DNA from: an uncultured Devosia sp.
GTDB taxonomy: Bacteria; Pseudomonadota; Alphaproteobacteria; Rhizobiales; Devosiaceae
Direction of reading: 5' to 3'
DNA length: 64,000 nt
Assembly: GCF_913055165.1 (NCBI RefSeq)
Contig: NZ_CAJXJS010000006.1
Span: 1-64,000 of the forward strand
The position numbers and the translations under genes were made by a program. Within the stretch, counting starts at the first letter, position 1, and every line of letters starts with the position of its first letter. The notes under the pieces are model-generated. The model saw only the letters and a list, made by a program, of their open reading frames with translations, was not told the origin of the DNA and did not search any database. Positions 1-64,000 of this stretch are shown here, in pieces.

Positions 1-1653
1 GGAGGAGAGCCAGGATTCGCGGCTCTGGCCGCCCTTCCAGGCGCGGGTCGTGAAGCCGAGGATCTCGACCTTGACGCCGCAGCGCTCCAGCGTGCGCGCG
101 AGGATGTCGGCGCAAGTGGCGGCGACCGTGATCGGCCGGCCGCGCATCGAGCCGGAGTTGTCCAGAAGCAGGGTGACGACCGTGTCGCGGAAGGTCGTGT
201 CGCGCTCGCGCTTGAAGGAGAGCGGCGCAAAGGTGCCGGCCATCTCGTCGATGATGATGCGGGGCAGGCGGGCCGGGTCCAGATAGCCCTCCTCGAGATC
301 GAAATCCCAGGAGCGGTTCTGCTGCGCCATCAGGCGGCGCTGCAGCCGGTTGGCGAGGCGTCCGACGACGCCCTGAAGATTGGCGAGCTGCTTGTCGAGG
401 AAGGCGCGCAGGCGTTCCAGCTCGGCTTCGTCGCAGAGCTCTTCGGCGGTGACAGTCTCGTCGAACTCGGTCGAAAAGACCTTGTAATCGATGCCCGACA
501 GGATGTCGTTATAGGGCTGGTCGGGGCGGATCGCCTCGCCGGGCTCCTCGGCGTCGGCGTCGAGGTCTTCCTCCATGTCGTCGGCGGTCGCCTGCGAGGC
601 GTCCATCTCGCCGGCCTCGGGCTGCTCGCTCTCGGCCTGGCTGTCCTCGGCCTCGGACTGCTCCTCGCCGCTGTCTTCCTGGCTGCCGCCCTCGGTATCC
701 TCGTCGGCTTCCGGCTCGTCCTCGTTGTCCTCGTCGGAATCCTCCGGCTCCTCGCCGGCCATCTCGTCGGCGAGTTCCATCGACACGAGCATGTCGCGCA
801 CGGCGCGGGCAAAGGCGTTCTGGTCGTCGATCGACGCTTCCAGATTGGCAAAATCGCCGGCGGCCTTGTCGTCGATCCAGTCGCGCCACAGATCGGCGAC
901 GGCGGCGGCGCCCGGCGGGGTCGGCCGGCCGGTCAGCTTCTCGCGGACGAGCAGCGCGACGGCTTCCGACAGCGGCGCCTGCTCGCGCTCGGTGACGGTG
1001 GCGAGATTGGCGCGCGTGAACTTGTCGTCGATCATCGCCGAGATGTTGTCGCCGACGCCCGGCATCCGGCGCGCGCCGATCGCCTCGACACGGGCCTGCT
1101 CGACGGCGTCGAAGACGGCGCGGGCGTCCGCCCCGTCAGGCGCGGTCTGGGCGTGGATGCGCGGATTGTGGCAGGCGGTTCGAAGCGCCATGGAATCGCC
1201 GACGCCGCGCGTTACCATCACGTCGTTCTGGGTGATGCGCTTCGGCAGGTCGGGCAGGCGGGCGTGCTTGCCGGCAAAGGCCGGCTCGGCCACTGCCGCA
1301 ATCAGCGGATTGGAAATCTTGAAGTCGATTTCGAAGCGGACACGCGTCCCCTGCCCTTCAGGCTCGAAGCTCCAGACGCTGTCGAGATAGGCGAAGGGCC
1401 CGTCCACGGCCTTGGCGCGGATGGTCCGCGCCGTTTCGTCCAGGCTCACCCGGCTTGTATAGGCCTGGGTGATCGGCCCGAAGGAGATGGTCATCCGCGC
1501 CAGCCGCACATCCTTGCCCCCCGCCGCCGGATCGGGTCGAACCTGCATCGCCTGGCAATTGGGGATGAAGCGCGGATAGTCCTCAAGGTCCGAGACAATG
1601 TTGAACATCCGCTCCGGCAGATGCGGCACATGCCGTTCGTAGAAGCGCTTCAT
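1..1653 (-). CDS. Fusion protein (partial, runs off window): N-terminal COQ10/RatA START-like domain joined in frame to cobaltochelatase subunit CobT
   Basis: Manual translation from ATG at 1653 gives one open frame of 551 codons to position 1: [37 protein letters not shown]...[91 protein letters not shown]...; then the acidic linker and the VWA part ([42 protein letters not shown]). Absent from the ORF track because it has no stop in the window. Confidence 0.85.
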
Positions 1654-1654
1654 C

Positions 1655-2608
1655 TCAGTGGCCGAGCTTCGCCAAGCGGTTGGCCTTGAGGCGCGCAAAA
1701 TCTTCGCCGGCATGGTGCGACGACCTGGTCAGCGGGCTCGACGAAACCAGAAGAAAACCCTTTGACGTCGCCACGGTGGCAAAGGACTTGAACTCTTCCG
1801 GTGTCACGAAACGCTGCAGCGGATAGTGCTTCTTGGTGGGCTGCAGATATTGCCCGATGGTCAGGAAATCGACATCTGCCGAGCGCAGGTCGTCCATGAG
1901 CTGCAGGACTTCATTCCGCTCTTCGCCCAGCCCGACCATGATGCCGGACTTGGTGAAGATGGTCGGATCCAGTTCCTTGACCCGCTGCAACAACCGGATT
2001 GAGTGGAAATAGCGCGCCCCGGGCCGCACCTTGAGATATTTCGAAGGCACGGTTTCGAGATTGTGGTTGAAGACGTCCGGCTTGGCCGCGACCACGATTT
2101 CCAAAGCCCCGTCCTTGCGCAAAAAGTCCGGCGTCAGGATTTCAATCGTCGTTTTCGGGTTACGAGCACGGATCGCGAGAATGACATCGGCAAAATGCTG
2201 CGCCCCGCCATCGCTGAGATCGTCGCGGTCGACCGAGGTGATCACGACATGCTCAAGCCCGAGCTTCTCGACGGCAATGGCGACATTTTCCGGCTCGTGC
2301 GGATCAAGGGCGGTCGGCAGGCCGGTGCGCACATTGCAGAAGGCGCAGGCGCGTGTGCAGATCTCGCCCATGATCATCATGGTCGCGTGCTTCTTGCTCC
2401 AGCACTCCCCGATATTGGGGCAGCCGGCCTCCTCGCAGACGGTGACGAGATTGTTCTCGCGCACGATCTTCTGCGTCTCATTGTAGACCGGCGAGCCCGG
2501 CGCCTTGACGCGGATCCAGTCGGGCTTGCGCAGCACGACGCTGTCGGGCCGGTTGGCCTTTTCCGGGTGGCGCGGCTTTGCAACCGAGTTGTCGATGAGC
2601 GTGACCAT
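1655..2608 (-). CDS. lipA: Lipoyl synthase (radical SAM)
   Basis: ORF with [13 protein letters not shown] and [10 protein letters not shown] motifs typical of LipA. Confidence 0.97.
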
Positions 2609-2732
2609 TTCAGTCCTGACTGGGGCCTGGAGTTTCACAAAGAAACGCGGCCCAAAGAGTTAGCCCTATATCGCTCCCAAGAGCGGCCGGTTCAACCCGG
2701 CCTTATGGGTGATTGGCAGCCATGCAAGCCGC

Positions 2733-3773
2733 CTATCCCAGGATTTCCGTCATATCCACCCAGTCCCCGCCGCGCGAGGCCGACAGGATCGTCGCCTGCA
2801 CTAGGGCCAATGAACCGAGATTGTCCTCGCCCGAGCTGAATCCGCGCGGAACGGCACCACCATCGAGCACAGTGGCGATCGCGTTGAGCGTGCCCTGGCG
2901 ATCGGCAAACCTTACCGGGCTGAGCTTGACCTTCTCCGCCTTGCCATCGAGCGGCCGCAAGGTCAGTTGGTCCGGGCCGGCCTTGTCGCGGAAATGGTCG
3001 CGCGAACTCCAGGCAATCTGCCCCTCGGCGCCGTCCATCACCCACTCGCCGGCCCAGGGCGTCACCGGCCCCGAATTCATCCAGCTGGCGCGATAGGACA
3101 CCACCGTGCCCTTGGAAAATTCGATCGTCGCTACCCCGCTCGGATCGAAATGGAACGGGCTGCCAGGCGGGTTCCAGGTCCGGCACGACAACCGCACCGG
3201 CTCATCACCCAGAACGAAGCGCATGAGGTCGAAATGGTGGATCGACATGTCCGCGAGCAGCGGGTCGGGCATGTCCCAATAGCGATAGCCCTGGCTCGGG
3301 CCATGGCGCCGAAAATCGATCGAGACCATGTTGAGCGCGCCGAACTTGCCCGCAGCGATCAGATCGGCCGCGGCAATCGGCGCCGGCTGGTGCCGATAGT
3401 TCTGGCTGACCATGAGCACCCTGCCCTGCACCTTGGCGAGGGCCACCAGTTCCTTGCCCTGGGCAATGGTGGTGGTGAAAGGCTTCTCCACCAGCACATT
3501 ATAGCCCAGTTCCAGGCACCGCTTGACGACCGGATAGTGTGCTTCGGTCCGCAGCGTGCAGAGCGCCAGTTTCGCATCGGTGTGCTTGGCCGCATCTTCC
3601 AGGCTGTGAAAGCAGAGTTGTGGGTCCACGCCCAGCTCGGTCTGCACCCGCTCAGTGGCCTCGGGATTGGTATCCACATAGCCCACCATCTCGACAGTGG
3701 GAACATTGGGGATAACGTCTTTCGACCAGCTGAAACCCCAGTGCCCCAGCCCGATTTGGATTGCCTTGACCAT
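2733..3773 (-). CDS. Gfo/Idh/MocA family oxidoreductase
   Basis: MVKAIQIGLGHWGFSW Rossmann start, VEKPFTTT motif, SIHHFDLMRF. Confidence 0.9.
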   Translation of the reverse strand: MVKAIQIGLGHWGFSWSKDVIPNVPTVEMVGYVDTNPEATERVQTELGVDPQLCFHSLEDAAKHTDAKLALCTLRTEAHYPVVKRCLELGYNVLVEKPFTTTIAQGKELVALAKVQGRVLMVSQNYRHQPAPIAAADLIAAGKFGALNMVSIDFRRHGPSQGYRYWDMPDPLLADMSIHHFDLMRFVLGDEPVRLSCRTWNPPGSPFHFDPSGVATIEFSKGTVVSYRASWMNSGPVTPWAGEWVMDGAEGQIAWSSRDHFRDKAGPDQLTLRPLDGKAEKVKLSPVRFADRQGTLNAIATVLDGGAVPRGFSSGEDNLGSLALVQATILSASRGGDWVDMTEILG

Positions 3774-3830
3774 GTGGATAACTCCTGTGGTTGTACGTTC
3801 CGCCTCGGCGCCGCGCACCGCGCCGATCGG

Positions 3831-5270
3831 TCAGATGTTCAGCGAGCGACCATAGGCGTCGAGCACGCTTTCCTTCATCGTCTCGCTGAGCGTGGGATGC
3901 GGGAAGATGGTGTGGATGAGCTCTTCCTCGGTGGTTTCAAGGTTCATGGCAACCACGAACCCCTGGATCAGCTCGGTGACCTCGGCACCAACCATATGGG
4001 CGCCCAGAAGTTCCCCGGTCTTGGCATCGAAGATCGTCTTCACCAGCCCGTCCGGTTCACCCAGCGCAATCGCCTTGCCATTGCCGACAAAGGGGAAGCG
4101 CCCGACCTTGATTTCGCGCCCCGCTTCCTTGGCCTTGGCCTCGGTCAACCCGACACTGGCCACCTGCGGCTCGCAATAGGTGCAGCCGGGCACCTTGGTC
4201 TTGTCGAGGCCGTGAACCTTCATGCCGGCAATCTTCTCGACTGTAATGACAGCCTCATGCTCCGCCTTGTGCGCCAGCATCGGCGGACCGGCCACATCGC
4301 CAATGGCCCAGATGCCCTCGACATTGGTCTTGCCATAGCCATCGATGACAATGGCGCCGCGCTCGGTCTTGACGCCCACAGTCTCAAGGCCGAGGCCTTC
4401 AATATTGCACTGGACGCCAACCGCCGAGATCAGCTTGTCACCAGCGATCTGCTGGGTCTTGCCGTCCTTGGTCTCGACATGGGCGATCACGCCGTCCTTG
4501 GTCTTTTCGACCTTCGCGACCTTGGCTTCGGTGAGGAACTTGATGCCGCGCTTCTCCAGCCGCTTGCGGGCCAAGCCCGAAATCTCGGCGTCTTCCACCG
4601 GCAGGATTTGCGGCAGCAGCTCGATGACAGTCACGTCCGCACCCAGCGAGCGGTAGAAGGACGCGAACTCGATGCCGATGGCGCCCGAGCCCATGACGAC
4701 GAGGCTCTTGGGCATTTCGGCGGGCTTCAGCGCCTCAAAATAGGTCCAGATCTTGTCCCCATCGGGTTCGATGCCCGGCAGCACGCGCGGACGGGCGCCA
4801 GTGGCGATGATGATGTTCTTGGCCTTGTAAGTCCCCTCGCCCAGCGCATTCTTGGGCACCGGACCCTGCGGCTGCACTACCGGCTTCTTGGAAGGGCCGA
4901 CCTTGACCTCGCCGGGCTTGGTGATCGTGGCCTCGCCCCAGATGGTGTCGATCTTGTTTTTCTTCATCAGGAACTGCACGCCATTGTTCATCTGCGCCGC
5001 AATGGCGCGCGAACGCTTGACGATGCCGTCGAGGTCAAAGCCGAACTTCTCGGCGGTGAGGCCATAGTCCTTCGCATGGCCCATATGGCCGTAGATTTCG
5101 GCCGAGCGCAGCAGCGCCTTGGTAGGGATACAGCCCCAGTTCGAGCAGATGCCGGCCATGTGCTCACGCTCGACAATGGCCACTTTCATGCCCAGTTGCG
5201 CGCCGCGAATGGCGGCGACATAACCGCCGGGACCAGCGCCGATGACGAGAAGATCGTATTGGTCAGCCAT
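3831..5270 (-). CDS. lpdA: Dihydrolipoyl dehydrogenase (E3)
   Basis: GAGPGGYVAAIRGAQLG FAD motif, CSNWGCIPTKALL redox site, HPTLSE C-terminus. Confidence 0.97.
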   Translation of the reverse strand: MADQYDLLVIGAGPGGYVAAIRGAQLGMKVAIVEREHMAGICSNWGCIPTKALLRSAEIYGHMGHAKDYGLTAEKFGFDLDGIVKRSRAIAAQMNNGVQFLMKKNKIDTIWGEATITKPGEVKVGPSKKPVVQPQGPVPKNALGEGTYKAKNIIIATGARPRVLPGIEPDGDKIWTYFEALKPAEMPKSLVVMGSGAIGIEFASFYRSLGADVTVIELLPQILPVEDAEISGLARKRLEKRGIKFLTEAKVAKVEKTKDGVIAHVETKDGKTQQIAGDKLISAVGVQCNIEGLGLETVGVKTERGAIVIDGYGKTNVEGIWAIGDVAGPPMLAHKAEHEAVITVEKIAGMKVHGLDKTKVPGCTYCEPQVASVGLTEAKAKEAGREIKVGRFPFVGNGKAIALGEPDGLVKTIFDAKTGELLGAHMVGAEVTELIQGFVVAMNLETTEEELIHTIFPHPTLSETMKESVLDAYGRSLNI

Positions 5271-5293
5271 AAGGGCCTCCAGAAGTAATCGGG

Positions 5294-5941
5294 CTAAATG
5301 CCCAGAACCTGTTTGACGAGCGGCACCAGCCCCTCGCCGATAGCGGCCGTATTGGCCGGATCGAGATGCACGCCGTCGCGCGGGTCCGCCTTGGCGACCG
5401 TCGCGGCGTCAAAAAAGGTGACCCCGGTTTCCTCGGCATGCCGACGGTAGTGCCGCGCAAAGTCCTGCGACTCACGCAGCAGATGATCGAGACCGCCAAA
5501 ATTGCTCAGCATGGCCTCGTTGGTTGTCGGCACGATATGCGGCGGCGATACGAGAATGATCTGAGGCACGGCTTCGCCGGTAGCAGCGAAATGTCCCCGG
5601 GTCATTTCTATGAGCCGTCGGGCGCCACGAGCCGCGAAGGCAGCCGTACCGGCCACAAAGGGCTTCAGATCATTGGTGCCCAGCACGAAGATGATGAGAT
5701 CGAGCGGCTTGTGGCTATCAAGGATGGTCGGCAGGATGCGCGCACCGTTCCGGTCCGCGGCCGCCGTCCAGTCGTCATAGGCCGTGGCCCGGCCACCCAG
5801 ACCCTCGGCAATCACCCGCGCCTTGCCACCCAAACCCTTTTCCAATGTCGTCGGCCAGCGGTGCTCGAAACCATGCCGCGGCCCGCCACCAGGGTCCGCG
5901 CCATATGTCAGGCTGTCGCCATAGGCGAGAATGGTCTTCAT
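5294..5941 (-). CDS. SGNH/GDSL-family hydrolase (arylesterase-like)
   Basis: MKTILAYGDSLTYG block I, GTNDL, DGVHLDPANTAAIGE. Confidence 0.88.
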   Translation of the reverse strand: MKTILAYGDSLTYGADPGGGPRHGFEHRWPTTLEKGLGGKARVIAEGLGGRATAYDDWTAAADRNGARILPTILDSHKPLDLIIFVLGTNDLKPFVAGTAAFAARGARRLIEMTRGHFAATGEAVPQIILVSPPHIVPTTNEAMLSNFGGLDHLLRESQDFARHYRRHAEETGVTFFDAATVAKADPRDGVHLDPANTAAIGEGLVPLVKQVLGI

Positions 5942-6312
5942 GCCTTCGTGCTCCGAGCCGTCGCCTTGGGCTTCAAGGTGCCTGCAAAAGCCAGGCTCCT
6001 GCAGAGCCACTCCGCGGCGCGTTTCTCATCGGATAGAATGCCCATCGGTAGGGACACGTATTCTTTCATTGCCGCGCCGCTCTCGTGCACATAGGGCTCG
6101 CCGCCAATCTGCTCCAGTTCCGCACGCTCGACTTCGCCAAGCCGCACGGCAACAACGCCTTTCTTGTCGAGAAACGAGTACATGTTACCGTTGATTGACG
6201 TGTAGGGCATTGTTGCGCCTTTCAACTCACAACCCTCCGTCGCGGCGACCGCGGCTCGGTAGAGCCGGGTTTCCATTTCGGGGGCAGCTGAGCTTGGCTT
6301 TCTGGCGTTCAT
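5938..6312 (-). CDS. Small protein, TfoX/Sxy N-terminal-like
   Basis: INGNMYSFLDKKGVVAVRLGEVERAELEQIGG resembles the TfoX/YjbR-like fold; short ORF overlapping neighbours. Confidence 0.5.
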   Translation of the reverse strand: MNARKPSSAAPEMETRLYRAAVAATEGCELKGATMPYTSINGNMYSFLDKKGVVAVRLGEVERAELEQIGGEPYVHESGAAMKEYVSLPMGILSDEKRAAEWLCRSLAFAGTLKPKATARSTKA

Positions 6313-7652
6313 GCCAGCATCATCACCGGATTTTCGATCAGCCCCTTGTACACGCCCAGCACTTCAGCACCCAGCGCACCATCGACCGAGCGGTGGTCGC
6401 AGGAAAGCGTGCAGGTCATGAACTGGCCGATCTTGATCTCGCCCTTGTCCGGATAGACCCGTTCTTCACCCACGCCGACCGCGAGGATAGTGCCATGCGG
6501 CGGGTTGATGACGGCGGCAAAATCCTTGATGCCGAACATGCCCAGGTTCGAAACAGCCGAAGCGCCACCCTGATATTCGTGCGGCATCAGCTTCTTGTTG
6601 CGCGCACGGGTGGCGAGATCCTTCACCGCCTCGGAAATTTCGCGCAGGCTCTTGGTATCGCAACTCTTGACCACGGGAGTGAACAGGCCACCTGGAATGG
6701 CCACGGCCACCGCAACGTCCGAACGCTTGTGATAGAGGATCGAATCCCCGGCCCAGGTGGCGTTCGCAAGCGGTACGCGCTGCAGCGCAATGGCCCAGGC
6801 TTTCATCACGAAGTCATTGACCGAAAGCTTGAATTCCGGCTTGCCGTCCTTGGACTTGGGCGCCGTCGCATTGATCTGTTCGCGGGCAGCCAGCAGGGCG
6901 TCGATCCTGCAGTCCACCGTCAGGTAGAAATGCGGCACGGTCTGCTTGCTCTCGGTCAGGCGCGCCGCAATGGTCTTGCGCATGCCATCAGCCGGAACGA
7001 GGTCGTAGGTGCCTTCCTCGTACATGGCCAGAACCTGGGCCTTGGTGAGCCCACCGGCCATGGCGGCGCCACCAGAGGCAGCGGCCGGAGCCGATGCTGC
7101 GGCCTTGAGCGGCGTTTTCCCCGACTTGGCAGCTTCCACGTCGGCTTTGATCACACGGCCCTTCGGCCCTGTGCCGGAAATGGCAGCGACATCAATGCCG
7201 GCCTCCTTGGCGAGACGCTTGGCCAGAGGTGAGGCGAAGACCCGTCCACCCTCGGCCTTGGCCGGCGCAGCGGCTGGCTTGGGAGCCTCGGTCTTTGCCG
7301 CCGGTGCAGGCGCAGCGTCAGCCTTGGCCGTCTCCGCCTTGGGTGCTTCGCTCTTCGGAGCCTCTGACTTCGGCGCCGGAGCCGCAGAACCTATGGCGCT
7401 TGCGTCCTCACCTTCCTGCAAGAGCACGGCGATGACGGCGTTGACCTTCACATTGTCGGTGCCTTCATCGACAAGGATTTTGCCGATCTTGCCTTCATCC
7501 ACGGCTTCCACTTCCATGGTCGCCTTGTCGGTCTCGATTTCGGCGATCACGTCACCTGAGGAAACGCTGTCGCCTTCCTTGACGTGCCACTTGGCGAGCT
7601 TGCCCTCTTCCATCGTCGGAGAGAGCGCCGGCATGGTGATATCGATTGGCAT
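6309..7652 (-). CDS. pdhC: Pyruvate dehydrogenase complex dihydrolipoamide acetyltransferase (E2)
   Basis: N-terminal lipoyl domain ([10 protein letters not shown]), Ala/Pro linker, E3-binding domain, catalytic CDHRSVDGALGAE. Confidence 0.95.
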   Translation of the reverse strand: MPIDITMPALSPTMEEGKLAKWHVKEGDSVSSGDVIAEIETDKATMEVEAVDEGKIGKILVDEGTDNVKVNAVIAVLLQEGEDASAIGSAAPAPKSEAPKSEAPKAETAKADAAPAPAAKTEAPKPAAAPAKAEGGRVFASPLAKRLAKEAGIDVAAISGTGPKGRVIKADVEAAKSGKTPLKAAASAPAAASGGAAMAGGLTKAQVLAMYEEGTYDLVPADGMRKTIAARLTESKQTVPHFYLTVDCRIDALLAAREQINATAPKSKDGKPEFKLSVNDFVMKAWAIALQRVPLANATWAGDSILYHKRSDVAVAVAIPGGLFTPVVKSCDTKSLREISEAVKDLATRARNKKLMPHEYQGGASAVSNLGMFGIKDFAAVINPPHGTILAVGVGEERVYPDKGEIKIGQFMTCTLSCDHRSVDGALGAEVLGVYKGLIENPVMMLA

Positions 7653-7663
7653 CCCGGGTCTCC

Positions 7664-9055
7664 TTACGAACGATAGGTCACGGCATTCACGGCCGCGATC
7701 ACTTCATCAACGTTGGGCAGCGCCAGCTTTTCGAGGTTGGCGGCATAGGGCATTGGCACGTCCTTGCCGGTGATGCGCATGACCGGCGCGTCGAGATAGT
7801 CGAAGGCGCCTTCCATGACGCGGGCCGATAGTTCGGCACCGATACCGCCCTGCGGCCAGCCTTCTTCCACGGTCACCAGGCGCCCGGTCTTCTTGACCGA
7901 CTCGATGACGGTCTCGCTGTCCATCGGACGCAGCGTCCTGAGGTCGATCAGTTCCACGTCGACGCCGGCAGCAACCAGCTTTTCGGTGGCCTGGGTGGCA
8001 TAGCGCATGCCCATGGAGAAAGAGACAATGGTGACATCCGCACCCTTGCGGGCAATGCGGGCCTTGCCGATGGGTAGCACGAAATCATCGACCTTGGGCA
8101 CGAGGCCGGTCGAACCGTAGAGGATTTCGTTTTCGAGGAAGACCACCGGATTGGGCGAGCGGATGGCGGCCTTCAGGAGGCCCTTGGCATCGGCCGCGCT
8201 ATAGGGCGCGATGACGGTGAGGCCCGGAACGTGGCTGTACCACGCCGAATAGTCCTGGCTGTGCTGGGCGCCGACGCGGGCGGCGGCACCGTTGGGGCCG
8301 CGGAACACCATGGGCGCCGTTACCTGACCGCCGGACATGTAGAGCTGCTTGGCAGCCGAATTGATGATCTGGTCGATCGCCTGCATGGCAAAGTTCCAGG
8401 TCATGAACTCAACGACGGGCTTCAAGCCGGCAAAGGCGGCACCGACGGCGAGACCGGCAAAGCCGTGCTCGGTAATCGGGGTATCAATCACGCGGTCCTT
8501 GCCGAATTCCTGCAGCAGGCCCTGGGTGATTTTGTAGGCGCCCTGATACTCGGCGACCTCCTCACCCATGATGAAGACATCCTTGTCGCGGCGTAGTTCT
8601 TCGGCCATGGCCTCGTTGAGCGCCTGGCGCACGGTCATCTCGACCATCTCCACGCCTTCCGGCAGGTCCGGATCGGCCTGCGGCTCGAATTTCGGCGCAG
8701 CGGGAACAGCTGCCGCAGGCGCTGACTCGGCCGCCTTCCCGGCGGCTGCCACGGGGGCTTCGGCAGGTTCGGGAGCCGTTTCGGCCACCGGGGCCGCAGC
8801 GCTCTCTGCGCTTTCGCCTTCGGCAAGCACCAGGGCGATGGGGGTGTTGACCTTTACGCCTTCGGTTCCCTCTTCCACCAGGATTTCCTTGACGACACCC
8901 TCATCGACCGACTCGACTTCCATGGTGGCCTTGTCGGTCTCGATCTCGGCCAGTACATCGCCGGCCTTGACCGTGTCACCGACCTTGACGACCCATTTGG
9001 CAAGCTTGCCTTCTTCCATGGTCGGCGACAAAGCGGGCATGAGGATTTGGGGCAT
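7664..9055 (-). CDS. pdhB: Pyruvate dehydrogenase E1 beta subunit with N-terminal lipoyl domain
   Basis: [21 protein letters not shown]...[11 protein letters not shown] followed by E1 beta ([33 protein letters not shown]). Confidence 0.95.
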
Positions 9056-9056
9056 A

Positions 9057-9449
9057 TCAGCTCTCCACAAGAATCGCGCCGGGCATGGAGGCCAACGGGC
9101 GGATAGAGGAATTCGGGGACAGGGCTGCGGCATCAATCCGCCAGCCATTCAATTTTCTGGATGAGACATCGGCGGCGCCGGCTGGGCGCTGGTTGACCAT
9201 CCAGCCGCTCAGGATCAGGCCCAGCAGCCCAAAAGCGAGTGCGGCCATAACTGCGCGCTTGTAGATGCCAGCCTGAGCCTCGCCGGCAAGTCCGGCACGG
9301 CGTTCGATCTCTGCAAAGCGCCACCAGCCAAACAGCCAGCCGCGCCAGGCCTGGGCAGGCGCCAGCTTGCTGATGGCCACGGCCTGCACGGCAGCCAGAA
9401 CCGCCGACAGCGCCGCAAACAGCAGGATGACGCCAAGCAGGATGGTCAT
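9057..9449 (-). CDS. Small hypothetical membrane protein located between pdhA and pdhB
   Basis: ORF with two hydrophobic segments ([45 protein letters not shown]). Confidence 0.6.
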
Positions 9450-9457
9450 AAACTGCC

Positions 9458-10477
9458 TCAGGCCTCGATCGTGATATCGGTCCAGAGCTCGGACGCATCC
9501 GGCTCGGGATCGTTCGTTGCGAACTCTGCCGCCTCGGTGACGATGGCGCGAATTTCGGTCTCGATCTTCTTGAGCTCTTCCTCGGTGATGCTGCCACCTT
9601 CAAGCAGACGCGCACGCACCTGCTCGATCGGATCGCGCTCCTGCCGGTACTTGGTGACTTCATCCTTGGACCGGTACTTGGCCGGGTCGGACATGGAGTG
9701 ACCCCGATAGCGATAGGTCAGCATCTCCAGGATATAGGGGCCCTTGCCGGACCGGGCATGCTCAATGGCGCGCTGAGCAGCATCATAGACCATGCGCACA
9801 TCCATGCCGTCGACCTGCTCGCCCGGAATGTTGAAGCTGAGGCCACGCTGGGAAAAATCGGTCGTCGCCGCGGCGCGCTCGATCGAGGTGCCCATGGCGT
9901 ATTTGTTGTTTTCGATGACGTAGACAACCGGCAGGTTCCAGAGCTTGGCCATGTTGAAGCTCTCATAGACCTGGCCCTGATTGGCGGCACCGTCGCCGAA
10001 ATAGGTGATCGAGACCGAACCGTCGCCCGTGTATTTGCTGGCAAAGGCAAGCCCCGTGCCCAGCGAGGCCTGGGCGCCCACAATGCCATTGCCGCCATAG
10101 AAGCGGTGTTCATTGGAGAACATGTGCATCGAGCCGCCCTTGCCCTTGGAAAGGCCACCCTGACGCCCAGTCAATTCGGCCATGACGCCCTTGGGATCGA
10201 GCCCCATGACCAGCATGTGGCCATGGTCGCGATAACCGGTGATCTGGGCGTCCTTGCCCTTCTCAGAGGCCATGGTGATGCCGGTGACAACCGCCTCCTG
10301 ACCGATATACAGGTGGCAGAAGCCGCCGATCAGGCCCATGCCATACATCTGGCCGGCCTTTTCCTCGAACCGACGGATCAGCAGCATCTCGCGAAACGCT
10401 TCGAGATCCTGTTCCTGGGTGAACTGGGGGACGTTGGGCTGCGTCTTGGCCTTGGTGGCCGTCGCCTTGCGCGCCAT
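9458..10477 (-). CDS. pdhA: Pyruvate dehydrogenase E1 alpha subunit
   Basis: MLLIRRFEEKAGQMYGMGLIGGFCHLYIGQEA; GDGAANQGQVYESFN TPP motif; YRYRGHSMSDPAKYR. Confidence 0.96.
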   Translation of the reverse strand: MARKATATKAKTQPNVPQFTQEQDLEAFREMLLIRRFEEKAGQMYGMGLIGGFCHLYIGQEAVVTGITMASEKGKDAQITGYRDHGHMLVMGLDPKGVMAELTGRQGGLSKGKGGSMHMFSNEHRFYGGNGIVGAQASLGTGLAFASKYTGDGSVSITYFGDGAANQGQVYESFNMAKLWNLPVVYVIENNKYAMGTSIERAAATTDFSQRGLSFNIPGEQVDGMDVRMVYDAAQRAIEHARSGKGPYILEMLTYRYRGHSMSDPAKYRSKDEVTKYRQERDPIEQVRARLLEGGSITEEELKKIETEIRAIVTEAAEFATNDPEPDASELWTDITIEA

Positions 10478-10593
10478 TCTACACTCCGCTTGGGTCGGGG
10501 AATTTGCCGCTCTGGCCCGATCAGGCCACTTTGTGCATGATACTGCAAGCCGCAGGCCAATAACATTGCCCGGCAACACGCTTCGGATAGAGT

Positions 10594-11013
10594 CTAAAGC
10601 GTTGAATCCGCTTGTATTATCGAGATTAACTGATCGTCGATTAATTCAACGAATTGACCGGAAATTGGTTTACCCGTGTCCGGGTTCACCATGACCAGCA
10701 CATCGTCGGCATGGGCCATGTTCAGAAGCGCCCGTGCGCGCTCGGTGACGATATCAGGATCCAGATGACGGGGGTTCATCAACGCCGCCCTGTGCCGATA
10801 GGCGTCGATTTCCGCCTGAAGTGCAGCACTGCGATCCTGCAGCACTTCGATATCGGCCAGGATATCCTCCCGATTCTCGATGCCGAATTGACCCGAAATC
10901 GCCGAATAGCCCAGATAGCCCTGGAAACAGAGCAAAGCCACTGTCAGGGCCAGTGGTCGCCAAAATGCAGGACGTTTGAGGCGGGTGGGCATGCGCAAAC
11001 CAGGTTCAGACAC
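10594..11013 (-). CDS. Septum formation initiator family protein (FtsB/DivIC-like)
   Basis: TM segment, then coiled coil (ENREDILADIEVLQDRSAALQAEID) and ARALLNMAHADDVLVM. Confidence 0.8.
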   Translation of the reverse strand: MSEPGLRMPTRLKRPAFWRPLALTVALLCFQGYLGYSAISGQFGIENREDILADIEVLQDRSAALQAEIDAYRHRAALMNPRHLDPDIVTERARALLNMAHADDVLVMVNPDTGKPISGQFVELIDDQLISIIQADSTL

Positions 11014-11141
11014 ATAACCATGCCTGACAAGGCATTAATGCCCGGTTGAAACGGGCGCCCATCACACCCGGCGCAGAGTCGAGAACTCCAGAGTTTCAAC
11101 ACCGCGCCGAGACCGCAAAAGTGGCGGAAAGGCCTCCCGCA

Positions 11142-13427
11142 TCAGGAGGCCGCGCCCAATGCCTCGTTCGCAGCAATCGCCGCCATGTTGACGATGCCGC
11201 GGCTGGTAACCGACGGCGCCAGGATATGCGCCGGCGCTTGAGTGCCCATCAGGATGGGACCAACAGCCAAGCCGTTGTTCATCTCCTTGAGCAGCGTCAT
11301 GGAGAGGTTGGCAGCATCGAGATCGGGAAACACAAGTAGATTGGCCTCACCCTTCAACACCGTGTCGGGAATATAGCGTTCGCGCAGGGCCTCATTGAGT
11401 GCCAGGTCACCTTGCATTTCGCCCTCGACGATCATGTCCGGAGCAATGGCCTTGAGCTTGTCATAGGCCGCTCGCATCTTGTAGGCGCTATCGCCGTCGC
11501 GTGACCCAAAATTGGAGTAGCTGAGCAGCGCCGCCTTGGCTTCGATATTGAAACGCTTCAAGTGATCCCGCGCCTGCAGCGTGATCGAGACGATTTCATC
11601 GGCGCTTGGGTTCTGATTGACATAGGTGTCGGTCAGGAAGAACGCACCCCGCGGCATGATCAGCATCGAGAGCGCCGATACCTCGGTGACACCCGGCTGA
11701 AGGCCGAGAACGGATTTGATGTCGCGCGCGTGCTTGATGAAGCGGCCCTGCAGCCCGCATAGCATGGCATCAGCGTCGCCGCGCTTCACCGCCAGCGCGC
11801 CAATGACAGTCGTGTTGGTGCGAACAATAGTCCGCGCGGTGTCCGGGGTCACGCCTTGGCGACCGACCAGCGAATGGAACAGGGTGACATAGTCGCGATA
11901 GCGCGGATCATCTTCCGGGTTGATCACCTCGAAATCGCGCCCTGGCTGGATGGAGAGGCCAAATCGTTCGATGCGCGCTTCCAGAACGGCGGGGCGGCCA
12001 ATCAGGATCGGACGCGCGAGACCTTCCTCAAGCAGCACCTGAGCCGCCCGCAATACGCGCTCGTCCTCGCCATCGGCAAAGGCAATGCGCTTGCCCTGCC
12101 CCTGCGCGCGGTCGATGATCGGCTTCATCACCAATCCAGACCGGAAGACAAACCGGTTGAGGCTGTCCTGGTAGGCGTCCCAGTTTTCGATCGGCTTCTT
12201 GGCCACACCCGATTCCATCGCCGCGCGAGCCACCGCCGGAGCAATCCGCAGGATCAGCCGCTGATCGAATGGATTGGGGATGATGTGCTCTGGTCCGTAG
12301 ACCGCCGGTGCTCCGGAAGTTGAGACCTCCAGCCCCGGCTCACGCGCCAGCTTGGCAATGGCGCGGACGGCCGCCAGCTTCATCTCCTCGTTAATCGTCG
12401 TGGCGTGCACATCGAGCGCGCCCCGGAAGATGAACGGGAAGCAGAGGACGTTGTTGACCTGATTGGGATAGTCCGACCGGCCGGTGCAGACCATGGCGTC
12501 CGGACGCGTTTCCTTGGCAACCTCCGGCATGATTTCCGGATTGGGATTGGCCAGTGCCAGGATCAGCGGCTTCGGCGCCATTTTGGCCAGCATTTCGGGC
12601 TTCAATGCCCCCGCTGCCGACAGGCCCAGGAAGACATCGGCACCATCGATGACTTCGGCCAGCGTCGTCGCCTCGCTGGTCCGGCGGAATTGCCCACGCC
12701 ACTTGTCATTGACGTCATTGCGTTTGTGGGTAACCAGCCCATCCTTGTCGGCTACCCAGATGTTCTCATGCTTGGCACCCAGCGCCACCAGCACGTTGAG
12801 GCAGGCAATCGCGGCCGCCCCTGCCCCGGATGTGCAGATTTTGGCTTCACTGATCGTCTTGCCGGCCAGTTCCAGCCCATTCAGGACCGCAGCACCGACG
12901 ATGATGGCCGTACCATGCTGGTCGTCATGAAAAACCGGGATCGGCATGCGTTCGCGCAGGGCTTCCTCGATCTCGAAACAATCCGGAGCGCGGATGTCCT
13001 CCAGATTGATCCCACCGAAAGTAGGCCAGAGGGGAGCGACTGCGTCGGTGAATTTCTGCGGATTGATTTCGTCGATCTCGAGGTCGAAGACATCGATACC
13101 GGCAAACTTCTTGAAGAGAACGGCTTTTCCTTCCATCACCGGCTTGCTCGCCAAAGCGCCGATATTGCCCAACCCCAGCACGGCCGTGCCGTTGGAGATC
13201 ACGGCCACCAGATTCTGGCGGGATGTGTAACGAGCAACCGCCTCCGGTGTCTGCGCGATCTCCTCGCATGGAGCGGCCACGCCGGGCGAATAGGCCAGAG
13301 CCAGATCGCGCTGATTGCCCAGAGGCTTCAGCGGCTGGATCTCCAGCTTGCCGGGCTTTGGAAACTCATGAAAATGCAACGCGGCTTCTCGCAATGCCTT
13401 GCGCTGCTCATTGATATCGGTGGACAC
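11142..13427 (-). CDS. maeB: NADP-dependent malic enzyme with C-terminal phosphotransacetylase-like domain
   Basis: [10 protein letters not shown] and [10 protein letters not shown] malic enzyme motifs, long PTA-like C-terminus. Confidence 0.94.
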
Positions 13428-13616
13428 GAAGCTCTCTCCCGGCAGGCCAATCGGCGCGTTGGTGCCATCAATCTCTTAAATTGAAAAGGCCGGATACGCC
13501 CAAGGCGTCGAGTCCGCGGCAAAAATGCGGCGGCTTGGAATGCTGCAACGTTTACGGAGACAGACATGTGACAGAAATGGAGCGCGAGGCCCCGTCTATC
13601 TCCCGGGCAGACAGGA

Positions 13617-15215
13617 TCAGGCCGCCGATGCGACCACTTCCAGCCGCGGCTGCGGATTGGACGCAGAATGCAGGGCCAGAGCCAGTTCCTTGAAGGCCGT
13701 CACCTTCAACGCCGGCGCGAAGATGTATCCCTGCGCGTGCAGGACGCCCCTTGATCGCAGATAAAGCGCCTGTTCTTCCGTTTCGACACCTTCGGCGACG
13801 ATCTCGCAATCAAGATCCTTCGCCATGGCAATCAAGCCATCCAGCACAGGCACCTGGGTGGTCCCTGGCTTGATCATATCAACGAAAATGCGGTCGATCT
13901 TGATGACGTCGACCCCCAGCGTCGCAAGATAAGCGAGGTTGGAATGCCCGGTCCCTGCGTCATCCATGGCCAGCCGCGCGCCAAGCGCGTGCAGCCCTGA
14001 AATAACGCTTGTCGTCGCCATCGAGTTGGTCAGTGGCCGCCGCTCGGTGATCTCGAAAACCAGCTGCCGGAAATTGATCGGCGACTGACCGAAGATGGCT
14101 TGCACGTCTTCAACAATGCCCACATCGCGGAAATGCCCTTCGAACAGGTTGATCGAAATCTTCATGTTCGGCAGCGTCTTGGACAGCTCGCCCAAATCGT
14201 TGCGCACCTGTTCCATCAGCGAAACCGTCATCGGGATAGCGAGCCCGGTAACCTCCGCATAGTCGATGAAGGCGCCCGGCGGGATAACCTGGCCGTTGCG
14301 CTTTTCCCAGCGGCAGAGCACTTCGCAACCCACTAGTTCGCCGGTCCGCAGATTGATCACGGGTTGATAATAGGGCTTGATTTCGTTGCGTTCTATCGCC
14401 CGCTCCAGATCGAACGCCGGAACGCGCGAGCGCCTTGCATAGCTCAGATTGAACAGCAGGAAGACTGCGCTGGCGAGACAGGCGATGACCGTGAAAATCA
14501 CATCAAGGTCTGCATATCCGGATCGCGCCATGGCAAAGGGCACCGCATATTCCACCTTGATTGGGAACTGCCCTGCATAGCCCTGCGCACTTATATAATC
14601 CGTACTCGACTGCCGGCGGTCAAACCCAGACGGGTCGCCAAGCGTGACGATCGACAGCCCATTGGTGAGCGTCACGCGCAGCATGGACGAGTCCGGCAAG
14701 GTGTCGGTCAGGGCGGCTTCGGATTGAGCCATCAATGGCACGAACGTCGAGACCCGGCGCGTTTCTCCGAATGTCTGGGTAATCTTGAGCGCCGGCATGG
14801 CCAAGTCACCGAGCTTGACGACGGCAATGGTCTCGGTCAGGCCGGGGACCGGCAGCGCCTGCGACAGCGGCGAATAATCCACGACGCGTCCATAGGCGTC
14901 GCAATACTGAACCCCGTCCAGGTTTTCGACCAGGAACTGCTTGAGGTTCAACCCCGCTTCAATGGCTTCCTGAGCGTTGGTGACGAATGTTGGCGTGCAT
15001 AGTGAAGGGCTCGCGGCAATCACCTTCCGTAAAGCGCTCACACCATCCATTATGCTTGAATTCAAGTGTGAGCTAACGGTCTCAACATATAGCTGAGCCT
15101 TTTCTTTCTCCCGGTATTGCACATAGGCATCAAGCAGGTAGTCCACCGCAATAATGGGCACAAACGCCAGGATGGCGCCCAAGAGCATCAGGACATGGGA
15201 TAACCTGGATTTCAC
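13617..15215 (-). CDS. EAL-domain cyclic-di-GMP phosphodiesterase with N-terminal CSS-motif/periplasmic sensor region
   Basis: N-terminal TM, CTPTFV/VQYCDAYGRVV sensor segment, GCEVLCRWE (EVL), FEITERRPL, DDAGTGHSNLAYL, DVIKIDRIF, EGVETEEQ. Confidence 0.9.
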   Translation of the reverse strand: MKSRLSHVLMLLGAILAFVPIIAVDYLLDAYVQYREKEKAQLYVETVSSHLNSSIMDGVSALRKVIAASPSLCTPTFVTNAQEAIEAGLNLKQFLVENLDGVQYCDAYGRVVDYSPLSQALPVPGLTETIAVVKLGDLAMPALKITQTFGETRRVSTFVPLMAQSEAALTDTLPDSSMLRVTLTNGLSIVTLGDPSGFDRRQSSTDYISAQGYAGQFPIKVEYAVPFAMARSGYADLDVIFTVIACLASAVFLLFNLSYARRSRVPAFDLERAIERNEIKPYYQPVINLRTGELVGCEVLCRWEKRNGQVIPPGAFIDYAEVTGLAIPMTVSLMEQVRNDLGELSKTLPNMKISINLFEGHFRDVGIVEDVQAIFGQSPINFRQLVFEITERRPLTNSMATTSVISGLHALGARLAMDDAGTGHSNLAYLATLGVDVIKIDRIFVDMIKPGTTQVPVLDGLIAMAKDLDCEIVAEGVETEEQALYLRSRGVLHAQGYIFAPALKVTAFKELALALHSASNPQPRLEVVASAA

Positions 15216-15266
15216 CTGCGAATCCGAGCTCGGAAAATCTTGCCTACCTGCGTAGCAAGCAAGGCT

Positions 15267-15291
15267 TTAACGGGTCGTTAATGCTGATTAA
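15267..15291. promoter_or_regulatory. Candidate CtrA-type binding site upstream of the EAL gene
   Basis: TTAACGGGTCGTTAATGCTGATTAA: perfect TTAA-N7-TTAA followed 6 nt later by a third TTAA; about 50 nt upstream of the start at 15215. Confidence 0.5.
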
Positions 15292-15318
15292 CCGGCGCTA
15301 ACCATGATGAAGATGAAA

Positions 15319-15339
15319 GAGGCGACCCTGGGTCGCCTC
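15319..15339 (-). terminator. Likely intrinsic terminator for aspS
   Basis: Inverted repeat gaggcgaccctgggtcgcctc followed on the minus strand by T-rich tttcatctt. Confidence 0.6.
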
Positions 15340-15377
15340 CTTTGACGTGATCACAGTGGTGGTCTGCTTTGGAGCCG

Positions 15378-17168
15378 TCAGCTCTGAACGTTCAACCGGA
15401 TGCTGAGTTCGCGGAGCTGCTTGGGGGCAGCCGCGCTCGGCGCGCCCATCAGCAGATCCTCCGCCTGCTGGTTCATCGGGAACGCGGTGATTTCACGCAG
15501 GTTTTGCACGCCACAGAGCAACATCACGATGCGGTCGATACCAAATGCCGCTCCGCCGTGCGGCGGTGCACCATACTGGAACGCCCGGTAGAGACCGCCG
15601 AACTGCTCCTCAACTTCCTGGCGCGATTTGCCAGTCAGTTCGAAGGCCTTGATCATCGTCTCGGGCTCCTGGTTACGGATCGACCCCGAAGCAATCTCGA
15701 AACCGTTGCACACCGCATCGTATTGATAGGCCTTGAGCGACAACGGATCTTCCGAGTTCAACGCGTCCAGCCCACCCTGCGGCATGGAGAACGGGTTGTG
15801 GGCAAAATCTACGCGCTTTTCTTCGTCGTCCCATTCGTAGAAGGGGAAATCGACAATCCAGCACAGCGCGAATTGATCAGTGTCCACAACACCCAAATCC
15901 GTACCGACCTTGGTCCGGGCTTCACCGGCGAACTTGTAGAACTTCTCCGGACGGCCCGCGACGAAGAAGACCGCGTCGCCGTCTTCCAGTCCAAGCTGGG
16001 CTTTGAGTGCGGCAGCGCGTTCCTCGCCGATATTCTTGGCGATCGGTCCCGAGCCCTGCCCTTCCTTGAAGAAGATGTAGCCCAGGCCCGGCTGCCCCTC
16101 ACCCTGCGCCCAGGCGTTCATGCGATCGCAGAAGGCGCGACCGATCGGCTCGGCGCCGGCCTTGTTCTTGGCCGGGATAGCCCAGACTTCGACCTTCGGA
16201 TCGGCCTCGATCTGGTTGGCAAAGACCTTGAAACCGGATCCGGCAAAATGCTCAGTCACGGCCTGAATCTCGATCGGGTTGCGCAGGTCTGGCTTGTCCG
16301 ACCCATATTTGCGGATGGCTTCGGCATAGGGGATGCGGGGCCAGCCCTTGGTCACCCGCTTGCCATCTGCGAACTTTTCGAACACCTCGGTCATGACCGG
16401 CTCGACCGTGTTCCACACGTCTTCTTGGGTCACAAAGCTCATCTCGAGGTCGAGCTGGTAGAATTCACCGGGCAACCTGTCGGCGCGCGGGTCCTCGTCG
16501 CGGAAGCAGGGTGCAACCTGGAAATAGCGGTCGAAGCCAGCCACCATCAGCAACTGCTTGTATTGCTGCGGGGCCTGCGGCAGGGCGAAGAACTTGCCAG
16601 GATGGATGCGGCTGGGCACCAGGAAGTCACGCGCACCCTCGGGCGACGATGCCGTCAGGATCGGCGTGGAAAATTCGGTGAAGCCAGCGTCACCCATCCC
16701 GGCGCGCATGGCCGAAATGATCTTGGTGCGCTTGACGATATTGGCGTGCAACTTCTCGCGCCGAAGATCGAGGAAGCGATAGCGCAGCCGGATGTCCTCG
16801 GGGTATTCGGCGTCACCAAACACCGGCAACGGCAATTCTTTGGCCACCGAGAGAACTTCGATTTCGCGGATAAATACCTCGATGGCACCGGTCGAAATAT
16901 TGGGGTTCACCGCCGCGACATCGCGCGGCTTGACCTCGCCGTCGATGCGCAACACCCATTCCGAGCGCACCTTCTCAGCGTCGGCAAAGGCGGCGGAATC
17001 CGGGTCAACGACGCACTGCGTGATGCCATAGTGGTCCCGCAGATCGATGAACAACAACCCGCCGTGATCTCGGACGCGGTGCACCCAGCCAGACAGGCGT
17101 ACATTATTGCCGGCATCGCCCGCCGAAAGGGCGCCACAGGTGTGGGAACGGTAGCGATGGAGGGTCAT
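15378..17168 (-). CDS. aspS: Aspartyl-tRNA synthetase, bacterial type (probably non-discriminating)
   Basis: [84 protein letters not shown]. Confidence 0.96.
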
Positions 17169-17352
17169 GTCAGGTCTCGAAAATGCTAGAGAAAGGCCGG
17201 AATCTTGCGCGGGAAAAGCGCATGGCGGGGCAAACTTGTCAAGCATCAGCGCTCAACCCCGGCGGCCCGTTCACCGCTCGAAAAATCCAAGGTGGAGCAA
17301 TCCCGGCGCACCTGCTAGGAAGAATAGTGACGATTTTGAGACGGTATGACGT

Positions 17353-18522
17353 ATGGACCTCATTGTTTCCACAGAGGCGCTGGCGGCCTTTTGCGAGCGC
17401 GCTGCCCAGTTCGAGTTTGTGACGGTCGACACCGAGTTCCTGCGGGAAACGACATACTGGCCCCGTCTCTGTCTGGTTCAGGTGGCAACCGACGACGAGG
17501 CTGTGCTGATTGACCCCCTCGCGCCCGACATCAAGCTGGCGCCCTTTTTTGCGCTTCTGGCCAATCCGAACGTCACCAAGGTTTTCCACGCGGCCCGGCA
17601 GGATGTGGAAATCTTCGTCAAGCTCACGGGCGCGGTGCCGCACAATATCTTCGATACGCAAGTCGCGGCCAGCGTTTGCGGCTTCGGCGACAGCGCCTCC
17701 TATGACAGCCTGGTCCGCGCCATCTGCAAGGTCGAACTGGACAAGTCGTCCCGCTTTACCGATTGGTCGGCCCGGCCGCTCACCGAAAAGCAGCGTACCT
17801 ACGCCATCGCCGACGTTACCTATCTGCGCGACATCTACCGGGAGTTGCGCAAGCAGGTCGAAGCAACGCGTCGCTGGGACTGGGTGGAGGACGAACTGAC
17901 CACCTTGCGGAGCATCGACACCTATGTCGTGCGTCCAGAGCAGGCCTGGGAGCGAGTGAAGATGCGGTTTAACCGCCCCCGCGACCTGGCGGCCATCAAG
18001 GTTCTGGCGAAATGGCGCGAGCAGCGCGCCCAGGACAGCGATCAGCCACGCAGCCGCATTCTCAAGGACGACGTCTTGGCAGAATTGGCGACCCAGCGCC
18101 CCCTCACCCCCGACGCCTTCGAGAAGCTGCGCGCCGTGCCTCGCGGCTTTGGCCGCAGCAGTGCCGCGGGAGAGATCATCGCGCTGCTCAAGGAAGTGGA
18201 TGCGCTCCCAAAATCGGCGCTGCCGACCCTGCCGGAGCGCTATCGGGGGCCCTCACCCAAAGGTGCGGTCGGCGACCTGGTCCGCGTTCTCCTCAAGGCC
18301 GTCGCCGAACAGCATGGCGTCGCCGCGCGCATCATCGCGACGTCTGATGAAATCGACGCCCTCGTGCTGGATGACGATGCCGATGTGCCCGCACTCAAAG
18401 GTTGGCGGCGCAAGCTGTTCGGTGAAAAGGCCCTGGCCATCAAGCATGGCCGGATTGGGCTGATTGCCACCCGCAAGGGTATCGTGGAATTTCCGGTCAG
18501 CCAGGCCGAGGCCGCCGAATAG
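17353..18522 (+). CDS. rnd: Ribonuclease D
   Basis: DTEFLRETTYWPRLCLVQ DEDD exonuclease motif, HRDC-like C-terminus. Confidence 0.95.
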   Translation: MDLIVSTEALAAFCERAAQFEFVTVDTEFLRETTYWPRLCLVQVATDDEAVLIDPLAPDIKLAPFFALLANPNVTKVFHAARQDVEIFVKLTGAVPHNIFDTQVAASVCGFGDSASYDSLVRAICKVELDKSSRFTDWSARPLTEKQRTYAIADVTYLRDIYRELRKQVEATRRWDWVEDELTTLRSIDTYVVRPEQAWERVKMRFNRPRDLAAIKVLAKWREQRAQDSDQPRSRILKDDVLAELATQRPLTPDAFEKLRAVPRGFGRSSAAGEIIALLKEVDALPKSALPTLPERYRGPSPKGAVGDLVRVLLKAVAEQHGVAARIIATSDEIDALVLDDDADVPALKGWRRKLFGEKALAIKHGRIGLIATRKGIVEFPVSQAEAAE

Positions 18523-18524
18523 GC

Positions 18525-20066
18525 TTATCCGACGTCCACGCGCCAGCTTGGGTGGGCAGCGACTTCGGCAAACTGACGCAGGCGATTACGCAGGTGGTCG
18601 CCGTCGAGGAACGCAAAATCGGCCGGCAGGTTCAGCACCAGCGTCTCCCCGTCGACGCTGAACCGGGTGCGTGGCAATACCCCGGGCATTGCAGCGGTCA
18701 TCGGGTAGGCGACACGCATCATCGACCCGATCAGCCGTGCGCGGGCAGTCAAGTCCTCCGAGCCGAGTGGCACCAGCACCTGTGCGGCCTTGGACTTGAG
18801 GCCGTCATACCGCACTGCCAGGGCCTGCGCCAGGAAGGAGCGCCCAGGATGGTCTATGCCGGTCAACGAGCCATAAGCCACCGAGTCCACACTTTGCGGT
18901 CCTCGGTAATCAGGATGCGAACGCCAGCCGATATCGGCCAGCAGGCAGGCAACCACCCGCAGACGCGCTGCTTCCGGCGTTTCCTCAGCGCCGATCGCGG
19001 CGAAATATTGGGCTGTAAACTCAACCAGGTCATTGGCATGCGCGGGCGACCTGGACCGCAGGATTGAAAGCTCTTCTGCGCCCTGGATAAGCGGATCGAT
19101 ACCCCGTTCCCGCTCGTCGAGCATGCCGAAGAGATAGCCTTCGCGCACGCCCAATGCCGAGAATACGACGCTATCGAACCGCCCTGCCCGCAGAATTTCG
19201 GCCAGCACTGCCGCGCCGAATGGCACCAGTTCGCGCCGGGAATTGCTGACATTGCCTGAGCCGGGATAGCCCTTGAGGGCATCGGCAGACACGATCTCCT
19301 CGCAGAAGGCGATCATTTCGTTCGCCGGCACCACATAGTCCTGCACCATATGGAGGGGATATTCCCGAACTGCCTGGTGCAGTTTGGCAAGGGATCGCCA
19401 GGTGCCGCCAATAGCAGCGAATCGCGACCCGGGCTCAGCCTTCCCCAGTATGGAGTTTTCCAGCCGGCTCCGGACCAGGCTCGCGGCCTTCTTGGGCGAG
19501 CTGTCAGCATCGTCTTGCAATCGGATAACGCCCAGCTCGAAGCTCTCACCATTGGTGTCCAGTCCGTTGGCGATATCGGAAAGCTCAAGACTGCCGCCGC
19601 CAAGATCACCGACAACGCCACAGAACCCGGGAATGCCCGCAACCACGCCCAGCGCGGCATAGTGTGCCTCTTCCTCTCCACTCAGGACGCGGACGCGCGC
19701 ATCCATGATCGCTTCGACTGCGGAGACAAACTCGTTGCGGTTGGCCGCGTCACGTACCGCAGACGTGGCCAGAATATAGACTTTGCCGACCCGCATCATG
19801 CGCGCCACGAGCGCAAAGCGCTTCATGGCTTCGAGCGCCTTGGCCATGTTGGCGTCGGCCAGTCGTCCGGTTTGGGCCATGCCCCGCCCGAGGGCGCAGG
19901 CTGCCTTCTCGTTGTAGAGCGGGGTCAGCGCCCGCGCATGGCGTTCATAAACCACCAGGCGCACCGAGTTGGAGCCGATGTCGAGGACCGCAACAGGACG
20001 AGCTCCCTTTATGCGCCCCTGCGCAGTTGGATCGGCATCGACGCCCCAGAACTGTGTCAAATTCAA
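18525..20066 (-). CDS. ppx: Exopolyphosphatase (Ppx/GppA family)
   Basis: [29 protein letters not shown]. Confidence 0.94.
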
Positions 20067-22228
20067 TCCTCGTCGCTCTCCGACATGCCCGCACTGCCGC
20101 GGCCGGACAGTGAGGGATTGGTCATGAAGTAGTCATGGGCGTTGAAGGGCTCCTCCCCTTCAGCCACCCTTATACGGTGCGAACTGCCATCAGGCAGCAC
20201 TTCCCAGCTCTGCTGGTTATCCTTGAGATAGGCAACCATTATGCGGTCCAGGATCTGCTTGTGCACCGTTTCGTTGAGGATCGGGACCAGGGTTTCGACA
20301 CGACCATCGAGATTGCGGCCCATGATATCGGCCGAAGAAATATAGACCTTGGCTCGCGGCGACGGCATCGGTTCGCCATTGCCGAAGCAGTAGATGCGGC
20401 TGTGTTCGAGGAAGCGACCGACGACCGATTTGACCCGGATATTGTCCGAGAAGCCCGGAATCCCGGGTCTGAGGCAGCAAATGCCCCGCACGATCAGATC
20501 GACCTTCACACCGGCCTGGCTGGCGTCGTAGAGCGCATCGATGACCTGCGGGTCCACCAGAGAATTCATCTTGAGCAGAATGCGTGCAGGCTGCCCGTTG
20601 CGTGCCAGTTCGATCTCGTGGGCGATATTGTCGACCAGGGTTTGCCGCAGATTGACCGGCGAAACGGCAATCGTCTCAAGTTCCGTGGGACGGGCATAGC
20701 CGGTGATGAAATTGAACACCCGTGCCACATCGCGCGTGATGGCAGGGTCGATGGTGAAGTAGCTGAGGTCGGTGTAAATCTTGGCAGTGATCGGGTGGTA
20801 ATTGCCGGTGCCGATATGGCAGTAGCTCACCAGCTTGCCTTTTTCGCGGCGCACCACCTGGCTGAGCTTGGCGTGGGTCTTCAGCTCGACAAAGCCGAAC
20901 ACCACCTGCGCACCGGCACGTTCCAGGTCACGCGCCCAGCGAATATTGGCCTCCTCGTCGAACCGCGCCTTGAGCTCGACCAGGCAGGTGACGGACTTGC
21001 CCGCTTCCGCGGCCATGACCAGCGCCTTGACGATCGGGCTGTCTGACGAGGTGCGATACAGCGTCTGCTTGATCGCCACCACATCCGGGTCGCGAGCCGC
21101 CTGCATCAGGAACTGCGCCACCACGTCGAAGCTCTCAAACGGGTGGTGCACCAGAATGTCCTTGGCGCGGATGGCGGCAAAGCTGTCGCCGTTATAGTCC
21201 CGGATGCGTTCTGGAAAACGCGCAAGATAGGGCGGAAATTTGAGGTCCGGACGATCCACGTCGCAAATCTTGCGCGCGTCGGCCAGGCCCAGAAAGCCAT
21301 GCACTTCGAACACATCGGCTTCCTTGACGCCGAGCTGTTCGCCAATCTGCCGCTTCAAGGCGCGGGGCATGGAGCGTTCAATCTCCAGGCGAATGACCTG
21401 ACCACGGCGACGTTGGCGCAAAGCGCTTTCGAACTCCACGACCAGATCGGCGGCCTCGTCGTCAATTTCGATTTCGCTGTCGCGGATGATCCGGAATGCG
21501 CCGGAGCCGACCACCTCATGGCCCGGAAACATCTTGTGGAAGAACAACTTGACCAGTGTGTCGATCGTCACGACCTCGGAACGGCCTTCTGAGACGAGGC
21601 TGCCTGGCAGGTTGATGAAACGATCCAGATTGCCGGGAATGCGAACCAAAGCCGTCAAATGCTGGTCGCTGTTGGGCCGCTTGAGTTCGAAGGCCAAAGC
21701 CAAGCCCAGATTGGGGATGAAGGGGAATGGGTGCGCAGGATCGACGGCGATCGGGGTCAGGACCGGAAAAATTTCTTCCCGGAACAGCTTCTGAAGATAG
21801 GCGATTTGCTCGCTGGTCAGGTCATCGGCTTCATGAATGACCACATTCTGGGCGAACAGCTCTTCGCGCAAATCCTTCCAGTGGTCCTGCTGCTCAAGCT
21901 GCAGGTGCTGGGCGAGGGTCGCGATTTCCTCGAGTTGCTCGGCGGGGGAGAGTCCATCCGCGCTCTGCTTGGTCATTCCGGCGCGGATCTGGCCCTTGAG
22001 ACCAGCGACGCGGACCATGTAGAACTCGTCCAGATTGTTGGCCGAGATCGACACAAAACGAAGCCGCTCAAGCAGCGGATGCGCCTCATTGCCGGCCTCT
22101 TCGAGCACCCGCATATTGAATTGCAGCCAGCTGACCTCGCGGTTGACGAAGCGGGCCGGACTGCTGCGCAATGCCTCAATGTCCGGCACCGACCCTTCGG
22201 TCTCGGCGATATCGCTCATCTCATTCAT
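20063..22228 (-). CDS. ppk: Polyphosphate kinase 1
   Basis: [49 protein letters not shown]1 C-terminus. Confidence 0.96.
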
Positions 22229-22955
22229 CGGTTTCAGCGTCCCAATCCTGTCGCCGGTCCAGCCCGTGCGCATTTTTGCGCATCACCAGGGCTTCCGACG
22301 CTATTGTGCGGGTAATGGCTGACCCTTTTGCAAGAGCCAACCTGTCCATCAGGTCCACCAGGATCGCGGCCTCCTCCGAACTGCGCTCCATGCGCGGGAC
22401 GATATAGCCGATCACCCTGGGGTCCACCTTGATCTGTCGATCACCGAACAATTTCACGAACATCTGTGACAACTCGATGTCGTCGCTGATCTCGAGACGG
22501 AACTCCGGTGCCCGGCGCACCCGCGAACGCACATCATCGGTCCGCAACGGCCAGTGCGCAACCTCTTCCCGAGCGGTGAGGAGCATCGTGCGCTCGCCGC
22601 GTATGGCTTGGTTGAGCAGGTGAAACAGATGGTGCTCGTCATAGGCGAGCCGATCCACGTCTTCGACCAGCAGAGCCTCGCGCCCCGGTGCAGAGGCAAT
22701 TGTGGTGATGCTATCGGGTGTGACCGCAATAGCGCCGCTCCGCTCGAGGAAGATTCTGGCCAGATGCGACTTCCCCGACGCCGGCGGCCCGACAACGAGC
22801 GTCACCCCATCCGGCCAATGCGGCCAGGCCAGGATGCGCGCATGTGCAAGTGCATTGCCCGCGCCCACCAGAAAGTCATCTTCGGCATGAGACGGTTCAT
22901 GCTCGAAGTCGAGCGGCAACTGCCGCGGCCCCAGGTCAGGAAGCGGCATCGTCAT
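22221..22955 (-). CDS. hdaA: DnaA-regulatory inactivator-like ATPase (HdaA/DnaA-like)
   Basis: [71 protein letters not shown]. Confidence 0.82.
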
Positions 22956-24027
22956 TGGGCGCGGCCCGCTTGGGGCCCAGATAGAGGGTACTTTCCTTGT
23001 ATTTGCGCACGCCATAACGCACGAGCACGGAGGCTATGGCCGCCATTGGCACGGCCAGCAGAAGGCCGACAAATCCGAACACGGCGCCCAGGGCCAGCAA
23101 AGCGAACATCATCCAAACCGGGTTGATGTTGATCGAGGACCCAACGAGCTTGGGGTAGAGAATGTTGCCCTCGATGAATTGCCAGAACAGATAGATGCTG
23201 GCCACCAACACCACCATCCACCAGTTCGGCGAAAACTGCACGATGGCAATGCCGACGGACAGGCCAAGCCCGACCGTGAAGCCGACAAAGGGAATGAAGC
23301 TGAGGAGCCCGCCAATCAGGCCGACAGCCAGGCCGTAATTGAGCCCCACCAGGCTCAAGGCCGTCGCGTAGAACGCCGCGTCAAGCAGCAGCACACTGCC
23401 CTGCCCACGAATCACGCCGGCCATGGACTTGTCGATCTCCCGCAGGATCCCTTTGACTTCCCGCTTGTGCTGCTTGGGCAGCAGCTCATCGATGCCGCGC
23501 ACCATGCCTTCCCAGTCCAGCAGGAGATAGAAAGCCACCACCGGCGCCAATACGGTAAAGCCGACAACGGCAGCGCCCGTCAGACCGATATTGACCAGTT
23601 CGGCCGGCAGGGTCGCAATGAAGCCGAGCGCCTGGCGCGCCAGATCGTTGAGGCTCGACTGGAACTGTTCGGCCCGCCCTGGCCCAAGCCACTCGTTGAT
23701 CTCGGGCGAAAGGGCGACCGCAAGTTCCTGCAAGTCACCCACATAGCCCGGCAGGCGCTGGATCAGGCCGATGATCTGCTGGCCGATCAGCGGCACGAAC
23801 ATGAAGAACACGCTGACGATGACGGTCAGCACGCTGAACAGCACCACTACCGTCGCCCAGACGCGATTGAATCGCCACTTCTGCAACTGGTTGACCAGCG
23901 GGTTCAGGAGATAGGCCAGAGCGGCGCCAACCACAAAAGGCAGCAATACGCCGCGGAAGATCCAGAGTGACAGGATAAGCGCGAGCAGAAGCCCGATCCA
24001 GATGACCACTTGATTTCTGAGTGCCAT
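22936..24027 (-). CDS. AI-2E family transporter (PerM-like)
   Basis: Multi-TM ORF; PerM/AI-2E-like PFVVGAALAYLLNPLV and LVGSSININPVWMMFALLALGAVFGFVGLLLAVPMAA. Confidence 0.92.
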   Translation of the reverse strand: MALRNQVVIWIGLLLALILSLWIFRGVLLPFVVGAALAYLLNPLVNQLQKWRFNRVWATVVVLFSVLTVIVSVFFMFVPLIGQQIIGLIQRLPGYVGDLQELAVALSPEINEWLGPGRAEQFQSSLNDLARQALGFIATLPAELVNIGLTGAAVVGFTVLAPVVAFYLLLDWEGMVRGIDELLPKQHKREVKGILREIDKSMAGVIRGQGSVLLLDAAFYATALSLVGLNYGLAVGLIGGLLSFIPFVGFTVGLGLSVGIAIVQFSPNWWMVVLVASIYLFWQFIEGNILYPKLVGSSININPVWMMFALLALGAVFGFVGLLLAVPMAAIASVLVRYGVRKYKESTLYLGPKRAAPNDDAAS

Positions 24028-24161
24028 GAAGCCGGGCAGCCCTTGCGTCCAGGTAATCGAAAAGCTATCAGGCCGTCTAACGGCCAGCACCGAAAATATC
24101 AACCAACCCGGGTCGCGCGCGAGAGTTTCCGCCCGCAATCCCCAGCATGGCAAGAAGGCTC

Positions 24162-25238
24162 ATGTCCGACCCCCAAAACCTGCCATCAAATGGGCTGTCA
24201 TACAAGCAGGCCGGCGTAGATATCGACGCGGGCAATGCCTTGGTCGAAGCCATCAAGCCGGCGGTACGCTCCACGCGTCGTCCGGGTGCCGACGGCGAGA
24301 TCGGCGGCTTCGGCGGCCTGTTCGATCTCAAGGCAGCGGGCTTTGTCGATCCGGTTCTGGTTGCCGCCAATGACGGCGTGGGCACCAAGCTCAAGATCGC
24401 CATCGACACCGGCAAGCACGACACCATCGGCCAGGACCTCGTGGCTATGTGCGTCAACGACCTCATCGTGCAGGGTGCCGAGCCGCTGTTCTTTCTCGAT
24501 TACCTGGCTACCGGCAAGCTCGACGTGGCCCAAGGTACCGCCATCGTAGAGGGCATCGCTCAGGGCTGCCGACTCGCCGGCTGCGCCCTAATCGGCGGCG
24601 AAACCGCCGAAATGCCAGGCATGTATCACGGCAATGACTATGATCTTGCCGGTTTCGCCGTCGGTGCTGCCGAGCGCAACGCCCTGCTCCCGCGCAAGGA
24701 CATTGCTGCTGGTGACGTACTGGTGGCTGTCGCATCCTCTGGCGTCCATTCGAACGGCTATTCTCTTGTCCGCAAGGTCGTCGAGATGTCCGGCATGGGT
24801 TGGGACGCTGCCGCTCCGTTCGCCAAGGGCAAGACGCTCGCCGAAGCGCTGCTGGAGCCAACCCGCATCTATGTTAAGCCCCTGCTGGCTGCCATTCGCG
24901 ATGGCATCGGCATCAAGGCCCTGGCCCACATCACCGGCGGCGGCTTCATCGACAATATTCCGCGCGTGCTGCCCGAAGAGCTCGCGGCCGATATCGACCT
25001 TGGCGCAGTCACCGTACCTGCCGTCTTTGGCTGGCTCGCCAAGGCAGGCGGCATGAGCGAGCGCGAGATGCTGCGCACTTTCAATTGCGGCGTCGGTATG
25101 CTCGTGGCCGTCACTCCAGAAGATGCGGACAAGCTGGTGGCCAGCCTCACCGCTTTGGGCGAAACCGCTGCTATCGTTGGCAAGCTGACTGAACGTTCCG
25201 GCGAACCGGTCACCTTCCGGGGCAAGCTGGCGCTGTGA
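24162..25238 (+). CDS. purM: Phosphoribosylformylglycinamidine cyclo-ligase
   Basis: [44 protein letters not shown]. Confidence 0.97.
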
Positions 25239-25828
25239 CGACGAAAAAGCGCGTCGCCATCCTCATCTCAGGCCGCGGCTCCAACATGGCTGCGCTCATC
25301 GAGGCCGCCAAGGCACCGGACTATCCGGCCGAGATTGTCGGCGTACTGTCCAACAAGGCGGACGCCGCCGGCCTCGACTTCGCCCGTCAAAACGGTATCC
25401 CAACCGCATCCGTCTCACACAGGGACTATGCGAGCCGCGAGGCCTTTGACGCAGAGATCGAGAGAGCACTCACCGCTTGGGCTGCTGATCTCGTTTGCCT
25501 TGCTGGCTTCATGCGTATCTTTAGCAAGGATTTTGCTGAGCGGTGGACTGGGCGTATGCTCAACATCCACCCTTCCCTACTTCCCAAATTCAAGGGCCTG
25601 CACCCTCAGCAACAGGCTTTGGACGCCCGAGAAAGCGAGAGCGGCTGTACCGTGCACTGGGTGACCGCGGATCTGGATGCGGGGCCAGCCATCTTGCAAC
25701 GCCGGGTTCCTGTTATGCCGGGTGATACCGCCGAGACATTGGCAGCGCGCATTCTGGTTGAAGAGCATCGGGCCTACCCCGAGGCACTGGCCAAGCTAGC
25801 CCGAGGCGAAGTCAGCTACACTGGCTGA
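25235..25828 (+). CDS. purN: Phosphoribosylglycinamide formyltransferase
   Basis: [39 protein letters not shown]; overlaps purM stop. Confidence 0.96.
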
Positions 25829-25935
25829 GCCAAGTCAACCCATCACAGCAATTGATGGCGCCCATCGTCAAAATCGGTTCGACCTTTGTTCCGGTCGGGC
25901 GTAGCGTGCCGTCCTTCACTTAAAGGATTGGCGAG

Positions 25936-26826
25936 ATGAGTCTGCGTGACTGGTTCTGGATTGTTCTGCTTGGCGCCATCTGGGGCTGCTCCTTTGTCTT
26001 CAATGCCGTCCTGATCCGCGAATTGGGCCCGCTCTGGGTCACTTCGCTGCGCGTGGGCATTGGTGCCCTCGGGTGCTGGGCCGTCATGCTCGCCCTGCGC
26101 AAGCCCATCCCGCGCGATCCCAGGCTCTGGCTGCAGCTGGCGGGCCTCGGCGTCATCGCCTATGCCATTCCCTTCGCGCTGTTTCCCCTGGCCCAGGCGC
26201 ATCTGGCCAGCGGCATCGCCGCCATCATCAACGCCCTGACCCCCATGGTCACCGCGGTCATTTCCCATTTCTGGATTGGCGGCGAGAAGGCGACACCGAC
26301 GAAATTCGCCGGTGTCGGCTTCGGATTCATCGGGGCGGCGATTCTGGTCTCTCCGGCCTTGTCAGCGGGGGGCACAACACAACTCTGGGCCGTGATGGCA
26401 TGCCTTGGCGCCACCCTCTGCTACGCGCTGACCCTCAACATAACCCGCAGCTTCAAGCATGTCGAACCGACCGCCTTCGCCGCGATCGCGCTCACCGGCG
26501 CCGCCGTCGTCGCCATACCCGTGGCCTTCCTCAATGAAGGCGCACCGGTCATGACACGGCCGGAAACTTGGGGCGCAGCCCTTGCCATCGGGCTGCTCTC
26601 TACGGCCTTCACCTTCCAGATCATGTACCGTATCCTGCCGCGCGTCGGCGCCACCAATTTCGCGACCACCACCTTCATCGCCCCGATCTCGGCGCTGATC
26701 ATTGGTGTCACCGTACTGGGAGAAACGATCCTGCCGATCCAGCTCCTGGGCATGTTGGTGATCTTTTTCGGCTTGCTGTTTATTGATGGGCGCATCCGCG
26801 CCGTCTGGCGTCGCGTCCCCGTCTGA
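25936..26826 (+). CDS. EamA/DMT-family transporter
   Basis: Ten-TM-like hydrophobic ORF, IWGCSFVFNAVLIRELGPLWVTSLRVGIGAL. Confidence 0.9.
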   Translation: MSLRDWFWIVLLGAIWGCSFVFNAVLIRELGPLWVTSLRVGIGALGCWAVMLALRKPIPRDPRLWLQLAGLGVIAYAIPFALFPLAQAHLASGIAAIINALTPMVTAVISHFWIGGEKATPTKFAGVGFGFIGAAILVSPALSAGGTTQLWAVMACLGATLCYALTLNITRSFKHVEPTAFAAIALTGAAVVAIPVAFLNEGAPVMTRPETWGAALAIGLLSTAFTFQIMYRILPRVGATNFATTTFIAPISALIIGVTVLGETILPIQLLGMLVIFFGLLFIDGRIRAVWRRVPV

Positions 26827-26841
26827 CGGGTCGATGGAACT

Positions 26842-26873
26842 CTCCTGCCTGGCCTCACGTTGGCGGGCAGGAG
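26842..26873 (+). promoter_or_regulatory. Hairpin enclosing the Shine-Dalgarno of the downstream micro-ORF
   Basis: ctcctgcc-tggcctcacgttggcg-ggcaggag: perfect 8-bp outer stem whose 3' arm is the AGGAG upstream of ATG 26881; no U-tract follows. Confidence 0.45.
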
Positions 26874-26880
26874 AACCGCT

Positions 26881-27090
26881 ATGCCAGATCCCAGACCCGA
26901 TATCGATCCCCGCCCGACGCCCGAAATCGTCCCGCAGCCGGAGCCCCCTCAGCCGCAACCTGCCGATCCGGTGCCACCGCAACCCTCGGAAGTTCCAACG
27001 CCCGATCAGCCCGTGGAGGACCCTTGGCCCTCGCCGGCCCCGGAGATTCCCCCCGATCCCGGCCACGACCCCCGGCCAAGGGAGGTGTGA
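26881..27090 (+). CDS. Hypothetical proline-rich micro-protein
   Basis: MPDPRPDIDPRPTPEIVPQPEPPQPQPADPVPPQPSEVPTPDQPVEDPWPSPAPEIPPDPGHDPRPREV; AGGAG 5' of ATG. Confidence 0.5.
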   Translation: MPDPRPDIDPRPTPEIVPQPEPPQPQPADPVPPQPSEVPTPDQPVEDPWPSPAPEIPPDPGHDPRPREV

Positions 27091-27279
27091 ATGCCAGATC
27101 CGCTTGAACGTCGCCCGGAAAACCGGGACATCACGCCCGAGCAGGTGCCGGCCATGCCAAAGCACCTGCCGACCGATGACACGGATAATCCCCGCATCAC
27201 ACCGCTGCGGCGGGAACAGGATAGCGAAACGCCGAATGATAAGGACCCAAGGGAGCGCAGCGACAACACCGCGCCCTGA
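27091..27279 (+). CDS. Hypothetical charged micro-protein, paralogous start to the preceding ORF
   Basis: ATG directly follows the previous TGA; GGGAGG SD; MPDPLERRPENRDITPEQVPAMPKHLPTDDTDNPRITPLRREQ... Confidence 0.5.
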   Translation: MPDPLERRPENRDITPEQVPAMPKHLPTDDTDNPRITPLRREQDSETPNDKDPRERSDNTAP

Positions 27280-27281
27280 GA

Positions 27282-28781
27282 CTATTCGATCCCGAGCTTC
27301 TTCTTCATCAGCTCGTTGAGAGCCTGGGGATTGGCCTTGCCGCCTGAGGCCTTCATGGCCTGGCCGACAAACCAGCCAATCATGGTCGGCTTGGCCTTGA
27401 CCTTCTCGACCTGCTCGGGATTGGCGGCGATAATTTCATCGACGATCTTCTCGATCGCGCCCAGATCGGTAACCTGCTTGAGTCCACGGCGCTCGACGAT
27501 CTCGGCCGGATCGCCCTCATGCTCCTCGGCGATCAGGATTTGCAGCACGTCCTTGCCGCCCTTGGAGGAAATCGTCCCGGCGGCAATCAGATCGACCAGG
27601 CCGGCAATCTGGCCGGGCTGCAGATGGGTTTCCCAAACCGCCAGGCCCTGGCTGTTGGCATAGGCCGCCACGTCTGCATTGAGGATATTGGCCACGGCCT
27701 TACCATCACGCTTCTTGCCGCCATGGGCAACGCAAGCCTCGTAATAGTCCGCAGTCTCGCGATCGAGCGTCAGCACCATCGCGTCATAGGCCGTCACGCC
27801 GTAATCAGCGATGAAGCGAGCCTGTTTTTCATCCGGCAGCTCCGGCAGGTGCTCGGCTAGGTCAGTAATGAACGCATCGTCGAATTCGAGCGGCAGCAGG
27901 TCCGGGTCGGGGAAATAGCGATAGTCATGCGCCTCTTCCTTGGAGCGCATAGAGCGGGTTTCGCCATTCTTGGGATCGAACAGGCGGGTTTCCTGGTCGA
28001 TTTCACCGCCATCTTCGAGAATGTCGATCTGCCGGCGCGCTTCATATTCGATTGCCTGACCGGCAAAACGGATCGAGTTGACGTTCTTGATTTCGCAGCG
28101 CGTCCCAAATTCACCGCCCGGGCGACGCACCGAGACATTGACGTCGGCGCGCATGGAGCCCTGTTCCATATTGCCGTCGCAGGTGCCCAGATAGCGCAGG
28201 ATGGTCCGCAGCTTGGAAAGATAGGCCTTGGCTTCCTCTGCCGAGCGCAGATCGGGTTTGGAGACGATTTCCATCAGCGCCACACCGGACCGGTTGAGGT
28301 CCACAAAGCTCATATTCGGGTGCTGGTCGTGGATCGACTTGCCGGCGTCCTGCTCCAGATGCAGGCGCTCGATGCCGATCTCGATCTTCTCGCCATCGAC
28401 GTCGAGCAGCACCGTGCCCTCACCCACGATCGGGTCCTTGAACTGGGAAATCTGGTAGCCCTGCGGCAGGTCCGGATAGAAATAGTTCTTCCGGTCGAAC
28501 ACGCTGCGCTTGTTGATTTTGGCCTTGAGACCCAGTCCGGTCCGCACAGCCTGGCGCACGCATTCCTCGTTGATGACTGGCAGCATGCCGGGCATGGCCG
28601 CATCCACGAAGCTGACATTTGCATTGGGTGGATTGCCGAAGGCCGTGGATGATCCCGAGAACAATTTGCTCTCGCTGGTCACCTGCGCATGCACCTCCAT
28701 GCCGATGATCACTTCCCAGTCTCCGGTCGAACCGGAAATCAGGCGCTTCTTGTCGGGGGTGCGGGTATCAACGAGGGTCAC
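27282..28781 (-). CDS. gatB: Asp-tRNA(Asn)/Glu-tRNA(Gln) amidotransferase subunit B
   Basis: [45 protein letters not shown]. Confidence 0.97.
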
Positions 28782-28860
28782 TGGGCGGTCCTGAAAGACA
28801 AGGCAAATCTGGCCAACTGCTTAGCCGTGTTGCCCTGGGCTTGCAACTGTCTGCCGCGCC

Positions 28861-29370
28861 TCAATCCTCGTCAATGTCTCCGTCATAGGGCCGCAGCCGC
28901 TTCTCGAGATGCACACTCATGAAGGGCGAGTGCCCCTCCCGTCCATCCGGCTTCAGGGCCAGGATGCGATAACCCTGCCGCTCGTAGAATCGGACGGCCC
29001 GGACATGGTCGGCAGGCGTTTCCAGATGAACGCGCTCGGCCCCCTGCAATTCGAGGATGGTCTCCATCCGATCCAGCAGGAGCGCGCCGATCCCGTGTCC
29101 TTGCATCTCGGGCATGACGAAGAGATAGGGAATATAGCTCCGGCCGGGAACGCGAGAGCACCAGCCAACCACCACCCCGTCGAGTTCGGCGACGATTGTA
29201 TGTCGCCAACCCTGCCCCACAGCTTGCGACAGCCGCCGGCGCTCTGCATCCTTGAGCCCCGGCTTGTCCCTCAATATCGGGAAGATACCATTCTCCCAGG
29301 CGCGGAAGGCGATATCTGCCAGGCGCGGGGCATCCGTCATTTCCGCCTTGCGTATCAGAACGCCCGTCAT
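28861..29370 (-). CDS. GNAT family N-acetyltransferase
   Basis: LFVMPEMQGHGIGALLLDRME, RFYERQGYRI. Confidence 0.88.
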   Translation of the reverse strand: MTGVLIRKAEMTDAPRLADIAFRAWENGIFPILRDKPGLKDAERRRLSQAVGQGWRHTIVAELDGVVVGWCSRVPGRSYIPYLFVMPEMQGHGIGALLLDRMETILELQGAERVHLETPADHVRAVRFYERQGYRILALKPDGREGHSPFMSVHLEKRLRPYDGDIDED

Positions 29371-29379
29371 CCGCGCCTC

Positions 29380-29733
29380 CTATCTGCTCCGCTTGCGCGC
29401 CGCGATGATGCCCTTTTCATAGTTGATGTTCCAACTGATCAGGGTTCGCCAGATAAGTTCTGCCTGATCCTCGTCAAGATCAAGGTCCAAACTGCGTTCC
29501 CGGACCTTGGTTATGACCGCTTCGATCCGTGCCGGATCGAAAGCCTCATGCGGGTCGGTCTTGATTTCGGCCATGCGCGTCACATAGGCATGGCGCTCGG
29601 CAAAAAGGGCCAGCAGCGCCCGGTCGATCCGGTCGATCTCGGCACGCACGTCATCTTTGGTTTGGCATTCTGCTGGTCGCTTGGCGGTCACATCCGGTCC
29701 CCGTTCTTTCGAAATCGTCTTGGTGGTGTGCAC
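29380..29733 (-). CDS. Chorismate mutase (AroQ type)
   Basis: VRAEIDRIDRALLALFAERHAYVTRMAEIK. Confidence 0.88.
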   Translation of the reverse strand: MHTTKTISKERGPDVTAKRPAECQTKDDVRAEIDRIDRALLALFAERHAYVTRMAEIKTDPHEAFDPARIEAVITKVRERSLDLDLDEDQAELIWRTLISWNINYEKGIIAARKRSR

Positions 29734-29821
29734 CGGGGCACACTCGAATTCAACCCGTCGACCAGGGACGAATGGAACGGCAAGGCCCCGGTCCGCATTG
29801 TTGGATCAGCGGGAGATTGGC

Positions 29822-30514
29822 ATGATCGATCGGGTCCGGCTGGGTGGTCTGTGCTGGGTGGTATGCGCCAGTTTCTTTCTGGCGCAACTGGCCGCCCATT
29901 TGGCCGCGCCGGGCCACGACCTCTTCCGCTACGACATCAGCCTTCTCGGCGTATCGAACTGCGGGGTCTATCTGGTCGCCACCACAGGCAGCACCGATCT
30001 TGTTTGCTCCCCGCTGCATGCAGTCTTTAACCTTGGCATCATCATACATGGCGCGGCCGCTATCATTGGCATCCTGCTCACGCGGCCGATTTGGCCTTCC
30101 GGCCAAACCACATCCTGGGCGTTAGGACTTTTGGCGTTGGGGGGTCTGGGGGCCATCCTGGTTGGCGCCTTCCCGATCGACCGCGACATGCTCGTTCATA
30201 TCGTCGGGGCCGTCGCCTCCATCGCAGCGGCAGGGCTGGGATTTCTGCTGCTCGCGCTGACACTGCACCAGAGCGCTCCGCAATTGGCCGGACTGACAGC
30301 TCTGGTCGGCGTTGTCGTGTTGCTTGCCGGTCTGGGTCACGCGCTTGGCGGTGTTCCCTGGGGGCGCGGCACGATGGAACGTCTGGCCGTCTGGCCCCAA
30401 ACCATCTGGTATGTCGGCGTTGGCATCGCGGTACTGTCCAAAGACCTTCAACTGCGCCGTTCCACTGCCACCAGGCGCGCCAATTTGGGGTCCTCTGTGT
30501 CCGTTCGGCACTAG
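29822..30514 (+). CDS. DUF998-like integral membrane protein
   Basis: MIDRVRLGGLCWVVCASFFLAQLAAHLAAPGHDLFRYDISLLG..., multi-TM. Confidence 0.7.
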   Translation: MIDRVRLGGLCWVVCASFFLAQLAAHLAAPGHDLFRYDISLLGVSNCGVYLVATTGSTDLVCSPLHAVFNLGIIIHGAAAIIGILLTRPIWPSGQTTSWALGLLALGGLGAILVGAFPIDRDMLVHIVGAVASIAAAGLGFLLLALTLHQSAPQLAGLTALVGVVVLLAGLGHALGGVPWGRGTMERLAVWPQTIWYVGVGIAVLSKDLQLRRSTATRRANLGSSVSVRH

Positions 30515-30688
30515 CCCATACGAGCCGCGCGCGGTAGCACAACGATATGTCTAGCCAGTCTGAGATTGCCTGAGACCCCGTCCGCACGCGACGGGGCATG
30601 AATGAACCGGACGCCGTTGCCCCGCAGGGTAGCGCGGCCAGGATTGTTCGCGAGCTTTTTGCTCGCCTCTTCAGGCTTCAGACTTTCA

Positions 30689-30946
30689 ATGGATATTTCA
30701 CGAGACGAACAGCGGGTGCTGCACGCCCTTGCTCAGGGCGGCCGCATCGCCGCCATCAAGAACGAGCGCGGCAAGATCGTCGGCTTCGAGTTCTTCAACC
30801 GCGACGGTTGGTTGATGAACGGCATCACGCCGCTCATCTTCAACAAGCTCAAGGCTAAGAAGGCAATCAAGTCCCAAGGCGGCCAACCCTATCGCATCAC
30901 CAGGCGCGGCCTGGAACTGGTCCGCAGCCAGTTGGACAATAGGTAA
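30689..30946 (+). CDS. YjhX-family (UPF0386) putative toxin
   Basis: MDISRDEQRVLHALAQGGRIAAIKNERGKIVGFEFFNRDGWLMNGITPLIFNKLKAKKAIKSQGGQPYRITRRGLELVRSQLDNR closely resembles the E. coli YjhX pattern. Confidence 0.8.
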   Translation: MDISRDEQRVLHALAQGGRIAAIKNERGKIVGFEFFNRDGWLMNGITPLIFNKLKAKKAIKSQGGQPYRITRRGLELVRSQLDNR

Positions 30947-30963
30947 TTGCGCCCCCTAGGCCT

Positions 30964-31039
30964 TCGTCATTGCCGGGCTTGTCCCGGCAATCTATGCCTC
31001 CACAAGATGGATCGCCGGGACAAGCCCGGCGATGACGAC
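30964..31039. repeat. Intergenic palindromic (REP/RPE-like) element
   Basis: Left arm tcgtcattgccgggcttgtcccggcaatctat; right arm is nearly its reverse complement (gatcgccgggacaagcccggcgatgacga). Each arm is itself palindromic (ttgccggg-cttgt-cccggcaa). Confidence 0.75.
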
Positions 31040-31061
31040 CTCATGGAATGATGTGAAGAGG

Positions 31062-31379
31062 CTAATGCTTCGTCACTTCGCTCAGCGCCGCTGCAATGTG
31101 CTCCCATTCCTGGGACACGCTTGCGGTGGCGCGGCGCTTGCCGGCACGACGGTACCAATAGTCGGCATTGCCCATATCGGCTTCGATCCAGTGCATCAGC
31201 GCATGGACCCAGTCGAAAGCCTGAACCCCTTCCATGGACTGGACGATATTATGCGCCCTCTCCCATTCGGGACCGACGCGCAGTTCGCCTTTCTTGAGCC
31301 ACCACAGGGCCTGGAGCGGCTTGCTCATGTCCTTGGGCGGCTCGGACCAGTCGAGCGAGGTAAAGATATCAACGGCCAT
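31062..31379 (-). CDS. Conserved hypothetical protein
   Basis: MAVDIFTSLDWSEPPKDMSKPLQALWWLKKGELRVGPEWERAHNIVQSMEG...FDWVHALMHWIEADMGNADYWYRRAGK. Confidence 0.65.
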   Translation of the reverse strand: MAVDIFTSLDWSEPPKDMSKPLQALWWLKKGELRVGPEWERAHNIVQSMEGVQAFDWVHALMHWIEADMGNADYWYRRAGKRRATASVSQEWEHIAAALSEVTKH

Positions 31380-31533
31380 CGGCACTATTCCTGTTGGCCC
31401 GGACGCGGATAGGAGGCGCGTCTCCACCAGTTTCAACTTCTGCATTGGCCGCAAATAGTGCGGATCGGCGGCGCAATCAAGCGCCGCGAACGCGCGAGCT
31501 GGTGTGGAATCGATCTGGCCGAATGGCGGGTGG

Positions 31534-32001
31534 CTACTTGAGCACCAGGTAAACGTCGGTCAGTAGTTCTGCTTCCGGCACCTGATCTGGCGAATTGAGA
31601 TAGATTTCCCAGGCCGGCGTACCCATCTCACGCTCAAGGGTCGCGAGGTGCTTCATCATCAGGTCGTAGTCGTCCCGCAGCGTGGCGTAGGACCCCTTGT
31701 GCCGGAAGTGCAGAACCTCACTGGCCGGCGTGACATCTCCACGTATTTCGCCTTGCGCCTTGGCCAGATCCTCCCGGCGCACTGTGAAGCCGGCGCGGAA
31801 AGTCATGCTGTCCGGAGAGTAGTCGTAATAGACGGACAGCGCCCCTCCGGCGGGATTGATGCCCTGGCTCTCCATGAAGGCCCAGACCTCTTGAAAGGCC
31901 TCGCCCATCTTGCGGGATATGTCTTCCGGCGCCATTGAACTGGTCTTGGAGACGTAGAGATACGGGGTCTCCGAGACCTTGATGATCTTGAATTCAACCA
32001 T
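31534..32001 (-). CDS. GyrI-like / AraC effector-binding-domain protein
   Basis: FTVRREDLAKAQGEIRGDVTPASEVLHFRHKGSYATLRDDYDLMMKHL. Confidence 0.75.
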   Translation of the reverse strand: MVEFKIIKVSETPYLYVSKTSSMAPEDISRKMGEAFQEVWAFMESQGINPAGGALSVYYDYSPDSMTFRAGFTVRREDLAKAQGEIRGDVTPASEVLHFRHKGSYATLRDDYDLMMKHLATLEREMGTPAWEIYLNSPDQVPEAELLTDVYLVLK

Positions 32002-32079
32002 GTCATGCTCTCCAGGCGTTCGCCCGGAGATGCTAAGCCACCCTGACCGTGGCCTTTTTGACCACGGTCAACGCCTCGG

Positions 32080-33564
32080 TCACCACCACTGCTTTGGTGC
32101 GAAGTCCCCGCCAGCACTCTTTTCGATCACGCGCGCCGCAGCAAACAGCGTCTCCTCGTCGAACGGCTTGCCGATCAGCTGCAGGCCAAGGGGCAGCCCC
32201 TGCCCGTCCTTGCCCGCGGGCACGGCAATACCGGGCAGGCCGGCCATGTTCACGGTCACGGTGAACACGTCATTGAGATACATGGCTACCGGATCGCTCG
32301 CCAGGGCCTCGTCGCCAATGCCGAAAGCGGCCGACGGCGTCGCCGGCGTCAGGATGGCGTCGACGCCCGCCTTGAAGGCGTCCTCGAAATCCTTCTTGAT
32401 CAGCGTACGGACCTTCTGCGCCTTGACGTAGTAAGCATCAAAGTAACCGGCAGACAGCACGTATGTACCGATCATGATGCGTCGCTTCACCTCGCGGCCA
32501 AAGCCAGCCGCGCGGGTCAGTTCGTACATATCTGTAATATCTTTCCCGGATACACGCAGCCCGTATTTAACGCCGTCATAGCGCGCCAGGTTCGACGAGG
32601 CTTCGGCCGGCGCCACGATGTAATAGGCAGGCAGGGCGTACTTGGTATGCGGCAGCGAAATGTCCTTGACGGTCGCGCCCTCGGCCTTGAGCCATTCCAG
32701 CCCTTCGGCCCAGAGCTTTTCGATCTCGGCCGGCATGCCGTCCATGCGGTATTCCTTGGGTACACCGATGGTCAGACCCTTCACCCCGCGTTCGACCGCA
32801 GCGGCAAAGTCGGGCACGGCAATATCGACGCTCGTCGAATCCTTAGGGTCGAACCCCGACATCGAGGTCATCAGCAGCGCCGCATCTTCCACGGTTCGGG
32901 CGATCGGCCCGGCCTGGTCGAGCGAGGAGGCGAAGGCCACCGTGCCCCAGCGCGAGCAACGGCCATAGGTCGGCTTGATGCCCACAGTGCCTGTGAAGGC
33001 CGCCGGCTGGCGGATCGAACCACCCGTGTCGGTTGCGGTCGCACCGGCGCAGAGCCAGGCCGCCACGGCCGCCGCCGAACCGCCCGAAGACCCGCCCGGC
33101 ACCAGATTGGCATTGCTGCCTTCCGCCCGGAACGGGCTGATCACCGGGCCGTAATAGGATGTTTCATTGGACGAGCCCATGGCGAATTCGTCCATGTTGA
33201 GCTTGCCCAGCATGACCGCCCCATCCCGCCACAGATTGGCAGTGACGGTGGATTCATATTCGGGCTTGAAGCCATCGAGGATATGGCTGGCCGCCTGGGT
33301 ATGAACGCCCTTGGTGGCAAACAGGTCCTTGATGCCAAGCGGAATGCCTTCCAGCGCCCCGCCCTGCCCCTTGCCCAGCTTCTCGTCGCTGGCCTTGGCC
33401 ATTTCACGCGCCTGGTCGGGCGTCGTTGCCACATAGGCGTTGAGGCTCGGATTGGCCTTCTCGATGGCGCCGATATAGGCGTCCGTGAGTTCGAGTGCGG
33501 TGAAGCTCTTGTCCTTGAGGCCCTTGCGGGCATCCGCAAGGCTCAGCTTGGTCAGGTCAGTCAA
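32080..33564 (-). CDS. gatA: Asp-tRNA(Asn)/Glu-tRNA(Gln) amidotransferase subunit A
   Basis: [31 protein letters not shown] amidase signature, [13 protein letters not shown]. Confidence 0.97.
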
Positions 33565-34015
33565 CGGGGATCTCGCTTAGATTGTCGCAGCGTGTGTAGA
33601 GCGTCGCGCCGGGCGTCGCAACCTCGCTGCCGGTTTCGAATTGGCCGGAAGCGGCCATGGCGGCGTCATAACCTGACACCACCTGAATCTGGGTTTCGGT
33701 GTAGGGCGTCACCGCAAGGATGTCGGGATAGACCTCCCCGGGCACTTCGCAAACCGCGTCAATGAACAGATGCGTGCTGCCCTCGCGTTCCTTCACCTCG
33801 AAGAAGCGGCATTGGAACTCCATGGACTGAATACCATCGACAAAGCTGAGACTAAGGAAGTCCACATCCATCCATGCGTCTACGCCCTTGTCCGCGAGTG
33901 CCTCGCAGGCAGAAGCATCGGAGACGTAGAGACGGTCTCGGATGATGCGCAGGTCCTCCTGCGCCGAAACGGGCGCAGCGACCAGCAGCAGCATAGCGGC
34001 GACCCACCACCTCAT
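33557..34015 (-). CDS. Hypothetical secreted protein
   Basis: Signal peptide [19 protein letters not shown]; Cys-containing small protein. Confidence 0.65.
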
Positions 34016-34494
34016 GCCGCCTTCTCCGCATCCAGGCGCAGCTCGAAAAACGCCGACCATTCGCTGTCAGGATAGTCGAGGAACGGTCCGCGGGGCACGA
34101 ATCCATACCGCGTATAGAGCCGATGCGCCTCTGCCATGCCGTCACCGGTACCCGTCTCAAGCATCACCACAGGAAGCCCGCGCTCACGCGCCAGTTCCAC
34201 GATCCGCTCCAGCAACTGCCGGCCCACACGTTGACCGCGCACTTCCGGTACGGTGTACATGCGCTTGACCTCGCCCAAGTCAGGGCCATGCATTTTGAGC
34301 GCGCCCATGCCGACGGCTTTTCCGGCCTCGTCGCGCGCCACGAACAGCGTCGTCGCGCTGTCGGCCATCTGCTCTACGGTCATCTTGAACTGGAATTCCA
34401 GTGGCGACAGCGGCAGCAAATGGTCATTCAGCCGGGCAACCAGTGCCCGCACTTCGTCCTGCAGCGGCGATTCGACGGCGATCGAGATGGCCAC
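34012..34494 (-). CDS. GNAT family N-acetyltransferase
   Basis: VKRMYTVPEVRGQRVGRQLLERIVELARERG, LETGTGDGMAEAHRLYTRYGF. Confidence 0.88.
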   Translation of the reverse strand: MAISIAVESPLQDEVRALVARLNDHLLPLSPLEFQFKMTVEQMADSATTLFVARDEAGKAVGMGALKMHGPDLGEVKRMYTVPEVRGQRVGRQLLERIVELARERGLPVVMLETGTGDGMAEAHRLYTRYGFVPRGPFLDYPDSEWSAFFELRLDAEKAA

Positions 34495-34782
34495 TTATTC
34501 CACCACTTTGGGGACCATGAAGAAATTGTCTTCGGTCAGCGGCGCGTTGCTGACGATCTTGTCGGCATAGTTTCCATCGGTGACCACGTCATCGCGGCGG
34601 CGCAAAGTCATCGGGGTCACGGAGGTCATGGCCTCCACACCCTCCACATCCACCTCGCCGAGTTGCTCGACAAAGCCCAGAATCGCATTGAGCTCATTCT
34701 GGTAACCGGCGACCTCGTCCTCTTCGATCCGGATACGGGCCAGACGGCCGATGCGCTTGACGGTGGCAGCGTCGACAGACAT
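34495..34782 (-). CDS. gatC: Asp-tRNA(Asn)/Glu-tRNA(Gln) amidotransferase subunit C
   Basis: [41 protein letters not shown]. Confidence 0.95.
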
Positions 34783-34866
34783 GCAAAAACTCCAAGAAAC
34801 GGCGTGTTGCCGCGTTATTAGCAACGCCATGCGGCAAATGACAATGAAAATGCCTTATGCGACGGA

Positions 34867-35397
34867 TCAGGCTTCCACTGCCAAACCCGGTTCCAGCGCG
34901 ATCAGGCCCGTCCCATCCAGAAGGTTGGGTATGTCCGCGAATACCGCATCGATTTCTCTATCCGAACCGGCCACCGCCACAAGGCCGGGCGCCTGCCCTT
35001 GGAGCAAAGCATGGCATCGTCCAGCCAGATCGGCGCCGAACATCACGACCGCGGCCTTTTCCACCCACCGGCCAAGCTCCGGGACTGGTCCGCCCAACAG
35101 CAGCAAAGGGACATCGTCATCCCCATCGAGCAACAGCCCGGATGGGCCGACGGACCAGATTTCCACCGGCCGCAACCCGTCCGCCGCATCGAGCAGCCGT
35201 TCCGTCGGCCGCGGCCTCCAGATGGCAGGATCGACATCGACCAAGCTGTCAGCGGCCCTCACGACCCGGTCGGCGCCACTGACAAGCTCACTCCGATCAA
35301 CGCCCGCAGGCGCTCCCTCCGGATCAAGAGCAATCACCTGCCCGCCCGTCTGAACCCGAAATGTCGAACTGCCAAACCAGGTGAGCTTCATGTCCAT
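34867..35397 (-). CDS. Metallo-beta-lactamase-fold-like protein lacking the metal-binding motif
   Basis: MKLTWFGSSTFRVQTGGQVIALDPEG N-terminus resembles UPF0173-type MBL proteins; no HxHxDH anywhere in the ORF. Confidence 0.55.
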   Translation of the reverse strand: MDMKLTWFGSSTFRVQTGGQVIALDPEGAPAGVDRSELVSGADRVVRAADSLVDVDPAIWRPRPTERLLDAADGLRPVEIWSVGPSGLLLDGDDDVPLLLLGGPVPELGRWVEKAAVVMFGADLAGRCHALLQGQAPGLVAVAGSDREIDAVFADIPNLLDGTGLIALEPGLAVEA

Positions 35398-35461
35398 TTC
35401 CCGTCGCCAAAGTCTCGTGGCCAGCCTATAGGACAGTTCTGATCATTATCGCGAGCCCCTT

Positions 35462-35914
35462 GTGACCGAAGACCCCCTGAGCGCTATTCCCGAGACTGGC
35501 AAGATTCTGGGCCTGGATCTGGGCACCAAGACCATCGGTGTCGCCATCTCCGATGGCATGCGCTATTCGGCCACGCCGCTCGAGACCATCAAGCGCACGA
35601 AATTCACCCAGGATGCCGAGCGCATCATAGAACTGATTTCCGAAAACCAGGTGGTTGCTCTGGTGCTGGGCCTACCCCTCAACATGGACGGCACCGAAGG
35701 TCCGCGGGTGCAGTCGACCCGCGCCTTTGCCCGCAATCTGGCGCCCAAGATCAACCTGCCGATTGCCTTCTGGGACGAGCGCCTGTCGACCTCTGCAGTC
35801 ACCCGCATGATGATCGAGGCCGACCTCCGCCGCGACCGCCGCGCCGAGGTCGTTGACAAGCTGGCGGCCAGCTACATCCTCCAGGGCGCGCTGGATCGGT
35901 TGCGGTCCCGCTAG
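35462..35914 (+). CDS. ruvX: Holliday junction resolvase-like RuvX (YqgF)
   Basis: GLDLGTKTIGVAISD, GLPLNMDGTEGPR, DERLSTSAVTRMMIE, DKLAASYILQ. Confidence 0.95.
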   Translation: MTEDPLSAIPETGKILGLDLGTKTIGVAISDGMRYSATPLETIKRTKFTQDAERIIELISENQVVALVLGLPLNMDGTEGPRVQSTRAFARNLAPKINLPIAFWDERLSTSAVTRMMIEADLRRDRRAEVVDKLAASYILQGALDRLRSR

Positions 35915-36864
35915 CCGGCACGCCTTAGGCTGCCAGGGGACTCGCCAAATGTCTGCTTGAAGGCTCGACCAAAGGCGGCTTCGGACAAGTAGCCGGCCTT
36001 TCGCGCGATCTGCCCGATTGGTTCGTTTCCGTTGGCGATGGCCAGGCGGGCCTTCTGCAGCCGCCATTCCGTGAGATAGCGCATCGCCGGCTGCCCAACC
36101 ATTTCGCTGAATCGCGCCGCAAAGCCCGACCGGGACATCCCCGCAAGCCGCGAAAGTCGCTCGAGCGTCCATTCATCGCCCGGCGCCCGGTGAATGGCGG
36201 CCAGCGCCCGGCCCAGCTGCGCGTCACGCAAGGCGGCCAGCCATCCTGTCTGCGCTTCGGCAGCCGTGTCGAGCCAGGTGCGGATCGCCTGAATGATGAG
36301 GATATCTGCCAGCCGGGTGATGACCGCTTCTCCGCCCGGCTTGAGTGCCGCTGCCTCGTGCGAGATGAGATCCAGCGTACTGCGCAGCCAACCACCCGCG
36401 GCATCATGCCAGCGGTCGACGATCAGCAACTCCGGCAAGAGATCAACCAGCCGCCGCGCTGCCACGTCGTCGAACGAGACGACGCCCGTCATCGCCCGTG
36501 TGACCGCGCCCGGACCGGCAATTTCCATCATTTCATAGCGCTCGCTGACCTTGGTCGCCGGCAGGTCGAACAGTGGCACAGCTTGCCCGTCTGCGGCGCT
36601 TGCAAGGTCCACAGGCGTACCCCGCGGCAACACCACCATGCTGCCCTCGCGCACCAGCAGCGGCGGCCTGCCCGCCAGCCGCATCCAGCCCTCGCCCGAG
36701 ATGATGACGATGAACAGCATGGAATTGTCCATCTGTGGCAGCGCAACGCCCCAGGGTGCGGCAAGCTCCGCCCGGCAATAGAGCGTACCGTTGAGCCGCA
36801 GCATGTGCAGCACGTCACCCAGGGGATCGATGGCGTCAGGCGGCTGGAAGTGAACACCGGACAT
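35911..36864 (-). CDS. AraC-family transcriptional regulator
   Basis: Cupin-like N-terminus, then WTLERLSRLAGMSRSGFAARFSEMVGQPAMRYLTEWRLQKARL. Confidence 0.92.
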   Translation of the reverse strand: MSGVHFQPPDAIDPLGDVLHMLRLNGTLYCRAELAAPWGVALPQMDNSMLFIVIISGEGWMRLAGRPPLLVREGSMVVLPRGTPVDLASAADGQAVPLFDLPATKVSERYEMMEIAGPGAVTRAMTGVVSFDDVAARRLVDLLPELLIVDRWHDAAGGWLRSTLDLISHEAAALKPGGEAVITRLADILIIQAIRTWLDTAAEAQTGWLAALRDAQLGRALAAIHRAPGDEWTLERLSRLAGMSRSGFAARFSEMVGQPAMRYLTEWRLQKARLAIANGNEPIGQIARKAGYLSEAAFGRAFKQTFGESPGSLRRAG

Positions 36865-36980
36865 CGGTCGTTGCTCGCGCTTGTTTTGGACGATCTGCAT
36901 AGATATCTGGCAATACAGCGATGGAAAGTCCAGGCTGGTCACACAAAATTTCGGCGGCAACTGCAAACGGGAGATTTCTC

Positions 36981-37808
36981 ATGACCAATACCCCAATTCT
37001 TGTCATCGGTGCTTCGGGCAAGGTCGGCCGCCGGGTCGTCGCCAATCTGGCCGCCATGAACCGCGCCACGCGCCCGGTCGGCCGCCGCACCGCTCTGCCC
37101 TTCGACTGGCAGGATCGCTCCAATTGGGCCCAACACTTTGCCGGCGTCGAAACCGCTTTCGTCGCCTACTACCCCGACCTTGCCGCTCCACAAGGCGCGG
37201 ACGATATCGCCGCTCTGGCAGAAATCGCAAAGGCAGCCGGTCTCAAGCGCATGGTCCTGCTTTCGGGCCGAGGCGAAAGCGGCGCCGTCCGTGCCGAGAA
37301 TGTGCTCCGCAATAGCGGCCTCGGTTACACCGTGCTTCGCGCCGCCTTCTTCAACCAGAATTTTTCAGAAGGGCTCATGTATCCTGGCGTCATGGGCGGC
37401 GTCATTGCCCTGCCCGCGGGCATGTGTGCCGAGCCCTTCGTGGACGTGGGCGACATCGCCGAAATCGCCGCTTTCGCACTCACCGACGACCGTCATCACA
37501 ACCAGCTCTATGAGCTCACCGGCCCCCGTCTCCTGACCTTTGCCGACGCCGTTGCCGAAATCAGCGCGGCCAGCGGTCGAACAGTCACCTACGCCCCGAT
37601 CTCACTTGACGACTTCCACGCCGCCATGGCGGGCGAGATCGGTCCCGACGACGCCACTCTCTACACCGAGTTGTTCCGCGAACTCTTCGATGGCCGTAAC
37701 GAAAGCCTCACAGATGGCGTCCAGCAGGCGCTGGGGCGGTCGCCGCGTGACTTCGCAGACTACTGCCGCGGCGTTGTCCGATCCGGCGGCTGGGCCGAGG
37801 CAGCCTGA
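36981..37808 (+). CDS. NAD(P)H-binding (NmrA-like) protein
   Basis: ILVIGASGKVGRRVV, divergent from the AraC regulator. Confidence 0.9.
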   Translation: MTNTPILVIGASGKVGRRVVANLAAMNRATRPVGRRTALPFDWQDRSNWAQHFAGVETAFVAYYPDLAAPQGADDIAALAEIAKAAGLKRMVLLSGRGESGAVRAENVLRNSGLGYTVLRAAFFNQNFSEGLMYPGVMGGVIALPAGMCAEPFVDVGDIAEIAAFALTDDRHHNQLYELTGPRLLTFADAVAEISAASGRTVTYAPISLDDFHAAMAGEIGPDDATLYTELFRELFDGRNESLTDGVQQALGRSPRDFADYCRGVVRSGGWAEAA

Positions 37809-37811
37809 TCC

Positions 37812-38198
37812 ATGGTCTGGACCAACCGCATCTTGCTCGTCACGGGCGCCTTGATCGCTTTCGTGCTGTCCCTTGCCGTCCTCTTCGCACCGGCTGCCTT
37901 CTACGCAGGTTACGGCATAACCGTCGGCGGTGACATCGCCCTGCTAAACGAAATGAAAGCCCCCGCCGGCGCAATCCTGCTCGCCGCCCTTGTCATGGCT
38001 GTGGGCCTCATCAACCCGGCATGGCTTGGTAGCGCGCTGCTTGTCGGTGCCCTGCTCTATCTTGGTTTCGGTCTCGGGCGTGTGATTGCCCTCACATCCG
38101 ACGGCATACCTCCAGCATCGCTGCTTGCGGCCATGGCCGTGGAACTGCTGCTCGGTCTGGGCTTTTCCCAGGCACTTTGGCGGCAGAGCCCGAGATAA
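37812..38198 (+). CDS. DUF4345-like membrane protein
   Basis: Four-TM small ORF, NEMKAPAGAILLAALVMAVG. Confidence 0.65.
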   Translation: MVWTNRILLVTGALIAFVLSLAVLFAPAAFYAGYGITVGGDIALLNEMKAPAGAILLAALVMAVGLINPAWLGSALLVGALLYLGFGLGRVIALTSDGIPPASLLAAMAVELLLGLGFSQALWRQSPR

Positions 38199-38275
38199 TT
38201 TTGCGAAACGGCATGGGTGGGCTTGCCCCACCCTGCCCCCTCGGATAGACCGCAGCAAATCGCAAGGGATGCGAC

Positions 38276-39244
38276 ATGCCGCAGCAAAACTCCGCCCGGT
38301 TCTCGGGCGACTTCCCCCCGTTCCAGCAGCGCCATCTGATTTCCATTGCTGATCTCCAGCAGCACGAAATCGTCGATCTTCTCGACCGCGCCGAACGGAT
38401 GATCGAGATCTCCCGCCAGGAGCGCAAGTCGCTCCCCACGCTCTCTGGCAAAACCCAGATCAATCTCTTCTTCGAGCCCTCGACCCGCACCCAGTCTTCC
38501 TTCGAGATTGCCGGCAAGCGGCTGGGCGCACTCGTGGTCAACATGTCGGTCAAGACATCGTCTGTCTCCAAGGGCGAAACCCTGATCGACACTGCCGCCA
38601 CGCTCAACGCCATGCGTCCCGACGTGCTCGTGGTTCGCCACTCTGCGGCCGGCGCAGTGGAATTGCTGAGCCAGAAAGTCGGCTGCTCCGTTGTAAACGC
38701 AGGCGATGGCGCCCATGAGCACCCGACCCAGGCTTTGCTCGACGCCCTGACGATCCGTAACCACAAGGGTACGCTCGCCGGCCTCACGGTTGCCATCTGC
38801 GGAGACATTGCCAATTCGCGCGTGGCCCGGTCCAATCTCCTGCTGCTGGGTGCGCTCAATGTCCGCACCCGCGTCATCGCCCCCCGCACCCTGCTGCCAC
38901 CGGGCATAGAGAACCTGGCCACCGAGGTTTTCACCAACATGGAGGAAGGGCTTCGAGACGCCGATGTCGTCATGATGCTGCGCCTCCAGCACGAACGCGC
39001 CAATGGCAAGATGATCCCGTCGGTGCGGGAATATTATCGCTTCTACGGGCTCGACGAGGACAAGCTCCGGCACGCCAAGCCCGACGCTATCGTCATGCAT
39101 CCGGGCCCCATGAACCGCGGCGTTGAGATCGACCCCGCCATCGCCGACAGCGAGCGTTCGGTCATCACCGATCAAGTCGAAATGGGCGTTGCCGTCCGCA
39201 TGGCGGTTCTGGACGCTCTTCTGCCCGCGAGGAACACCCCATGA
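38276..39244 (+). CDS. pyrB: Aspartate carbamoyltransferase catalytic subunit
   Basis: [35 protein letters not shown]. Confidence 0.97.
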
Positions 39245-40539
39245 CCCGCCCTCTTGTCATCGACAATGCGCGGATCGTCGACCCCGCATCCAACACCGAT
39301 CAGCTGGGCGCCGTACTCATCGAAGATGGACGGATCAGCGATCTCGCCGTTGGCGGGCCTGCGGGTGTTCCTGATGATGCCGAAGTGATCAATGCCAATG
39401 GCCAGGTGCTGGCGCCCGGTCTGATCGATATGCGCGTTTTCGTAGGCGAACCAGGCAAGGAATATCGCGAGACATTGGCGTCCGCCGGTGCAGCAGCGGT
39501 GGCGGGCGGCGTGACCAGCTTTGTGATGATGCCCGAAACCACGCCGGCCGTGGACGATGGTGCGTTGGTCGATTTTCTGATCCGCCGCGCCGAAGCGCAG
39601 TCACCCGCCCGGATATTACCCGCTGCGGCCATCACCAAGGGCCTCGCAGGCAAGGAGATCACCGAGTTCGGCCTGCTCAAGGACGCCGGTGCGATTTGTC
39701 TCACTGATGGCGCCCAATCTATACAATCCTCGTCTCTTTTGCGCAGCGCCATGGGCTATGCCGCCAATTTCGACATGCCGTTCATCCATCACGTGTCGGA
39801 TGCTGCCCTGACAGGCGATGGCGTGATGAATGAAGGGCTGTTCGCCACGGTCCTTGGCCTCAGGGGCATCCCGCGCGAAGCCGAAACCATTCCCCTGGCC
39901 CGCGACCTGCAACTGGCCCAGCTGACCGGGGTGCGCTACCACGCCGCGCAGATCTCCACCGCCGGCTCGGCAGAGCTTGTGAAGACGGCAAAGTCCCGTA
40001 ACGAGAAGGTTACGGCCGGCATCTCGATCAACAATCTCTGCCTCAACGAGAATGACATCGGCCGCTATCGTACCTATTTCAAGCTGAACCCGCCCTTGCG
40101 GACGGAAGATGACCGCCAGGCCATGATTGCAGCCCTGCGCGAAGGCATTATCGACACGATCCATTCCGATCACGACCCGCAGGATACCGAGGTCAAGCGC
40201 CAGCCCTTCGCGGAAGCCTCCAATGGCGCAATCGGTCTTGAAACCCTTTTGGCAGCGGCCCTGCGCCTGGTGCATTCCGGTGACCTTGGCCTGATCACCG
40301 TCCTGCGCGCCATGACCAGCCGTCCTGCCGAAATTCTGGGGCTGGAAAGTGGCCGCATCAGTCGGGGAGCGCCGGCCGACCTCATCCTGGTTGATCCCGA
40401 ATATCCATGGCAGGTAACCGAAAAGAGTTTCCGTTCGCGCTCCCGCAACACCAGCTTTGAGGGCGCGCGGATGCAGGGCAAGGTCATGCGCACCATTATG
40501 GGCGGTCGGACTGTGTTCATCCACGAGGACATTGCGTGA
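39241..40539 (+). CDS. pyrC: Dihydroorotase-like protein, probably non-catalytic (PyrC'/PyrX-like)
   Basis: Amidohydrolase architecture overlapping pyrB, but [14 protein letters not shown] replaces PGLIDxHxHxREPG. Confidence 0.88.
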
Positions 40540-41582
40540 CCATCCCCTTTTTCGATGGCCATAACGACACGCTTTTGCGACTTCTCGATCACCCGCGCAT
40601 CGACAAGCTCGACTTGTTCATTAAGGGGAGCCAGGAGGGACACCTGGACCTGCCGCGTGCCCGGCAGGCCGGCATGGTGGGCGGTTTTTTCGCCATTTTC
40701 CCGCCCCCACTCAAGACAACCCCCGCCGCCATTGCCGCAGCGCCGGACTACACCAGGGGCAACCTCCCGCCTGAGCTCGCTCAGTCCAATGCACTGCAGT
40801 CGACCAACGCCATGGCGGCCCTGCTGCTGCAGCTCGAACGTGCTAAAGTCCTGAATATCTGCCGGTCTGCCGCGGAAATCCGGTCGACCATCAAGTCGAG
40901 CCGTCTCGCCGCTCTGTTCCACATCGAAGGCGCCGAGGCCATCGACACCGACTTCAGGACTTTTGAGGTTCTATACGCGGCCGGCCTCAGATCCATCGGC
41001 ATCACCTGGAGCCGCGCCAACGCATTCGGCACGGGTGTACCGTTCCGCTTCCCCGCCGATCCCGATATTGGTCCTGGCCTCACCGATGCCGGCAGGCAGC
41101 TGGTGCGCCTGTGCGATGAACGCGGCGTCCTTGTCGACCTGAGTCACCTCAACGCGGCAGGCTTTCGAGACGTCGCCGCAATCTCGACCAAACCGCTGGT
41201 CGCCACCCATTCCAACGTGCACGCCGTCTGCCCCAGCACCCGCAACCTTCTCGACTGGCAATTGTCGGCCATCCGCGAAAGCAAGGGGGTAGTCGGGCTC
41301 AACTATGCCACTGGCTTCCTGCGGCCCGATGGGCGGTTCGATGCCGATACACCCCTCGAGCTGATGGTCCGCCATGTTGACGCACTCGTCGAGGCCGTCG
41401 GTGAGGACGGCGTGGCCCTAGGCTCGGATTTCGACGGCGCCATGATCCCGGTAGAAATCGGCGACGTTACCGGTGTGCCCAAGCTCCTCCAGGCCCTGCT
41501 CGACAAGGGCTATGGCGAGCCTCTGGTCCGCAAGATCGCGCTGGAAAACTGGCTCGGCGTCATCGAACGAACCATCGGCTAG
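40536..41582 (+). CDS. Membrane dipeptidase (peptidase M19)
   Basis: FFDGHNDTLLRLLDH, LFHIEGAEAI, ATHSNVHAVCPSTRNL, GSDFDGA. Confidence 0.93.
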   Translation: MTIPFFDGHNDTLLRLLDHPRIDKLDLFIKGSQEGHLDLPRARQAGMVGGFFAIFPPPLKTTPAAIAAAPDYTRGNLPPELAQSNALQSTNAMAALLLQLERAKVLNICRSAAEIRSTIKSSRLAALFHIEGAEAIDTDFRTFEVLYAAGLRSIGITWSRANAFGTGVPFRFPADPDIGPGLTDAGRQLVRLCDERGVLVDLSHLNAAGFRDVAAISTKPLVATHSNVHAVCPSTRNLLDWQLSAIRESKGVVGLNYATGFLRPDGRFDADTPLELMVRHVDALVEAVGEDGVALGSDFDGAMIPVEIGDVTGVPKLLQALLDKGYGEPLVRKIALENWLGVIERTIG

Positions 41583-41638
41583 CCGCAGCCAAGCCTGGGT
41601 TGCTGCAGCACAAATTCCCTAAGAAGAGTCAGAGAGCC

Positions 41639-44242
41639 TTAGAACGGCACGTCTTCGGACTTGGTCGCTTTCTTCGCCGGAGCCTTTTTGGCCGTTGCCT
41701 TTTTGGCAGCCGGTTTCTTTGCCGCGGCTTTCTTGACCGGCGCCTTCTTCTTTCCGCCGGTTGCTTCGGCGCGCGCTGCAATCAGGGCGATCGCCTGTTC
41801 CAGCGTCACATCTTCCGGCTTCAGATCCTTCGGCAATGTCGCGTTGACCTTGCCCTGGTTGACATAGGGTCCGTAGCGGCCGGAACGCACGGTTATCGGT
41901 CCGCCGTCATGCTCGAACGTCTGAATAGCGGCCACCGCCGCGCCACGTCCCCCACGACCGCCACCGGCCGCCTTCTGCGCGATAAGGTCGACGGCGCGGT
42001 TGAGACCAACGGTGAACACCTCTTCCACATCCGGAAGATTGGCATATTTGCCGTCATGCAGCAGGAACGGACCATAACGCCCGATGCCTGCCGAAATGGG
42101 CAGACCGGTTTCTGGATGCAGCCCCACCTCGCGCGGCAATGACAACAGTTGCAGCGCCTTTTCCAAGGTCAGGCTGGCGGCTTCCCAGCCCTTGGGCAGC
42201 GACGACCGCTTGGGTTCCTTGCCGTCACCCAATTGCACATAAGGCCCGAAACGGCCGGATTTGAGGAAAACTTCTTCGCCGCTTTCCGGATCCGTGCCGA
42301 GCACGCCATCGCCCGCCGCCGCCTCCGACGATTGGCCCGTGGCCGCGTCCGAAAGCTGCATCGTATGCTTGCACTCGGGATAGTTCGAGCAACCAATGAA
42401 TGCACCGAACTTGCCAAGTTTCAGCGACAGCGTACCTGTGCCGCAAGTCGGGCACTTGCGTGGATCGGTTCCGTCTTCGCGCGCGGGGAAGATGTGGTCG
42501 GCCAGCATGTCGTTGAGGGCATCGAGCACCTCAGAGACGCGCAAATCCTTGATCTCCTCGGTCGCAACCGTGAAGTCCCGCCAGAAATCGCGTAGCAGAA
42601 CCTTGTAGTCAAGTTCGCCAGCCGAAACCTGATCGAGCTGCTCTTCCAGATGTGCCGTGAAGCCATATTCGACATAGCGCGAAAAGAAGCTCTCGAGGAA
42701 CGAGGTCACGATGCGTCCGCGATCCTCTGGATGCAGCGCCCTGCCCTCAAGCTTCACATAATTGCGGTCCTTCAGCGTCGCCAGCGTCGCCGCATAGGTG
42801 GACGGGCGGCCGATGCCGAGCTCTTCCATCTTCTTGATCAGGCTCGCCTCGGTATAACGCGCCGGTGGCTGCGTGAAATGCTGCTCGATCTCGACCTTTT
42901 CCAGCTTCGGTTTGTCGCCGACAGTCAGGGGCGGCAGCTCACGACCATCCTCGTCGTCCTCATCGCCATCGGTCTTGGCCTCAACACCATAAAGCGTGAG
43001 AAAACCCGGGAAGGTCACGACTGAGCCCGTTGCCCGCAGCGTCACCGCGCGGCCCGGCACGTTGACGGCGATATCGACACTTGTGCGGTCTATCTCTGCC
43101 GAGGCCATCTGGCTGGCGAGGGTACGCTTCCATATCAGCCCATAGAGCTTGGCCTGATCCGCATCAAGACTGAGGCTTTCCGGCCGCTTGAACATGTCTG
43201 TCGGGCGGATCGCTTCGTGCGCTTCCTGCGCATTTTTGGCTTTGGTCTGATAGATCCGTGCCTTTTCCGGCAGGTACTTCTCGCCGAAATATTTCCCGAT
43301 CACCGAGCGGGCCATGGCGATACCCTCGGGCGCCATTTGAACCGCATCGGTTCGCATATAGGTGATTAGCCCATCCTCGTAGAGACGCTGGGCGATCTGC
43401 ATGGTTCGGCTGGGCGATAGGCCCAGGCGCGAAGACGCATCCTGCTGCAGGCTCGAAGTCGTGAAAGGCGCATAGGGGTTGCGCTTGGTCGGCTTCTTTT
43501 CGACATTGGCGACATTGAACTGTCCGCCCTCGATCAGCGCCTTGAGCGCTTGGGCATCCTCGCCAGTCTTGATATCCAGCTTGTCGGTCTTCTTGCCGTC
43601 CACGGCAAACAGGCGCGCCAGGAAGCTCTTGCCGCCTTGCGCCAGCTGCGCCTCGACCGACCAGTATTCGTCGGGCCGGAATTTTTCGATTTCGCGTTCG
43701 CGATCCGAAACCAGCCGCAGCGCCACGGACTGAACACGACCAGCCGAGCGAGAGCCAGGCAACTTGCGCCACAGAATGGGGGACAGAGTGAAGCCGACGA
43801 GATAGTCGAGCGCCCGGCGTGCCAGATAGGCGTCCACCAGGGGCATGTCGATGTCACGCGGCCTGGCCATGGCCGCCGTCACAGCGTCCTTGGTAATGGC
43901 GTTGAACACCACGCGCTGCACCGAAGTATCCTTCTTCAGCGCCTTTTTGGCCCTGAGCACGTCCAGGATATGCCAGGAAATCGCCTCGCCCTCGCGATCC
44001 GGGTCGGTCGCCAGGATAAGGCCATCCGCCCCCTTCAGGGCCGTGGCTATGTCGGAGATGCGCTTTTTTGCCGCCGTATCGACTTCCCAGGACATGGCGA
44101 AATCTTCGTCCGGCCGCACCGAACCGTCCTTGGCCGGCAGGTCGCGGACATGGCCGAAACTGGCCAGGACCTCATAGTCCTTGCCCAGATATTTGTTGAT
44201 TGTCTTGGCCTTGGCCGGACTTTCAACGACGACGACCTTCAT
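41639..44242 (-). CDS. topA: DNA topoisomerase I
   Basis: MKVVVVESPAKAKTINKYLG, ATDPDREGEAISWH, ITYMRTDAVQ, CPTCGTGTLSLKLGKFGAFIGCSNYPEC; Lys/Ala tail. Confidence 0.97.
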   Translation of the reverse strand: MKVVVVESPAKAKTINKYLGKDYEVLASFGHVRDLPAKDGSVRPDEDFAMSWEVDTAAKKRISDIATALKGADGLILATDPDREGEAISWHILDVLRAKKALKKDTSVQRVVFNAITKDAVTAAMARPRDIDMPLVDAYLARRALDYLVGFTLSPILWRKLPGSRSAGRVQSVALRLVSDREREIEKFRPDEYWSVEAQLAQGGKSFLARLFAVDGKKTDKLDIKTGEDAQALKALIEGGQFNVANVEKKPTKRNPYAPFTTSSLQQDASSRLGLSPSRTMQIAQRLYEDGLITYMRTDAVQMAPEGIAMARSVIGKYFGEKYLPEKARIYQTKAKNAQEAHEAIRPTDMFKRPESLSLDADQAKLYGLIWKRTLASQMASAEIDRTSVDIAVNVPGRAVTLRATGSVVTFPGFLTLYGVEAKTDGDEDDEDGRELPPLTVGDKPKLEKVEIEQHFTQPPARYTEASLIKKMEELGIGRPSTYAATLATLKDRNYVKLEGRALHPEDRGRIVTSFLESFFSRYVEYGFTAHLEEQLDQVSAGELDYKVLLRDFWRDFTVATEEIKDLRVSEVLDALNDMLADHIFPAREDGTDPRKCPTCGTGTLSLKLGKFGAFIGCSNYPECKHTMQLSDAATGQSSEAAAGDGVLGTDPESGEEVFLKSGRFGPYVQLGDGKEPKRSSLPKGWEAASLTLEKALQLLSLPREVGLHPETGLPISAGIGRYGPFLLHDGKYANLPDVEEVFTVGLNRAVDLIAQKAAGGGRGGRGAAVAAIQTFEHDGGPITVRSGRYGPYVNQGKVNATLPKDLKPEDVTLEQAIALIAARAEATGGKKKAPVKKAAAKKPAAKKATAKKAPAKKATKSEDVPF

Positions 44243-44500
44243 GGATCTTGGTTCCGCAACTGCTGCTCAAAGAGCGCGCAACATGGTGAAGCCCGTAGCC
44301 GGTGTCAACGGGGAGACCGGACGGTGGCGTTTTCACTTCATCGGCATTTGCCGATAGAGGGCTTGCGCGCGGCCTTCCATACATGCTCAGATGATGCAGC
44401 GCGTCCTGCGCCCCGGTTCAATACCATCATGCCTGATCGAGCCGCGTTTGCCTGTGCAACGATGCGCAATTGCGGCCGGGTCAATCGAGGAGGAAATCCA

Positions 44501-45526
44501 ATGCAATATCGCAACCTGGGCAATAGCGGTGCCGTCGTGTCCCATCTGTGCCTCGGCACAATGACCTTCGGCGCAGAGTCCGACGAGGCGACCTCTCATG
44601 CGCTCATGGATGCCTATGTCGACGCCGGAGGCAATTTCCTCGACACTGCGGACGTTTACTCTGCAGGCGTATCCGAGGAGATTGTCGGCCGCTGGCTCAA
44701 GACCAAAAAACTGCGGGACCTGGTTATCGCCACAAAAGGCCGCTTTCCCATGGGGGATGGGCCCAATCACATCGGCCTTTCGCGCAAGCACCTGTCCGAA
44801 GCACTTGAAGCCTCGCTGCGCCGCCTTGGCGTGGAGCAGATCGACCTCTATCAGATGCACGCCTTCGATGCGCTGACGCCGATCGAGGAAACGCTGCGTT
44901 TCCTCGACGACGCGACCAGCTCGGGCAAGATCGCCTATTACGGCTTTTCCAACTTCCTTGGTTGGCAGCTCACCAAGGCCGTCTGGATCGCCAGGATGCA
45001 GGGCTTTGCCCCTCCGGTAACCTTGCAACCACAGTACAATCTGCTTGTCCGCGACATTGAGCACGAAATCGTTCCGGCCTGCCAGGACGCCAATATGGGC
45101 CTCTTGCCCTGGTCGCCGCTGGGGGGCGGCTGGCTCTCGGGCAAATACAAGCGCGACCAGATACCCACCGGGGCCAGCCGCCTTGGCGAAAATCCCAAGC
45201 GTGGCATGGAAGCCTATGAAGCGCGCAATGCGAAATCCAGCACTTGGGACATCATTGGTGCGGTTGAAGATATCGCGAAATCCCGCGGCATCAGCATGGC
45301 ACAGGTCGCACTGGCCTGGACGTCCGCACAGCCGGCTGTAACCTCCGTGATCCTGGGTGTCCGTACGTCCGAACAGCTCAAGGACAATCTCGGTGCCGCC
45401 AGCCTCGTCCTCAGCACCGAGGAACTGCAGCGGCTCGATGCCGTCAGCAAGCCCGAAATGGACGACTACCCCTATGGCACCGGCGGCATCGGCCAGCGTC
45501 ACCGCAGGATCGAAGGCGGCCGCTAG
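44501..45526 (+). CDS. Aldo/keto reductase
   Basis: MQYRNLGNSGAVVSHLCLGTMTFG, FLDTADVYSAGVSEEIVG, YYGFSNFLGWQL. Confidence 0.93.
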   Translation: MQYRNLGNSGAVVSHLCLGTMTFGAESDEATSHALMDAYVDAGGNFLDTADVYSAGVSEEIVGRWLKTKKLRDLVIATKGRFPMGDGPNHIGLSRKHLSEALEASLRRLGVEQIDLYQMHAFDALTPIEETLRFLDDATSSGKIAYYGFSNFLGWQLTKAVWIARMQGFAPPVTLQPQYNLLVRDIEHEIVPACQDANMGLLPWSPLGGGWLSGKYKRDQIPTGASRLGENPKRGMEAYEARNAKSSTWDIIGAVEDIAKSRGISMAQVALAWTSAQPAVTSVILGVRTSEQLKDNLGAASLVLSTEELQRLDAVSKPEMDDYPYGTGGIGQRHRRIEGGR

Positions 45527-45592
45527 CCAAATCCCGGTCTCGCTGGCAATCGCAGCGGGACCGCATTCACACTTGCCCACGACCCGGCAGAA

Positions 45593-46630
45593 ATGGTGTC
45601 TATGGGCGCAATGACCGACCTCACCGCCTCGCTGATTCCCGATTTCGACCTTGCCTCCCGCAACACGCTGGCGTTGCAGGCACGATCCCGCTTTGGGTTC
45701 GTCCTTGAGGACGCAGATCAGCTCCCTGCCCTGTTCGACTATGCCAGCAGCGAAGCGCTCGCAGTTCGCCTGCTGGGCGGCGGCAGCAATGTCGTTCTGG
45801 CGCCAGGGTTTGATGGTATCACCGCGCTGATTGCCTCCCGCGGCCGCAGGATTGTCGACGAGACCGCCACCCATACCCTTGTCGAAGCCGCCGCCGGCGA
45901 GAACTGGCATGACCTCGTCGCCTGGACAGTTGAACAGGGGCTGGGTGGTCTTGAAAATCTTGCCCTGATCCCCGGCACGACCGGCGCCGCCCCGGTACAG
46001 AATATTGGCGCCTACGGATCCGAGCTGGCCAACAGCTTCCACTCCCTGGACGCTTTTGACCGGCGGACCGGCAAGATGACCGTTTTTGGTCTCCAAGCGT
46101 GCGCCTTCGCCTATCGCGATAGCGTCTTCAAGCACGAGCCTGATCGCTATGTGGTCACCAAGATCCGGCTGGCGCTGCCCAAGGCTTGGCGGCCCAATCT
46201 GGGTTTTGCCGGCCTGGCGGAGTTATCCGGTGCAGGCGATCTCTCACCACGCGTCGTCATGGAGCGGGTGATCGCCCTGCGCACCAGCAAGTTACCGGAC
46301 TGGCGTGTGACCCCCAATGCCGGTTCCTTCTTCCACAATCCGGTCGTGGCCGCGGACATCGCGGCGCAAATCCTGGAAGAGGACACCTCCGCCCCCAGCT
46401 ATCCCCAAGCCGACGGTCGGACCAAGCTGTCTGCCGGTTGGCTCATCGAAAAAAGCGGCCTCAAGGGATACAGAATGGGCCCGGTCGGCGTATCGGAACG
46501 CCACGCCCTGGTTCTGGTCAATTACGGTGGGGCCCAACAGTCGCACATTGCCGCGCTTGCCAGCCATATCAGGCAAACCGTTCAATCCCGTTTCGGTATC
46601 ATCCTGACCCCTGAACCGATCTTCTGCTGA
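45593..46630 (+). CDS. murB: UDP-N-acetylmuramate dehydrogenase, E. coli-like (type I) MurB
   Basis: LGGGSNVVLAPGFDG, GLENLALIPGTTGAAPVQNIGAYG, YRDSVFKHE, PNAGSFFHNPVV, AGWLIEKSGLKG. Confidence 0.92.
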   Translation: MVSMGAMTDLTASLIPDFDLASRNTLALQARSRFGFVLEDADQLPALFDYASSEALAVRLLGGGSNVVLAPGFDGITALIASRGRRIVDETATHTLVEAAAGENWHDLVAWTVEQGLGGLENLALIPGTTGAAPVQNIGAYGSELANSFHSLDAFDRRTGKMTVFGLQACAFAYRDSVFKHEPDRYVVTKIRLALPKAWRPNLGFAGLAELSGAGDLSPRVVMERVIALRTSKLPDWRVTPNAGSFFHNPVVAADIAAQILEEDTSAPSYPQADGRTKLSAGWLIEKSGLKGYRMGPVGVSERHALVLVNYGGAQQSHIAALASHIRQTVQSRFGIILTPEPIFC

Positions 46631-46675
46631 GAGCAGACGGCCCCGGGCGCACGGGATCGACCGGCCAAACGGCTC

Positions 46676-47806
46676 TCAATCGTGGCGAAGCGCCACCAAC
46701 TGCCCGCTCGACCATTCGACCTTCCCGCCGATGTCGAGCTCGAGCAACAGGATCTGCATCACATGGGGCGCTATGCCGGTCTGGACGATCAGCTCGTCTA
46801 CTTCGATGGGTGTGGAACTCAGCGCATTGAGTAGGCGCGCCCGCTCATCCGCTACAGGCTCGCTGTCCACTGAATCATCTGCAGGAGGCTCCCATTCCGG
46901 ATCGAACAAGACATGCCGGGCCGGATCGGCGCTGCTCACCACCTCAATGATATCGGCAGCATTGGTAACCAGCCGGCCCCCCTGCTGGATCAGTAAGTTT
47001 CCGCCCTCGGCGCGCGGATCGAGCGGCGAGCCGGGAACCGCGAACACGTCCCGGTTCTGTTCGAGGGCGAGCCTGGCGGTGATCAGCGAACCGGATCGCT
47101 TTGCCGCCTCCACGACCACCACACCCAGCGACAGGCCAGACACCAGCCGGTTGCGCCTGGGAAAGTCACGCGCTCGTGGCTCCCAGCCCAGGGGCATCTC
47201 CGTCAACAAGGCGCCGCCATTGTCGAGAATGTCATGCGCCAGTGGAATGTTCTCATTGGGGTAGATGCAGTCGAAGCCCCCCGCCAGCACCGCTATGGTG
47301 CCCGTTGGCAGGCTCGCGCGATGCGCGGCAGTGTCGATCCCCCGGGCCAGTCCGGAAACCACCGTAAACCCTGCCGCACCTAAATCTGCGGCAAGCATGC
47401 GGGTCATTTTCACCCCAGCCGTGGAAGCGTTACGCGCGCCCACAATGCCCACCGTCCGGTGCCAGTCCAGCCCCTCGCCACCGGCCAGGCTGATCAAGGG
47501 TGGTGCCCCTGGAATCAACCCCAAATGCCGGGGATATGCAGGTTCGCCCTGGGCCACCAATCGCGCCCCATAGCGTGCAAGACCGGCAATTTCGTCTTCA
47601 GCGCGAGCCTGACTGATCGCTGTCATCGGACGCCCGGCCTTGGCGCTGAGGGCAGGCAAAGCCTCCAGCGCGGCTTCAGCCGAACCGAAACGTTTAAGCA
47701 GCTGCCGGAACGTGACAGGCCCGATATTGTCGGTGCGGATCAGCCGAAGCCAGGCGATGCGTTGGGCGGGCGTCAGTTCGGTTGTCATGCCCGCCGCCTG
47801 CATCAT
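46676..47806 (-). CDS. dprA: DNA-processing protein DprA
   Basis: [59 protein letters not shown]. Confidence 0.95.
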
Positions 47807-48417
47807 CCGGCCTTCTTGCCGGCGCCGATGGTGGGTTCGGTTCCCTTGAGAAGTCGGCCAATATTCTCCCGGTGCTGGAAGAACAACAGCAGCGCCAATC
47901 CACTCACGACCAGTGCGAGGCGCTCACCGCTGAAGACATAAGCGAAGATTGGGGCGGTCGCGGCGGCCGTCAGCGCCGCAAGGGACGAGATATTGCGGGT
48001 GAAGGCTATCAGCAGCCACACGCCGCAGAAAATCAGCCCGGCCGGCCAGGACAAGGCCAGTAGCGAGCCGATCATCACGGCAACACCTTTGCCACCCTTG
48101 AAACCGAGCCAGGCAGGAAAGCAGTGTCCAAGAAACGCCCCCAAAGCCGCGACCCGCGCGGCATCCTCACCCCAGAAGTAACGGGCGATGAGGATGGGCG
48201 CCACTGCCTTGAGCGCATCCAGCACCAGCGTCGCGGCGGCCACAGGTCTGTTGCCCGTGCGCAGCACATTGGTGGCGCCGATATTGCCCGAACCGATGGA
48301 ACGGATGTCGCCAAGGCCGGCCGCCCGGGTCAGGATCAGACCGAACGGAATCGATCCGGATAGATAGCCGATGACAGCGGCAAAGATGATCGGAAGAATT
48401 TCGGCGGGCACGAACAA
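47803..48417 (-). CDS. plsY: Acyl-phosphate glycerol-3-phosphate acyltransferase
   Basis: [54 protein letters not shown]. Confidence 0.95.
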
Positions 48418-48569
48418 TCCCCTCCTTGTGACGTTCCTGCAAGGTCTAGCCTTTCGGCGCCCATCGTCACAAGAGGGACGCGCCGTTTGCGCACCATCGC
48501 CCTTATCCTCAGGTTTGGCAAAGCCGCCCCGATCCCCTACATAGAGGGCAATTCTCCAGAACAGTATTC

Positions 48570-50849
48570 ATGGCAAAAACTCCAAAATTCAAGAACACGT
48601 CAGGCCCGAAACGCCCGCGATTGCCCGTTGCCGAGCGTCTGCCGACGCGCGAGCAATTGCTTGAGGCGCTTGCTCAGGAAGACAATATCAAGGGCAAGCG
48701 CGATCTGGCCAAGGTGTTTGGCATTCGCGGCGATCTCAGGCGTCCTTTCAAGGCCATGCTGGCCGAATTGGAGGGCGAAGGCGTTATCACGCGTACGCGC
48801 AAGGCCCTGCGCCGCACGGCCGTCCTGCCCCACGTCACCGTACTTGACATTCCCGGCGACGCCGACCCGGATGATCTCCACGCCTTCCCCGCGCAGTGGA
48901 ACCCTGAGGAAGGCGAGATGCCGCGCGTACGCGTCCTGATCGGCTCCCACGCTCGGGTGGTACCGGCCCCTGGCGATCGCATCCTCGCCCGTATCGATGC
49001 AGGCGAAGACGCCATCCCCGACTACACGGCCAGGCCGATGAAGGTGTTGGACAAACCCCGCCGGGCCCATATTGGCATCGTCCGCAGGGACGAGGACGGC
49101 GCTCGACTCATCCCGGTTGACCGCAAGCAGAAAGAGATGCGCATCGCCCTGGGCGATCTGGGTGACGCCGGCGACGGCGATCTGGTCGAGGTCGAGGTTA
49201 AGTTTTCCGGCCGTTTGATGATTCCCCGTGCCCGGGTCACCAAGGTAGTAGGCAATCCGCATTCGGAAGGCGCAGTCTCCCTCATCGCCATCCACAATCT
49301 CGAGATTCCGCATGTCTTCCCGCAGAGCGTGCTGCGCGAGGCCGAGGAAGCAAAGGAAGCGACCCTCAGGGGCCGCGAGGACTGGCGGGACCTGCCGCTG
49401 ATCACCATCGACCCGGCCGACGCCAAGGACCACGACGACGCTGTCCATGCCGCACCGGACGAGGACGAGAAAAACCAGGGTGGCTATGTGGTCACCGTCG
49501 CCATCGCGGACGTGGCCGCCTATGTGCGCCCCGGCACCGCCCTTGATCGCGAGGCCTATCTTCGCGGCAACTCGGTCTACTTCCCCGACCGCGTCGTGCC
49601 CATGCTGCCCGAGCGCATCTCCAACGAACTGTGCTCGCTCAAACAAGGTGAACCCCGTGCCGCACTCGCGGTACGCATGGTGCTGGGTGCCGATGGCCGT
49701 AAGAAAAGCCACAGCTTCCACCGGGTACTCATGCGATCGGCGGCCAAGCTGAGCTACCAGCAAGCCCAGGCCGTCATTGACGGCAACCCCGACGATCAGA
49801 CCGGTCCGCTGCTTGAGCCGATTCTGAAGCCCCTTTGGGCTGCATATGCCGCGATGAGCAAGGCGCGCGACCAACGTGGCCCGCTCGAGCTGGACCTTCC
49901 GGAGCGCAAGATCCTGCTCGACGAAAAAGGCATGGTCCGCGACATCCATATCCCCGAGCGGCTTGATGCCCATCGGCTCATCGAGGAAATGATGATTGCG
50001 GCCAACGTCGCGGCCGCCGAGACGCTGGAGCAAAAGCGTACCGAACTGCTCTACCGCGTCCACGACGAGCCTTCGTCCGAAAAATTGCAGGCCTTGCGCG
50101 ACTTCCTCGGCTCGCTCGACATCGCAGTCAAAAAGTCTGACAGCGTCCGCGCCTCCGACTTCAATGGCATTCTCGGCCAGGCCCGCAAGGCCGGCAATAT
50201 CGAGCAGGTCAGCGAAATGGTGCTCCGCTCACAGGCCCAGGCCGAATATGCGGCCGAAAACTATGGCCATTTCGGCCTCAACCTGGATCGTTACGCCCAT
50301 TTCACCTCGCCTATCCGCCGCTATGCCGATCTTATCGTACATCGCGCCCTGATCCGGGCCCTTAGCCTCGGCGACGATGGCCTGACTGACCAAGAAGCGG
50401 CCAAGCTCCCCGGCGTCGCCCAGCACATTTCGGCCACCGAGCGCCGCGCAATGCTGGCCGAGCGCGAAACATCGGACCGCTTGCTGGCCCAGTTCCTGGC
50501 CGAGCGCGTCGGCGCCCGCTTCATGGGCCGGATTTCCGGCATCACCCGGTCGGGCCTGTTTATCCGCCTGCTTGAAACAGGCGCCGATGGCTTCATCCCC
50601 GCTTCGACCCTGGGTCAGGATTACTATCGCTTCGTGGAAGAGCGGCAGGCTATGATTGGCGAGCGCAGCGGTGAAACCTTTACCTTGGGGGACCGTGTTG
50701 AGGTCCGGCTGCTCGAAGCCGCGCCGGTAGCCGGCGCGTTACGGTTTGAGCTGCTTTCCGAAGGTAAGCGTGGCAATCCGCCACCTTCAAGACGGCCGCG
50801 AAAAGGCCCATCTAGGAGCTTCGGTCCAAAGGGCCGGAGAAAGAGGTAG
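48570..50849 (+). CDS. rnr: Ribonuclease R
   Basis: DPADAKDHDDAVHA, RNB domain, ARFMGRISGITRSGLFIRL S1 domain, basic C-tail. Confidence 0.96.
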   Translation: MAKTPKFKNTSGPKRPRLPVAERLPTREQLLEALAQEDNIKGKRDLAKVFGIRGDLRRPFKAMLAELEGEGVITRTRKALRRTAVLPHVTVLDIPGDADPDDLHAFPAQWNPEEGEMPRVRVLIGSHARVVPAPGDRILARIDAGEDAIPDYTARPMKVLDKPRRAHIGIVRRDEDGARLIPVDRKQKEMRIALGDLGDAGDGDLVEVEVKFSGRLMIPRARVTKVVGNPHSEGAVSLIAIHNLEIPHVFPQSVLREAEEAKEATLRGREDWRDLPLITIDPADAKDHDDAVHAAPDEDEKNQGGYVVTVAIADVAAYVRPGTALDREAYLRGNSVYFPDRVVPMLPERISNELCSLKQGEPRAALAVRMVLGADGRKKSHSFHRVLMRSAAKLSYQQAQAVIDGNPDDQTGPLLEPILKPLWAAYAAMSKARDQRGPLELDLPERKILLDEKGMVRDIHIPERLDAHRLIEEMMIAANVAAAETLEQKRTELLYRVHDEPSSEKLQALRDFLGSLDIAVKKSDSVRASDFNGILGQARKAGNIEQVSEMVLRSQAQAEYAAENYGHFGLNLDRYAHFTSPIRRYADLIVHRALIRALSLGDDGLTDQEAAKLPGVAQHISATERRAMLAERETSDRLLAQFLAERVGARFMGRISGITRSGLFIRLLETGADGFIPASTLGQDYYRFVEERQAMIGERSGETFTLGDRVEVRLLEAAPVAGALRFELLSEGKRGNPPPSRRPRKGPSRSFGPKGRRKR

Positions 50850-50852
50850 CTG

Positions 50853-51248
50853 ATGACCGATCAGATTCGCGCACTCGATGAGCGCAGCGTTCCCCAGGCC
50901 ATGTGGCGCGGTGCGATGTGCCGTTGCCCGCATTGCGGCCAGGGCAAGATGTTTCGCGCCTATCTCAAGACCGCTGATCAGTGCGATGTCTGCGGCGAGG
51001 AACTCAGCCACCACCGCGCTGACGACTTTCCACCCTACATCGCCATAACTATCGTGGGGCACATCATCATCTTCCTGATGCTGCATTTGGACATGACCTA
51101 TCATGTCCAGCCCATCACTTACGTCGTGACCATGATACCCTTGGCCATTGTTCTGCCGCTCGCAATGCTGCCCTCGATCAAGGGGGCCATCGTCGGCCTG
51201 CAATGGGCAAATCGCATGTACGAATTCGGAACCGGCCAGCGCGACTGA
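50853..51248 (+). CDS. DUF983 domain-containing protein
   Basis: AMCRCPHCGQGKMFRAYLKTADQCDVCGEELSHHRADDFPPYIAI, two TMs. Confidence 0.9.
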   Translation: MTDQIRALDERSVPQAMWRGAMCRCPHCGQGKMFRAYLKTADQCDVCGEELSHHRADDFPPYIAITIVGHIIIFLMLHLDMTYHVQPITYVVTMIPLAIVLPLAMLPSIKGAIVGLQWANRMYEFGTGQRD

Positions 51249-51399
51249 CCCCGCACGTCAACCTCCGCTGGCCCGCAATCCGGGCGCCCTGACAGGGTAC
51301 GGTTATCGACTTGACATCTAGCCGCAAATCCGTAGTTTGCGCGCAAATTCCGGCGCTGCCCCGTCCGCGGCGCCTTTCGCTTTGTGAAGGACTCAAGAA

Positions 51400-51567
51400 A
51401 TGGCCAAGGCCGCCACCATCAAGATCAAGCTCGTCTCGTCGGCCGATACCGGCTTTTTCTACGTGACCAAGAAGAATGCCCGTACCCAGACCGAGAAGCT
51501 GGCGTTCAAGAAGTACGACCCGGTCGTGCGCAAGCATGTCGAATTCAAGGAAGCCAAGATCAAGTAA
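51400..51567 (+). CDS. rpmG: 50S ribosomal protein L33
   Basis: Manual translation: [55 protein letters not shown] (55 aa; below ORF track cut-off). Confidence 0.97.
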
Positions 51568-51592
51568 TCTTGCTTTCCAGCCAAAATGAACA

Positions 51593-51616
51593 AACCCCCG
51601 CAAGTGATTGCGGGGG
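51593..51616 (+). terminator. Intrinsic terminator of rpmG
   Basis: aacccccgcaagtgattgcgggggtt followed by ttgtttt. Confidence 0.85.
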
Positions 51617-51736
51617 TTTTGTTTTGGTCGCCAGGCTGCGCATGCTTGCGTCCCCACTCCTCACACAAGCGCCTTCTGGCCGATGCACAAGGAATGGGGC
51701 GTCACTGCGTCCACAGGTGACTGCGCACAACATATC

Positions 51737-51886
51737 CCACTCTGAATAGAAAGAGTGGCTGGTCCGGAGCGGCATGTCGAAGAGGCCACTCTGTCCGCGT
51801 CCGGACCAACCGCCCTACGGAACTCAGGAGTTGCGGCGGACCTGAGATGGGCCGTAGGGAGCAGAGGGTATTGGGATTTGTCCCAA
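51737..51886. ncRNA. Candidate structured non-coding RNA (strand unresolved)
   Basis: Consecutive hairpins: ccactct-N8-agagtgg (51737-51758); ggtccggagcgg...ccgcgtccggacc (51761-51807); ccctacgg..ctcagg...cctgag..ccgtaggg (51813-51859); ttggga-tttg-tcccaa (51871-51886). Confidence 0.4.
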
Positions 51887-52011
51887 GACCATCTGTAGCA
51901 AACCTAATCCCAACCCCGGCAAAGGCCAAGCGAATCCATCGCGCAACGGCGGGCAACCGTTTGTTAACTAAAACAAATAACCCTAATGCGCGGCAATTTA
52001 GGAAACCACGG

Positions 52012-53382
52012 CTAGGCCGCGTCGAAGATGACCCGGTTCCGCCCTTCTCGCTTAGCGCGATAGAGTGCGACGTCAGCCCGTTTGATCAGGCTCTCCGGCG
52101 TATCGGCATGGGTTTCATTGAGCGACACCCCGGCTGAAACCGTAACCGATAGCGCACGCGCCGCGCCGATTTCGAACGGCTTTTCTGCAATGGCCTGCCG
52201 TACGCGTTCGGCCACCGCTTCCGCCTGTCCGGTATCGGTATCCGGCATGAGTACGACAAATTCCTCGCCGCCAAAGCGGCAGGCCAGGTCGACACCGCGA
52301 ATATTGCGCTTGAGCCGGGCCGCGAACTCCCGCAGCACCGCGTCACCTGCATCATGGCCGTGATTGTCGTTGACGGCCTTGAAGTGATCGATGTCCAGGA
52401 TCATCAGCGCCACGTCCCGGTCCTGCTCCTGCGCCTTGTTCAGCATCACATTGAGATGCCTGTCGAAATAGCGCCGGTTGTAGAGACCAGTGAGTTCGTC
52501 GGTCACGGCCAGTGCCATGGTGTTGTTCACGCTCTCGCGCAGTTCCATGGCATAGCGGTGGCGTCGAATCTGGGTGCGCACCCGCGCCTGCAATTCGTTC
52601 CGATCCACCGGCCGGCTGATATAGTCGTTCACGCCGAGATCCAGCGCCCGAACCACTTGCGGCTTGTCGCTCGCATCCGCCATCAGGATGATCGGCAAAT
52701 TGCGCGAATGCTCTACCGTTCGGATCTGCGAGCTGACGCGCAGCGGGTCAAACCCATCAAGGCTCATGCTGATCAGGGCCAGCTCATACCCTGCCCCGGC
52801 CACCTGGAAGACGGCATCGGCCGGCTCGGTCAATATGTCCACGGCGTGATCAGGTGTCAGATAGCCCTGGATACGCTCGGCATGTCGCCGATCCGTATCG
52901 ATGATCAGCACAGAGCCACCGCTGGCAGAAATGCTGTCCATGGCCCGCAGCGCATCCTCAACAGCAATCTGCTGTCCTGTGAGGGCGCGCGCCCGCAATT
53001 CATCGGTCAGAGACTTGAGCCGCACCAGGCTCTTCACCCGCGCCATGAGCTGGGTGTCGTCCACGGGCTTGGTCAGGAAGTCGTCGGCGCCCGCGTCTAG
53101 CCCCTGGACCCGGTCGGAAGCCTGATCCAGTGCGGTGACCATAAGCACCGGCACATGGTGGGTCTTCGGATTGGCCTTGAGGCGCCGGCAGACTTCGAAA
53201 CCGTCCATCTCAGGCATCATGACGTCGAGCAGCACGATGTCGACGTCCTGGCTGTCACAGATCGCCAGGGCCTGAGCGCCTGAGCTGGCCGTCAGCACCT
53301 CGTAGTATTCTGCGGCTAACCGTGCCTCAAGCAGACGGACATTAGTGGGAATATCGTCAACAATCAGAACGCGCGCGGTCAC
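52012..53382 (-). CDS. pleD: PleD-family response regulator diguanylate cyclase (REC-REC-GGDEF)
   Basis: Two REC domains (DIVLLDVMMPEMDGFEV), RGVD I-site, RFGGEEFVVLMP; GTG start at 53382. Confidence 0.95.
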   Translation of the reverse strand: MTARVLIVDDIPTNVRLLEARLAAEYYEVLTASSGAQALAICDSQDVDIVLLDVMMPEMDGFEVCRRLKANPKTHHVPVLMVTALDQASDRVQGLDAGADDFLTKPVDDTQLMARVKSLVRLKSLTDELRARALTGQQIAVEDALRAMDSISASGGSVLIIDTDRRHAERIQGYLTPDHAVDILTEPADAVFQVAGAGYELALISMSLDGFDPLRVSSQIRTVEHSRNLPIILMADASDKPQVVRALDLGVNDYISRPVDRNELQARVRTQIRRHRYAMELRESVNNTMALAVTDELTGLYNRRYFDRHLNVMLNKAQEQDRDVALMILDIDHFKAVNDNHGHDAGDAVLREFAARLKRNIRGVDLACRFGGEEFVVLMPDTDTGQAEAVAERVRQAIAEKPFEIGAARALSVTVSAGVSLNETHADTPESLIKRADVALYRAKREGRNRVIFDAA

Positions 53383-53471
53383 AGCATTACTCCGGATACC
53401 AGCGGCCAACCGGCAGAATACGCACCGGCTTCAAGCCCCCGCCCAAGCTGGCCGCAGGGTGTGCTGCGGCG

Positions 53472-53843
53472 TCAGGCAGGCCCAATATAGTGGGCAATGG
53501 TTTCCAGAAAGTGAGACACCGAAATCGGCTTGGAGATATAGCCCTCGCAGCCGCCCTGCAGGATGCGCTCCTCATCGCCTTTCATGGCGAAGGCCGTCAC
53601 CGCCACAACCGGAATATGAGCGAGCTGGTCATCGTCCTTGAGCCACTTGGTCACCACAAGGCCGGAAACCTCAGGCAGCTGGATATCCATCAGGATCAGG
53701 TCCGGCATATGCGCCCGCGCCAGGTCCAGCGCTTCCATCCCGTTGCGGGTCTGGATGACGGCATAGCCGCGCGATTCCAGCAGATCGTTGAAGAGCTTCA
53801 TGTTCAGCTCATTGTCTTCCACGATCATCACAGTCTTGGGCAT
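53472..53843 (-). CDS. divK: Single-domain response regulator DivK
   Basis: [61 protein letters not shown]; next to pleD. Confidence 0.93.
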
Positions 53844-53973
53844 TCTACCTCGCTTGGACACCACCGGGTGTCCGGCCCGGAAAACGTCGACTCGCCCGTC
53901 GGCGGCACTTCGCTTTCACATGCATTCTGGGCTAACATCCAAACTCTAACAAAACACCAAGTGAGACCGCTGC

Positions 53974-54252
53974 GTGCCTGTTTCCAATCGTACCGCGCCC
54001 GACATAGGCGCGCTCGCAGACGCCTGCCTGGGGTTTCTCGCGGAAAACCCCGAAGAGCTGCTGGCCTTCATGCAACATGCAGGCATGACACCGGATGCCT
54101 TGCGGTCGGCGGTCGGCTCCACGCGCCTGCAACGTGGTCTCATCGACTACTTTGCCGCAAATGAAGCGATTCTGCTCGCATTATGCGCCAATTCCGGCAT
54201 GACGCCGGAGCAGTTCATGCGGGTCTGGCACCACCTCAATAAAGTCGAATGA
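53974..54252 (+). CDS. DUF3572-like protein
   Basis: LGFLAENPEELLAFMQHAGMTPDALR...GLIDYFAANEAILLALCANSGM, divergent from divK. Confidence 0.8.
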   Translation: MPVSNRTAPDIGALADACLGFLAENPEELLAFMQHAGMTPDALRSAVGSTRLQRGLIDYFAANEAILLALCANSGMTPEQFMRVWHHLNKVE

Positions 54253-54253
54253 A

Positions 54254-55588
54254 ATGGCGACGGACTGGTTCTGCCGCGACTGCCTGACCTCGGGCTCGAC
54301 CGCCCAGGTGCCCACGCGCTGCCCGGCCTGCGGTTCACCCCGCCTCCGCAGCCATGAAGAGATGTTCGCGCTCTCTGTCGCCCATGTCGACTGCGACGCC
54401 TTCTATGCCTCAGTTGAGAAACGTGACGATCCGTCATTGCGCGACAAGCCGCTCATCATTGGCGGCGGGCAACGTGGCGTGGTGTCCACGTGCTGCTACA
54501 TCGCGCGCCAGTCTGGTGTCCGCTCGGCAATGCCCATGTTCAAGGCCCGCGAGCTTTGCCCTGAGGCCGTCGTCATCAAGCCCGACATGGCCAAATATGT
54601 TGACGTCAGCCGCCAAATCCGCCGCCATATGGAGGCACTAACCCCTCTGGTGGAACCGATTTCCATCGACGAGGCCTTTCTCGACATGACTGGCACCGAG
54701 CGGGTGCATAAGGCGCCCCCAGCGCTGAGCCTGGCCCGTTTCGCGCGGACCATCGAGCAGGATATTGGCGTCACAATTTCGGTCGGCCTGTCCCACAACA
54801 AGTTCCTCGCCAAGATCGCCTCCGACCTCGACAAGCCACGCGGCTTCGCTGTCATCGGGGTCGCCGAAACAATCGAGTTCCTGGCGCCCAAACCCATCAA
54901 CCTGATCTTCGGGGTCGGCAAGGTATTCTACGAGCGGCTCAAGAAGGACGGCTACCACACTATTGGGCAATTGCAGCAGGAAGACCCTGACCGCCTGATC
55001 CGGCTCTATGGAGAATCCGGGGCCCGCCTGGCCAGGCTCGCCCGCGGCCAGGATGCTCGCCGCGTATCCATCGATGGCGATATGAAAACCATCTCTTCCG
55101 AAACCACCTTCCTGCGCGATCTGGCCTCCCTCGATGAACTCTCCACCGAACTGCTGAAATGCTCGGAACGCCTATCAGACCGGCTCAAGTCCAAGGGCGT
55201 GGTGGGTAACACGGTCACAATCAAGCTCAAGACAGCCGGATTTAAGTTGCGCACACGCGCCCGACACCTGATGATGCCCACACAGCTTGCCAATGCGCTC
55301 TATGAAGCAGGCATGGCCCTTCTGGCGCGGGAGGTAGATGGTACGCCGTTCCGCCTCATTGGCATCGGGGTTTCAGGCCTTGAACCAGCGGACGGCTCGG
55401 ACCCGGGCGATCTGCTGGAACCGCAGGTGGCCCGCAAGGCCGCCGCCGAGCGCGCCATGGACAAGGTCCGCACGCGCTTTGGCCGCGCGGCAGTTGTCCG
55501 TGGCAAGTTGTATACCTCCCGGCCCGAACCGCTCTCGGGCCCGGCATCCGAAGAAGAAGCAGACGACCTCGAAGGCAAGACCACATGA
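54254..55588 (+). CDS. dinB: DNA polymerase IV (Y family) with N-terminal zinc-ribbon-like extension
   Basis: CRDC-N-CPAC cysteine pairs, then AHVDCDAFYASVEKRDDPSLRDKPLIIGG, SIDEAFLDMTG, SVGLSHNKFLAKIASDLDKP. Confidence 0.95.
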   Translation: MATDWFCRDCLTSGSTAQVPTRCPACGSPRLRSHEEMFALSVAHVDCDAFYASVEKRDDPSLRDKPLIIGGGQRGVVSTCCYIARQSGVRSAMPMFKARELCPEAVVIKPDMAKYVDVSRQIRRHMEALTPLVEPISIDEAFLDMTGTERVHKAPPALSLARFARTIEQDIGVTISVGLSHNKFLAKIASDLDKPRGFAVIGVAETIEFLAPKPINLIFGVGKVFYERLKKDGYHTIGQLQQEDPDRLIRLYGESGARLARLARGQDARRVSIDGDMKTISSETTFLRDLASLDELSTELLKCSERLSDRLKSKGVVGNTVTIKLKTAGFKLRTRARHLMMPTQLANALYEAGMALLAREVDGTPFRLIGIGVSGLEPADGSDPGDLLEPQVARKAAAERAMDKVRTRFGRAAVVRGKLYTSRPEPLSGPASEEEADDLEGKTT

Positions 55589-56043
55589 CCGACCCGATCG
55601 AAAAGCTCCGCGAATACGGCTATGAACTGCCGGCGCCCAAGGCCCCGGTGGCCAGCTATGTCCCTGTCAACCGCAGCGGCAACCTGCTCTACGTGTCCGG
55701 CCAGCTCTCCACCAACGAATCCGGCGTAGTACAAGGCCTGTTAGGCGACACCATGAATGTCGTGCAGGGCGGCAACGCGGCCGAGCTTTGCGCCGTCAAT
55801 ATCCTGGCCCAGATCGTCCACATGGCCGGCGTGCCGCTGCACGAAATCAAGAAGATCGTCAAACTCACGGTCCTGGTCGCCTCCACCCCCGATTTCTTCG
55901 AGCAGCATCTGGTCGCCAACGGCGCTTCAAGTTTGCTGGTCGGCGTTCTCGGCGACAAGGGCAAGCACGCCCGTGCAGCCTTTGGCGTAGCTGCCCTGCC
56001 CATGGGTGCAGCCGTTGAAATCGAGGCCATCGTCGAGGTTTAA
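55585..56043 (+). CDS. RidA family protein
   Basis: YVPVNRSGNLLYVSGQLSTNESGVVQGLLGD...VARAAFGVAALPMGAAVEIEAIVEV-type C-terminus. Confidence 0.92.
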   Translation: MTDPIEKLREYGYELPAPKAPVASYVPVNRSGNLLYVSGQLSTNESGVVQGLLGDTMNVVQGGNAAELCAVNILAQIVHMAGVPLHEIKKIVKLTVLVASTPDFFEQHLVANGASSLLVGVLGDKGKHARAAFGVAALPMGAAVEIEAIVEV

Positions 56044-56058
56044 GGGACGTGGCCCGGG

Positions 56059-57297
56059 TTGACGCCCGGGCCCGGCCACCCCATATCGACCAGACCCATT
56101 CTCAGGGCGCTCGTCCCAGTGTCTGCAAGCGGTTACACGGCAACAATCCATCCCACCACGGCCGATATCCCGGCCGCGGTATGGAATAACCTCGTCCCGG
56201 CGACCGACGGCATCCCCGACAATCCTTTTCTCGACCACGCCTTCTTTCTGGCCCTGGAGGAATCAGGGTGTGCCACCGGCAGGACCGGTTGGCAGGCGCA
56301 GCATGTTCTGCTCGCCAATGACACCGGCGAGCCGGTAGGTCTGCTGCCGCTTTTCCTCAAATCCCATTCCATGGGCGAATATGTCTTCGACCACGGCTGG
56401 GCCAACGCGCTGGAGCGCGCCGGCGGCCGCTATTATCCCAAGCTGCAGGGCTCGGTTCCCTTCACGCCCGCGACCGCTCCGAAGCTGCTGGTGCCGTCCG
56501 GTGGCCTCGAAGCCCGTGCTGCACTGCTTTCGACGGCCCAGCAGCTGACCTCCCGACTGGATGCATCCTCGGTGCACCTCACCTTCATCCCCGAGGCCGA
56601 AGCGGCACTTGCCAGCTCCCTCGATTGGTTGCACCGTACGGACACGCAGTTTCACTGGCATAACCGCGGCTATGCCAGCTTCGAGGAGTTCCTCGAGAGC
56701 CTGTCTTCGCGAAAGCGCAAGACCATCCGCCGCGAGCGCCGCGATGCCTTGGCCGACGGACTCACGGTCCGCTGGCTTTCCGGTACCGACATTCTTGAGC
56801 ACCATTGGGACGCCTTCTTCGCCTTTTACGAAGATACCGGCGCGCGCAAATGGGGCCGGCCCTATCTCAACCGCACCTTCTTCTCCCTGCTCGGCCAATA
56901 CATGGCCGACCGGGTGGTCCTCATGCTCGCCTATGACGGCGACGAACCCATCGCCGGCGCCATCAACTTCCGGGGCAAGGACAGGCTTTACGGCCGCAAT
57001 TGGGGCGCCGTCCGCGATGTGCCCTTCCTGCATTTCGAGGTCTGCTACTACCAGGCGATCGACTACGCGATCAGCCATAAGCTGGCTGTCGTTGAGGCCG
57101 GGGCCCAGGGCGAGCACAAGCTGGCGCGCGGATACGAGCCAGTGCTGACCCACTCGGCTCACTGGATCGCCCATCCCGGCCTGCGGCGTGCCGTCGCAGA
57201 CTATCTGGCCGACGAGCGCCCGGCCATCGAGCAGCAGCAGGAACTGCTCGAGCAGTTCACCCCCTTCCGCAAAGGTGAGCGGCAGGAGCGATCTTAG
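56059..57297 (+). CDS. FemAB/GNAT-like protein, COG3146/DUF482-type
   Basis: FLDHAFFLALEESGCATGRTGWQAQH, YFPKLQ-like YYPKLQGSVPFTPATAPK, LSSRKRKTIRRERR, RGYEPVLTHSAHWI. Confidence 0.88.
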   Translation: MTPGPGHPISTRPILRALVPVSASGYTATIHPTTADIPAAVWNNLVPATDGIPDNPFLDHAFFLALEESGCATGRTGWQAQHVLLANDTGEPVGLLPLFLKSHSMGEYVFDHGWANALERAGGRYYPKLQGSVPFTPATAPKLLVPSGGLEARAALLSTAQQLTSRLDASSVHLTFIPEAEAALASSLDWLHRTDTQFHWHNRGYASFEEFLESLSSRKRKTIRRERRDALADGLTVRWLSGTDILEHHWDAFFAFYEDTGARKWGRPYLNRTFFSLLGQYMADRVVLMLAYDGDEPIAGAINFRGKDRLYGRNWGAVRDVPFLHFEVCYYQAIDYAISHKLAVVEAGAQGEHKLARGYEPVLTHSAHWIAHPGLRRAVADYLADERPAIEQQQELLEQFTPFRKGERQERS

Positions 57298-57375
57298 CGG
57301 TGGTCAGTGACTTCGGGCTTCCCCCAAGCTGCGCGCCGCCGTAAACAAATAAGCATCAGACTCGCCGAGGCGCCC

Positions 57376-57792
57376 ATGAGCTACGATCCCGACAACATCT
57401 TCGCCAAGATCCTCAAGGGCGAATTGCCCTGCCACAAGGTCTACGAGGACGAGATCGCTCTGGTGATGATGGACATTTTTCCGCAATCCCGCGGACACAC
57501 GCTGATCATCCCCAAGGCCGCCTCCCGCAACCTGCTCGATGCCGATCCCGCCGCTCTCGCGGCCGTCATGCCGCTGGTGCAGCGTGTGGCTAGGGCGCTC
57601 AAGACCGCCACAGGCGCTGATGGCTTGCGCCTGGTGCAGTTCAACGAAGCGCCCGCGGGTCAGACGGTCTTCCACCTGCATTTCCACGTCATCCCCATTT
57701 ATGACGGTGTGCCGCTTGGCGCTCATGCCGGCAGCAAGGCCGACGACGCCGAACTGGCCGTCCTCGCCAAAGACATCGCCGCTGCGCTCTGA
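57376..57792 (+). CDS. HIT family protein
   Basis: FAKILKGELPCHKVYEDEIALVMMDIFPQSRGHTLIIPK, FHLHFHVIP. Confidence 0.94.
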   Translation: MSYDPDNIFAKILKGELPCHKVYEDEIALVMMDIFPQSRGHTLIIPKAASRNLLDADPAALAAVMPLVQRVARALKTATGADGLRLVQFNEAPAGQTVFHLHFHVIPIYDGVPLGAHAGSKADDAELAVLAKDIAAAL

Positions 57793-57799
57793 CCCCACC

Positions 57800-58447
57800 A
57801 TGACACCCACGCGCCACCTCGTCCTGGGCATGGTGCTGACCGGCTCCGCCGGCCTTATAGACGCGGTCGGCTTCATAGAGCTGGGCGGCTATTTCACCTC
57901 CTTCATGAGCGGCAACACCACCCAGGGCGGTGCCGCCCTGGTCGATGGCGCATGGCCCGTGGTGCTGCTCACAGCCTCGCTCATCGCCCTGTTCTTCATC
58001 GGTAGCGTGCTGGGTGCCCTTGCCGCCTATTCCAGCCCACGCTGGGGACCAGCCGCCGTCAGCGCCGTTGTGCTGGTGGGCGTGGTGACCACGCTGGCGT
58101 TGGCGCTGGCCGGTTATCCTGCGAACCAGGCCATGCTGGTGCTTGCGGCCAGTGCTGGTGGACAGAATGCCATTCTGCCCATGCGCGGCGCGGTCCGCCT
58201 TGGCGCCACTTTCGTCACCGGCACGCTCTATATGGCCGGACAGGATTTGGCGCTGGCACTGCGGGGAGCCGCCCCACCTTTGCGCTGGCTGCAACACCTG
58301 ACTGTGTGGTTTGCACTCTTTGCCGGCGCCGCTATTGGTGCCCTGCTCTACCGGCTTCTCGGCATCGGCACCCTGGGCTTGCCGATCGCGATTTACGCCG
58401 CCTTCACCTTCGGCCATCTCCGCGCCGCTCGCGCTTCGGCGATATGA
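57800..58447 (+). CDS. YoaK/DUF1275 family membrane protein
   Basis: GLIDAVGFIELGGYFTSFMSGNTTQGG, multi-TM. Confidence 0.9.
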   Translation: MTPTRHLVLGMVLTGSAGLIDAVGFIELGGYFTSFMSGNTTQGGAALVDGAWPVVLLTASLIALFFIGSVLGALAAYSSPRWGPAAVSAVVLVGVVTTLALALAGYPANQAMLVLAASAGGQNAILPMRGAVRLGATFVTGTLYMAGQDLALALRGAAPPLRWLQHLTVWFALFAGAAIGALLYRLLGIGTLGLPIAIYAAFTFGHLRAARASAI

Positions 58448-58448
58448 A

Positions 58449-58472
58449 AAGCCCGGCTGAGGAGCCGGGCTT
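58449..58472. terminator. Bidirectional intrinsic terminator between convergent genes
   Basis: aagcccggctgaggagccgggctt. Confidence 0.75.
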
Positions 58473-58476
58473 CAGA

Positions 58477-59961
58477 TCATCCGTGACCCACCAGCAGGTC
58501 GCCATTTGCCTTATGGTGCACGCCGAGATTGTCGACGATGGTCGCGCTGGCCTTGTTCATGCCCGATAGCGTCACCTCCCGGCCCAGCTTGCGGAATTTG
58601 AGAACCGCCTTGTCGACCCCGGCCACACTGGAAATGTCCCAGATATGGGCGTGTGTCAGGTCGATCACCACGCGATCCACCGCCTCATCGAAGTCAAAAG
58701 CCCGCATGAATTGCTCGGCCGAAGCGAAGAACAACTGTCCCTGCACGTGATAAACCCGCGTCTTGCCGTCCTCGCTCAGCTCCTTGCGCACCTGGAAGAT
58801 CTGCGAGATCTTCCAGGCAAAGAACACGCCAGACAGCAGCACTCCCACGAGCACGCCGATTGCCAGATTGTGGGTATAGACCACAAAGGCCACCGTGGAG
58901 AGCATCACCATGGATGACGAACGCGGGTGATCGCGCAGATTGCGGATCGACTGCCAGTCAAACGTGCCGATCGACACCATGATCATGATCGCTACCAGCG
59001 CCGGCATGGGGATATTGCGCAACAGGTCACCAAGCACCACCAGCAGCACCAGCAGATAGGCTCCGGCAAGGAATGTGGACAGACGCCCACGTCCGCCGGA
59101 ACGCACATTGATGCCCGACTGGCCGATCATGGCACAACCCGCCATGCCACCAAAAAAGCCGGAGGCGATATTGGCGATGCCCTGTCCGATGCTCTCCTGC
59201 CTCTTGTCACTCGGCGTATCGGTGAAATCGTCGATGATCTGCGCTGTCATCAGGGATTCGAGCAGACCAACGGCCGCCACCCCCACCGAATAGGGCAGGA
59301 TGATCCAGAACATGTCCAGCGTCAGCGGCACATTCGGAATGAGAAGGAACGGCAGCGCCGTGGGCAGTTCGCCCATGTCACCCACCAGGTGCACATCCAG
59401 CCCACCGAAGAACACCACCAGTCCAACGACGATGATGGCCACCAGCGGCGAGGGCACCAACGTGGTTACGCGCGGGAACAGATAGATGATCAGAAGCGCC
59501 AGTGCCACCATGGGATAGGTCATCATCGGCACGCCGATCAGCTCGGGCAATTGCGCCATGAAAATCAGGATCGCAAGCGCATTGACGAAGCCGGTCATCA
59601 CAGATTTCGACACGAACCGCATCACGGTATGCAGCTTAAGATAGCCCGCGCCGATCTGCAGCACGCCAGCCAGAATGGTCGCTGCCAAGAGGTAGTCGAG
59701 CCCGTGCTCGCGCACCAGTGAGCCGAACAGCACCGCGGTTGCCGCCGTGGCGGCAGAGATCATGGCGGGACGCCCGCCAAAAATAGCAATGACAATGGCG
59801 ATCACCACCGAAGCATAGAGCCCGACCCGGGGGTCGACGCCGGCGATGATGGAAAAAGCGATAGCCTCTGGAACGAGGGCCAGGGCGACGACGAGACCGG
59901 AGAGCAGGTCGCCCCGCACATTCCGCACCCACTCGGCGCGGTAGTTTTCGAAATTGAACAT
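58477..59961 (-). CDS. SulP family anion transporter with C-terminal STAS domain
   Basis: [68 protein letters not shown]. Confidence 0.94.
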
Positions 59962-60190
59962 GGACAAGACCCAGGGCGCAGACGGCTGGGAACCGCCTTG
60001 AATGCGCGATGATACTTGTGACCGGGGGATAGGCGCCCGGAGAAGCCACTCGGCAGGAAACACCGAGTCCGACGAACGAGAGGCTTATAACGACGGGATC
60101 AGGTTCGAACAACCCGGCGACACGCATCCCTGCCCTGACCAGTCGTCAGGCCCGCATTCCGTGACGAAAAAGCGCGAACGGAAAAAAACA

Positions 60191-60213
60191 AGGCCGGGAT
60201 CGCTCCCGGCCTT
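60191..60213 (-). terminator. Intrinsic terminator of clpA
   Basis: Minus strand: aggccgggagcgatcccggcct followed by tgttttttttcc. Confidence 0.85.
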
Positions 60214-60237
60214 TCATCATCTCAACCTGAGAAGATC

Positions 60238-62577
60238 TCAGTTCTTGTCTGCCGTCGCCTTGGGCTTCTTCGGTTTGGGCAACGCCTTGGGCTTGGCCGG
60301 GCGTGGCGGAACCGCCACCAGTTCCAGCTTGGCCTCGGCGCCCTCGCCCACCACTGCAACCGTCACCGAGCCACCATTGACCAGTTCGCCAAACAGCACT
60401 TGGTCGGCCAAAGGCTTCTTGACATGCTCCTGGATCACACGGCCCAGCGGGCGGGCGCCCATGCGCTCGTCATAGCCGTGCTCGGCGAGCCAGTCGGCGG
60501 CCTCCGGGGTGAGATTGATCGTAACGCCGCGTTCGGCCAGCTGGCCTTCAAGCTGCAGCACGAACTTCTCCACCACCCGGCGCACCACTTCGCGCGGCAG
60601 CGGCGCGAAGGAGATAATGGCGTCGAGCCGGTTTCGAAATTCGGGGCTGAAGGTGCGGTTGATCGCATCCTCGTCATCCCCCTGCTCGCGCTTGCGGCCA
60701 AAGCCGATCGGCGCGCGGGCCAGTTCCGCGGCACCCACATTGGACGTCATGATCAGGATGACATTGCGGAAATCCACCGCCTTGCCGTTGTGATCGGTCA
60801 GCTTGCCGTGGTCCATCACCTGCAGCAGAATGTTGTAGAGGTCCGGATGGGCCTTTTCGATTTCGTCCAGCAACACCACGCAATGCGGATGCTGGTCGAC
60901 GCCATCGGTCAGCAGCCCACCCTGGTCGAACCCGACATAGCCCGGAGGCGCACCGATCAGTCGGCTGATCGTATGGCGCTCCATATATTCGGACATGTCG
61001 AAGCGCAGCAGTTCCACGCCCAGCGTATCGGCCAACTGCTTGGCAACCTCGGTCTTGCCGACACCGGTCGGACCGGTAAACAGATACGAACCGATCGGCT
61101 TCTCCGGCTCGCGCAGGCCTGCACGGGCCAGCTTGATCGCCGAAGACAACGCCGTGATCGCCGAATCCTGCCCGAACACCACTGTCTTGAGGCTCTGCTC
61201 GAGCCCCGATAGCAGTTCCGCATCGGATTTGGAAACCGACTTGGGTGGGATGCGCGCTATCGAAGCTATGGTGGCCTCGATGTCCTCCACCTCGATGGTC
61301 TTCTTCCGCTTGTCCTCCGGCAGCAGCATCTGGCTGGCCCCGGTCTCGTCGATCACATCGATCGCCTTGTCCGGCAGCTTGCGGTCGGTGATATAGCGCG
61401 CGCTCAGCTCCACGGCGGCCTTGAGCGCTTCATCGGTATATTTGAGCTTGTGGAACTCTTCGAAATACGGCCGCAATCCTTTGACGATCTCGATCGCGTC
61501 CGGAACAGTCGGCTCGTTGACGTCGATCTTCTGGAAGCGCCGGACCAAGGCCCGATCCTTCTCGAAGAACTGCCGGTATTCCTTGTAGGTGGTCGAGCCG
61601 ATGCAGCGGATTGCCCCGCTGGCTAGGGCAGGCTTGAGCAGGTTCGAGGCATCGAGCGCGCCGCCTGAGGTGGCGCCAGCACCGATCATGGTGTGGATTT
61701 CATCGATGAAGAGCACCGCATTGGGCATCTTCTCGAGTTCCTTCATCACCGCTTTCAGACGCTCTTCGAAGTCGCCGCGATAGCGCGTGCCTGCCAGCAG
61801 CGCACCCATGTCGAGCGCGTAGATGACCGCTTCCTTGAGCACTTCGGGCACGTCGCCCTCAATGATCTTGCGCGCCAGCCCCTCGGCAATGGCGGTCTTG
61901 CCGACGCCGGCGTCACCCACATAAAGCGGGTTGTTCTTCGAACGACGGCAGAGCACCTGAATAGTCCGGCGCAACTCGCTGTCCCGCCCGATCAGCGGGT
62001 CGATCTTGCCCTGGCGGGCCTTCTCGTTGAGGTTGACACAAAAATCGGCGAGCGCCGAGCTCTTCTTGGCTTCCGGACCGCCTTCCGAGGTGCCCTCCCC
62101 TTCATCCGCGCCGCGGACCTTGCGCTCTTCACTCGGGCCCGACTTGGTAATGCCGTGGGAGATGAAATTGACCGCGTCCAGCCGGCTCATGTCCTGCTGT
62201 TCGAGGAAATAAGCAGCGTGGCTCTCGCGCTCGGCAAAGATCGCGACCAGCACATTGGCACCGGTAACCTCTTCGCGACCGGACGACTGGACGTGAATGA
62301 CCGCGCGCTGGATCACGCGCTGAAAGGCGGCCGTGGGCCTCGCATCCTGGCCGTTCTGCACGACCAGACTGTCCAGCTCTTCATTAATGAAATCTTCGAG
62401 GTCGCTCTTGAGCGCGTCGATATCGACGTCGCAGCCGGTCAGAACGGCCAGCGTGTCACGGTCGTCCGTCAGGGCCAGAAGCAGGTGCTCGAGCGTGGCA
62501 AACTCATGGTTGCGCTCACGGGCCAGGTTCATCGCCTGGTGCAGGGCCTTTTCGAGTCCGCGCGAAAATGAGGGCAT
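60238..62577 (-). CDS. clpA: ATP-dependent Clp protease ATP-binding subunit ClpA
   Basis: Two AAA modules (GDAGVGKTAIAEGLA, GPTGVGKTEVAKQLA); N-domain MPSFSRGLEKALHQAMNLARERNHEFATLEHLLLAL. Confidence 0.97.
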   Translation of the reverse strand: MPSFSRGLEKALHQAMNLARERNHEFATLEHLLLALTDDRDTLAVLTGCDVDIDALKSDLEDFINEELDSLVVQNGQDARPTAAFQRVIQRAVIHVQSSGREEVTGANVLVAIFAERESHAAYFLEQQDMSRLDAVNFISHGITKSGPSEERKVRGADEGEGTSEGGPEAKKSSALADFCVNLNEKARQGKIDPLIGRDSELRRTIQVLCRRSKNNPLYVGDAGVGKTAIAEGLARKIIEGDVPEVLKEAVIYALDMGALLAGTRYRGDFEERLKAVMKELEKMPNAVLFIDEIHTMIGAGATSGGALDASNLLKPALASGAIRCIGSTTYKEYRQFFEKDRALVRRFQKIDVNEPTVPDAIEIVKGLRPYFEEFHKLKYTDEALKAAVELSARYITDRKLPDKAIDVIDETGASQMLLPEDKRKKTIEVEDIEATIASIARIPPKSVSKSDAELLSGLEQSLKTVVFGQDSAITALSSAIKLARAGLREPEKPIGSYLFTGPTGVGKTEVAKQLADTLGVELLRFDMSEYMERHTISRLIGAPPGYVGFDQGGLLTDGVDQHPHCVVLLDEIEKAHPDLYNILLQVMDHGKLTDHNGKAVDFRNVILIMTSNVGAAELARAPIGFGRKREQGDDEDAINRTFSPEFRNRLDAIISFAPLPREVVRRVVEKFVLQLEGQLAERGVTINLTPEAADWLAEHGYDERMGARPLGRVIQEHVKKPLADQVLFGELVNGGSVTVAVVGEGAEAKLELVAVPPRPAKPKALPKPKKPKATADKN

Positions 62578-62586
62578 ATGATGTTC

Positions 62587-63003
62587 CTACTGTTTTTCCA
62601 TCACGCATTGCAGCGGATGCTGGTTCTTGCGTGCCGTATCCATCACGCGGGTGACCTTGGTCTCGGCCACCTCGTATGGATATACGCCGCACTCACCGAC
62701 CCCCTTCTGGTGGACGTGCAGCATGATGCGCATGGCGTCTTCGCGTGACTTGTTGAAGACGTCCTGAAGCACCAGAACGACGAATTCCATCGGCGTGTAG
62801 TCGTCGTTGAGCAGCAGAACCCGATACAGGTTCGGCCTCTTGGTTTTGGGACGCGTCTTGGTCACCGTCCCGGTTTCGAAATCCGCATCGTTCCCACCCT
62901 TGCGGCCGCCGTCATCGTCCTTGGGGCCGGCAGTCACGCGCGGCGGCACGACGGGCCGGATGGGCGAAAGATTATCGGTGGGCAGCTTGAGGGTCATGGT
63001 CAT
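62587..63003 (-). CDS. clpS: ClpS adaptor protein
   Basis: [52 protein letters not shown]. Confidence 0.96.
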
Positions 63004-63341
63004 GGTAGGCGCTCTGTCGCCAGAGGAAACGAAGCAGTTGGCTGGCACCATTATGTAGGCAAAATCGGGCCGGTGTTAAGGCCCATGCCATCCCGAAAAT
63101 GTGAGCGCGCGCCAATGGCGCATTAATCAGCACTCTGGACCTGCAAGTCGTGAGGAGCGCCAGCAGTCTGTTGCCCGATTGACGCTCTGAGCCGAAAAAA
63201 CATCGCATTTTACGGAATCGTAACGGCGCATCGCTAACCTCATGGAAGGTCGGTTTTTCGGGGTTTGGGGACACTCGAAACCGCCAGCGTCAAACGAGTA
63301 GCGTACGGGCCATTAGCCCGAGTAAGTAATTGGAGTACCGG

Positions 63342-64000
63342 GTGATTTTCCTGGCAAAGACCCCCTGGCGCACTGCGTTTCTGCGTGTTGTCGCCGCCGT
63401 TCTCGTGACCTTCGCCCTCGGTCTTTCCGCCGCGGCGCCGGTCCAGGCCATTGAAAACCTCCGCAAATATGCCGGCATCGTGGTCGACGCCAAATCCGGC
63501 AAAATTCTCTACGAAGAGCAAGCAGATTCAAAGCGCTACCCGGCCTCCGTCGCCAAGGTGATGACGCTCTACGTGCTGTTCCAGGAATTGCAGGCTGGCA
63601 ATCTCAGCCTCTCGACCAAGATGACCGTGTCGCGTCATGCGGCCTCGGCCGTGCCGACCAAGCTGGGCCTGCGCGCCGGCTCGACCATTTCGGTGGAAGA
63701 TGCCATCAAGTCGCTGGTCACGCTCTCTGCCAACGACATGGCCCGCGTGATCGCCGAACACATTTCCGGCAGCGAATCCAAATTCGCTGAACGCATGACG
63801 GCCACGGCCCGCGCCATGGGCATGTCGAGCACCACCTACCGCAATGCCTCGGGCCTCCCGGACGGCGGACAGGTCACCACTGTTCGCGACCAGGCCATTC
63901 TTGGCATCGCCGTCTACCAGCATTTCCCCCAGTACTACGAGTATTTCCAGACCACGTCCTTCCGCTATGGCGGCAAGACCTATGGCAACCACAACCGTGT
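63342..64000 (+). CDS. D-alanyl-D-alanine carboxypeptidase (PBP5/6-like), partial
   Basis: GTG start; signal peptide; YPASVAKVMT (SxxK), LVTLSANDMA (SxN); runs off window. Confidence 0.9.
   Translation, partial: MIFLAKTPWRTAFLRVVAAVLVTFALGLSAAAPVQAIENLRKYAGIVVDAKSGKILYEEQADSKRYPASVAKVMTLYVLFQELQAGNLSLSTKMTVSRHAASAVPTKLGLRAGSTISVEDAIKSLVTLSANDMARVIAEHISGSESKFAERMTATARAMGMSSTTYRNASGLPDGGQVTTVRDQAILGIAVYQHFPQYYEYFQTTSFRYGGKTYGNHNR

Follow-up and report, generated by a model that had tools for sequence, protein, structure and literature searches.

The cluster of inverted repeats between rpmG and pleD is almost certainly the Devosia orthologue of EcpR1 (RF02500, Atu_C6). This small regulatory RNA has been described before as a brake on the cell cycle of stressed bacteria, and few other sRNAs are known that act on the core of the alphaproteobacterial cell cycle. 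A cmscan search (Rfam 15) of the whole window, i.e., the complete 64,000-nucleotide stretch of DNA analyzed, matched RF02500 on the minus strand at 51861-51752 with 82.7 bits (gathering cut-off 60; E-value 4.5e-10), and the alignment was full length, covering model positions 1-113. This match delimits the sRNA core (51752-51861, minus strand), with its 5′ end at 51861. An earlier note on this DNA had described a structured intergenic RNA rather than a protein gene, which was upheld, and all the inverted repeats that it named were found in place. Its proposal of a novel sRNA, however, was refuted because the RNA clearly matches an established class: it belongs to an sRNA family already described and carries a few Devosiaceae-specific features. 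None of the papers found had studied EcpR1 in Devosia.

Further Rfam matches within 51560-51722 (sodF_sRNA, rnk_pseudo and others) were weak, fell below their cut-offs and lay mostly over the rpmG terminator. Elsewhere in the window, a sul1 RNA (RF03058) was matched at 60016-60073 on the minus strand (53.3 bits; cut-off 36.2). It immediately precedes a long open reading frame on the same strand (58477-60063) which, read by eye, resembles a SulP-type sulfate transporter with a STAS domain. The listed GTG start of this frame overlaps the sul1 RNA, so its true start is probably located downstream.

The EcpR1 locus is preceded on the same strand by divK (53472-53864, minus; a single receiver domain, Pfam Response_reg) and pleD (52012-53409, minus; REC-REC-GGDEF, Pfam GGDEF and Response_reg), and it is convergent with rpmG (51400-51567, plus; ribosomal protein L33, Pfam Ribosomal_L33), whose terminator was placed at 51592-51619 by a terminator scan. 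This order, in which the sRNA shares its strand with divK and pleD while rpmG runs towards them, was kept in nearly all of 67 related loci. The 3.87-Mb genome contains one copy of EcpR1, which is likewise single copy in nearly all others that carry it.

With regard to distribution, RF02500 was matched in all 37 genomes of the genus sample, in 204 of 298 genomes from the window's order and in 10 of 385 from the class. Among named genomes, only those of Devosia contained exact matches to a portion of stem-loop 2, which makes Devosia the most likely source of the window. Eight homologues (L132-L139) belonged to two families filed outside the order, and most of them had the same pleD and rpmG neighbours; they extend the range given for EcpR1 in the 2011 and 2015 papers, with the caveat that taxonomy releases differ.

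Structure, strand and covariation

Compared with dinucleotide shuffles, the region folded more stably than expected on both strands, with a z-score of -3.7 for 51700-51920 on the plus strand and, on the minus strand, of -5.3 for 51745-51861 and -6.3 for 51745-51894; the last was the clearest of the segments, and for both minus-strand segments none of 200 shuffles was as good. Pairing was then counted in 55 oriented homologous sequences. Over both EcpR1 stem-loops, 95.1% of the cells were paired and 13 of the 25 pairs had changed on both sides; 112 cells carried double-sided changes, whereas shuffles gave 39.0 (sd 7.5). When the partners were slid by one column, pairing fell to about 50%. Furthermore, RNAalifold independently recovered the same two hairpins. 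Covariation is strong in both stem-loops.

On the minus strand, 131 cells were G-U wobbles; paired cells would decrease from 95.1% to 86.9% if the alignment were read on the other strand. Since the wobble pairs fit the minus strand, the RNA is assigned to this strand independently of Rfam. These data bear directly on the alternative of a novel plus-strand sRNA, or an RNA derived from the rpmG 3′-UTR, endowed with a conformational switch. The repeats do fold on the plus strand, and the alternative complementarity on which the earlier note had based its switch (agagtggc with gccactct) is real, but the wobbles, the Rfam match and the promoter-like element described below all favour the minus strand. 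The alternative fold itself found support neither in energy nor in covariation: when forced, it lies 8.1 (plus strand) and 11.0 kcal/mol (minus strand) above the minimum, and in the 55 sequences the switch pairing was 76.2% paired, with two pairs changed on both sides, which was not above shuffles, whereas the stem that the switch would break covaries strongly. We consider this plus-strand alternative very improbable.

Even less credible is a repeat element or a set of chance inverted repeats without function. GC-rich DNA folds easily, and no other support for this explanation was found, but the element is single copy and syntenic, it folds beyond shuffles and it covaries; copy number, synteny and covariation refute this explanation.

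On the minus strand, the EcpR1 orthologue thus consists of two stem-loops, the first conserved and the second variable and covarying. Stem-loop 1 (51813-51859) was delimited by folding and comprises an outer stem (CCCUACGG/CCGUAGGG; 90.8% of cells paired in the 55 sequences) and an inner stem (CUCAGG/CCUGAG; 98.8%). It encloses loop 1, UCCGCCGCAACU (51829-51840, minus), which was recognized as the target-binding motif from the alignment and the published motif (PMC4414408). The loop 1 columns were invariant in the 55 sequences, save for a U-to-A change in Devosiaceae.

Stem-loop 2 (GGUUGGUCCGGA/UCCGGACCAGCC; 51757-51811, minus) was defined by folding and by its covarying stem, in which 8 of the 10 main pairs had changed on both sides and 97.6% of the cells were paired; it is probably the stem of an intrinsic terminator. 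Its loop holds a conserved motif, GAGUGGCCUCUUCG (51778-51791, minus), which reads GAGUGGCCUCCUCG in most other families; loop 2, GAGUGGCCUC, is nearly invariant in the alignment. The motif is more plausibly a loop kept constant for its sequence than part of a switch. Beyond the stem, the pyrimidine-rich 3′ tail ACUCUUUCUAUU (51745-51756, minus), seen in the sequence and its relatives, is likely the region where transcription terminates.

The two conserved stems are the middle ones of the cluster. The flanking hairpins were kept only in the closest relatives: one, TTGGGA-CAAA-TCCCAA (51871-51886, minus), is predicted by folding within the 5′ leader, and the other, a 7-bp hairpin (51737-51758), lies outside the conserved RNA at its 3′ side and is imperfect or absent in relatives.

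Transcription and upstream region

A candidate sigma-70 promoter was located at 51901-51930 on the minus strand, with CTTGGC (51930-51925) as -35 and TAGGTT (51906-51901) as -10 element. All 29 Devosiaceae loci had the pattern CTTG-N(17-18)-TAGGTT 36-46 nt upstream of the RNA core, two of them matching only in a relaxed form, and the sequence between the two boxes varied across Devosiaceae. This candidate was not listed by a generic consensus promoter scan because its -10 box departs from TATAAT, and the comparative alignment was used instead. From the position of these boxes, transcription would start near 51894, so that the leader would measure about 33 nt, similar to the 29 nt of the longer 5′ form of S. 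meliloti EcpR1.

The sRNA runs on the minus strand, convergent with rpmG. Given that it has its own conserved promoter-like sequence, the 3′-UTR origin contemplated in the earlier note is unlikely. Independent transcription, together with induction by stress and ppGpp, is a trait expected of the EcpR1 family; by analogy with S. meliloti, the Devosia RNA would also be expressed and induced under stress.

Further upstream, about 110-130 nt from the EcpR1 core, an AT-rich block conserved in Devosiaceae was found (TTAGGGTTA-N4-TTNNANTTAAC, ending in TTAAC; 51963-51986, minus). The genome contained no further exact copies of this block and one copy with two mismatches. A CtrA box (TTAA-N7-TTAA) is a doubtful reading of it, as by eye the genus sequences did not fit and only outgroups did so loosely.

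gcrA and dnaA as candidate targets

Experiments with compensatory mutations in S. meliloti showed that EcpR1 uses loop 1 to repress two genes, gcrA by pairing at -109 to -95 and dnaA by pairing around its ribosome-binding site and start codon; over-production of EcpR1 leads to cell elongation (PMC4414408). In the Devosia RNA this loop is intact over GGUCCGCCGCA (51842-51832). These 11 nt are complementary to the gcrA leader of Devosiaceae, where the upstream sequence TGYGGCGGACC is a perfect or single-wobble complement of 11 nt. Of the 10 Devosiaceae genomes scored, 9 had this complement at about -110 to -100 and the tenth (G056) kept 8 nt of it. The aligned gcrA leader of Devosiaceae was near-invariant at the site, with one further change in a genome outside the scored set (G179).

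Neither a run of 11 nor an equal duplex energy was reached by any of 150 background gene starts of the same genome, drawn from the window and seven 20-kb stretches. Outside Devosiaceae, 7 of 23 genomes carrying EcpR1 had a gcrA site between -95 and -120 with a complementary run of 8 or more, against none of 16 genomes of the same order in which EcpR1 scored below threshold (one-sided Fisher p about 0.016, computed by hand and ignoring phylogeny); a few of these 16 have weak matches, so that divergent copies may be present in them. The genome as a whole showed no enrichment of the exact 11-mer (13 sites, compared with 14 of the reversed pattern), so the case for gcrA rests on position and conservation.

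In the gcrA leader, within the stretch from about -130 to -95, a palindrome, CACGATATCTCGTG, lies directly before the EcpR1-complementary site; it was seen in L055 and other Devosiaceae and is partly kept (CTCGTG) in other families. This palindrome may hold the complementary site accessible.

Taken with the experiments in S. meliloti, the 11-bp pairing with a conserved leader site makes it likely that EcpR1 represses gcrA in Devosia. We propose that a sigma-70-type promoter of its own, near 51901-51930, drives leftward transcription of the RNA on the minus strand, which would end after stem-loop 2. Stem-loop 1 would then display the single-stranded loop 1, which, together with two G residues of the stem, could form 11 perfect base pairs with the gcrA site about 100-110 nt before the start codon, and EcpR1 would probably repress this master regulator of the cell cycle in stationary phase or when the cell is stressed.

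An unlikely alternative, considerably more plausible than those discussed above, is that the RNA, although EcpR1 in origin, works chiefly on targets different from gcrA or via loop 2, the gcrA match being kept for another reason such as leader structure. Indeed, the gcrA leader is also highly conserved around the site, including the adjacent palindrome, so that another cause of conservation is possible; loop 2 is nearly invariant; and many genomes outside Devosiaceae carry EcpR1 without the gcrA site. Against this, the complement lies at the same place as the proven S. meliloti site, no background gene start reached the gcrA match and, outside Devosiaceae, the site occurred in this sample only in genomes with EcpR1 above threshold. 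We therefore favour gcrA as the target of the Devosia RNA.

In Devosiaceae, complementarity to dnaA was weaker than to gcrA and its position shifted from species to species. Owing to this lack of positional conservation, dnaA is doubtful as a conserved target in the family, and any action of EcpR1 on dnaA in Devosia would be presumed from S. meliloti.

Comparison with known EcpR1 RNAs

EcpR1 of S. meliloti, also named SmelC291, SmrC10 and Sra33 (RF02500 Atu_C6; PMC4414408), has a published locus layout identical to that of Devosia, with divK, pleD and the sRNA followed by a convergent rpmG. Both RNAs share two stem-loops, a GC-rich loop 1, a single chromosomal copy and a complement in the gcrA leader about 100 nt before the start codon.

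They differ in several respects. Loop 1 is UCCGCCGCAACU in all Devosiaceae examined and UCCGCCGCAUCU in S. meliloti, with 11 of 12 positions identical. The difference is the U-to-A change at the tenth motif position: all Devosiaceae examined read CCGCAACU and all other loci CCGCAUCU, with the exception of L139 (CCGCAUUU). Residues C16 to G36 of EcpR1 had been described as identical among the species then known (PMC4414408), and the changed base sits just outside the 11 nt that pair with gcrA. Loop 2 reads CUCUUCG in Devosia and CUCCUCG in S. meliloti, the 5′ leader and the upstream block also differ, and the dnaA sites are unconserved in Devosiaceae. It is conceivable, albeit somewhat doubtful, that EcpR1 has diverged in Devosiaceae in both control and targeting, with a fixed loop 1 change, a family-specific block upstream of the promoter suggesting an extra transcription regulator, and conserved cell-cycle targets narrowed to gcrA through the loss of dnaA.

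While S. meliloti EcpR1 is known by experiment, the Devosia RNA is known here from sequence. This also distinguishes it from the putative EcpR1 of Methylosinus sporium 5, which was detected as a transcript (PMC12403871). Both belong to the same family, were found with Rfam, have two stem-loops and adjoin rpmG. Target predictions in M. sporium 5 were inconclusive (PMC12403871), whereas Devosia has a conserved gcrA site. This conserved leader site, which in our sample accompanies only EcpR1 above threshold, supports gcrA as an ancestral target beyond rhizobia, and Devosia, as a free-living genus, offers a simple test ground for the targeting of gcrA by EcpR1.
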